A stretch of 39,428 nucleotides of DNA. Origin: a virus. Below the pieces are notes generated by a model. That model was not told the DNA's origin, did not search any database, and saw nothing but the letters and a program-made list of their open reading frames with translations. Below are positions 1-39,428 of the stretch, one piece after another. A program made the translations under genes and the position numbers. The stretch covers positions 1-39,428 of IMG/VR virus record IMGVR_UViG_3300025674_000115. One strand, given 5' to 3'. Within the stretch, counting starts at the first letter, position 1. Every line of letters begins with the position of its first letter.

Positions 1-464
1 CGAATTACATAAGAATATGTGCCTCCATTATCCTCAAAGAAAGCACCATCAGTCTCATTAAACAATCCGAATCTTCTACGAATACCTACTTGTGGTGCTT
101 CTAGACGAATTGCAAATGCGAGAGTTGCTGGTCTACCAGGAATGTATCTCATTACATTCTTCGTCTGCCTGACAACCTTACTACCAGCAGTAGATCCAAC
201 TTCCATAACCACATTACTGGAACTGGCATTATAAGTAGCGGTTCCAACACCAACTACTCTCTCATCCCATACATCAGTCTCCTTACCATACTGGAAAGTA
301 TTGAAGAAGACTGTTTGGAAAGGAGCAACCTTTAATCTGTTATTGTCAGAAAACTGAGGTCTCCAGTCAGTCTGGTTTCCCCAGTGATCTGCGATATTAT
401 AAACCTCAAAGAGACTTCTCTCCTGGTTTAGGAAGTCTTGTTCTTTTTTATTCCACTGTGCCAT
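1..464 (-). CDS. Putative virion structural protein, N-terminal part (runs off window)
   Basis: An open frame starts at the ATG at 464 and stays open to the left edge, giving about 154 residues. It begins MAQWNKKEQDFLNQERSLFE and later shows RRRFGLFNETDGAFFED. I recall this type of N-terminus and the RFGxFxExDGAFFE motif from structural proteins of T4-like cyanophages, but I cannot assign a T4 gene number. It follows the 106-aa gene with a 3-base gap, so it is probably co-transcribed with it from the late-promoter motif at 816-823. The C-terminal part lies outside the window. Confidence 0.72.
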   Translation of the reverse strand, partial: MAQWNKKEQDFLNQERSLFEVYNIADHWGNQTDWRPQFSDNNRLKVAPFQTVFFNTFQYGKETDVWDERVVGVGTATYNASSSNVVMEVGSTAGSKVVRQTKNVMRYIPGRPATLAFAIRLEAPQVGIRRRFGLFNETDGAFFEDNGGTYSYVI

Positions 465-467
465 GAA

Positions 468-788
468 TTAAACCCAATCTAGTTTTGCTGGATGATATCT
501 CTTAGAATCTTTTACTTGAATATTTTTTGACTCAGAATTGATAGGATAAATTTGATGTACAATTGCACCAGGATACTGACTTTGAAGTTCTTCTGCTAAT
601 CTTTCTCTACTTGGAATACCATCTTTTGCATTAAACTCCATTCTATAAAGTTGACCTTGCCATACAAGATCTGCAGCAAAATCTTCTCCAACCTGTTGGG
701 GGGAAGATGAACCGCCAATATTTAATGTTCCATTAAAGTCACCATTAATTGTGACGCTTTCTGAAAGAAACTGATTAAAACTTTTCAT
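468..788 (-). CDS. Small cyanophage protein sharing a domain with the upstream 384-aa protein
   Basis: This 106-aa protein begins MKSFNQFLSES, an N-terminus type I recall from several cyanophage proteins. Residues 40-84 have the pattern W-x-G-x-x-Y-x-M ... PSRER ... YPGAIV ... YP. The same pattern is in residues 208-256 of the neighbouring 384-aa protein (YGKYYTIRLFF, PSREE, YPTGKV, YYP). The two genes therefore carry related copies of one small alpha/beta domain of unknown function. The start lies 28 bases downstream of an AATAAATA late-promoter motif placed within the 3' end of the upstream gene. Function unknown; a minor virion or internal protein is a guess. Confidence 0.75.
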   Translation of the reverse strand: MKSFNQFLSESVTINGDFNGTLNIGGSSSPQQVGEDFAADLVWQGQLYRMEFNAKDGIPSRERLAEELQSQYPGAIVHQIYPINSESKNIQVKDSKRYHPAKLDWV

Positions 789-789
789 A

Positions 790-1944
790 TTAGCAATTCC
801 AAGCTCTTAGACTCTTATTTATTCTGCTATTTGGATCACTAGCAGTTTTAGATGAAGTCAATTTTTTCTTCATACCTTTCATTCGAGCGCAGAATGATGC
901 CCTACGCTTGTTTCCAACCTTTTTGCTTGGTGCTTTAAGGTCAGATCCTGGATTTTCTCTTTCGTAAGACTTACGTCCTTTTTCGTTGAGTCCTCCTTTT
1001 TTATTTTGTCCTTCTTTTCTTGTCCAAGCTGCTCCTTCACCGATTACTCCTATGTTTAGTAGATAGTTTCTGCGTCGCTTCTCAGCACTATCATATGTGG
1101 TGTTGCCACCCTTAGGTTCTGGTTTGTACTCAGCCTCTTCTCTTGCAATAACATAGTTATCAGATCCAACCGTATTCATTGCGGGATAATATGCAAGAAC
1201 TTTACCAGTTGGATAAATTTTTGCGACAGCTGTATTTATTTCTTCTCTAGAAGGCTGCTCAGCGCCAGAGAAGAATAATCTAATGGTATAATACTTACCA
1301 TAGAAGTTTACCATTACAGTGTAAACTCTACCATTAGTCTGAACTCTTTTAATGTTTTCAGACACAGGTACACAATTGGGAACCATTTTCTTCCCTTTCT
1401 TTTTCATACCCTCTTGCTTATAACCATCCCAGCACTTTTCATCTAGAATTTTTGCTACGATTGGAGATACTTCTTCTTTCTTATTCCCCCAATTCTTTGC
1501 ACCGACCTTACGGCACTTAACTAGAGCACCAGATGCATAAGCAGAGGGCCATACAGAATAGCGAGACTTTACTTTCTTATAGCAGGCATCCTTCTCACCT
1601 GCTGCTTCTTTTTGCATATGGCAATCACAACCACATCCTTCCTTCTTGACTTTTCCGCAGCCGCAGTTCTTACAACCTGCTTCTTCCTGATGTACCATTT
1701 TCGCCTTTCCTTTTCTATTTGGATTTGGATCTTCTTTACGTTTTTTAGCTGCTCTCTTATTTCTTTCTTCTTTATCTAATGATGCACGGTCATCAGGATC
1801 ACGGCAGTATGGCTTAGTTTTTTGACCTGGCTGTTTTGCACAAGGTTTACCATCATATTTACCACCAGCTTGAACCCATCCGCCACCTTTAAACCAGTCG
1901 CGGAGCGAGTATCCTTTGTCTCTGGCGGATTTACCGTCTCTCAT
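790..1944 (-). CDS. Mosaic basic Cys-rich phage protein (DUF5872-like and DUF6321-like modules)
   Basis: This 384-aa, very Lys/Arg-rich protein looks built from modules. Residues 13-83 hold SLRDWFKGGGW, GGKYDGKPCAKQPGQ and a CRDPDDRAS/ERNKRAAKKRKEDP segment. Residues 91-109 are a Cys/His cluster (C91, C94, C96, C104, C106, C108, H109) that could bind metal. Residues 120-154 hold RYSVWPSAYASGALVKCRK (DUF5872-like). Residues 171-193 hold CWDGYKQEGMKKKGKKMVPN. Residues 208-256 match the domain in the 106-aa neighbour. Residues 305-384 hold AWTRKEGQNKKGGLNEKGRK and a C-terminal FCARMKGM segment (DUF6321-like). I recall such modules from many marine phage proteins. The charge suggests nucleic-acid contact, but the role is unknown. 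A CTAAATA motif lies 23 bases upstream of the start. Confidence 0.8.
   Translation of the reverse strand: MRDGKSARDKGYSLRDWFKGGGWVQAGGKYDGKPCAKQPGQKTKPYCRDPDDRASLDKEERNKRAAKKRKEDPNPNRKGKAKMVHQEEAGCKNCGCGKVKKEGCGCDCHMQKEAAGEKDACYKKVKSRYSVWPSAYASGALVKCRKVGAKNWGNKKEEVSPIVAKILDEKCWDGYKQEGMKKKGKKMVPNCVPVSENIKRVQTNGRVYTVMVNFYGKYYTIRLFFSGAEQPSREEINTAVAKIYPTGKVLAYYPAMNTVGSDNYVIAREEAEYKPEPKGGNTTYDSAEKRRRNYLLNIGVIGEGAAWTRKEGQNKKGGLNEKGRKSYERENPGSDLKAPSKKVGNKRRASFCARMKGMKKKLTSSKTASDPNSRINKSLRAWNC
816..823 (-). promoter_or_regulatory. Late promoter motif AATAAATA
   Basis: Minus-strand AATAAATA in the 3' end of the 384-aa gene, 28 bases before the ATG at 788. Fits NATAAATA. Confidence 0.5.
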
Positions 1945-1949
1945 TTTAT

Positions 1950-2366
1950 TTAATCTTGATTATTATTATTTAGAATTCCTTGCTTAATTAATTTAGAAAG
2001 TTCTGCTGTGGAACCAACAAATAAGGAATTATTTACTGTTGTTGGTCTTGCATGTTTCTCATCAAGATCCTTCATTTTCTTTTGAAGATCCATTAACTTA
2101 TCAGCAACATCAGCGACATTTTTGATTAACTGTCCAGCAACCTCATAAGCTCTAGGGTGATCTGAACTAGTTGCAACTTCCAAGATACCATCTACAGCTT
2201 CTTGCCCCTTCTCAATCAAGGCATAAAGCTGACCTCTAGTATATTCATAGTCTTTCTGAGGTTCTTCAACTTTAATAATTTTTGGTTTTTCAGATTTAAC
2301 TATTTCTGAAGACTCAACCTCAGATTCAACGTTTAAAGCGTCACTAATTTTGTCGAAAGTATTCAT
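1950..2366 (-). CDS. gp16: Terminase small subunit (gp16-like)
   Basis: This 138-aa acidic protein has a charged N-terminal arm. A helical core follows, running from about YEYTRGQLYALIEKGQEAVD through SSDHPRAYEVAGQLIKNVAD to MDLQKKMKDLDEKHA. The HPRAYEV and LYALIEKGQEA signatures are ones I associate with the small terminase of T4-like cyanophages, which recognises concatemeric phage DNA and regulates the large subunit gp17 during packaging. Its position directly after gp13-gp14-gp15 matches T4 order. The large subunit is not in the window; two other genes and a partial one follow, so gp17 would lie farther left. Confidence 0.88.
   Translation of the reverse strand: MNTFDKISDALNVESEVESSEIVKSEKPKIIKVEEPQKDYEYTRGQLYALIEKGQEAVDGILEVATSSDHPRAYEVAGQLIKNVADVADKLMDLQKKMKDLDEKHARPTTVNNSLFVGSTAELSKLIKQGILNNNNQD
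1967..1973 (-). promoter_or_regulatory. CTAAATA motif upstream of 384-aa gene
   Basis: Minus-strand CTAAATA, 23 bases before the ATG at 1944, the same distance as the CTAAATA before gp25. Possibly a late-promoter variant. Confidence 0.45.
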
Positions 2367-2367
2367 G

Positions 2368-3219
2368 CTAGAGATCTACATCTGTTTGCTGTGATGGACT
2401 ATAAGTTTTAAAATCTTGGAAGAATGAAACAGTCTCATTAAATCCAAAATCGTCACCAGCTTCTACTAACGGATCATCAGCAGAATTTACAACACCATCG
2501 TTGTTATAATCTTGCAGCGCCTTAGGTGTTGCTGTATAACGTACTTCACGCTTTGCAGTTGTTGTAGTGTTACCGTAGTAATCAACTGAAACCTTCTTAA
2601 TAAGCTTATCTGCCGAATCAACAACAGGCCCAATAAGAGAAGTTTTTGCTGTGAAGTTTAATGTATATATAATAACCCTGCCTTGATCGAAGGATCCTTC
2701 ATAATTATCATCTGGTGGATCCACAGAATCCAAGATAATGGGAATATCTCTTTTTTCTCCAATTGATTCAACTAAGTTAATAGTTACATTGAAAGCTGGC
2801 TGGAAATATGGTAGAATCTGTTCAATAATCTCAAGCACATCTTCCTGTGTTTGAGACATGATAGAAAGCTGAAATTTGATATTATATGGAACTGGCATGA
2901 AGACTTTTTGTAGTCTTGCATTATTATCAACCGCTTTAAATGTTTGCGTTACACTGCTTTTTCTTGAAGGGTCATATTGTATTCCCTTCATTTCAAATGC
3001 AAGTCTTGGGAGAGTTATAGTTCTTTTCTTATTTAAATCAGGCTGCTGTTCAATTCTTGCTAAGAACTTTTGTGTTGGGCCATAAGCAAGAGGAACTTTC
3101 ATAGCCGACACGACGTTACCGTTAGAGTCTTCTTTTCTAACTTCAATGTCATTGAACAAAGTACCAAACCCAATGATAGTTTTTCTTATGATTTGGTGAT
3201 AATAGTAATTTCCTAACAT
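2368..3219 (-). CDS. gp15: Tail completion / sheath stabiliser protein (gp15-like)
   Basis: This 283-aa protein begins MLGNYYYHQIIRKTIIGFGT and contains FNDIEVRK, PLAYGPTQKFLAR and LPRLAFEM. This N-terminal block is characteristic of cyanophage gp15, which caps the contracted tail tube and sheath at the head-proximal end and joins the tail to the neck. The family core spans roughly residues 1-200. The C-terminal tail (after about 210) is acidic and includes DYNNDGVVNSADD, which resembles an EF-hand or dockerin-type calcium loop (D-x-N-x-D-G). Calcium binding there is inference. The start overlaps the end of gp14 by one base, so translational coupling is likely. Confidence 0.9.
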   Translation of the reverse strand: MLGNYYYHQIIRKTIIGFGTLFNDIEVRKEDSNGNVVSAMKVPLAYGPTQKFLARIEQQPDLNKKRTITLPRLAFEMKGIQYDPSRKSSVTQTFKAVDNNARLQKVFMPVPYNIKFQLSIMSQTQEDVLEIIEQILPYFQPAFNVTINLVESIGEKRDIPIILDSVDPPDDNYEGSFDQGRVIIYTLNFTAKTSLIGPVVDSADKLIKKVSVDYYGNTTTTAKREVRYTATPKALQDYNNDGVVNSADDPLVEAGDDFGFNETVSFFQDFKTYSPSQQTDVDL

Positions 3220-4631
3220 CAGTATTCTCCGAATGGATTATTTTCTGTAAAATCTAATATTCCGTCTGCTTCTGTTTCAATAAGTTCATTCTGCGAGGCA
3301 TTTTCCTCGTCATTATAATAATCGGCAGTGTATAGTATGTATCTTCCAGTTGATCCAATTCCTGTATGATACGTTGCTGCAGACCCTACAATTACTTCAC
3401 CAGGAATAAATCTTCCAGACAATCTGTAAATCTTAAGAACCTTATTGACGGCATCCCAATCCTTAACAATTGCCTGTGTACCAGATGTTTCTCCAGTAAT
3501 AACTTCATTGTATAGATAATTTCCAGTAGAAATACCTGGAGGTAAAATGCTGATATTTGGTGCAGTTGTATAACCAGCTCCTGCATTAGTAATATAAATG
3601 CTGGAAACAAAGCCATTTGCAATTCTAACTTCTGCTGTTGCAGTTACACCAGATCCAGATAGAGGTGGATCGATAGTTATCGTCGGAGCACCTGAATAAT
3701 TAGCTCCAGCATTATTAATCTGGATATTTGAGATAGTTCCGTCAGCGATTGAGGCAGTGGCAATACCACCACTTCCACCACCACCGCTGATAGTAACTGT
3801 TGGAGCTGCTGTATATCCACCACCAGGATTTGTCAATACTATTCGTTCGATTGACAATGCTGATGTGAATCCAACAGAAGATCTACTAGTTGTAATAGCA
3901 ACTGCTGTTGCAGTAAGACCACCAGACGGAGCCGCAGAGAATGTGACCATTGGTGTTGATGTGTATCCATATCCATCATTTACTAAGTGTACTTGACTTA
4001 CTGCTCCTGCAGGAATAATAGTAGTTCCAGCACCAGCAGTATTTGCAATTCCAGTCAATGTTAATATAGAATCAACTCCTCTTTCAGCAACTGTAGTGTC
4101 AATTTCAAATACACCAGTGTCAATAACTTCATCCTCGAATACGAATGGCTCGCATCTAAGTTCATAAACATATAGATTGTTGAGTTGGTAAAATTCTACT
4201 TCATGCTCAACAAATTTAATTTCGTATAGAGTATCTGTTAATGGGAAGTATATTAAGTCTCCTTCTTTTGGTCTATTCGTAATCTTTAGATTATCATCAG
4301 CTAGTTCTGCTTCAAGGAATGGGGTAATAAAATCTTCATACTTTTCTTTGGATATAATTAGAGATAAATCATCATTTGCCTGAACACCAAACTTGGTCAG
4401 CAAATCTCCACCACCACCAAATCCACCATAAGAAGCTACATAAGCTTCCATATAGTAATTGTCATTGAAACGTGCGAGGATATTCTCTCTTAGTATTCCA
4501 TCATTGATTGCATAACCTCTTGGTAGGTATCCAATATTGACACCATACATCTTCAACTGCTCGTTGATAAGATCTTGCAGAAGTCTTTGCTCGGAATAAT
4601 TTCCTTGAATGAAGTATGGATTTAATGCCAT
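3219..4631 (-). CDS. gp14: Neck protein gp14-like, with inserted Gly-rich beta repeats
   Basis: This 470-aa protein begins MALNPYFIQGNYSEQRLLQD. Residues 1-185 carry the T4-like cyanophage gp14 core (YGVNIGYLPRG, RPKEGDLIYFPL, YELRCEPFVFEDE). gp14 forms the neck ring below the head with gp13. T4 gp14 is much shorter; the extra length comes from residues of about 190-370, which hold four imperfect repeats of a pattern like V-x-x-V-x-[LI]-x-N-x-G-x-G-Y-x-x-x-P-x-[IV]-x-[IF] followed by a Gly/Ala/Thr-rich strand. These could form a surface-exposed beta structure on the neck. The final 50 residues, ending NNPFGEY, return to family-like sequence. The gene sits between gp13 and gp15, as in T4. Confidence 0.88.
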   Translation of the reverse strand: MALNPYFIQGNYSEQRLLQDLINEQLKMYGVNIGYLPRGYAINDGILRENILARFNDNYYMEAYVASYGGFGGGGDLLTKFGVQANDDLSLIISKEKYEDFITPFLEAELADDNLKITNRPKEGDLIYFPLTDTLYEIKFVEHEVEFYQLNNLYVYELRCEPFVFEDEVIDTGVFEIDTTVAERGVDSILTLTGIANTAGAGTTIIPAGAVSQVHLVNDGYGYTSTPMVTFSAAPSGGLTATAVAITTSRSSVGFTSALSIERIVLTNPGGGYTAAPTVTISGGGGSGGIATASIADGTISNIQINNAGANYSGAPTITIDPPLSGSGVTATAEVRIANGFVSSIYITNAGAGYTTAPNISILPPGISTGNYLYNEVITGETSGTQAIVKDWDAVNKVLKIYRLSGRFIPGEVIVGSAATYHTGIGSTGRYILYTADYYNDEENASQNELIETEADGILDFTENNPFGEY

Positions 4632-4637
4632 CTTTTA

Positions 4638-5441
4638 TTATCCGATCATGTCTAGAGGTGGTAATTCATACTCTGAAGACATCCTTGTCTTGATGTCTGC
4701 CAATTCGTTGACAGCATCATCATAGAGCTGTCTTCCATTTAGTTCTATGCCACCAGGAAGCTTAACTCCCTGGAACTTAATCATATTTTGACCCCACTGC
4801 TTCTTAATTAAAGATGTTAGATACAGCTTCAAGAAAGAGTCATTATAAATTTTAGAAAAATCTGCTGGGTCAAGAATTCTATAACACTCAACTACGATAT
4901 AAGTATTTACATTAATTTCAGACCAGTTCATATCAATATATAATCTGTTCTGGCGCTTTGAGTATCTAATTTTTTTACTTGGGCTAATTAGCCATTGAAT
5001 AGTCTCAAGATATTCTTTAACCATTGCATAGTTTAGTAGCTCAATAGATGTAAAATTATATACATCATTTAAGAAAATTTGATATGCGACATTGAACATA
5101 CCACTTGACAATGTGCTATCATCGAGTCTGAATATTCCCTCAACCCCTATAACACTATCTGGGATTTCAATATAATTCTGAGATTCGTAATAAGTATATG
5201 TTGTTACGCCGACCGTTCTTTCTGTTGTTGCATTACTCTTTGCTCTATCAATATCATCCTGTGTAATCTTATATTTCAAATACATCTTTTCGACACCATC
5301 AAAGTGTCTCTCATTGAATAGTTGCAAAGCATCATCAACAAGATCGTCAATTTGATCATCGTCAACATTAATTTCCAGCACAGGATAGCCTAATTTTCGT
5401 AGGCAATAATCAATCAATTCTTGTCTGCTGGATGGTTTCAT
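4638..5441 (-). CDS. gp13: Neck protein (gp13-like)
   Basis: This 267-aa protein begins MKPSSRQELIDYCLRKLGYP, followed by VLEINVDDDQIDDLVDDALQ and LFNERHFDGVEKMYLKYKIT. This is the hallmark N-terminal half of cyanophage gp13, the neck protein that closes the filled head with gp14. Later segments (IEIPDSVIGVEGIFRLDD, DMNWSEINVNTYIVVECYR, LKLYLTSLIKKQWGQNMIKF) also fit the family. Length is close to the usual size. Its ATG overlaps the stop of the 69-aa coiled-coil gene as ATGA, indicating coupled translation. gp14 follows after a 6-base gap. Confidence 0.92.
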   Translation of the reverse strand: MKPSSRQELIDYCLRKLGYPVLEINVDDDQIDDLVDDALQLFNERHFDGVEKMYLKYKITQDDIDRAKSNATTERTVGVTTYTYYESQNYIEIPDSVIGVEGIFRLDDSTLSSGMFNVAYQIFLNDVYNFTSIELLNYAMVKEYLETIQWLISPSKKIRYSKRQNRLYIDMNWSEINVNTYIVVECYRILDPADFSKIYNDSFLKLYLTSLIKKQWGQNMIKFQGVKLPGGIELNGRQLYDDAVNELADIKTRMSSEYELPPLDMIG

Positions 5442-5647
5442 TGTTCCCTCTTAATTTTTTCTATTTCAGCTTGAAGTTCTCGTTTATCTTCTAGAATTTG
5501 GTGATAGTCTTGAATTAAACTCTGAAACTTTGCTTCTAACAATGCATTTTCTTTGTATAACGATGTCATTTTATCGGATAATGTTTTTACTAAAACATTG
5601 ACATCAACTTGCACATCATCAGGATTCATATCAATAGGCTCCTCCAT
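5438..5647 (-). CDS. Small coiled-coil protein
   Basis: This 69-aa protein has an acidic N-terminus (MEEPIDMNPDDVQVDVN) followed by a long predicted coiled coil (VLVKTLSDKMTSLYKENALL... EAEIEKIKREQ) with hydrophobic residues at heptad spacing. It overlaps the preceding structural gene by 17 bases and joins gp13 by an ATGA overlap, so it is clearly in the operon. It is at the place where T4 has gp12 and fibritin genes. An assembly or trimerisation aid is possible, but no function can be assigned. Confidence 0.75.
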   Translation of the reverse strand: MEEPIDMNPDDVQVDVNVLVKTLSDKMTSLYKENALLEAKFQSLIQDYHQILEDKRELQAEIEKIKREQ

Positions 5648-6767
5648 CTATAGTAGTAGTCCAAACAGGAACATTTGTTCCAGGTTGTGTTGTAAGTATA
5701 TAGTTTGAAGTCGATAAACCACTAGCAGGATCTGTAGTAGAATTCATCAAACCAGTGGAGTCAAAATACACAACGCCATTAGTGCTAGTATCTTCTAACT
5801 GATAGTAGATACCTTTGATATCAAGATATCCCTTTGTTCCACTTACATAACCACGAACACCAGTTGATGTTGTGATGCCAATAGTTGCATCTGGAATGAA
5901 AGTAAATTTCTGATTATAATCTTGGAAACCAAAGAAACCAGTTTTAGTTGCAGTTGTTCCCAATCCAACAGAATCATCATTGTAAGTGAATGAAATACCC
6001 CTATCTGTTTGAGTATCCCACCCATAAGCAATTGTGATTTCTGTTCCAGATGAAATTCCTGCTGAAACTGTCCCAGCAATGCTGACAGTCTTATTTAATT
6101 CATCATAAGAAACAATTGTGCTTAAAGTTTCTGATGGAAGTCCAGCTACACCTCTAAGAACATCACCAGTATTAATACCAGCAATAGAATCAACTCCTAG
6201 TACGCTAGAGCCAATTCCAACATTTCCTACAATAATACGAACAGAGGTTGGATCACTTAATGCTAAAATTGGATCTTCAACAGTTACTGTTCTAGAATTT
6301 AAATTACTAGTTTCACCATAAACTTCAAGATTACCTTTAATAATTACTGTGCCTTCATTGCTATCAGTTGGATATGGATCAAGATATAATACATTACCAG
6401 TTCCAGGTTTTGTGCTAATTACATTGGTATTAACTGTACTAGATGTGAAGCTAGTTATGCCACCAACAGTTAGATCCCCACCAATAGTTAAATTTCCAAC
6501 AAGATCAAGACTGCTAATCTGACCATCTTCATTTAAAATAACCGCTTTGCCAGCAGATGTTACACCAGGCTCAACATCTAAAAGATTTGTATAGTATCTA
6601 CCACCTTGAGCAATTGCATTTCCAGCCTGATCACCAATCCACAGTCTACCACCAACATTGGTAAATGAACCTGTGGAAATAGAAACTGCAATCTCACCAT
6701 ATTGTAACGTGGGTACTGTCGTTACCCCCGTTGTTCTTTTAATAAGAATAGTTGCTCCAACAGCCAT
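5631..6767 (-). CDS. Putative tail-fibre or whisker-like structural protein
   Basis: This 378-aa protein is rich in Gly, Thr, Ser and beta-branched residues. Its N-terminus contains TVPTLQYGEIAVSI and GGRLWIGDQAGNAI. A repetitive segment at about residues 90-125 (LVGNLTIGGDLTVGGITSFT) resembles beta-solenoid or triple-beta repeats of phage fibre proteins. The block LNSRTVTVEDPILALSD is one I recall from cyanophage structural proteins. It lies between the baseplate genes and gp13, at the position of the short tail fibre and fibritin in T4. No T4 number is assigned because the sequence does not resemble gp12 or Wac directly. It starts by a TAATG overlap with the 69-aa gene upstream. Confidence 0.75.
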   Translation of the reverse strand: MAVGATILIKRTTGVTTVPTLQYGEIAVSISTGSFTNVGGRLWIGDQAGNAIAQGGRYYTNLLDVEPGVTSAGKAVILNEDGQISSLDLVGNLTIGGDLTVGGITSFTSSTVNTNVISTKPGTGNVLYLDPYPTDSNEGTVIIKGNLEVYGETSNLNSRTVTVEDPILALSDPTSVRIIVGNVGIGSSVLGVDSIAGINTGDVLRGVAGLPSETLSTIVSYDELNKTVSIAGTVSAGISSGTEITIAYGWDTQTDRGISFTYNDDSVGLGTTATKTGFFGFQDYNQKFTFIPDATIGITTSTGVRGYVSGTKGYLDIKGIYYQLEDTSTNGVVYFDSTGLMNSTTDPASGLSTSNYILTTQPGTNVPVWTTTIDGGAY

Positions 6768-6976
6768 TAGAACTCACCTCCATCTAAGAGTGTTCCAGCT
6801 TCGAGGGCTGATGTTGCAGTCCACTTACCAGTGGCTGAATCGTAAACTAAAAAAGCATTATCAGACAAATTAGTTACATCAACATTTGACAATGCATTTA
6901 GAGTTGTTACACCCCTTAGATTGGTAGTAACTTTAATCCTGTTTTGGTCAGATATTCTTGTATTGAATTGCGTCAT
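6767..6976 (-). CDS. Short tail-associated protein
   Basis: This 69-aa protein contains LSNVDVTNLSDNAFLVYDSA followed by TGKWTATSAL. This motif is typical of short N-terminal attachment segments in cyanophage fibre and structural proteins, where it usually precedes repeat domains. Here it stands alone as a complete gene. It overlaps both neighbours (4 bases upstream, one base downstream as TAATG), so it appears co-translated with the 113-aa and 378-aa proteins. A role at a tail-fibre attachment site is inference. Confidence 0.72.
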   Translation of the reverse strand: MTQFNTRISDQNRIKVTTNLRGVTTLNALSNVDVTNLSDNAFLVYDSATGKWTATSALEAGTLLDGGEF

Positions 6977-7314
6977 GAGGTTGAAACTCCTGCAGTAATT
7001 GTTACTGTCCCTTCAACTACACGGGTTTTCAATCCAGTCGCTGTTTCAGTTAAGAGAATATCGTAAAGATATCTGCCCTCTTTAATTGAGGCAGATGCCG
7101 TTGATCCTATAGAAATTTTGATTTCACCATAATCAGGGCTTGGGAAAGTCACATCCATCGAATGTTTTGACGTGCTCGATGGGTGTTTTTTAATATGACA
7201 TGCACCTGTATATCCGTTCAAGTCAATAGGAAGGTCATTGTATTCCTCAAGCATAAATGATGAAGAAAAATCTGTGCCTTGCGGTATTACTAAATTGACG
7301 ACTCTTACAGACAT
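6973..7314 (-). CDS. Small beta-sandwich tail protein
   Basis: This 113-aa protein begins MSVRVVNLVIPQGTDFSSSF and looks all-beta (IDLNGYTGACHIKKHP, GEIKISIGSTASASIKEGRY, RVVEGTVTIT). The pattern resembles an Ig-like or BppU-N-type fold often found in phage baseplate proteins, but this is pattern recognition only. A perfect TATAAATA late-promoter octamer lies 27 bases upstream of the ATG, so this gene probably starts a late transcript that includes the 69-aa and 378-aa proteins and the neck genes. Confidence 0.78.
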   Translation of the reverse strand: MSVRVVNLVIPQGTDFSSSFMLEEYNDLPIDLNGYTGACHIKKHPSSTSKHSMDVTFPSPDYGEIKISIGSTASASIKEGRYLYDILLTETATGLKTRVVEGTVTITAGVSTS

Positions 7315-7340
7315 GCCTGCATACTATTATTGTCTTTAAG

Positions 7341-7348
7341 TATTTATA
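7341..7348 (-). promoter_or_regulatory. Late promoter TATAAATA
   Basis: Perfect T4-type late-promoter octamer on the minus strand, 27 bases before the ATG of the 113-aa tail protein, in the only gap of the tail-gene run here. Confidence 0.7.
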
Positions 7349-7574
7349 ACTTTGCTGCGAGTTGAGATAGCAAAGCTTTTACTTCTGCTAAATCACTTTT
7401 AATAGACTCAATTTCTTCTCTTTCTTTACTTCTTTGATCACGCAAAGAAATATATTTTTCATAGGCATTCTTATCCGTATTAATTATTGCTTTAGAGAAG
7501 GAATCCCTTTTGAGAGTAGTATTACCCTCTACAGGGATTAAATCCCTATCTTCCCTATCATATTGATTGTTCAT
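7344..7574 (-). CDS. Small charged coiled-coil protein
   Basis: This 76-aa protein has a polar N-terminus (MNNQYDREDRDLIPVEGNT) and a C-terminal coiled coil (EKYISLRDQRSKEREEIESI ... LAEVKALLSQLAAKL). It lies one base after the end of the 2486-aa baseplate gene and before the late promoter at 7341-7348, which its stop codon overlaps. Function unknown; the placement suggests a small virion or chaperone protein of the tail. Confidence 0.72.
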   Translation of the reverse strand: MNNQYDREDRDLIPVEGNTTLKRDSFSKAIINTDKNAYEKYISLRDQRSKEREEIESIKSDLAEVKALLSQLAAKL

Positions 7575-7575
7575 A

Positions 7576-10500
7576 TTATGCTAATGCAATCGCTCTAAAC
7601 TCTTTAATCTTAGGTACTACAGCTTGATTTGTGCCAGTAAATACAACCTTGATGCTGAATCCAGTGAATTCTGGAAGATCATTCACACTAAACTTATAGT
7701 CTAGGTATTCATTATTATTGCTAGATGGAACTCTTGTATCTGGATTTCCATCTAGAAGACCATTATATCCTGGGAATAGGATATATGGCTGATCTCCATC
7801 TGGAGCATCTGCTCTGTATAGTTTATATAGGACTCTAATATCGTTGCTCTGATCACGGAAAGCGGCAAATCTGACATCTAGTGCAGTAGCAGGATTTTCA
7901 AGATTGACACGCTTAGTTACATATGCAGCAGCGGTTGGATCAGTTAGATCTGAATTGACTCTACCATCGTTAGCAAAATCAGTGACTACATTGTTAATTC
8001 TATTTGATGTAGTAATAATATTAATTCTATCGAGGTCAATAACAGGTGATACGTTTCTGTTTTGTGTCGATAGAGTCATTTCCATGGTGAATGACTTGTT
8101 GCCAGGGAGATTGGATAGATGCTCTAATTCATTAACCTCAGCACAAATAATTCTTGGAGATGATAGTGAATTGATCTCGTTCAAGTTAATTGGTTCATAA
8201 CCTTTGTCTTGGAACGAAACTTCAGTTCCATCAACGCTAGTTCCAGAAACAGTTCTTGCTCTTGTAGCAATTTGTGTTGTAGATGGGAGCATAATCTGGA
8301 CATTAGGTGTAATGGTCTCAAACTGAATGTTTTGAGTTGCCCTTACGCTTCTTCCACCACCTTGCTTAGTGCTATCAAATGCTAAGATTGGTAAACCATT
8401 TGATCCATCTCTAGCAGTTCCTAAACCAGTTGAAGTTGTATTAATCTTGATGTAATAAGAATCGAGATCAATATTATTGGCAACATCAACATCGGCAAAG
8501 TTGTGAGTGGTGTTGATTCTTCTCAATGATACACCATTGAGTTCATACTTCATAATAGCAGAATTGACCTTATGGGTCTGTGCTACAGTATCATCAATAC
8601 CTCTAGAAATTCCAGTTAGAACTTGTGGACTTGCAGTAGCATCAGTTCCTGTGTAGCTAATGACCTCACTATTGATCATGATGTAGCCAGGATTCGTGCT
8701 AGACACTCCGACATTTTCAAAGCTAGTGAAGATGCCGACTGCAGAAACAGGTAAACTTGTTGTTGCAGTGTTTACATATTCCTCGGAAAGTCTAACTGCG
8801 CCTAGATTTGAAACTACGTTAGAAATCTTAACTTTGTTGTTTCTTCCATGCATTCCATGATTTCTGTGAGCAACTTGCATGTAAAGACCAGTTCTATCTG
8901 GATTGTTGGTGATAGTAACTGGGGTTGATGGTAGAGTAGAAGCAATACCAACATTAGCACCACTTCCAACAATCCAAGCAAGTTGATTTGTGGTATCAAA
9001 GCTTCCCTGAACGTCAGTGACTACTAACTGATTGAGGGAGGAAACGATTCCAACATTGAATCTTACATTTTCACTCAATGAGCCAACTTGTGCGGTAAGA
9101 ACATCACCAACAGCATAACCCTTACCACCATCGGTAACTGTAATGACACCAATGTTTCCACTATTGATGGAAATTTGCATTTGAGCGCCAGTACCAACTC
9201 CGCTAATAGAAGTTAGATTTACACCAGTGAATGTAAAGTTTCCTGCGGATGGAGTTAGTCCACTACCAACATTGTTAACTTGCAATGCTTGAGTATCATT
9301 GATTGCAATTGCTCCAGTAATCTTAGAAAGCTTACCAGTTGTGTTAGTATTATTAATCTGAGTGATTGTAACACCTGGATCTAGATAAGTGCTAGCAACA
9401 GTAGAACCTAAACCAACAACAACTTCTTTAGAAAGAGTCTTAACAGGATTGGGTCTCAGTCTTGGTTGCTGTCCATTACCAACACCCAACTTAGGATTGT
9501 AAAGCTTGAAGATACCAGGATCAGTTGTAAACTGTGCCTTATAGAGTACAAACTTGAGGTCTTCTAGTTGACTTGAATCCCAGGTTGAACCATTTTGTGA
9601 CTTGAATAGTGATCCAAGATAAGGTTGTTGGGAAACAATAACTCTTTGATTCTCTGAAAGGTTTGCGGTGCTGATTTCAGCCTCACCCATTCTAGAGATC
9701 CATGCAGTATAATTATTAGAATCAGAAAGGAGAACAATAGCATATTCAGTGCCATTACCTTCAAGGTAAACAGGTGATGGGAATGTAAACTTAGTTGGAA
9801 CACTACCATCGGTTGAAGTTAGAACTTCGTCTGCTTCGAGTGTTACTTGGCTAAATGCAATAATTGTCGAAGTAGGAGTACCAACTTGAGTTGTTCTGAT
9901 TTGACAGGTAATTGGGATGTTTTGATCCTTAGTTGAGAAGAATACATCAAGAGAAGTTAAGAAGATGCCACCATCATCTGTAACGAGGAATGTTTCAGCG
10001 AGAGGATCGTACCATTGTTGATTTGTTACGGTTCTAGTTTCTGCAGTTGTCGATCTTGTTAGAGTAGAAACATTTTGTGATACAGTGGTTGTATCAGTTA
10101 CCTGCGTTCTTTGAACCTCAGCATTTCTTGTTGAAATGACGGTTTCCTGAGTGATGTTTAACTCACCAGAAGATGTAAATGTTACTTCAGCTTGGCTATT
10201 ATAAGAACCTGGAACTGGATTGTTATTCTGACTTGCAGTTAAGAGAAGAGTCTTTCTTCCAGTTTCAAATTCAGGTTGATCAGGAGATGCTGGATCTGGA
10301 ATAAAGAGTGAACCAATTAGAGTTCCATTCTTATCTGAGATAAGCCTTAAATCGCTTACAGTAGCCTGAGCACTACTAGTTTGACCCACAAGGATCATAT
10401 CGGGTACTACTTGACCGTAGAACTCGCTCTCAGCCTGCGCTCCGAGGCTAAATGTGTCAATGTTTAGTACGGTAGCAGTCGAAGAATATGTATCAGGAAG

Positions 10501-13500
10501 AGTTAGAGTATCTTCATATGGATTTACATCAAATACTTGAGTTGGAGAATCATAAGGGCCATATTTGTGGTTTGATTTAGCAACTCTAAATCTGATTAGA
10601 GTGTTTTCAGTATTTCTTAAAGTTGTTCCTGGGACGTAACCAACAACAGTCTCACCTACACTGAATGTTCCACTAACCATGCTAATTTCTAGCAGCTTTG
10701 GAACACAATAATCAGTCATTGCAACTTTATCAAAGAATGCATAGAACTGAGTTCTAGGTCTCATTCTCTTTGCAGTGAATTCAATATTTCTTGTTCTTAA
10801 GAAAGGAATAATGTCTCTGCTAACAACTGCAGATCCTAGTGATCTACGATCAACTCTTGGAGATACTTGGAACTGTACACCAGATCTAGAAAGTCTGCTA
10901 TCAATTCTAGTGGTAACAAGATTAGTGTTTACTGTCGTATCGAGAAGAGTTCTGGTTCTTCTTTGCTCCAAGAAGGGCCAATTACCTCTTCTTGCGCCAG
11001 TGTTTCTCCAACCACTGTCAGATACTTGTTCAGTGCTAGTTTCAGATCTTACAAGCTCATCACCAACAACGGTTTGACCTGACCACACTTCTTCCCAAGA
11101 ACCCCAATCTGTAGGTGCAAGACCTGTATTTGGATCAGCACCTAGAGTATCTAGAAGAGCATTAAATGAACCTTCTTCTTCAATATTTCTTACTGCAAGT
11201 CTGTTCTCTGCAATCCAAGTATCAGAAGCAGGTGCAAGATCAATATTACCAATCCAGGTAGAAACTGCGAATGGGTTGATGTTCTCTGTTCTGGTAGCAA
11301 ATTGCTGTTGAGCAGCTACAGTCTCTGTATAGTCAAGAGTTACCAGTGCTCCAGTTCTCTTGATGTTTGGTGATTGTAGATCTGTTACAAATCTTGTATC
11401 GAGATTTTGATTTGATGTTGAACCAATACCAACCAAAGACTGAGATCCAATTAGAAGATCTAAACCAGTGGTGTAGTGAGATGGTCTTAATTCACCCTTA
11501 AGGGTATCAATACTAGATTTGCCAGTTAGGATATGGCTGACATGATTCTTGAAGTTGTCTACAAAGAATCCTGACTTAAATCTATCTAAACCAGTTTGAG
11601 AATCTCTGATGGTTAGATTTGCAGTATCACTTTCTAGTAAAGATAGTGCAGTATACTTCTCTACGTTAGAAAGTCTGTTTTCAAGCTTAGTGATATCAGC
11701 CATCGTGTAACGCTTATGTTGCGTAGGACTAATGCTGATGTCTTGCTTTACACTATAAACATAAGGTCTTAGTCTGATAGTTGCAATTTCTAGAGACGAT
11801 GAAATGTCAATAGGAGCAACTGGATTATCAGATGGTACACCTTTTCTTAGTTCAAAGAATCCTTCTTTAGTTAAGAGAAGTTTATCAATTCTTGGCAGAT
11901 AGTATGAATAACCTAATACTAATTGGCTATTCGGATAGATTGGATTGTTAGAATATGTTCCAGAAGATGCAAAGTTTCTTGCTTTGAATTCAAATGGTGA
12001 TAGGGTATCTGTTGCAGGATTGTAGTCAGCAACTCTTGGTCTGATGTCGAGGGAATCTGTAGATCTTAGTGTTCTGATGGAAGGAATATCTCTTAGATAT
12101 AGATCTGCATCATAACTTGAGAATGATACAAAGTCTCCATTATCACCAGCAGGAATGCTATAATAGTCAAATACAATAGTGATTTGTCTCTTAGGTGCTT
12201 CTACGCCATCCTTTCTAACAATTCTACCATAGTCTAAGAACTCTAATCTTTGACCACCATCTAGAGTAAATGATTCAACAATGTCCTGATCACCATCGGT
12301 TACATTAGAGATGGTTGCAGTAATTCCAGACTTTTTGAATGTAACAGACTCATCAATGCTAAATGACTTTTCAGTCAGATATGTAAATGTGACAGAAGAA
12401 GCAGTGGTCGAAACAACTCTTGCACTAGCTTTTGTCTCAGTACCAACAACTACATCACCTTGAATGGCATTTAGTAGAGAACCAGAAATTTCTACTAAAG
12501 TTAATTGTGGTAGGGTTGGAGATGAGGTATCATTAGATTCATAAATTGCATGAACACGTAATACATCAGGAACATTGAGTGAAATCTCTTTATCTTGAAC
12601 TCTTGTTCCAAAAATTCCGCTATAAGTCAATCCATCATTTAGTTTAGAAGTTCCAATTCCAGAAGCAGAATTTGAAGATCTACTGATGGTTACGGTTGCA
12701 CAACGGTTTAGAACCTTTTGCTTAGATGTGGCATTGATCTTATTTAAAGATGCAATTAATTTTACGCTTGAATCAGAAGCAACGGATAATTGTGTTAGGG
12801 TGATGGTTTTATTACCATTGCTAAACACAACTTGACCACTTCTTAGTGGCTCTACAGTTCCATTTGTATAAGATACATTGTAATCTTCTACGTCAAATTC
12901 GGAGAAGAATAGGTTAGGATCTGATTCAGTTACTGATGCTTGAGAACCAGATACAGAAATCGTGTATGTTTTCTTGACCTTTAGCTCTGAAGAAATTAGA
13001 TTTACATTGCTAATGTCATTGTGAGGTAGTGGAGTTACTAATGTAGACCCTCTTCCATTAATTACTTCTGGAGCAACAATAACTAGATCGTTAACGTTTA
13101 GAGTTGAACCAGGAAGTGTTCCGTCACAAATGTTGGTTACACTTGTAATTCCTGCAACGGTAAAGCTGTTGGCAGCAGGACTTACCGAAACTACCTCGTT
13201 AAAAGTAGAAACAGTATTGCCAGACTTTGTGTATCTGATAATATCTCCAGTCTTAATACCTACTGAAGTTGCAGAAGTTACGCCTACAGTAACAACACCA
13301 CCAGAAGTGATTGTAAATTGCGTTCCTTGTGGTGCAATTAGTTTTGTAGAACTTAGCTCTAGATCAGCAGTGAAAGTGTTAACACCAACTTGTGAGTATA
13401 CTGATTTTACATCACTGAAATCATAGTCACGAACAGACACAACAGTTGGAGCTGAACTGATTCCATTGACTGAAATTGTCTCACCTTGAATAAACTTACC

Positions 13501-15036
13501 GTTGCTGCAATATAGGGTTAAGTTTGGAGAAGCCGAAACTGAAGACTGTAGATAACCAGTAGCACCACTACTATTACCCTGAATTACAGCGGGAGCATCT
13601 AAAGTGACAGTAGTTGAGATTGAAACTTTGGTATAAGTTTGAATATCATATAAGAAAAGATCATACTTTGTAGTATCATCTGCATATCTAGAATCTTGTG
13701 ACTTATAATCATAGATTCTAGCGACACCAATCTCGTTTCCTGGTTCTGCAAGACCACTAGATCCAACTCTAGCATCACCAAGACGCAGTGTTGTGGTTGT
13801 ACCAAATCCTACCTGTGCCGAACCTGTTACATTATTAACGACTACTTTACCCGTAGAATTGAAAGTTAAAGAATATGTATCTACTGTATTAGAAGTTCTT
13901 GGCTTTTCAACATCAATAAAGGTATTTGAAACTTTACCGATTTCATATCCCCTTACATATGCCTTACCTGGGGATACTTGTAGAAGAGCCAAAGCTTCTG
14001 AAGGTGAATTACCTTCAGGAGTTACTTGATTGGAATTATAGATTCCACCATTACCTTCGCTATCATTTAAACTTTCTTTTGCAAAAATTTCAAAAGGATT
14101 TACGATATAGTTTCCAGACTCGTCAAAAGTTCTTCTGGCAAGTTCGTCTCTAATTGCGCTGCCAACGGTCTCTTTAGTGAATGTCTGTAAGACACCGTTT
14201 TCAATTCTCATTAACTCAATAAAGTTCTCATCATTAAAATCAGTTAATGATTTTTTAATAAGAGAAGTTGAAATTTTAAATCTATCTGCGCCTGGGGCGG
14301 AATAGTTTGAATATCCTTGTGCGTTATCATACAAAGACTCATCATCAAATGGTGTTACAATCTCTTCATTGATTAGAAGACCTACTCTGTAACTTGGAGT
14401 GTTACCATACTGATCTAGGATGATGGATTCACTCAATACCTTTACAAAATGACCTCTGATGAAGTATACACCATCAGAAATTGCTGCTGAAGATGCCGTT
14501 CCAGTAGCATTTTCTGGAATACAATTTGCAAAGCCGTTACCAGACTGAATTACAAAAGTATCAGTAGATAGTGTTTCTTCAGTGATTAGCTCTTCACCAT
14601 CTACAAATCTGGATCCAGTAAAATCTGTGCTATTTGACTTAATATAACGAACGTATAAAGTATTATTATTGTTATCAGAATCTGCATCAGTAATTGTATT
14701 AATTACTTTTGCAGTAACACCAGAAGTTGCACCAACAATAGTTTTTCCAACCAATAGGCTGATATAATCTCTAAGATCTGTACCGAAGTATGAAGAATTT
14801 ACCTGAACATACTCATACTGGTTATCGTATGATGTTTGTCCAGGAATTACTTTGGCACCTTCTTTGAAAAAGTGTTGCCCAAAATTCTCAATCTGATTCT
14901 GGAGAATTGACTGTAAAGTAGTTAATTCTCTAGACTGTATAGCGGTTCCAGGCTTAAATAAAACTCGCTTAAAATTCTTATCTTCACTAAAATCGTCAAA
15001 ATATGGTGCTGTGTTGAGATTGGTATTTTGTGGCAT
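7576..15036 (-). CDS. Giant DUF4815-type baseplate/tail structural protein (gp10 position)
   Basis: This 2486-aa protein starts MPQNTNLNTAPYFDDFSEDK and continues with KRVLFKPGTAIQSRELTTLQ and LQNQIENFGQHFFKEG, the signature of the DUF4815 family found in T4-like cyanophage tails. Around residue 1110 is a helical segment (LENRLSNVEKYTALSLLE) that looks conserved. The rest is mostly beta-rich and repetitive. Near residues 1930-1990 it carries a Gly-rich GxGY module (TVTDGGKGYAVGDVLT) like those in gp14, gp8 and the 3918-aa protein. It lies directly after gp8, where T4 has gp9 and gp10, so a peripheral baseplate or tail-pin role is likely. It lacks the usual T4 gp10 sequence, so I leave the symbol empty. 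Confidence 0.85.
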   Translation of the reverse strand: MPQNTNLNTAPYFDDFSEDKNFKRVLFKPGTAIQSRELTTLQSILQNQIENFGQHFFKEGAKVIPGQTSYDNQYEYVQVNSSYFGTDLRDYISLLVGKTIVGATSGVTAKVINTITDADSDNNNNTLYVRYIKSNSTDFTGSRFVDGEELITEETLSTDTFVIQSGNGFANCIPENATGTASSAAISDGVYFIRGHFVKVLSESIILDQYGNTPSYRVGLLINEEIVTPFDDESLYDNAQGYSNYSAPGADRFKISTSLIKKSLTDFNDENFIELMRIENGVLQTFTKETVGSAIRDELARRTFDESGNYIVNPFEIFAKESLNDSEGNGGIYNSNQVTPEGNSPSEALALLQVSPGKAYVRGYEIGKVSNTFIDVEKPRTSNTVDTYSLTFNSTGKVVVNNVTGSAQVGFGTTTTLRLGDARVGSSGLAEPGNEIGVARIYDYKSQDSRYADDTTKYDLFLYDIQTYTKVSISTTVTLDAPAVIQGNSSGATGYLQSSVSASPNLTLYCSNGKFIQGETISVNGISSAPTVVSVRDYDFSDVKSVYSQVGVNTFTADLELSSTKLIAPQGTQFTITSGGVVTVGVTSATSVGIKTGDIIRYTKSGNTVSTFNEVVSVSPAANSFTVAGITSVTNICDGTLPGSTLNVNDLVIVAPEVINGRGSTLVTPLPHNDISNVNLISSELKVKKTYTISVSGSQASVTESDPNLFFSEFDVEDYNVSYTNGTVEPLRSGQVVFSNGNKTITLTQLSVASDSSVKLIASLNKINATSKQKVLNRCATVTISRSSNSASGIGTSKLNDGLTYSGIFGTRVQDKEISLNVPDVLRVHAIYESNDTSSPTLPQLTLVEISGSLLNAIQGDVVVGTETKASARVVSTTASSVTFTYLTEKSFSIDESVTFKKSGITATISNVTDGDQDIVESFTLDGGQRLEFLDYGRIVRKDGVEAPKRQITIVFDYYSIPAGDNGDFVSFSSYDADLYLRDIPSIRTLRSTDSLDIRPRVADYNPATDTLSPFEFKARNFASSGTYSNNPIYPNSQLVLGYSYYLPRIDKLLLTKEGFFELRKGVPSDNPVAPIDISSSLEIATIRLRPYVYSVKQDISISPTQHKRYTMADITKLENRLSNVEKYTALSLLESDTANLTIRDSQTGLDRFKSGFFVDNFKNHVSHILTGKSSIDTLKGELRPSHYTTGLDLLIGSQSLVGIGSTSNQNLDTRFVTDLQSPNIKRTGALVTLDYTETVAAQQQFATRTENINPFAVSTWIGNIDLAPASDTWIAENRLAVRNIEEEGSFNALLDTLGADPNTGLAPTDWGSWEEVWSGQTVVGDELVRSETSTEQVSDSGWRNTGARRGNWPFLEQRRTRTLLDTTVNTNLVTTRIDSRLSRSGVQFQVSPRVDRRSLGSAVVSRDIIPFLRTRNIEFTAKRMRPRTQFYAFFDKVAMTDYCVPKLLEISMVSGTFSVGETVVGYVPGTTLRNTENTLIRFRVAKSNHKYGPYDSPTQVFDVNPYEDTLTLPDTYSSTATVLNIDTFSLGAQAESEFYGQVVPDMILVGQTSSAQATVSDLRLISDKNGTLIGSLFIPDPASPDQPEFETGRKTLLLTASQNNNPVPGSYNSQAEVTFTSSGELNITQETVISTRNAEVQRTQVTDTTTVSQNVSTLTRSTTAETRTVTNQQWYDPLAETFLVTDDGGIFLTSLDVFFSTKDQNIPITCQIRTTQVGTPTSTIIAFSQVTLEADEVLTSTDGSVPTKFTFPSPVYLEGNGTEYAIVLLSDSNNYTAWISRMGEAEISTANLSENQRVIVSQQPYLGSLFKSQNGSTWDSSQLEDLKFVLYKAQFTTDPGIFKLYNPKLGVGNGQQPRLRPNPVKTLSKEVVVGLGSTVASTYLDPGVTITQINNTNTTGKLSKITGAIAINDTQALQVNNVGSGLTPSAGNFTFTGVNLTSISGVGTGAQMQISINSGNIGVITVTDGGKGYAVGDVLTAQVGSLSENVRFNVGIVSSLNQLVVTDVQGSFDTTNQLAWIVGSGANVGIASTLPSTPVTITNNPDRTGLYMQVAHRNHGMHGRNNKVKISNVVSNLGAVRLSEEYVNTATTSLPVSAVGIFTSFENVGVSSTNPGYIMINSEVISYTGTDATASPQVLTGISRGIDDTVAQTHKVNSAIMKYELNGVSLRRINTTHNFADVDVANNIDLDSYYIKINTTSTGLGTARDGSNGLPILAFDSTKQGGGRSVRATQNIQFETITPNVQIMLPSTTQIATRARTVSGTSVDGTEVSFQDKGYEPINLNEINSLSSPRIICAEVNELEHLSNLPGNKSFTMEMTLSTQNRNVSPVIDLDRINIITTSNRINNVVTDFANDGRVNSDLTDPTAAAYVTKRVNLENPATALDVRFAAFRDQSNDIRVLYKLYRADAPDGDQPYILFPGYNGLLDGNPDTRVPSSNNNEYLDYKFSVNDLPEFTGFSIKVVFTGTNQAVVPKIKEFRAIALA

Positions 15037-15040
15037 CTTC

Positions 15041-16672
15041 TTAGAATTCTAATACAATTTTGATATCTTCTTTTTGGGTAGAAGATCTTGGAATTGCTGC
15101 TCTGTTATCTATATAGATGACTTCTCCAGAGTATTTTTCAACTTCTGGTGGAGCCACACCATTAATGAATCTAAGTCCTAGAGGAGCAAGTCTAGTATTA
15201 GTTCCAGAACCAACCGTTGTGGCAGTTCCTGGGTTTGCTGCACTACCAAAACTTGTATCAATTCCTAGGTTGGAACCGACACTTGCACCACTTACAATGT
15301 AAGTTCCGCCATAACCAATGGCATCAGTAAACTCTGTAGTTCTCCAGCCATAAGCAGAAAGACCTAAACCAACTGGCTGATAATACTTAAGGACACCAGT
15401 TGTGTTGTCCCAGGAAGCTACAATGCCAGCAGCAGTTGAACCAATGCCCGTTGTTTGGGTAATTGTCGTGTCTACAGTGTATGTAGTATCAGCAATACTA
15501 CCGCCAGTAAAACTCTTAAGCTTAACTCCACCAACAGCACTTGCTTCTGATGCAGTTAAAAGTTGTGTTTTACTTCCATAAACGGTTGGATTCTTAAGTA
15601 AGCCAACTCTAGCAAAATCGTTACCAACAATAAAGTCTGGATTTGTTGACGTAGTTTCAAATCTAGAGTATACTAGAACTCTATACGCACCCAATTCTTT
15701 ATAAACATCATATCCATGTCCACCTTGAGGTGGAATAATAACTTCAAACGCCGCAACAGAAGTAGTTCCTGTTCCAACAGCACTCAATCCAGAGATTGAA
15801 CCGCCAATTTCCGATCCAGGAGCACCAGGATAGAACTCAATCTTTCCTCTGGTATATCCAGAACCACCACTAGTAACTTCTACGTTTGATACTTTACCCG
15901 AATTATCTACAGTAACGGTAACTTTACCACCAGTTCCATCACCAAGGATAGGAACGTTCTTAAATGAAGTTCCAATAGGTTGATATCCAGCTCCAGCGTT
16001 ATCAATAATTACAGTTTTAATTTCTCCATCTACAGCATTATTTTTAATCTCTGCAGTTGCTCCAGATCCCCAATTTGATGGAACTGGGATATAATCAATA
16101 GAATCAAATTTAATTACATCACTTGGGGAAATAGTATACATATATTTCCAAATATATCCATCCCCACTAGTACCAGCAGCTCTTGGTTCTAGATCGGTAA
16201 AATCTGGTTCATCAATAGAGGGTTTACCTGATGGAAAATCAGGTGACAAACCATTATTCAAACATGCATAAACTTTAAAGTTGCTGTTGACAATATAATA
16301 ATTCGCATCGTAAAGACCTGTAGCATTAGTTACAGGCGCTGGATTTGCAGAACTATAATTGTGCTTGTACATATCATAAGTTGTACCAGCAACCCACTCT
16401 ACCTTTCTTACCATTCTTCTGAGGTCAGAAGCATTCACTCTTTTAAGAGCGATCATGGTATCATAATAATCGTTCTGTTCCTTGAACATATCTTTTGGAT
16501 TAGGAACATTGGTGTTCCAATCCGTTGTTCCAGAACCAGTAACAGTATCAGTAGAGTTTGGTAACCCTATAAAGGTATAGTAGACATTGGTTGTCGTACC
16601 AATGCCAGTAAAACTTTGAACAAAGGTTTCAGCATTCAATATTCTAAATTGATCAGTAATAATAGCTGCCAT
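15041..16672 (-). CDS. gp8: Baseplate wedge protein (gp8-like)
   Basis: This 543-aa protein begins MAAIITDQFRILNAETFVQS and contains YYTFIGLPNS, DMFKEQNDYYDTMIALKRVN and DLRRMVRKVEWVAGT, which fit cyanophage gp8, a wedge component. Residues of about 220-300 hold two GxGY modules (IIDNAGAGYQP, EVTSGGSGYTRG). The C-terminal part (GLRFINGVAPPEVEKYSGEV, IYIDNRAAIPRSSTQKEDIK) is a conserved ending. A GATAAATA late-promoter motif lies 20 bases upstream of the ATG and just after the end of the 3918-aa gene. The 2486-aa gene follows after 4 bases. Confidence 0.88.
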   Translation of the reverse strand: MAAIITDQFRILNAETFVQSFTGIGTTTNVYYTFIGLPNSTDTVTGSGTTDWNTNVPNPKDMFKEQNDYYDTMIALKRVNASDLRRMVRKVEWVAGTTYDMYKHNYSSANPAPVTNATGLYDANYYIVNSNFKVYACLNNGLSPDFPSGKPSIDEPDFTDLEPRAAGTSGDGYIWKYMYTISPSDVIKFDSIDYIPVPSNWGSGATAEIKNNAVDGEIKTVIIDNAGAGYQPIGTSFKNVPILGDGTGGKVTVTVDNSGKVSNVEVTSGGSGYTRGKIEFYPGAPGSEIGGSISGLSAVGTGTTSVAAFEVIIPPQGGHGYDVYKELGAYRVLVYSRFETTSTNPDFIVGNDFARVGLLKNPTVYGSKTQLLTASEASAVGGVKLKSFTGGSIADTTYTVDTTITQTTGIGSTAAGIVASWDNTTGVLKYYQPVGLGLSAYGWRTTEFTDAIGYGGTYIVSGASVGSNLGIDTSFGSAANPGTATTVGSGTNTRLAPLGLRFINGVAPPEVEKYSGEVIYIDNRAAIPRSSTQKEDIKIVLEF

Positions 16673-16691
16673 GTGTTTATAGTTTTTTAGT

Positions 16692-16699
16692 TATTTATC
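16692..16699 (-). promoter_or_regulatory. Late promoter motif GATAAATA upstream of gp8
   Basis: Minus-strand GATAAATA between the giant gene and gp8, 20 bases before the gp8 ATG at 16672. This 30-base gap is one of the larger gaps in the cluster. Confidence 0.6.
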
Positions 16700-16702
16700 G
16701 TG

Positions 16703-19700
16703 TTATGAAAACTCTTCCTTAAGAGCATTGATTCGAGTGACAATTGGCGCAGTTGATACACCAGTTAGACCACTATTTGATAATTTAAATTCTTTTGGTA
16801 AAGTTCTTGTATTGAAGTTGTAAAGTTTACCCCATGAGTACTCAGCGATTCCAGCAAAAGAGGTTGAAGCAAGTCCAACAATTGTTTGTACATTTGAGTA
16901 AACTGTTACAATACCAGAGATGCCGTCATTGATGACTTGATCTGCGCGATAAACATTATCAATGAAAGTAGATCCTATTCCAAGAATATTAGTTGATGGA
17001 TCTAGCGAAGTTATTGCATCTCCAACACACGAATTCTTAATTGTAAAGTAATCGCCAGTTGTAATACCACTTCTTGCAATAAATCCATATTTAGTGACAT
17101 TCAAGAAATCATCACAATCAAAATCAAACTGTACCATCGGAGAAGATGTATTTACACCCGTGGCACTTGTTCCTAATGAAACAACAACACCAAAGTCTCC
17201 TACAGAATCTACATTTGTTAGAATTTCGTATTTTGCAGATGGTGGAGATACTAGAACTTGTGCAGTTGCTGTTGGATCGTATCCAAATCCACCTTCAGTA
17301 ATTGTAATATTTGATATAGTTCCAGCAGCAGAAACTGTTGCTGATGCTTGACATCTTACAATTTCTGGATTAGAATAAGCATACTGTGAAGTAGATCCTA
17401 CACCAATAACTCCATCTGGATATGTAATCAGTTTATTGATTGATGTTGCAATTGCAGAAGTTCTAATGTTCCAATTGATTCCGTCAATTGAGTTCAATAC
17501 CAAAGCATCTTCACCAGTGATAACATATACGTTATCAACATAAGTTACAGAATATAAGTTTGTTGATGTATTTGTAGTTGCTAATGTCCAGATACTTCCA
17601 TCAGTTGAGTAGATTACAGTACCATTCTCACCAACAGCAATGAACTTGTCATTGACATAAGATACATCGTAAAGATTCTCTACAGTTACAATTCCTGATG
17701 AAGGAACTTCATTCCAAACATATCCATCAGAACTAGATAAAATCCTTCCTGAATTGCCAACGGTAATAAATCCATCAAGACCAAATGTAATTCCATTGAG
17801 AGCACTTGTTATAGGAGTGCTTCTTACAACCCAGGCAGTGCCAATTCCCCCAGAACCATAGTTTGTAACGATGGCTGTTCCTCCAGTTCCAACAGCAACA
17901 AACGCTTCATTTCCATATGTAACCGCATTTAATTGTCTTGTGAAGGATGCGATTACATTATATGAGAAGTTGATATTGTTAAAGTTTCTGCTGTAGAATA
18001 CTGGACTACCAAACCAGGAGCCTTCTGCGCCACTATATGACCTTAATGCAGTTCCATTATGTCCAACAATAACAAATGCATCGCTTCCAACGCCAACAGC
18101 AGTTAAATCGTATGCAACTTCATTATGAGATAGCCAAGTTGATGAATCGGTTGAGGTTGAAATAAAACCACCATCACTAACTGCAACGTATAATCCACCC
18201 TTATATGCTAAGTCTTTGTAAGATCTTGCAGCAGAAGTAATAATACCTACAGTCCAAGTCTTGCCAATTTCACGTATTTGTGGTATAGTTGAAGCAAAAC
18301 TTACATTTGGAACAGATGAAACTGTATATCCAAATCCAGGACTTGTAATAGAAACCGAACTGATGGTACTAGATGCAGAAACTGTGGCTGAAGCAGTTGC
18401 AGCTTCAACGTCAATACCATCAACAATCATCACCTTATTATCTTCTTGCAGATAATTATCTAATTGTCTGAAGAATGGGTAGGCATTTTCAACATAAATT
18501 TCAGAATCAGAAGTGACAATATTTTTGATAATTCTTGAAGTTGGTTTGATATTTGAAATATAATTGGTTCTTGATTTGGAAATAATTTCACCATCAACAA
18601 CCAAATCAGAAGTTTGTTTAGTCCAATTTACAAGTCTTTGAACTTCTTGTGAAGTGGAAATGCCAACATCAAAGTAGTTGTTTGTTTGTACTTGGTCTCT
18701 CTTAGTAATTTCTTCAACAATTCTTCTATTTTGCTCCTGATACGGCGCAGTTCCCAATAATTTAATATAATCACCAACTTTAATAGTCTCAGTGATATCA
18801 ACATCAACTACATCAGAATCAGATCCCTTATAGAATAGGATTTGGAATTTGCTTCCAGACTTTGGAGCTTCAGTAAATGTGATTTGAGTTCCACCATCAA
18901 ATAGGTAATCTCTTCCTGGTTGCTGAAGGATATCATTAATGAAGATTAATAGATTGTTTTCAACATCAATTCCAGATCCAGGAGCAGAATCAATACTAAA
19001 TGGATTTGAAGTAATTACAGTCTTTGTTAATGAGAATGTTTTTCTTCTTCCATTAAAATATTGAGAGAAATCATCTAGTCTATCTAATAGACCAAAGCTC
19101 CAGCCAGAGAACTTATTATTAATTATAGAGTTTACAGTTAAGGTGAACGCACTAGTACCAAATCCCACTGGAACACCAGTAATAGTTAATACATCATTTG
19201 GCTTGTAACCATAACCCCTATCAATAATTTGGAATTGAGTTACACTACCACCAGAACCAACCTGGACGTTAACCTTTCCGCCGTAACCAGAACCACCAAT
19301 CAATTCTAAGTTTGAATAAGCAGTTGGGACACCGACAGTGATTGTTGGAGGACTTGCTTGGCTGTAACCAGAGCCACCATTTGTAATGTTCAATACACTT
19401 ACACTTCCAGAGATAAGTTCAGAAGTAATTACAGCTCCACTGCCACCAACACTACTTGCAATACTAACTGTTGGAGGTGTTCTATAGCCAGATCCAGAAT
19501 TTATGATAGAAACTGACTGAACTGTTCCACCAGCAGAAACTGAACATACTGCAAAAGCTTGTTGTAAAGACTGATATCCAAATCCAAAACCAGCCGTAAC
19601 TTCATCAATGATACCTCCTCTAGGAATAGTTTCAATACTTGTTCCTGTAAATGTAATTGATGCGCCAATGCCAGGAGAAACTCTCTGAGCCATTGTATAA

Positions 19701-22700
19701 TCAATTGTGGGTTGTTGGTTGATATTGTTAATCAACACAATTCCATAATTAGTGTTTCCACCAGTGACAATTCCAGTTACATCTTGACTATTAGATTCTA
19801 ATGTAAATGACTTATTAATTCCATCAAATTGATTGGAGATATCATCAAAAATAAAGTTCTCTTTATATTCATTTCTATAGAAAATTCTACCAGAGAACGT
19901 TGAGTTTGTAGAAATTCCTGGTTGTAAAGTGCTAACACCAACTGGGCCGTATGGAGGTGCGATGAAATAGATTGCACCGTCACTAATGCTATAATCTCCT
20001 CCAAGAACAGTAACAGCAGTTCCAACGATGTGAGCAGACTGTTGAGTTCCAAGAACTGCTCTATCAACAGAAACTACGTTGGTTGATCCTAAACCAACAA
20101 CTCTAGCTTGTACAATTTCATCACCAACTTGTATAAGAGTATTAGTTCTAATTGATGTAATACCAGTCAGGGTTAACGCAGTATCTGTCAAATCTACATT
20201 TTGATCCAAACTTGTAGAAACAGGTAATCTATAAAGAGGACTTTGAATAATACCATCAATTGTAATTAAAGCTCTTGTATTTGAAATCTTATATTCTGGA
20301 GACAACGTGTGATTCTGTCCAGATGCAACTGTAGAGCCAATTCCTGTTGGTGAGGTAAACTGGAAGAAAATCTCATTTTCAGTAGCGTCAGTTTTAATAC
20401 CAGAAAGCTTAATAATGTTATTGTTAACTTTATATGCAAATACAGTTGTAGGTAATCTGGAGGTGCTTACACCAGCAATAGTTCTACTTGTAGTAGCAAT
20501 CCCAATGTATGATCCACTTGTACCTGGATTATATACTAATTCTTCACCTGTACTGAAATCGTGACCAGGAATAAAGATTTGACTACTACCCGCAGAAACT
20601 ACAGATAGATTTGTAGCATCAAATGTCTTCTTAAGTAAAGTGACACCTTGATTAGCTAGTGGGAATGATGTTAAACCAGCAGTGAGACCAAAACTACCAA
20701 TTCCAGTAAATTGTGAACTGATATCATCAATTTTTAATACCTTATTAGTCTGGCAAATAGAGTAGTCGGTCAATTTAGAGTTTTCAAAGTTGACAAACTT
20801 TGAAATTCCCTGACTTGTGGTTTCTTCAGTACCTAAGTCAAAATTATACTTAGTATACATTGAAGCAACATTGTCAAGTGATACAATAGTTGTAATTGTT
20901 GAAGAACCAATTGATACTTTAAGGTTTTCTTCTGGTTTGCTATTCAAAACCAAATCACTGAAGTTCTTAAATCCTACAGAGTGAACTAAACTATTAACTG
21001 GCTCTTCCCAAGTTGTCTTTGGAATAGTGCTCTTAATAGAATATGAGAAGTTTTGATAGTAATCGCTATCTTGAATTCTCTGTAAGGAATTGTTGAGGAT
21101 TCCAGAATCACTTAACCAAATTGACTCTGCATTCAGAGTAATTGAAGAGCTTGTGCTATAATTTGAGTCATTAGTGATAACTTCTTCAATTTCACCAATA
21201 GAACCAGATAGTGATCCTGTTACAATATCAGAAACCTCAGGATTGATACCCTTACCAGAGACTTTCAAAATTCTCCTTGTGCTATCCCATCCATTGTTGA
21301 GGACATTTGTAGTTTTGTCACCAACAATTAATTTTTCTTGGCTGAAGAATTCTGTCTGTTCTACATCAATTGCGAAAGAAGCAAGATCAGTAGATTTGAT
21401 GACCTTACCAGCACTATTGGTGACATCAAATGTGCCAGCAGTTGTTCCAATTCCAGCAATAGAATAAGTGATTGTCTCCGATCCAGTTGTAGTTACTCTT
21501 TGTGTAACTACGAAGTTTCTATATCCATAATCCTCAGAGTTGTATCCATCACCAACAAATCCAGTGCTTCCTAAACCTACAATACCTTCAACATAGATCT
21601 CATCTCCAATTTGGAATGGAAACTCGGTAAATCCGTTGGTAGGAGCTTTTAGTGATAAAATAATATCTGTACCGCTGCTGTAACCATCAATAACTCTAAT
21701 ACCATTACTGTTAAAAGTTGGAACTACAACTGGGCCAACTTCAGGCAATCCACCGACGTTGTTCAAAATATCAACAGACGATACTGAATTTCCAGTAATG
21801 TTAGCAGATAGTAACAATGCATCATTACCAATAACCTTCAATTTAGGAGGAGTTGTATAATTACTACCTCCACTGATAACTCTAACTTGCGAAACGCGAT
21901 TATTGTTCTTAATTCTTAAAACGATAGGTGTATCTGCTTTAGCGGAGATGGTTCTATCAGTTGGATAATTATAACCAGGGAGAGTCAAACTTACAGATTT
22001 GATCTTACCAATAGTATCAGAATAGGCTCTCAATACGCCACCAGTGCCAGAATCGGTGACAACCGTTGAAATTCCAGGTACAGACTTATATCCAACACCA
22101 GGATAATTTACCTTAACATTGAAGATGCCGCCAGAAGCAGATGTTGAGCTTGTGACATATGAAGTTGTAGTTACACCACTTGAAGTGTATGATGTAGATT
22201 CTGGTTTCTTATCAACATTAAAGTAGAATACACTATTTCCAATAGAAACTACGCTATGTGTTCCTTTGTAAACACTATCCTTAATGACAATTTTTCCAGA
22301 ATTAAAATTATCAGAATCTACAGTTAGACCTAATGCATTATTCGTAATACTTGCGATTCCTACTGGAATTGCCTTGTAATAGATTACATCAGGAATATTC
22401 TCATTGATTAGAAGATTTACTTTAGTAGTTACATTGCCATCTCCAGGAGATCCAATTCTTGTTACGTTCTGCTCAAAGTTTTGATTTGTAAAATCTTGGT
22501 TATCATAGAACTCTAATTTTAGATTTTGGAATGATGAGTCAGAAACCGCAAATCCAACCGTACTATTTCTAGTAAATTCTAGTTTTGGATTAATTGGTGA
22601 GAGAGTATGTGTACCAGATCCAGAGGAATTAAATGGTACATTGACATAATTCAATCTGGTAGAATTATAATAGGAATCTGCTAGTTTAACACTGTCATCA

Positions 22701-25700
22701 TTAATTTTAATGACAAAATATTCTCTATTGTTTTCTAGATTTGCAATTGGATTGGAGGATTCGTAGACAACCTTATCACCAGTTGATAGATTATGTGCAG
22801 GTAGATTAAGGGTTGATACTGTAGAACCAACACCAACTTGAGTTGAACCAAAACTTACAGGGTTTACTAGAAGTTTTGCATTATAATCATTATATTTTAA
22901 AGTTACATTTTGTGAGATATTCGCTACAAGATCTAGTGTTACTTCATCACCAATCTGTAAACCATTATTTTCTGTGGTGTTAACTTGTGCTCTAGATCTT
23001 GATGCAAAACCACGAATTTCATTTCTTACTTCAGTAAATGCATGAGTTGATCCAATTTGAGTTGCAATACCTGTGAAATACAATCTTGTAGTTGTACTTC
23101 CAATACCAGCTTGAGTTGTAACAATTCCAATATTATTATCGTCTACTTTTACCGCATAAACAATCTGATTGTTTTGTAAAGTAAACGTTGGAGTTAAGGA
23201 AGAATTATTAGAACAGGTTAATCCAGCACCAGTGGCAAATGAATACTTTAATTTTTGACCATTAAAGTAACCATGACCAGGAATAAAGATGTTTCTTGGA
23301 TCAATGTTGTATAATTTTCTTAACAAGACAACACCAGTGGTTGAAACACCACTAACACTTGTGCTATCATAATCTAAGAGAATTGAAGTAGTAGATGCAG
23401 AAACAACCGCAGCTTGAGTAATTGTTACTCCAGCTCCAATGGTAGATTCTACATAATCGCCAATCTTAAATGGATTGTATGAGAAGTTAATTCTTGTGTA
23501 TGAACCTTGACCTGTTTCTACACCAACGTATGAAGCAGAAATGCCATAACCAACAAATGTTCTGGTTACGGTTGTTCCAGAACCTACATTAGTTTGTGGA
23601 TCAAAGTATTGAGTTCTATTTTCTGTAAGAGGTGCATTAGTAGTAAATCCTGTTAGTGTATATGTGAAATAACGTTGGTCTAGAGATACTTCAGTATTTG
23701 CTGTATGTGCTAGTCCAAGTGTAGAATCATACTCACGCAATACTTTGTATGCTCCTGTAACTCTATTTCTGTCTAGTACCAGGAATCTTTCACTATTGAT
23801 TCCAATAATATCATTTACTTTAATTCTATCATTATATGATTTTTCTAGAAGTGAAATCTCGGTTATCATTCCTGTTGCAGGAGTTGAACCAATACCAACT
23901 TCGAGATTTGTTGTAATTGAAGAAACACCAATTCTATAAACACCTTCAAATGACTTAAATGCATAGGTGCTGATACCAGAAATGTTTACTAGGTCACCAT
24001 CACTAAGTTTATGGGGAACTGATGTAATTCCAGTAACTCTTTCGTTGCTGTATGCAAATTCTACACCACTAAATGAAGTTGTAGAATAGCTTACTGATGT
24101 TATAGTTTTACCTTTAACATGCGAAATTGCAGCATCAGCCCCTCTTCCACCACTTCCAGTATTGTCAAAATCAACTACTTCTCCAACCTTGTAATTGCTT
24201 CCAGGAAGAAGAACTCTAACTGAAGAAATGCCAGAAGAGAATACCGAAGTTACTTCAGACTTTTCCCTTTCACTCTTAACTTGAGGAGCAGCGTAATAAT
24301 TTGAATTAGGCGATGTTAATTTGTATGGGGCTGTATTTCTTAAGATGTCATCTTGAAGATCGTCTAAAATTTGTTGTGACTTGGAGAAATCGTAGTTAAA
24401 CTGATCTACGTCATTTCTATATCCATTTAGAACATATGGGAAGTTATTTCTTGTTGCAAAGTAAGCATATGTTCCAGTTGGGAACTCTGGAGTTGTGCAG
24501 AATCTTCCATTGTTAGCATCTAGATCTCCATCTCCACTATATTCATAATCTTCTACAAAGAATCCAGATGGGAAACTTGGTCTATTTGGCTTGGATACCA
24601 AAGTATAACTAGATCTTAACTCAGTAATATTACCAATTGCTTTTGGATTCTTAGAACCATAGGGGCCATAGATTGGGTTTCCATCATATGCCCAACCAAT
24701 AATAGGAGAGTGTGAAGTATTAATACCAACTTCTACCAAAGATGAATTGATATTATCACCTAGATGATATCTGAGAATTCTTGGAGCAGTTACAGAAACC
24801 GATTGGTTGTCGGTGTTATTTTTATTAAATGGTTCAATAATAATCAAATCATCTTTGTTATTTGGATTTGTTAGAATATGCTCATGCTTTTTATAAGTAT
24901 CAACATTCCACTTTTGGATATTTGGAGATAAGATGCAACCACTACCCTTTGTTACTACCGTAAGTTCAGTAGTCTCTTTAGTGTAACCAACACCAGAATC
25001 AAGAACAGTTACTGATACAACCTCACCATTAACAACTTTTGGCAGAAGTCTTGCATAATTACCAGTTCCACTTACAGTAATTGTAGGCGTTGAGACGTAT
25101 CCAGAACCGCCGTTAAGGACGTATACTTGGTCAATGCTGCCATTGTTTATAATTGGAGCTACAACGGCTCCAGAGCCGCTAGAGACGATAGCTGTGGGCT
25201 TTCTGTCGAAGTTTAGGATATTTGCAGAACCATAATTACTTCCACCCTCAGTTACAAAAATACCATCAATAACACCAGAAACCACAGCAACTGCTGTAGC
25301 TTGTGAGGTACTAAATTTAGATACCGCGTCAGTTGCAAATCCAGTTACATTTGGAAGATTTGGTATTCCAGCAATTGAAACTTGGATGCTTGGATATTTG
25401 AAGGTATGGGTTCCAACTCCATAATCATCAAGCTTAACATAAATGTTTCTTCTATAATTTTCAGAGCTGAACGTAGACCCAATTCCCACAGAAGCCAATC
25501 TAAAGCGATCGGAATCAATCTTAATCGCTTTGTATTGTAAAGTGGTTGATAGACCAGCAATAGGTGTATTTGAAGTTGAATATTCAACAATATCTCCAGA
25601 CTCGAATCCGTGATTCTTTGCAAAGATGTAGTCATTTAATGTGTTGATACCAACAATACTTGTGCTGACTTTAGTATAATCTAAAGGTGGATAAGCTTGT

Positions 25701-28459
25701 GAAAGGATATCAATCTTCTTATGTCTGTAGTTACTACCTGGATTAGTTACAACAATCTTATCAATTACCTTTCTTACAGTTGTTGCAACAAGCTGATGAG
25801 TACCAGAAGCTGATCTGGTGATGTTTATTGTGTTAATTCCTGCAAGCGCATCATTCTTTCTTTCTGCTAAAGAAAGTGAAGAATCAGTGTTTGCAATTAC
25901 ATAATACTTAGAACCATCAACTAAGAAACCTGTGGTATTGTTATTTCCAGTGCTTCCGATGCCAAGACCAGTATTTCCAAGAGTTTTATATACAATCTCT
26001 TCACCATTGATGAAGTTGTGATATGTGCCAAAGCCAATAATGTCTGTTACTGTGTTAATACCAACATTAGCATCAAACTTAATTGAGGTTAAGACAGAAC
26101 GCATTTTAGCTTCTGCCGTAGCACCAGAACCATTACCACCAGTTATAACAATAGATGGTGCCTTCTTATAATCATATCCTGGATTAGTTACGATAATATC
26201 ATCAAAATGTCCTGAAACGAACACATTTCCAGTTGCACCAGATCCAACAGTATCTGACATGATTAATTGTGGTGGATTAATCACATCATAATTTCTGCCA
26301 CTATTCAATACGTCAACAGACTCAATCTGACCATAGAATACTGCATCAGAGAATTTGTTAGAAATAATCTCAACACCATTGAGTAGGATGCCAACAGGAC
26401 CTGTCTGTAATGGTTGCTCTGGATTCTTCTTCTTGGTAGTAATAGGAATTCTCTTAAGTAGATTCTGACTACCTAGTGTTCTGTTGTCTTGTGCAGCATC
26501 AGCTACAATATAATTTGATGTTCCATTACCTTCAGAGAACGAAATGAAGTCGTTGATGAAGATTCTTGATGGGCTGAATGCTAACTTAAATCTATTATTG
26601 TCAATTTTGCTGACAAAATATACACCAGTAGAGATGCCACTGATAGGATTGCCATTAGGATTGAAGACTACCTTATCACCAGTGTAGAAGTTGTGATTTG
26701 TTACGTCAATAATATTTGTATTACCAGCACCAACACTGAAGAACTTTTTACGAGATAGTACTCCAGATCCAGCTGTAATGCTGTATGATGGCAATCCAGT
26801 GGAAGTTACATAGAGATTCTCTTTCTTTCTATCAATGTAGGTATTTTGAACATCAGCTACAAATTTGGTAATCTCTGGATATGTAGAACTAACAGAAGAT
26901 ACATATTTAATATTTCTTTTTGCAACATAGTTGGAAGTTTGCGAAAGTGTACCAGAAAATTCAAAAGTAAACGAATCTACAGCATTTACTTGGATAACTT
27001 CTCCATTAATTTGTTCTTGACTTTGTTGGTCAATTAATGTTACAGTATCAGACGACTTAAAGCCATGAGGCTCTTTGGTGTTGATTACTGAAGGAGAAGT
27101 TGTCGATTCTACACCAAATTCTCTTGGCTGAACATCTACTTCATAAGATACGTTGTGGATCCATGGATCAAACTTTTTATTATATGATTCAGCAATAACT
27201 TCTTCACCTAAAGTTTTTACCTTAATCTCGTCACCAACTGCAAGATACTTAGTATTCTCAGCTAAAGTAACGTTCTTATCTAACTGTGCAGTTACACGAA
27301 GGAAAACTGGCTTAGTCTCATCACCATTCTCATAAGAATAGATGAAACTATTTTGGAAAATATCTGAATATACTGCGACGCTAGTTGTTAAGCCAACACA
27401 ATTGAAAAATTGAGTGCTGCTCTTAGAAGTATAAGTTACAATACCACTGTTGACATAAAGCTCTCCAGCATCGGCAAATCCAACAGTAGAGTCAACTGTA
27501 ATTGTTGATGACGATAGATCTACTGGATCTGTAGTCTTGGTACTAGGACATACAGAAAAATCTCCAACCGTAGATTCTAAGCTTAGTTTGATCTGATAGT
27601 ATCCACCACCTTCGAGATTGATGATTTGGCTATCATAAACATAGCTAGATGATTGTGGAGAGTCTTGGAAAATTGCTTGACCCTTAAGCTTAGATGCATC
27701 ACCACTAATTTGCTGAACAATAAGGTTTTTAGTTACCAACCAGTCAGCGTTTGATGGTTTAATTAGATAATCTTGTGGTTTTATGATTTCTGCGTTTGGT
27801 TCTCCGTAAAGAACCTTGAATAGAATCTTAATAGACTCGTCTGAACCCTTAGATTTGTAGAAATCTCTTGCAAAAGTTAAAAACTTACCTTTGTTTAAAC
27901 CATCAGCTAATGTTCTCTCTTCAAATCCAGGTAAGAATTGATATTTAAGCTTCTTCCAAAATTCTACTAGGAATAAGTTACTTAAATTATAGACAGTATC
28001 GTCAGCAACGTGAGATGCTGCCTCAGATTCTCTGAATACGAGATATTCTGGGTAGTTAGTCTTATGTAAAGACTCTACTCCACTAAAGCCACGGATACAG
28101 CCATAAAACTTAGTATCATCCTTACTAGTGTATGTGATGATCTCGGTGCCAATCTTTAGCAGACCATAAGACTGGGGCCAGGCAGCCGTAGAGGCAACCT
28201 CAATTTCATCAGTAAAAGATTCAATATTATTTGTAAGAGATGTAGATCCGTCAAGGTATGATGTTTCCTTAAAATTCTCAAAATTTAAGTATTGATCAAT
28301 ATTCTCACTAAGATCAGTTGAACCGCCTTGGCGATCCATTGAAATATAATACTGCTTCAGAAACTCAGTAAATAGTGGATTTTCTTCGGCAATGAATTTT
28401 GGAATCTGAGTACCAATAACTTGGTTAATTTGTACTCTCTGGATCTGCTTATCAATCAT
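16703..28459 (-). CDS. Giant 3918-aa baseplate/tail protein (gp7 position) with YHYH and beta-propeller-like repeats
   Basis: One uninterrupted 11.8-kb frame, about 30% of the window, between gp6 and gp8, which is the position of wedge initiator gp7 (about 1030 aa in T4). Residues 1-260 look like the wedge-type head (NQVIGTQIPKFIAEENPLFT, FLKQYYISMDRQGG, KLKYQFLPGFEERTLADGLN, SDESIKILFKVLYGEPNAEI). Near residues 1250-1290 is a YHYH-type segment (WAYDGNPIYGPYGSKNP). Many GxGY/GSGA modules are scattered throughout. Residues of about 3400-3680 hold repeats like TVGNSGRILSSSDGYVW and AVGENGTVIYSTDGSIWTL, a BNR/YCF48-like beta-propeller signature. The many surface beta modules suggest host-surface contact, but that is inference. 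Co-transcribed with gp6, which ends 6 bases upstream. Confidence 0.87.
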   Translation of the reverse strand: MIDKQIQRVQINQVIGTQIPKFIAEENPLFTEFLKQYYISMDRQGGSTDLSENIDQYLNFENFKETSYLDGSTSLTNNIESFTDEIEVASTAAWPQSYGLLKIGTEIITYTSKDDTKFYGCIRGFSGVESLHKTNYPEYLVFRESEAASHVADDTVYNLSNLFLVEFWKKLKYQFLPGFEERTLADGLNKGKFLTFARDFYKSKGSDESIKILFKVLYGEPNAEIIKPQDYLIKPSNADWLVTKNLIVQQISGDASKLKGQAIFQDSPQSSSYVYDSQIINLEGGGYYQIKLSLESTVGDFSVCPSTKTTDPVDLSSSTITVDSTVGFADAGELYVNSGIVTYTSKSSTQFFNCVGLTTSVAVYSDIFQNSFIYSYENGDETKPVFLRVTAQLDKNVTLAENTKYLAVGDEIKVKTLGEEVIAESYNKKFDPWIHNVSYEVDVQPREFGVESTTSPSVINTKEPHGFKSSDTVTLIDQQSQEQINGEVIQVNAVDSFTFEFSGTLSQTSNYVAKRNIKYVSSVSSTYPEITKFVADVQNTYIDRKKENLYVTSTGLPSYSITAGSGVLSRKKFFSVGAGNTNIIDVTNHNFYTGDKVVFNPNGNPISGISTGVYFVSKIDNNRFKLAFSPSRIFINDFISFSEGNGTSNYIVADAAQDNRTLGSQNLLKRIPITTKKKNPEQPLQTGPVGILLNGVEIISNKFSDAVFYGQIESVDVLNSGRNYDVINPPQLIMSDTVGSGATGNVFVSGHFDDIIVTNPGYDYKKAPSIVITGGNGSGATAEAKMRSVLTSIKFDANVGINTVTDIIGFGTYHNFINGEEIVYKTLGNTGLGIGSTGNNNTTGFLVDGSKYYVIANTDSSLSLAERKNDALAGINTINITRSASGTHQLVATTVRKVIDKIVVTNPGSNYRHKKIDILSQAYPPLDYTKVSTSIVGINTLNDYIFAKNHGFESGDIVEYSTSNTPIAGLSTTLQYKAIKIDSDRFRLASVGIGSTFSSENYRRNIYVKLDDYGVGTHTFKYPSIQVSIAGIPNLPNVTGFATDAVSKFSTSQATAVAVVSGVIDGIFVTEGGSNYGSANILNFDRKPTAIVSSGSGAVVAPIINNGSIDQVYVLNGGSGYVSTPTITVSGTGNYARLLPKVVNGEVVSVTVLDSGVGYTKETTELTVVTKGSGCILSPNIQKWNVDTYKKHEHILTNPNNKDDLIIIEPFNKNNTDNQSVSVTAPRILRYHLGDNINSSLVEVGINTSHSPIIGWAYDGNPIYGPYGSKNPKAIGNITELRSSYTLVSKPNRPSFPSGFFVEDYEYSGDGDLDANNGRFCTTPEFPTGTYAYFATRNNFPYVLNGYRNDVDQFNYDFSKSQQILDDLQDDILRNTAPYKLTSPNSNYYAAPQVKSEREKSEVTSVFSSGISSVRVLLPGSNYKVGEVVDFDNTGSGGRGADAAISHVKGKTITSVSYSTTSFSGVEFAYSNERVTGITSVPHKLSDGDLVNISGISTYAFKSFEGVYRIGVSSITTNLEVGIGSTPATGMITEISLLEKSYNDRIKVNDIIGINSERFLVLDRNRVTGAYKVLREYDSTLGLAHTANTEVSLDQRYFTYTLTGFTTNAPLTENRTQYFDPQTNVGSGTTVTRTFVGYGISASYVGVETGQGSYTRINFSYNPFKIGDYVESTIGAGVTITQAAVVSASTTSILLDYDSTSVSGVSTTGVVLLRKLYNIDPRNIFIPGHGYFNGQKLKYSFATGAGLTCSNNSSLTPTFTLQNNQIVYAVKVDDNNIGIVTTQAGIGSTTTRLYFTGIATQIGSTHAFTEVRNEIRGFASRSRAQVNTTENNGLQIGDEVTLDLVANISQNVTLKYNDYNAKLLVNPVSFGSTQVGVGSTVSTLNLPAHNLSTGDKVVYESSNPIANLENNREYFVIKINDDSVKLADSYYNSTRLNYVNVPFNSSGSGTHTLSPINPKLEFTRNSTVGFAVSDSSFQNLKLEFYDNQDFTNQNFEQNVTRIGSPGDGNVTTKVNLLINENIPDVIYYKAIPVGIASITNNALGLTVDSDNFNSGKIVIKDSVYKGTHSVVSIGNSVFYFNVDKKPESTSYTSSGVTTTSYVTSSTSASGGIFNVKVNYPGVGYKSVPGISTVVTDSGTGGVLRAYSDTIGKIKSVSLTLPGYNYPTDRTISAKADTPIVLRIKNNNRVSQVRVISGGSNYTTPPKLKVIGNDALLLSANITGNSVSSVDILNNVGGLPEVGPVVVPTFNSNGIRVIDGYSSGTDIILSLKAPTNGFTEFPFQIGDEIYVEGIVGLGSTGFVGDGYNSEDYGYRNFVVTQRVTTTGSETITYSIAGIGTTAGTFDVTNSAGKVIKSTDLASFAIDVEQTEFFSQEKLIVGDKTTNVLNNGWDSTRRILKVSGKGINPEVSDIVTGSLSGSIGEIEEVITNDSNYSTSSSITLNAESIWLSDSGILNNSLQRIQDSDYYQNFSYSIKSTIPKTTWEEPVNSLVHSVGFKNFSDLVLNSKPEENLKVSIGSSTITTIVSLDNVASMYTKYNFDLGTEETTSQGISKFVNFENSKLTDYSICQTNKVLKIDDISSQFTGIGSFGLTAGLTSFPLANQGVTLLKKTFDATNLSVVSAGSSQIFIPGHDFSTGEELVYNPGTSGSYIGIATTSRTIAGVSTSRLPTTVFAYKVNNNIIKLSGIKTDATENEIFFQFTSPTGIGSTVASGQNHTLSPEYKISNTRALITIDGIIQSPLYRLPVSTSLDQNVDLTDTALTLTGITSIRTNTLIQVGDEIVQARVVGLGSTNVVSVDRAVLGTQQSAHIVGTAVTVLGGDYSISDGAIYFIAPPYGPVGVSTLQPGISTNSTFSGRIFYRNEYKENFIFDDISNQFDGINKSFTLESNSQDVTGIVTGGNTNYGIVLINNINQQPTIDYTMAQRVSPGIGASITFTGTSIETIPRGGIIDEVTAGFGFGYQSLQQAFAVCSVSAGGTVQSVSIINSGSGYRTPPTVSIASSVGGSGAVITSELISGSVSVLNITNGGSGYSQASPPTITVGVPTAYSNLELIGGSGYGGKVNVQVGSGGSVTQFQIIDRGYGYKPNDVLTITGVPVGFGTSAFTLTVNSIINNKFSGWSFGLLDRLDDFSQYFNGRRKTFSLTKTVITSNPFSIDSAPGSGIDVENNLLIFINDILQQPGRDYLFDGGTQITFTEAPKSGSKFQILFYKGSDSDVVDVDITETIKVGDYIKLLGTAPYQEQNRRIVEEITKRDQVQTNNYFDVGISTSQEVQRLVNWTKQTSDLVVDGEIISKSRTNYISNIKPTSRIIKNIVTSDSEIYVENAYPFFRQLDNYLQEDNKVMIVDGIDVEAATASATVSASSTISSVSITSPGFGYTVSSVPNVSFASTIPQIREIGKTWTVGIITSAARSYKDLAYKGGLYVAVSDGGFISTSTDSSTWLSHNEVAYDLTAVGVGSDAFVIVGHNGTALRSYSGAEGSWFGSPVFYSRNFNNINFSYNVIASFTRQLNAVTYGNEAFVAVGTGGTAIVTNYGSGGIGTAWVVRSTPITSALNGITFGLDGFITVGNSGRILSSSDGYVWNEVPSSGIVTVENLYDVSYVNDKFIAVGENGTVIYSTDGSIWTLATTNTSTNLYSVTYVDNVYVITGEDALVLNSIDGINWNIRTSAIATSINKLITYPDGVIGVGSTSQYAYSNPEIVRCQASATVSAAGTISNITITEGGFGYDPTATAQVLVSPPSAKYEILTNVDSVGDFGVVVSLGTSATGVNTSSPMVQFDFDCDDFLNVTKYGFIARSGITTGDYFTIKNSCVGDAITSLDPSTNILGIGSTFIDNVYRADQVINDGISGIVTVYSNVQTIVGLASTSFAGIAEYSWGKLYNFNTRTLPKEFKLSNSGLTGVSTAPIVTRINALKEEFS

Positions 28460-28465
28460 TCTTCG

Positions 28466-30358
28466 TTATCTCGTATAAGTTCCGTTAACAAAACTTGAGG
28501 TTGATGTAAATCTTGTTCCAGCAACGTTATCACCAGAAGACATGATATCTTTAATCATGGTAAATTTGCTGGATGCAATATCTAAACTTATGTATAAGTC
28601 TTTTAGACCGATAATATCGTTGGACTCAGGTATAGCCTGAATCTCAACAACATTATTTGATTTAACTGTAGAAATGATATTAACACTATTCAATAAGATC
28701 TCACCCTTAACATAATCAACAGTACCAGCACTGTTGTTAACAATAACAGGCTTACCAACAGAGTCTAGATAGAAGAAGAAAATTCTTCCCATGGTTTTAG
28801 ATGTTGGGAAATCAGCAAGATACATTGTATTTGGATTATTGTTAACTTTAAATCCAGTAGACTTGATGGAATAGCCTTCACTGCGGATGTGGAACTGATT
28901 TCCAAAGCACAATTCATACTGTGCATTGGAATTGATAGCAACGTTTAGATTTCTTCTAATTTTAATCTTTGTGATGTTTGATGTGATAGAATTATCAGTA
29001 CTATCAATTAGGCTGACAACCTTACTATATTTTACTCTTCCACCAAACTGATTAGTCTCTTTTGATGTTGCGTACTGATTTAGAGATGAAACAATCTGAC
29101 TTTGTAGATTGCTTACATCACTAATCATATTAGGATTGTAGTATACTGAAGACTCTAATTCAACATAGAGATACTTGAGATCAATGATTTCTGGTACAAT
29201 ACCAGCGATACTGTACTTTTTAAGATCTCTTAAGATTTCCTTTTTGGAGAATAGAGAGATTGTAGAACCGCTTTTTGGTTTGATGACGATGAATACCTTT
29301 CCAAATTGAGGTGGATCTAATTCTTCACCACCATATGCAGAGACTGATGCAGCATTAGGATAGATGGTTGGGACAATCGCTTCGTAATCATTAGCTGAAA
29401 CCGCTCTGTACTGTGAGGAATAGAGCCTAGGAGCGTAGTTTTTGATTGATGCGACTGATTCGATGTCAGCACCATCTGCAGCGGCTACAGAGGTGTTTAT
29501 GGTAAGTGATGTTTGAGGTATAAAGCTGTTATTACTATCAAGGAGAACTCCATTAAATGAAAGGTTAGTAACACCATTAGCGTCTTTTCCATTTGTGACA
29601 ATGTAGGTGGCTTCGATGAAATTGTTGTTTTCAAGCTTTTTGCCAATGATTCCATCACCAAAGATCAACTCGTATTTTTCGCCTGAAACTTCTTGTACGA
29701 GATAATTTTTAGAAGTTGTGGTTAGTCCTACAATATTATCAATCTTAGTATACTCCTCACTGATCTGATCACCCTCAGAAGGTCTTACCTTTACGACTAG
29801 GGTTGAAAGATCAATACCAGGGTTTTGTAGAATGAATTTTTGATCTGGTTGTGAATTGTCAACGGTGAACGATGACTTCACAAATGCACCTTCATAGACG
29901 CTAATATTAGTAAATGCGCCGATATTATCAGATACTGGAACCGTAATATCTTCTGGTACACAGAATGAGTAATTCAAGTCATTAGCGGCACCTGTAGCAA
30001 CCACACCAGCCTTTAGTGTAAGCGTCGGTGTGGTGCTTGAAATGCCGCTAGTAGGTACGTCAGCCAACATGGAGACAACAGCCCTTGCAGCCTTTTTTGA
30101 CTGGGGTACATAACCAATATTTCTTGCTAGGGAGACAACATTTTGCCTTAGAACTGCACTGTCAAGAAAGACTTCATTAACAACTGCATTGGTATTATAT
30201 GCAGTGATGTAGGTATTATAGGCAAGCGTATCAATTAAGATTGACAGGTTAGATCCCTCAAAGTCATAATCAGTGAACTCACTGTTAGACCTGATATAAT
30301 CCTTAATGGATCTCTTTATCTGATCAAAATCTAGATTTGTGAATTGAGTAAATGCCAT
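28466..30358 (-). CDS. gp6: Baseplate wedge protein (gp6-like, J-family)
   Basis: This 630-aa protein begins MAFTQFTNLDFDQIKRSIKD and contains LSILIDTLAYNTYITAYNTN, VFLDSAVLRQNVVSLARNIG and YVPQSKKAARA. This is the classic N-terminal helical region of T4 gp6 / baseplate J-like proteins. Downstream, IKNYAPRLYSSQYRAVSAND and YEAIVPTIYPNAASVSAYGG form the typical J-like core. gp6 dimers form the inner iris of the baseplate. Length is close to T4 gp6 (660 aa). The gene directly follows gp25 with a one-base overlap, as expected for the wedge module. Confidence 0.93.
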   Translation of the reverse strand: MAFTQFTNLDFDQIKRSIKDYIRSNSEFTDYDFEGSNLSILIDTLAYNTYITAYNTNAVVNEVFLDSAVLRQNVVSLARNIGYVPQSKKAARAVVSMLADVPTSGISSTTPTLTLKAGVVATGAANDLNYSFCVPEDITVPVSDNIGAFTNISVYEGAFVKSSFTVDNSQPDQKFILQNPGIDLSTLVVKVRPSEGDQISEEYTKIDNIVGLTTTSKNYLVQEVSGEKYELIFGDGIIGKKLENNNFIEATYIVTNGKDANGVTNLSFNGVLLDSNNSFIPQTSLTINTSVAAADGADIESVASIKNYAPRLYSSQYRAVSANDYEAIVPTIYPNAASVSAYGGEELDPPQFGKVFIVIKPKSGSTISLFSKKEILRDLKKYSIAGIVPEIIDLKYLYVELESSVYYNPNMISDVSNLQSQIVSSLNQYATSKETNQFGGRVKYSKVVSLIDSTDNSITSNITKIKIRRNLNVAINSNAQYELCFGNQFHIRSEGYSIKSTGFKVNNNPNTMYLADFPTSKTMGRIFFFYLDSVGKPVIVNNSAGTVDYVKGEILLNSVNIISTVKSNNVVEIQAIPESNDIIGLKDLYISLDIASSKFTMIKDIMSSGDNVAGTRFTSTSSFVNGTYTR

Positions 30359-30759
30359 TATACCCTTGTTGGTTGTAGGATAAACGTAATATCTTGTACG
30401 GGAGTCGAAAGACCAACGATGTCATAAACTACACCGACTTCAAGGTCGTTACTATCAACAGGAAATGCAACTCTAACTTGCCTTAAATCAATCCTTGGTT
30501 CAAAGTTGTTCAGAGTTGATTTGATTTCATTCTCAAGCTGAACTTGAATTTCTGGTGACTGTAGTTCAAAGTATGAGTCTTCGATTACCGTTCCAATACG
30601 ATTATTGAAAAATCTCTCACCAACAATTGTCCGTACCAAGTTAATCACCGAATTTTTGATTGCGTTCTCATTTTTAAGAACTACAATGTCATTGGTGATT
30701 GGGTGTTTTTTGAATGATAAACTGATGTCTCTAAAAGCCCTTGATATGTTTGTTGGCAT
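30358..30759 (-). CDS. gp25: Baseplate wedge protein (gp25-like, GPW/gp25 family)
   Basis: This 133-aa protein has the gp25 layout: SRAFRDISLSFKKHPITNDI, NAIKNSVINLVRTIVGERFF and the conserved FEPRI motif near residue 93, which is the EPR triad of the family (contractile-tail sheath-initiator/lysozyme-like fold). gp25 starts sheath polymerisation on the baseplate. Length matches T4 gp25 (132 aa). A CTAAATA motif at 30782-30788 lies 23 bases upstream of the start, so the baseplate transcript may begin here. Confidence 0.93.
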   Translation of the reverse strand: MPTNISRAFRDISLSFKKHPITNDIVVLKNENAIKNSVINLVRTIVGERFFNNRIGTVIEDSYFELQSPEIQVQLENEIKSTLNNFEPRIDLRQVRVAFPVDSNDLEVGVVYDIVGLSTPVQDITFILQPTRV

Positions 30760-30781
30760 TGATATAGACAGACTTTTAGAT

Positions 30782-30788
30782 TATTTAG
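30782..30788 (-). promoter_or_regulatory. CTAAATA motif upstream of gp25
   Basis: Minus-strand CTAAATA, 23 bases before the gp25 ATG at 30759, in a 33-base gap. Probably a late-promoter variant driving the baseplate transcript. Confidence 0.45.
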
Positions 30789-30792
30789 GCAG

Positions 30793-31029
30793 TTAGTGCC
30801 AACGCTCTACATAATCATCAAAACCACCTTGTCCTCCACATGGTCTTGACATTCTATCGTTTGGTGGATCATTAACTTTCTTCTCATTTTCTTCATAATC
30901 CATCACTTCTTGTAAAAATTTACGCTTTTCTTCGTAAATGTCAACTTGTTTCATTGATCCATAGTCAGTAACGAGGCGATCAGTGCCCCACATCTGCCTC
31001 ATGTACTCTTTGTTTCGGTCGGGTTGCAT
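30793..31029 (-). CDS. Conserved small hypothetical protein next to gp25
   Basis: I place the start at the ATG at 31029 because AGGAG lies 6 bases upstream; the frame is open to 31089, which would overlap the upstream gene. The 78-aa product (MQPDRNKEYMRQMWGTDRLV ... MKQVDIYEEKRKFLQEVMDY) is highly charged and helical, with a Gly/Cys C-terminal tail (RPCGGQGGFDDYVERWH). Function unknown. It lies in the cluster leading into gp25. Confidence 0.7.
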   Translation of the reverse strand: MQPDRNKEYMRQMWGTDRLVTDYGSMKQVDIYEEKRKFLQEVMDYEENEKKVNDPPNDRMSRPCGGQGGFDDYVERWH

Positions 31030-31075
31030 GAAATTCTCCTGATTTGTTGAAAAATCAGAACTTTTAGAGGGGTTT

Positions 31076-31681
31076 CTATCCCTTATCAATGTAAAATCCC
31101 TGCCTTAGGTAATCAGAGTCCTCAATATACTCATAATCTGGCAAATCTTGAACTTTTTCACCCTTCCAGAGAGGTATGGCAACAGAATTGCCATGTCTAA
31201 AGTCGGGATTTTGTCTAAAATGGACTTCAATTAACTGATTTCCAATGAATTCACAGTTAATCCACTCATAATCTCCAGCCAAATCCTCCAAAATTGAAGG
31301 AAATTCAACTTTCTTGTCGATTTTAGACCATTTGAACCACTTATATAGTGGATTATCATGATGACGCTCACCCATTACAACCAATTCTGGCTTCTTATTG
31401 CAAAAATCAACGCTTATGTGGTCTCCTTTGAAGATCTGACACCAGAATTCTGATGGATGAAGATCATCTGTTTCATTTTCTATCTTAATAATTCGAGCAT
31501 CACGACCCATTCCAAGTAAATTCAAGGATGGGCGGACAATATAAAAGTCGGGTCTGGGGACGGTGGTGCCAGCAGGCCCACACTTATATCCCAAAACCCG
31601 ACTTAGAAAGAGTTTATTGTATACCCAGAGGTCTTTAGGGTGAATAAGATCCCACTCCTGATTGACCTCTGTGATGTACAT
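31076..31681 (-). CDS. Conserved phage hypothetical protein
   Basis: The frame is open to 31789, but the first 36 residues overlap the real 47-aa gene in another frame and are not protein-like. The ATG at 31681 (MYITEVNQEWDLIHPKDLWV) begins two bases after that gene's stop and is the likely start, giving 201 aa. The protein contains FLSRVLGYKCGPAGTTVPRP, DARIIKIENETDDLHPSEFW and EWINCEFIGNQLIEVHFRQN. It has a mixed alpha/beta look with many aromatic residues. I recall similar proteins in T4-like cyanophages near the baseplate genes but can name no function. Confidence 0.78.
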   Translation of the reverse strand: MYITEVNQEWDLIHPKDLWVYNKLFLSRVLGYKCGPAGTTVPRPDFYIVRPSLNLLGMGRDARIIKIENETDDLHPSEFWCQIFKGDHISVDFCNKKPELVVMGERHHDNPLYKWFKWSKIDKKVEFPSILEDLAGDYEWINCEFIGNQLIEVHFRQNPDFRHGNSVAIPLWKGEKVQDLPDYEYIEDSDYLRQGFYIDKG

Positions 31682-31682
31682 G

Positions 31683-31826
31683 TTACTTACCTTGTCCTCG
31701 GTATGCCTTCCTAGCCTTATTACGGCTCGTTGCAGCATATTTAGTATTCTTGCTGTTGCCCTGGCGAGTACACTTGGGCTTCGATTCAATTTTTTTACCG
31801 CTGGTCAATGAAGGGCGCTTTGCCAT
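31683..31826 (-). CDS. 47-aa basic cyanophage protein (overlaps neighbour)
   Basis: This short frame encodes MAKRPSLTSGKKIESKPKCT followed by a basic Gly/Asn/Lys tail that ends AYRGQGK. It overlaps the end of the 69-aa upstream gene by 32 bases and ends two bases before the ATG of the next gene. Both ends fit a compact operon, and its presence explains why the longer start of the downstream gene is wrong. The composition (about one third Lys/Arg) suggests nucleic-acid binding or a virion-internal role. I recall very similar short basic proteins in T4-like cyanophages. Function unknown. Confidence 0.75.
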   Translation of the reverse strand: MAKRPSLTSGKKIESKPKCTRQGNSKNTKYAATSRNKARKAYRGQGK

Positions 31827-32004
31827 ATTCGTCTCCTAGTTTAAGTTTCACTTCAATATCTTTGGGATCTGGTTCACCATCAAGATAAAAATCTTGTGCC
31901 AGATCCATTAACATGTTGCCCATCTCCTCATAGGTGAGGTCATCGGCATGTAAATTGTCTTTGATGAAGATCGCAAATCGATCAGATGACTCGGGTTTTT
32001 TCAT
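31795..32004 (-). CDS. Small acidic hypothetical protein
   Basis: This 69-aa protein begins at the ATG at 32004 (MKKPESSDRFAIFIKDNLHA); a TTG at 32010 is a weaker alternative. It contains DDLTYEEMGNMLMDLAQDFY and DPKDIEVKLKLGDEYGKAPF. It looks mostly helical and acidic. It overlaps the end of the glycosyltransferase-like gene by 23 bases and the basic 47-aa gene by 32 bases. No known family is recognised. Confidence 0.7.
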   Translation of the reverse strand: MKKPESSDRFAIFIKDNLHADDLTYEEMGNMLMDLAQDFYLDGEPDPKDIEVKLKLGDEYGKAPFIDQR

Positions 32005-32731
32005 GTCCAACGCGAATCAGAGGATTGCACCAGATCTCGAAACCAGCCTTGATAGCATCGAGACAGAATGAAACGTCTTCACCACACATATCCTGAACTT
32101 CACCAGATTCAAAGACTTGCATCTGAGGAGCAAACCAAGGATAGGTGAGAGACTCAAACACGCCTTTCTTAATCAGAACCCAACCGAAACCAGTGTAGTC
32201 AACGGTGAAGGGCTTCTTACGCTTTTGAATCGATTCAACGGTCTCATGGTTCATGACACCGCGATTCTTCTTGAATTCTTCTTCAGACAACCAGTGAGCA
32301 ACAGAGGTCGTATGACCGTCTTCGGTTGCATACCAGCCAGCAGCAATGTCCTTGTCCATATAGACTAGACGAAGCAGAGCCTCGGTGTTGAAGACGATAT
32401 CGTTATCGATCCAGAGCTGATAGTCGTAATTGAGTTTGCCGTCCCAGGGAACCTGATTAGGCCCGCGGAGAACGTTTGCACCGAGACACTTACAACGGGC
32501 AAAGTTCACCATGGAACTGTAGTCTTGTGAGATTTGAATGCTAGCGCCCATTTGCACTAGATCAAAACACATTTGAACGAAGTTTTTTAGGAAGGTATAA
32601 GAGCAACCGCGACCAGGCATACAGAAGACAATTGCCTTCCCTTTGAGCATTTCCTTTGCCTTATCGATGTCAAACTCTTCCTTCGACTTTTCAGGCGGTT
32701 CGTTCGCCACCACTTTAAATCCTGATGCCAT
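31982..32731 (-). CDS. Putative glycosyltransferase (GT-A fold, phage type)
   Basis: This 249-aa protein has AIVFCMPGRGCSYTFLKNFV near residues 33-52, a typical start of a GT-A nucleotide-sugar domain. The DxD metal site is in YQLWIDNDIVF (D109-N110-D111). GFGWVLIKKGVF and a GEDVSFCLDAIKAGFEIWCN segment near residues 214-233 resemble the acceptor and ED motifs of Anp1/GT2-like enzymes, ending in RVGHEKT. It may glycosylate phage or host molecules; the substrate is unknown. Similar genes occur in T4-like cyanophages upstream of the baseplate genes. It is first in the minus-strand structural cluster, with GATAAATA 39 bases upstream. Confidence 0.82.
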   Translation of the reverse strand: MASGFKVVANEPPEKSKEEFDIDKAKEMLKGKAIVFCMPGRGCSYTFLKNFVQMCFDLVQMGASIQISQDYSSMVNFARCKCLGANVLRGPNQVPWDGKLNYDYQLWIDNDIVFNTEALLRLVYMDKDIAAGWYATEDGHTTSVAHWLSEEEFKKNRGVMNHETVESIQKRKKPFTVDYTGFGWVLIKKGVFESLTYPWFAPQMQVFESGEVQDMCGEDVSFCLDAIKAGFEIWCNPLIRVGHEKTRVI

Positions 32732-32769
32732 ACCAATTCAAAAGGTTTACTATAAGATTCTAACACCGT

Positions 32770-32777
32770 TATTTATC
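32770..32777 (-). promoter_or_regulatory. Late promoter motif GATAAATA
   Basis: GATAAATA on the minus strand, 39 bases before the glycosyltransferase-like start. It matches the NATAAATA consensus of T4-type late promoters, read by the phage sigma factor gp55. It probably starts the left-going transcript of the structural cluster. Confidence 0.6.
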
Positions 32778-32809
32778 CTTGTCAATAGAGAGCTTAGGGG
32801 CGGGTTTTA

Positions 32810-32816
32810 CTAAATA
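32810..32816 (+). promoter_or_regulatory. CTAAATA late-promoter-like motif
   Basis: CTAAATA on the plus strand, 28 bases before the ATG of the only clear structural-type plus-strand gene. It differs by one base from ATAAATA and has the same spacing as other sites in the window. It faces the GATAAATA motif, making a divergent pair. Confidence 0.45.
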
Positions 32817-32830
32817 GTTCTTATAAGAAC
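32817..32830. repeat. Perfect palindrome GTTCTTATAAGAAC
   Basis: A 14-base perfect palindrome directly after the CTAAATA motif and 14 bases before the ATG at 32844, so it would be in or at the start of the 5' leader. Its core, CTTATAAG, recurs in many intergenic places to the right. It could be an operator or an RNA hairpin. Confidence 0.6.
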
Positions 32831-32843
32831 TCATAAGATACCC

Positions 32844-33383
32844 ATGGACGATCCACAACTCAAAAGTCTTATGGATACCTACCATAAGATGCTACAACAA
32901 GAACCTGGCGATGAATTTGAAGCAGAGCCCCTCACTGAACAAATTAGTTTCACTGTAGGAAGCACTGGTGGAAGTTCTGCTAGAAGACAGCAGAAGATCA
33001 ACAAGGCTGCTGATGCTGGTGTACCTAATGCCGCTGCTAAAGCTAAAGGCCCCCTACTTCCTGGTAGCATGGTAAAACTTGCTAATTCTTTTGAGGAAGA
33101 AGGTGAGAAGCTCGAAGAAGCATACGACATCGTTCTTGATTTTCTTATTTCAGAAGGTTATGCCGATTCCATCGAGAATGCCGATAAAATTATGGCAGTC
33201 ATGGCTGAGGACAAAATCAAAGAGATTGTCGAGCAAAGTGCTATTCGTATCAGAGCCATTAACGTTGTTGATGACCAGAGAAGAGGTTCTCATGGTATGG
33301 CAGATGATATGAATAAGACTAAGGAGACTCTCAGAAAAATGAGACCTTATCCAAACGGCTTCCCTGGCGTAAGAGGCGTATAA
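32844..33383 (+). CDS. Putative virion-associated cyanophage protein
   Basis: This 179-aa protein is on the plus strand, opposite to all the structural genes. It is mostly helical, with a disordered N-terminal part (GSTGGSSARRQQKINKAADA) and a C-terminal segment (LEEAYDIVLDFLISEGYADS, IENADKIMAVM) that I recognise as a short helical motif found in many cyanophage proteins. The end (MRPYPNGFPGVRGV) is basic and Gly/Pro-rich. It has its own CTAAATA motif upstream and a strong terminator downstream, so it is a single-gene unit, probably late. Function unknown. Confidence 0.78.
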   Translation: MDDPQLKSLMDTYHKMLQQEPGDEFEAEPLTEQISFTVGSTGGSSARRQQKINKAADAGVPNAAAKAKGPLLPGSMVKLANSFEEEGEKLEEAYDIVLDFLISEGYADSIENADKIMAVMAEDKIKEIVEQSAIRIRAINVVDDQRRGSHGMADDMNKTKETLRKMRPYPNGFPGVRGV

Positions 33384-33400
33384 AATCTTATAAGAATCTG

Positions 33401-33438
33401 AATCCCCTGGGAATTTTTTTTCCTGGGGGATTTTTTTT
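33401..33438 (+). terminator. Rho-independent terminator
   Basis: Stem AATCCCC (33401-33407) pairs with GGGGATT (33426-33432), with an inner GGAA/TTCC stem, followed by eight T residues. It lies 18 bases after the stop of the plus-strand 179-aa gene. Confidence 0.85.
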
Positions 33439-33635
33439 GTCTATAAGAATTCTTATACCCTCGGCGGCGGTCAGAAGAATATAAGAGATCTCTTGATATC
33501 TTATTTCTATAAAATCCCTCAGACGCTTTTTCATGGGCGAATTTTTTTTAAATCGAAGGATATTTAGAGGTCGATTTCAAGGTCTTATAGCTTAGGGAAG
33601 TTAGGCGTTTTTATATCAGGGGGGACGGCGGGGGC

Positions 33636-33695
33636 ACGATACCACGATCGGGCACTGCTGTCAAGGGGCTGTGTGCCACTTTGTTGACTGGCACA
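33636..33695 (-). promoter_or_regulatory. Sigma70-like promoter with upstream inverted repeat (copy A)
   Basis: On the minus strand: TTGACA (33664-33659), 17-base spacer, TATCGT (33641-33636). Seven bases upstream of TTGACA is a perfect inverted repeat TGTGCCA-N10-TGGCACA (33672-33695). The arrangement matches copies C and E, so the repeat is probably a binding site for a regulator. Confidence 0.6.
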
Positions 33696-33705
33696 GTATA
33701 AGAAA

Positions 33706-33723
33706 GGGCTGCGATTGCAGCCC
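33706..33723 (-). terminator. GC hairpin after minus-strand operon
   Basis: GGGCTGC-AATC-GCAGCCC on the minus strand, followed by TTTCTTAT. It lies 11 bases after the stop of the 46-aa membrane protein and probably ends the operon that begins at 34625. The T-run is short, so termination may be partial. Confidence 0.65.
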
Positions 33724-33734
33724 CTAAGTATACC

Positions 33735-33875
33735 TTACTTCTTGCAGTATTCTGGGTAATCTCTACAGAAATTCCCATACATTACGTCGTGTCTGTTTAT
33801 ACTTTGGGTCACAACAAAGAACCAAGGTATAAGAAACGAGAGGGCAAGAAACCAGCAGATTGTATAACCTTTCAT
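33735..33875 (-). CDS. Small single-pass membrane protein
   Basis: A 46-aa frame starting MKGYTICWFLALSFLIPWFF. Residues 4-23 form one hydrophobic helix, followed by a polar tail (SINRHDVMYGN) with two Cys residues near the end (C37, C44). Its ATG overlaps the stop of the preceding gene as ATGA, which supports it being translated. It could be an inner-membrane protein or a lipid-anchored regulator, but it lacks a lipobox. It resembles no holin I know beyond size and the single helix. Confidence 0.6.
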   Translation of the reverse strand: MKGYTICWFLALSFLIPWFFVVTQSINRHDVMYGNFCRDYPEYCKK

Positions 33876-34123
33876 CCGTACATCCTCACGAAATCTTTAT
33901 ACAAACCAACTGATACTTGTCGAGTATACCGTGGCAAGGATTGCAGCTCCTTAGGTATAGCATTGTAGCCATTGTAGCCCTCATCATATGCTTTAACCAA
34001 GGTGTGATTACGCCAGTGAACGTATACCCTACGCGGGTTTCCGTTCTTATCATTAATCGCCTGATAGTGAACAATACACTCCTCGGGTGACATGTAGGAG
34101 AGGTTAGGGTTAGCCATTGGCAT
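33872..34123 (-). CDS. Small hypothetical protein
   Basis: The start at the ATG at 34123 overlaps the upstream stop (TGATG), with GGAGG 10 bases upstream; a GTG at 34126 is an alternative with better spacing. The 83-aa product has ECIVHYQAINDKNGNPRRVY, VHWRNHTLVKAYDEGY and LQSLPRYTRQVSVGLYKDFV. It looks like a compact alpha/beta protein with many aromatic and basic residues. No family is recognised. Translationally linked with both neighbours. Confidence 0.68.
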   Translation of the reverse strand: MPMANPNLSYMSPEECIVHYQAINDKNGNPRRVYVHWRNHTLVKAYDEGYNGYNAIPKELQSLPRYTRQVSVGLYKDFVRMYG

Positions 34124-34278
34124 CACTTTACTGCCTCCAGAATGTTAGCGCGAACGCCACAGGAATTGTAGAATTGAACCATGGAAATAGCTTCCTCTTC
34201 AGTATAAAACTGTTGAGTGCGCCATTCTTCACTCAAACCCGCCGAAGGATAGGGGGTTTCGTATACAATAGTGATCAT
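34123..34278 (-). CDS. Small hypothetical protein
   Basis: The frame could extend to a TTG at 34326, but that stretch is the GC hairpin after the upstream gene. The ATG at 34278 (MITIVYETPYPSAGLSEEWR) is the likely start, giving 51 aa. The rest (TQQFYTEEEAISMVQFYNSC) resembles a short domain with an aromatic core. No clear ribosome binding site is seen, so coupling to upstream translation is possible. Function unknown. Confidence 0.6.
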   Translation of the reverse strand: MITIVYETPYPSAGLSEEWRTQQFYTEEEAISMVQFYNSCGVRANILEAVK

Positions 34279-34305
34279 TGTTTCAGTGGGGAAAGTGTAA
34301 GGAAA

Positions 34306-34324
34306 GGGGGAGGGATTCTCCCCC
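34306..34324 (-). terminator. GC hairpin after the 97-aa gene
   Basis: GGGGGAG-AATCC-CTCCCCC on the minus strand followed by TTTCCTT, 7 bases after the stop at 34332. A 7-bp stem with a short pyrimidine tail suggests a weak terminator or RNA processing site. The sequence GTATCAG lies next to it, as at the hairpin at 35236. Confidence 0.55.
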
Positions 34325-34331
34325 AATTGTA

Positions 34332-34625
34332 TCAGCCGACTCGCAAGTATTGCGTCACGGCGGTGATAACGAACTGACCCAAGTATTCAGCTCGGGCTTT
34401 CTCAGCCTTTACACTTGCTTCGAGGTTCTTTATAGTCTCCCCGAAATCTTTGGAGGTTCGCTGACAACGAAGGATGCGACCTTCCTTGACATTAACCTCT
34501 CCAACATTCTCGGCTTCCATCATACCTAGGAGATCCTTCTTTAGATTCTCCAGGCGCTTGGTTTCAGCCTTTAGGCGGCGATCCTCAGTGATGATCTGAG
34601 AAGCCAGTGTCTCGAAATCAGCCAT
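34332..34625 (-). CDS. Coiled-coil hypothetical protein
   Basis: This 97-aa protein (MADFETLASQIITEDRRLKA) has an N-terminal coiled coil (about residues 10-35), a short beta segment (EVNVKEGRILRCQRTSKDFG) and a second helix (TIKNLEASVKAEKARAEYLG). The helix-strand-helix layout resembles small phage proteins with an OB or nuclease-inhibitor-like look, but I cannot name a family. The ATG at 34625 lies about 54 bases after the TAGGAT -10 of promoter copy B. Confidence 0.68.
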   Translation of the reverse strand: MADFETLASQIITEDRRLKAETKRLENLKKDLLGMMEAENVGEVNVKEGRILRCQRTSKDFGETIKNLEASVKAEKARAEYLGQFVITAVTQYLRVG

Positions 34626-34810
34626 GGTGGCGATGGGGTTAGGTGTGCGGCGGATGTCTTTCGGATCCGCTTAAGCGTATCCTAAAGGGTTAGAGCCAGC
34701 TGATCAGCCCCTCGTGGGCCACTTCGGAAACTGGCACAGTCTTATGGGCGTTCTCATGAGAATCTGGCAGCCCATAGGGTAGACTCTTAAGACAAACGAA
34801 AGGGATCCCC
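34626..34810. other. Intergenic region with promoter and inverted repeat (copy B)
   Basis: About 185 bp with no gene. On the minus strand, CTGATC (34707-34702), a 17-base spacer and TAGGAT (34684-34679) form a weak promoter for the 97-aa gene. The inverted repeat is TGGGCCA-N10-TGGCACA (34715-34738), again seven bases from the -35-like box. The plus-strand gene at 34811 is divergent; I see no good promoter for it. Confidence 0.5.
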
Positions 34811-34999
34811 ATGCGACCCATTACCCAGGAGCAAATCAAATCAGCCATGGAAAGGTTGAACCGTGATCTGGAGCAATCATCGCAGCTGCGGCAGGTGCTG
34901 GCAACCTCTCAATGGTTAAGAGAATCTGAAAAGTTCAGATATAAAGTTTCGTTACGATACCGTGGCGTTACCTACCATCGCATGATAGAGCAGCCATAA
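34811..34999 (+). CDS. Small plus-strand hypothetical protein
   Basis: This 62-aa protein starts MRPITQEQIKSAMERLNRDL and has an N-terminal helix, then a basic patch (FRYKVSLRYRGVTYHRMIEQ). An AAAGGG sequence lies 7-12 bases upstream of the ATG. It is one of two plus-strand genes in this part and is divergent from the 97-aa gene. The end could fit a small nucleic-acid-binding protein; this is inference only. Confidence 0.5.
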   Translation: MRPITQEQIKSAMERLNRDLEQSSQLRQVLATSQWLRESEKFRYKVSLRYRGVTYHRMIEQP

Positions 35000-35194
35000 G
35001 ACCGTCTTATGTTACAGATCATGACAGGTGTGGCTTCAGGTGCCGCAGCCATGCCTGCCATGCTGTAGGATATGGGCACAACCGAAGGAGAGGCGGGGTA
35101 GCCTTGTAGACGAAAAAGGTCGTCACCTAACCTGCTTACCTATAATAATACTAAAATCTTTATACTTTCTTTCTATATTTTCTCTCTACATTTC

Positions 35195-35230
35195 AACTAG
35201 ATTCTTAACTAGATTCTGAACTAGATTTAT
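35195..35230. repeat. Three tandem 12-bp repeats (AACTAGATTCTT type)
   Basis: AACTAGATTCTT, AACTAGATTCTG and AACTAGATTTAT follow one another with an exact period of 12. The AACTAGAT core also occurs singly at 36596, 36629, 36896, 37107 and (AACTAGAC) 37129, some inside promoter spacers. Confidence 0.85.
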
Positions 35231-35235
35231 AAGAA

Positions 35236-35254
35236 GGGGGGAGATTATCCCCCC
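35236..35254 (-). terminator. GC hairpin after the putative winged-helix gene
   Basis: GGGGGGA-TAATC-TCCCCCC on the minus strand followed by TTCTTATAA, 8 bases after the stop at 35263. Very similar to the hairpin at 34306, including the nearby GTATCAG. Confidence 0.6.
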
Positions 35255-35262
35255 AGTTTGTA

Positions 35263-35604
35263 TCAGATAAGCTCTCGGAATGCCTTCCTGATCTTATCAC
35301 GTTTGCGAACTGCTGAGGGTAATAGAACCCAGAACACGTTGCGTTTGATCCTAACCCTTGTGACCTTACCTTGCCTCTCCATGGCTTTTAGAACACCATG
35401 GAAGCTTGTGCGGGGGATTGTATCATCAAACCCCAGATCGGCATGGAGATCGATCAGGCGGCGGCTGCGAGCTGGTGACTTAGCAAGCTGCCTCAGGATG
35501 GCAGCTTCGATTTGCTGGCGGGCTGTACGGTTGAACATCGGAGGAATCCCGTTGACTTGCTTACAATAGAGCATGATGGGGGTCTTGCGACCCCCCTGTA
35601 ACAT
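35263..35604 (-). CDS. Putative winged-helix DNA-binding protein
   Basis: This frame encodes up to 113 aa from an ATG that overlaps the upstream stop as TAATG. Codons 3-9 of that start lie in a GC hairpin, so the ATG at 35574 or at 35538 (MFNRTARQQIEAAILRQLAK) may be used instead. From there, DLHADLGFDDTIPRTSFHGV followed by LKAMERQGKVTRVRIKRNVF reads like a helix-turn-helix with a beta wing, as in small phage regulators. Basic C-terminus (RKRDKIRKAF). It could regulate genes nearby, including those with the repeat-linked promoters, but that is speculation. Confidence 0.6.
   Translation of the reverse strand: MLQGGRKTPIMLYCKQVNGIPPMFNRTARQQIEAAILRQLAKSPARSRRLIDLHADLGFDDTIPRTSFHGVLKAMERQGKVTRVRIKRNVFWVLLPSAVRKRDKIRKAFRELI
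35578..35595 (-). repeat. GC hairpin at end of DUF7227-like gene
   Basis: GGGGGTC-GCAA-GACCCCC on the minus strand, 8 bases after the stop at 35604. There is no T-run, so it is probably not a simple terminator. It overlaps the start of the next gene and could affect its translation. Confidence 0.6.
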
Positions 35605-36275
35605 TACGAAACAATCTCATTCACTGTCTTTTTAGCGTTACCATGTGCAGGGAAAGCTATAATAAACTCTCGGTCGGATTGTTGACACAAACCACAAGTC
35701 TTGCAGGTTACATTCTCGTGGATTGTTGCAGGGCAGGTGATAACTTTACGACCCGATTCTGTCTTGTAGAATCTATCGGTCTTGCTAGAGTTAACAACAG
35801 CAACTGCTGGAATCTTATGCTCCGACATTACTTTGTCGGCAACTTCTACCGACTCAGTGCTAACGTTGACCGTGAATCCTGCAGCGTTTGCATACTTAAT
35901 CACACCCAGGTTAGTTTCAGTCAACGGGTGATGAGTGTAAGTATAACCTTTGCGACCACGGTTAGCCTCAGCCAACTCTACTACTTTGTTGCCGTCGATT
36001 ACACCGTCAGAGACAACTGGCAGGTCACCAGATACATTGTGACGCCACAATTGTCCCCGTTGAAGTTTACGAACAAGCTTTAAGAATTCAGCCCATTCGT
36101 GACCACGTTCGCCTGCAGATACCTTGCCCCAGTGAATATTCTGGGGGCCAGATTTAGCGTAGCAACCCTTAAAGTAGAAAGGGCAGCCAGTCCAGCAGGT
36201 AGAACGGTCGGACGTGGTTGTGGGAATTGCGCCCGTCTTAGCGTTGCTGCTGATAGGGGTGAAAGCGGTAAGCAT
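35604..36275 (-). CDS. DUF7227-like conserved phage protein
   Basis: This 223-aa protein starts MLTAFTPISSNAKTGAIPTT and has CWTGCPFYFKGCYAKSGPQN, a Cys pattern I recall from DUF7227-type phage proteins. Then come WRHNVSGDLPVVSDGVIDGN, RGRKGYTYTHHPLTETNLGV and a C-terminal TCKTCGLCQQ segment. Cys residues near both ends suggest metal or Fe-S binding. No activity is known to me. The gene looks more GC-rich than the structural genes and resembles genes of siphophages, so recent transfer is possible. It has GAGG seven bases upstream and a TTGACG-N18-TATCTT promoter. Confidence 0.8.
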   Translation of the reverse strand: MLTAFTPISSNAKTGAIPTTTSDRSTCWTGCPFYFKGCYAKSGPQNIHWGKVSAGERGHEWAEFLKLVRKLQRGQLWRHNVSGDLPVVSDGVIDGNKVVELAEANRGRKGYTYTHHPLTETNLGVIKYANAAGFTVNVSTESVEVADKVMSEHKIPAVAVVNSSKTDRFYKTESGRKVITCPATIHENVTCKTCGLCQQSDREFIIAFPAHGNAKKTVNEIVS

Positions 36276-36298
36276 TGGAATGCCTCAGCGACTCCCAT

Positions 36299-36328
36299 AA
36301 GATACCAACGGATCAGGCAAGCCGTCAA
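36299..36328 (-). promoter_or_regulatory. Sigma70-like promoter of DUF7227-like gene
   Basis: TTGACG (36328-36323), 18-base spacer, TATCTT (36304-36299) on the minus strand, about 24 bases before the ATG at 36275. The -10 region continues TATCTTATGG, like the TAGTCTTATG of neighbouring promoters. Confidence 0.6.
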
Positions 36329-36379
36329 CCCCCTGACCCATTGGAGATCCTTATGGGTCTTATAAGATATTGTGTTGTT

Positions 36380-36592
36380 TCAAATTGTTGCAGCTTCCAT
36401 AAGATCGTCCAGAACCTCATTATTATAGAGATCCAGGATCTCATCTTTCATATCTTCTTCACTGGCAGAATCATAAGCATCCATTAGGAGATCATGTGCC
36501 ATTTGCATTAACGTATCCATATCCATATCGTCAATAATCTTTTCACAATAATCATACTTAAGTTTGGCAAGTTGCTGAGTGTTCAGAGTCAT
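36380..36592 (-). CDS. Small acidic helical protein
   Basis: This 70-aa protein starts at the ATG at 36592 (MTLNTQQLAKLKYDYCEKII). The frame is open to 36649, but that extra part is the promoter (TTGACA-N17-TAGTCT). It contains many Asp/Glu residues (DDMDMDTLMQMAHDLLMDAY, SASEEDMKDEI). No domain is recognised. It could be a small host-takeover or regulatory protein, given its own host-like promoter; this is inference. Confidence 0.68.
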   Translation of the reverse strand: MTLNTQQLAKLKYDYCEKIIDDMDMDTLMQMAHDLLMDAYDSASEEDMKDEILDLYNNEVLDDLMEAATI

Positions 36593-36620
36593 GTCAACTA
36601 GATTTGTCTGGGACTTCATA

Positions 36621-36649
36621 AGACTACCAACTAGATTCGGATTTGTCAA
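36621..36649 (-). promoter_or_regulatory. Sigma70-like promoter of 70-aa gene
   Basis: TTGACA (36649-36644), 17-base spacer ending GAATCTAGTTGG, TAGTCT (36626-36621) on the minus strand, continuing TAGTCTTATG. The ATG at 36592 lies about 28 bases downstream. It has no inverted repeat upstream. Confidence 0.7.
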
Positions 36650-36864
36650 GTGGATGCAATCATACGATAATCTAATGATTCAATCAGCCAACCAGTAGCA
36701 GCAGTGATCTCTTCTACAAGATCATCACCATCTTCGGCTTCCCACATGCTACCAAGAATCTCATCGTAAACTTCCTTTTGTTCTTCTTCAGGAAGTTCAT
36801 AAGAACCGTGTGTCTCTAGGCAACCAGTGAAATCGAACTTGATCTCAGTGACTTGATAGATCAT
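36646..36864 (-). CDS. Small acidic protein
   Basis: This 72-aa protein starts at the ATG at 36864 (MIYQVTEIKFDFTGCLETHG). The frame is open to a TTG at 36897, but that stretch is the promoter. It reads as a beta hairpin then helices (YDEILGSMWEAEDGDDLVEE, ITAATGWLIESLDYRMIAST). Strongly acidic, no known family. Its promoter shares the layout of the next gene's promoter, so the two may be co-regulated. Confidence 0.66.
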   Translation of the reverse strand: MIYQVTEIKFDFTGCLETHGSYELPEEEQKEVYDEILGSMWEAEDGDDLVEEITAATGWLIESLDYRMIAST

Positions 36865-36887
36865 TGGACTGATTTGAAGACCCCATA

Positions 36888-36946
36888 AGACTATCAACTA
36901 GATCAGAGCCTGTCAATGGTCTTGTGCCAGTTTCTAAACTGTCTAC
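36888..36946 (-). promoter_or_regulatory. Sigma70-like promoter with upstream inverted repeat (copy C)
   Basis: TTGACA (36916-36911), 17-base spacer with GATCTAGTTG, TAGTCT (36893-36888), continuing TAGTCTTATG, on the minus strand. Six bases upstream of TTGACA is a degenerate copy of the inverted repeat (plus strand TGTGCCA-N10-TGTCTAC, 36923-36946). The ATG at 36864 is about 24 bases downstream. Confidence 0.65.
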
Positions 36947-36999
36947 CGAAGGTTCTTTTTGTCCCTGGCTGTCTTATAGTAGAGGTAGAATCTTATAAG

Positions 37000-37051
37000 T
37001 TTTCCACAGTTTCCACAGATTCCACAGGTTTTTCCACAGCCCTGTGGAAAA
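37000..37051. promoter_or_regulatory. Cluster of five DnaA-box-like motifs
   Basis: TTTTCCACA at 37000-37008 and 37030-37038 on plus, and at 37043-37051 on minus, are perfect. GTTTCCACA at 37009-37017 and GATTCCACA at 37018-37026 are near matches. The last two perfect sites form an inverted repeat TTTTCCACAG-CC-CTGTGGAAAA. Confidence 0.7.
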
Positions 37052-37077
37052 CTATAAGACTACTGAGACTCTCCCCT

Positions 37078-37101
37078 TGTGCCACTTCAGAAACTGTCCC
37101 A
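37078..37101. repeat. Inverted-repeat copy D
   Basis: TGTGCCA-N10-TGTCCCA on plus. There is no TTGACA at the usual 6-7 base distance. A weak minus-strand -35 (GTGGCA) would overlap it, 17 bases from a TAGTCT -10. Confidence 0.6.
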
Positions 37102-37121
37102 GTCTCAACTAGATTCTTATA

Positions 37122-37217
37122 AGACCTGAACTAGACTCGGAGGGTGTCAAGTGGGAATGTGCCAGTTCTTATAGTGTCACAGCGGGTCTTGACAAAACGG
37201 CGGTCTTATGATAGGGC
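37122..37217. promoter_or_regulatory. Bidirectional promoter element around inverted-repeat copy E
   Basis: The inverted repeat TGTGCCA-N10-TGTCACA (37158-37181) is flanked by TTGACA at exactly seven bases on both sides: minus strand at 37150-37145, plus strand at 37189-37194. Seventeen bases beyond lie AGGTCT (37127-37122) on minus, continuing AGGTCTTATAAG, and TAGGGC (37212-37217) on plus. The -10 boxes are weak. Confidence 0.55.
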
Positions 37218-37244
37218 GCAGCCCAAGACAACGATAAGATCGCA

Positions 37245-37252
37245 TATTTATA
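37245..37252 (-). promoter_or_regulatory. TATAAATA late-promoter motif in the intergenic block
   Basis: A perfect TATAAATA on the minus strand, within the AT-rich part of the candidate origin. There is no gene start just downstream on that strand, so it may be a chance match in AT-rich DNA, or it may start a transcript through the origin. Confidence 0.35.
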
Positions 37253-37279
37253 AGACTTTTATGAGACGTTATAGAATAC

Positions 37280-37291
37280 AAACATATGTTT
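37280..37291. repeat. Perfect palindrome AAACATATGTTT
   Basis: A 12-base palindrome in the AT-rich segment, followed by a T-run and TTTAAACATTTAAAG. It may be an easily melted element of the origin. Confidence 0.6.
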
Positions 37292-37307
37292 TTTTAAACA
37301 TTTAAAG

Positions 37308-37325
37308 TTTTCCACAATTTCCACA
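37308..37325 (+). promoter_or_regulatory. Second pair of DnaA-box-like motifs
   Basis: TTTTCCACA (37308-37316, perfect) followed directly by ATTTCCACA (37317-37325, one mismatch). With the cluster at 37000-37051 it flanks the AT-rich segment. Confidence 0.65.
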
Positions 37326-37352
37326 GGTTTCTCCGTAAATGTCTTCAAACCC

Positions 37353-37841
37353 TCAAATAAGATAGTCAATATTCAATACAATTCTTAACCCTTCATCAGT
37401 ACAAGAACTCCCAGTATGACTACATTCTCCAGGAAATAAGACTGCTCTATTAGCCACAGATTCTACCTTCCGCGTCTTATCCTCAAACACCGTATAACCA
37501 TCATTACTATTCAAATATAAGATACAAACCCTATGCTTATCTTTTAGATCAACATGAAATTGTTTCTGTCTTATACTATCAGTTCTAGGAGTAGCATTGA
37601 TCTTCATTCTATACAAAGTATGATCCTTAGCATTAGGAATATACTGATCATAGACATCATGAACATACTTATAGTATTGAGATCTTATTTCATTATTAAA
37701 ATAAAGGAGATGATAGAATTGTGAATCATTATCTCCTTTATACACACTGTAATTATTATAAAACCATGGAAGATCTTCTACCATAAGAGTCAGACTATTA
37801 AAATACTCTTCTGGGAGAAAGTTATCAATAACTTCAATCAC
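37353..37841 (-). CDS. 2OG-Fe(II) oxygenase family protein
   Basis: This 162-aa protein (MIEVIDNFLPEEYFNSLTLM) has the double-stranded beta-helix signature of the 2OG-Fe(II) family. The H-x-D pair is in KQFHVDLKD (H96, D98), the distal His in GECSHTGSS (H142), and the 2OG-binding Arg in EGLRIVLNI (R153). All expected ligands are present. Such phage oxygenases are common in cyanophages; substrates are mostly unknown. The start is GTG at 37841, overlapping the 51-aa gene's stop by 8 bases. Confidence 0.85.
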   Translation of the reverse strand: MIEVIDNFLPEEYFNSLTLMVEDLPWFYNNYSVYKGDNDSQFYHLLYFNNEIRSQYYKYVHDVYDQYIPNAKDHTLYRMKINATPRTDSIRQKQFHVDLKDKHRVCILYLNSNDGYTVFEDKTRKVESVANRAVLFPGECSHTGSSCTDEGLRIVLNIDYLI

Positions 37842-37989
37842 TATACCTATAATGATAAGATGGGTTTGCTAGTGGATATAACTCATGCATAATAACATGC
37901 AGATCTTCGTATAGTTTTTTGTCTTCTGCATTTTGCAATTGATAAGATCTTACTGCTTCGTAGACCTTTTTATACTGTTCAGTTGTCAT
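37834..37989 (-). CDS. Small hypothetical protein
   Basis: This 51-aa protein (MTTEQYKKVYEAVRSYQLQN) is helical and charged, ending with an aromatic-rich PSYHYRYSD. It overlaps the HNH gene by 11 bases upstream and the oxygenase gene by 8 bases downstream, as expected in a packed phage operon. No function is recognised. Confidence 0.6.
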   Translation of the reverse strand: MTTEQYKKVYEAVRSYQLQNAEDKKLYEDLHVIMHELYPLANPSYHYRYSD

Positions 37990-38455
37990 TGTTTTCTTTT
38001 AGATAAAGTTTTCTCCAGGCATTGTTTTTCTTTGGGGTCACATACTGTAGATTATCAATCCTATTGTCATGTGGATTATCATTGATATGATCTATAACAA
38101 CAGTGTCCCTTACCCATTGTTTAAAAGAATCAGGAGCACTATCCCAATCATCTCTCAATTCATCTGGTGGATTTTGGTCTACTGGTTTAAATGCCCACAT
38201 GACCAATTGGTGTATCTGATATGTACCAGCAAAGGTTTTACCATCACCACGATAATCATCTAAGATAAGATCTTTGGGTTTTGATAACTTAATATCAGAA
38301 TGTCCACCTCGACCAGCGCTGTTGTCTCGTGCTCTGATCTTTAAAATACGTTCCTTGCCACCTTTGGTTGACAATACTCTACCATGATCAGACACATAAT
38401 AATAAGGCAACCTAACCCCACGAATACTTACGGGTTTCCAATTCTCATTCTTCAT
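37979..38455 (-). CDS. HNH endonuclease with NUMOD4-like N-terminus
   Basis: I use the ATG at 38455 (MKNENWKPVSIRGVRLPYYY), giving 158 aa; a longer frame to 38485 overlaps the upstream gene. Residues 6-28 (WKPVSI ... YVSDHGRVLS) are a NUMOD4-type motif. Residues 119-146 (VVIDHINDNPHDNRIDNLQY, VTPKKNNAW) form an HNH_3 motif with catalytic His and Asn residues. Such proteins are usually free-standing homing endonucleases that drive spread of their own gene among related phages. It is inserted without breaking a neighbour. Confidence 0.88.
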   Translation of the reverse strand: MKNENWKPVSIRGVRLPYYYVSDHGRVLSTKGGKERILKIRARDNSAGRGGHSDIKLSKPKDLILDDYRGDGKTFAGTYQIHQLVMWAFKPVDQNPPDELRDDWDSAPDSFKQWVRDTVVIDHINDNPHDNRIDNLQYVTPKKNNAWRKLYLKENNDN

Positions 38456-38651
38456 CTTCCACAGGAACCCACATATCATTCTCAAATTGTTGGAACAACC
38501 GATATCTTTGGGACATCAACTGTTCCTTCTCTTCAGTAGTATGACGCTTTCCTTCTCCTACTGTTGTCACCCATTGTCCATTGTTGCCCAGATAAGTGTC
38601 TGGTGCCTTACTGTGCTGTAGACCTGAGATGGATTTTAGTACCCATTTCAT
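38445..38651 (-). CDS. Small hypothetical protein
   Basis: This 68-aa protein (MKWVLKSISGLQHSKAPDTY) has LGNNGQWVTTVGEGKRHTTE and a helical end (KEQLMSQRYRLFQQFENDMW). An AAAGGAG ribosome-binding site lies 8 bases upstream. It overlaps the HNH start by 11 bases and is overlapped by the 45-aa membrane protein. Function unknown. Confidence 0.68.
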   Translation of the reverse strand: MKWVLKSISGLQHSKAPDTYLGNNGQWVTTVGEGKRHTTEEKEQLMSQRYRLFQQFENDMWVPVEDEE

Positions 38652-38745
38652 TGTTCATTCTCCTTTGTGGCTGTTGGTATCTATCAATGATGTTAATCGC
38701 TATAAGAAGCATTAACCCTGCTATCGGTAATACAAACTGTCTCAT
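38608..38745 (-). CDS. Small single-pass membrane protein
   Basis: This 45-aa protein (MRQFVLPIAGLMLLIAINII) has one hydrophobic helix at residues 4-20, then a basic polar tail. Its ATG overlaps the stop of the preceding gene as TAATG, indicating translational coupling. It overlaps the next gene by 44 bases. No known family. Confidence 0.55.
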   Translation of the reverse strand: MRQFVLPIAGLMLLIAINIIDRYQQPQRRMNNEMGTKIHLRSTAQ

Positions 38746-39290
38746 TAGAATATACACCCTATATTATAAGATATCGTAACCTTATTAGCAGGTGATGGGT
38801 TCACATAATGCAATAATGTAGACGGAAATAAGATTACATCACCTTCTTGCACATCATCCATAACTTTGGTATTATTGAACAACGGATGATCATGATGATT
38901 CACAAATGCTGTTGTGTTCTTTCCTTCCAAATGCAACAGATAAATGCCCGAAAATACTCCCTTTGGTCGATGATTATGTACCTCTTGATATTGCCCAGGT
39001 ACATAAGAATTATACCACATTTCTTGGATATTTGACTCCTTGGGCATTTGGATGGTATCCTGTAAATCCATTAACATTAAATCTAATGGATTCCAGACAA
39101 CCTGATTCAAGAAATACTCATTATGAAAGAATGTCTTATTCTCTCCATAACTACTCGTTACATCACAATTCCAACTGGATTTCTTTTTATCATCAGCATC
39201 AATATGTGGCATCATGAGACGTTTAATCTCCTCATGCTCTTGAACTCGTCCAGTCCAAATATAGTGATTGGGGAATACAAACAAACTCAT
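38745..39290 (-). CDS. Putative 2OG-Fe(II) oxygenase-fold protein (TIGR02466-like)
   Basis: This 181-aa protein has an EVHNHRPKGVFSGIYLLHLE segment with H105 and H107 as likely iron ligands, GDVILFPSTLLHYVNP with H161 as distal ligand, and KVTISYNI (K170 replaces the usual Arg). The layout matches the uncharacterised 2OG-oxygenase-like family I know as TIGR02466/CHP02466, common in cyanophages. The H-x-H instead of H-x-D is a difference from the first oxygenase; the product may not be a standard hydroxylase. Start ATG at 39290 overlaps the upstream stop as ATGA. Confidence 0.75.
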   Translation of the reverse strand: MSLFVFPNHYIWTGRVQEHEEIKRLMMPHIDADDKKKSSWNCDVTSSYGENKTFFHNEYFLNQVVWNPLDLMLMDLQDTIQMPKESNIQEMWYNSYVPGQYQEVHNHRPKGVFSGIYLLHLEGKNTTAFVNHHDHPLFNNTKVMDDVQEGDVILFPSTLLHYVNPSPANKVTISYNIGCIF

Positions 39291-39428
39291 AAGATCTCAA
39301 AACAAACAGAATTAAATCGACCAATAATACCTTTCAACTCTATCTTGGTATGAGACGTGTGTACTTCTACATTGGAAACAGTATAAATGTGATCAATGAT
39401 ACACATATAAGGTCTATCATTGTTCCCC
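39287..39428 (-). CDS. Partial hypothetical protein (C-terminal end)
   Basis: An open frame enters from the right edge and ends at 39287 with an ATGA overlap onto the next gene. The visible 46 residues include RPYMCIIDHIYTVSNVEVHT and ELKGIIGRFNSVCFEIL. The overlap supports it as a real gene. No family is recognised from this part. Confidence 0.5.
   Translation of the reverse strand, partial: GNNDRPYMCIIDHIYTVSNVEVHTSHTKIELKGIIGRFNSVCFEIL

Follow-up and report, generated by a model that had tools for sequence, protein, structure and literature searches.

A palindromic promoter element of T4-like cyanophages that resembles cyanobacterial yfr2 promoters and is probably read by the host regulator PlmA

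Few marine viruses are as abundant as the T4-like cyanophages, and to our knowledge the control of their many small accessory genes is poorly known. The locus described here raises the question of which protein, phage or host, reads an inverted repeat that recurs in front of such genes, and with what effect. The window, meaning the whole stretch that was analyzed, is a 39.4 kb (39,428 nucleotides) IMG/VR virus record (IMGVR_UViG_3300025674_000115) with a T4-like baseplate and tail gene content, and its closest named relative is Synechococcus phage DSL-LC03 (Dishui Lake).

Palindromes and promoters in the window

An initial annotation, made from the letters alone, had described five copies of TGTGCCA-N10-TGGCACA confined to gene-free gaps and had proposed that one regulator acts through them, at a fixed distance, on the promoters of accessory genes. 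The relevant features are as follows:

33672..33695, minus strand: site A, perfect TGTGCCA-N10-TGGCACA, 7 bp before a minus-strand promoter
34715..34738, minus strand: site B, 1 mismatch
36923..36946, minus strand: site C, left arm perfect, right arm poor (TGTCTAC); kept in DSL-LC03
37078..37101, no strand assigned: site D, 2 mismatches, without a recognizable promoter
37158..37181, no strand assigned: site E, 1 mismatch; kept in DSL-LC03
33636..33664, minus strand: promoter A, clear; gap of 7 bp, TTGACA (33659-33664), 17 bp, TATCGT (33636-33641)
34679..34707, minus strand: promoter B, weaker; gap of 7 bp, CTGATC, 17 bp, TAGGAT; upstream of the ORF at 34625-34332
36888..36916, minus strand: promoter C, clear; gap of 6 bp, TTGACA, 17 bp, TAGTCT
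34332..34625, minus strand: small ORF of unknown function after promoter B, from the ORF list
36646..36864, minus strand: small ORF after promoter C, PHROG 2460, unknown function

Sites were scored against this short consensus and against a fuller one, TGTGMCASTT-N4-AASTGKCACA, with 20 scored positions. All five copies are present, although the right arm of C is degenerate, and no credible gene overlaps any of them, in agreement with their proposed confinement to gene-free gaps. They match the fuller consensus at 17-19 of 20 positions, the next best score being 14, and Markov-shuffled windows contain about 0.05 matches of at least 17. Counted at three mismatches alone, the window is mildly unusual (4 sites vs 1.3 +/- 1.2 expected), and it is the family-wide evidence presented below that makes the reality of the sites certain. 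The assignable sites all point to minus-strand promoters, and the ATG at 36864 of the ORF after promoter C lies 58 bp from the palindrome. The further claim that A, C, and E stand 6-7 bases from a TTGACA with a 17-base spacer is borne out for A and C; at E, a TTGACA lies 7 bp off on either side (37145-37150 on the minus strand and 37189-37194 on the plus strand), but with only a weak -10 (AGGTCT). Site B shows the same geometry with a weak -35, as had been described. In DSL-LC03, sites C and E are kept in place together with their -35 boxes, and D is degenerate.

A site family with a fixed promoter geometry

The motif search in related phages and hosts that the initial annotation had suggested uncovered a large T4-like cyanophage family and, on the host side, an element common to yfr2 promoters. 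A single record of a T4-like cyanophage can contain as many as 14 copies of the motif TGTGMCA-N10-TGKCACA, and the carriers include over 100 IMG/VR contigs. When a strict form of the motif was searched for in IMG/VR by exact matching, more than 120 viral stretches matched, which is a lower bound, and the same scan of 257 Gb of bacterial and archaeal genomes returned 24 matches. A T4-type portal gene was found in 15 of 20 large site-bearing contigs. Exact sites are present in Syn9, S-PM2, P-SSM2, P-SSM4, S-CRM01, P-HM1, S-SM1, and DSL-LC02 and absent from T4, S-TIM5, Ma-LMM01, the podophages P-SSP7 and Syn5, the siphophage PSS2, and a pelagiphage; with two mismatches allowed, the phages lacking exact sites yielded 0-3 matches each, vs 8-18 in most of those possessing them. 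The T4-like cyanophages S-RSM4, S-SM2, S-CREM1, and DSL-LC03 carry degenerate copies only. Spacing is rigid, as the half-sites in 1.03 Mb of fetched loci are separated by N10 in 254 cases, by N11 in 4, and by other distances almost never, and most of the changes tolerated in the arms replace C by A, or G by T, at the fifth position. The sequences compared are partly related, and these counts are not fully independent.

The promoter geometry extends across the family. Among 382 distinct sites, an exact TTGACA follows the palindrome at a distance of 6 or 7 bp in 23 cases, vs a background of 0.2 per offset, and the oriented logo of the family shows a -35, 17 bp, and a -10. Sigma-70-type promoters with -35 and -10 elements 16-18 bp apart adjoin the site family-wide. 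Palindrome and promoter thus form one unit, consisting of the 24-bp site, 6-7 bp, the -35, 16-18 bp, and the -10. At 12 tabulated sites (four named phages and window site C), the palindrome lies 58-67 bp from the start codon, and other sites in the tabulated phages are farther from a start codon or without a clear downstream gene. The geometry shared by related sequences supports the idea of one regulator acting at a fixed distance on accessory-gene promoters. Chance or base composition as the source of the palindromes is ruled out by the window scores, the rigid N10, the TTGACA offset, and the scarcity of matches in genomes.

An inverted repeat between genes might also act as RNA. Composite promoter-terminator cassettes with stem-loops (PeSLs, promoter early stem loops) have been described in T4-like phages (discussed in PMC4503421), and under such a reading the repeat would end the upstream transcript and aid the shuffling of gene modules. 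The phage element resembles these cassettes in joining an inverted repeat to an early-type promoter amid small accessory genes, and one S-CRM01 site is annotated as a rho-independent terminator. However, the element lacks a terminator or hairpin signature and instead carries the statistics of a protein site. The variable arm position is anti-complementary, pairing in 31% of 238 non-redundant sites vs 46% expected (z = -5.1), and a T-run follows the site in 11 of 476 cases, counting both orientations, which is under the control count of 24. Based on these two results, the element is a double-stranded protein site and not a terminator, and a terminator or RNA hairpin is rejected. The rigid N10 and the presence of the element before host yfr2 also argue against a PeSL, which we regard as an extremely unlikely explanation.

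The yfr2 promoters of the hosts

Perfect sites are found in 12 of 300 Cyanobiaceae genomes, which is approximately the chance frequency, and an abundant host regulon of perfect sites is rejected on this count. One match from the exact genome scan, in a cyanobacterial MAG, precedes by 40 bp a Cyano-1 RNA (RF01701), which we take to be the Yfr2 sRNA family. A few Cyanobiaceae matches sit upstream of 16S rRNA genes. A general activator of rRNA promoters, suggested by sites upstream of rrn genes in a few Cyanobium-like genomes, was rejected, as the sites are absent before 30 other 16S genes, and any rRNA-promoter role of the site is at most lineage-specific.

The yfr2 upstream regions contain the motif when analyzed without any phage input: the top enriched 7-mers upstream of 90 host yfr2 genes (GACAGTT, TGTGACA, GTGCCAG, etc.) are pieces of TGTGMCAGTTG. 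With the 5' end of the Rfam model taken as the yfr2 start, the best match to the phage matrix falls at -68..-56 in 61 of the 90 regions (9.2 expected). The distance from the start of the site to the -10 is 53-54 bp in yfr2 promoters, as in phages, and the right half-site holds the N4-centre register in 41 of 42 yfr2 promoters. In a class-wide sample of 26 further yfr2 promoters, palindromes begin between -60 and -64, N10 fits better than any of the other spacers among the 14 tested, and 11 of the 26 score at least 11/14, vs 1 of 208 background windows. With the same half-site (TGTGMCAGTT), N10 in many cyanobacteria, the same position, and an equal distance to the -10, phage promoters and host yfr2 promoters share one architecture, and the phage element appears to be a high-consensus copy of the cyanobacterial yfr2 promoter element. 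There are also differences. Both half-sites are near consensus in the phage copies, whereas the yfr2 promoters of Cyanobiaceae (picocyanobacteria) have a weak second half-site and, often, an extra, everted half-site upstream. Unlike the yfr2 element, the phage copies serve the promoters of many protein genes.

The candidate regulator and its possible consequences

CGRE1, the motif of the MED4 yfr2 promoters, was reportedly defined by Lambrecht in 2018. In Prochlorococcus MED4, the GntR-family protein PMM1637 (PlmA) is reported to bind the yfr2 promoter regions bearing CGRE1, to which this motif is confined in the genome, and to mediate the induction of Yfr2 under nitrogen starvation and high light (PMC6778093). 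PlmA is a GntR-family regulator that is universal in and restricted to cyanobacteria, interacts with PII-PipX, and is reduced by thioredoxin, and the Yfr2 work has been cited for PlmA (PMC7344720). The phage element is likened to CGRE1 by way of the yfr2 promoter sequences, and the two would probably correspond. It had been suggested that the window sites are not those of NtcA, LexA, or CRP, and this exclusion was correct. The NtcA site GTA-N8-TAC is absent from the five window palindromes and from the family consensus. Sites of CRP/SyCRP (TGTGA-N6-TCACA) have similar TGTG...CACA ends, but the phage site has N10 between 7-bp arms, corresponding to a TGTGA-N14-TCACA spacing, and a longer half-site. 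That phages share the element with host yfr2 promoters suggests a GntR/PlmA-type regulator supplied by the host.

We consider it likely that T4-like cyanophages have copied a promoter element of the yfr2 type so as to have their accessory, probably early, genes activated by the PlmA of the host. PlmA, already in the cell, would bind the phage site as a dimer approximately 55 bp upstream of the transcription start and help the host RNA polymerase to fire the promoters of small accessory genes. Both the binding of phage DNA by PlmA and the activation of these promoters are what we infer from the sequences, and the early timing of the accessory genes is presumed from the promoter type.

It is also conceivable, although unlikely, that a DNA-binding protein encoded by the phage reads the site, either for delayed-early activation or for early shut-off; the likeness to yfr2 promoters would then reflect convergence, or the phage protein would compete with the host regulator. 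This would fit a perfect palindrome that is common in T4-like cyanophages and near chance in host genomes, as well as the lack of the site in other phages of the same hosts (podophages and a siphophage); both observations, like the differences in detail between phage and host sites, weigh against a reading by PlmA. Against a phage protein, however, yfr2 promoters across cyanobacteria share the half-site, the N10, the position, and the promoter geometry. In addition, a survey for GntR domains, the only family surveyed, found none in 15 phage genomes, and a phage-encoded GntR binder was rejected on that basis. The sole winged-helix-like protein in the window (35263-35604), which had been put forward as a possible binder, is not supported in this role: it has a weak PaaX-like Pfam match and no match in a PHROG search, and among the viral loci fetched a single one holds a relative, in contrast to the wide distribution of the site.

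A host regulator might instead bind and repress the phage promoters, serving either the host as a brake or the phage as a timer of its choosing. Proteins of the GntR family are often repressors, which favors this possibility. However, the site stops short of the core promoter, ending 6-7 bp before the -35, and PMM1637 is reported to mediate the induction of Yfr2 (PMC6778093). Repression is, in our view, very unlikely, and activation by PlmA is the reading we pursue here.

The chances seem about even that, through the copied yfr2 architecture, a set of accessory-gene promoters is wired to PlmA in such a way that their expression reads the nitrogen, light, or redox state of the host, PlmA being tied to PII-PipX nitrogen signaling and to the thioredoxin redox state (PMC7344720). 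Phage DNA could, under this proposal, also titrate PlmA away from yfr2. The co-option of host regulators by phages is already known in kind, given that Sullivan et al. looked for NtcA and Pho sites in the promoters of cyanophages (PMC3037559). Those boxes, like the element described here, are sites for host transcription factors in phage promoters; they differ in regulator and sequence and in being predicted at scattered positions (1-16 NtcA sites per genome), vs one fixed geometry. No prior report of the element in phages was found in the literature searched, although an earlier mention may exist. A single short site with a rigid geometry would allow such promoters to be annotated in metagenomes, and the likely switch can be named as a host protein that is universal in cyanobacteria and poorly characterized. 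Taken jointly, the host and phage sequences also provide a phylum-wide consensus for the presumed binding site of PlmA.

A box cluster beside three palindromes

The gene-free gap that holds palindrome sites C, D and E of the window also holds a cluster of DnaA-box-like TTTTCCACA sites, at 36995-37330, comprising the following:

37000, + strand, DnaA-box-like TTTTCCACA
37030, + strand, DnaA-box-like TTTTCCACA
37043, - strand, DnaA-box-like TTTTCCACA
37308, + strand, DnaA-box-like TTTTCCACA

Clusters of such sites likewise lie close to the palindromes in DSL-LC03, the nearest named relative (5 boxes), in the T4-like cyanophage S-PM2 and in several more viral loci. We regard the cluster at window 36995-37330 as a candidate replication origin.

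Other sequence features of the phage promoters

Many phage palindrome promoters (viral loci L108:7559, L087, L030, L059 and others) carry an additional inverted repeat of variable sequence, with one arm ahead of the -35 and the other immediately ahead of the -10, as in AGGGCATCCT...AGGATGCCCTATAAT. Stems of at least 6 bp were found in 20 of 117 promoters, versus ~6.6 expected from gap-swapped controls. Within the window, all five copies of CTTATAAG fall in the accessory stretch 32820-37116 and six copies of ACTAGATT occur at 35196-37108; parts of both are contained in promoter spacers. In the T4-like cyanophage S-CRM01 (e.g., at 140254, 143663 and 149101), the palindromes are tightly packed between genes because the preceding gene uses the TGA within the arm TGTGACA as its stop codon.

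Related sites in host genomes

Four Cyanobium-like host genomes (L214, L216, L217 and L218) harbor homologous palindrome copies with the same promoter geometry as in the phages. In three of the four, the palindrome precedes the 16S rRNA gene by ~400 bp, and none was found upstream of 30 other 16S genes. In picocyanobacterial promoters of the sRNA gene yfr2 (host upstream regions L279, L311, L312 and L324), half-sites frequently form an everted pair, AACTGKCAC-(A/T)-GTGMCAGTT, whereas those of the phages are arranged face-to-face. A near match to this everted pair is present in 27 of 90 host yfr2 upstream regions.
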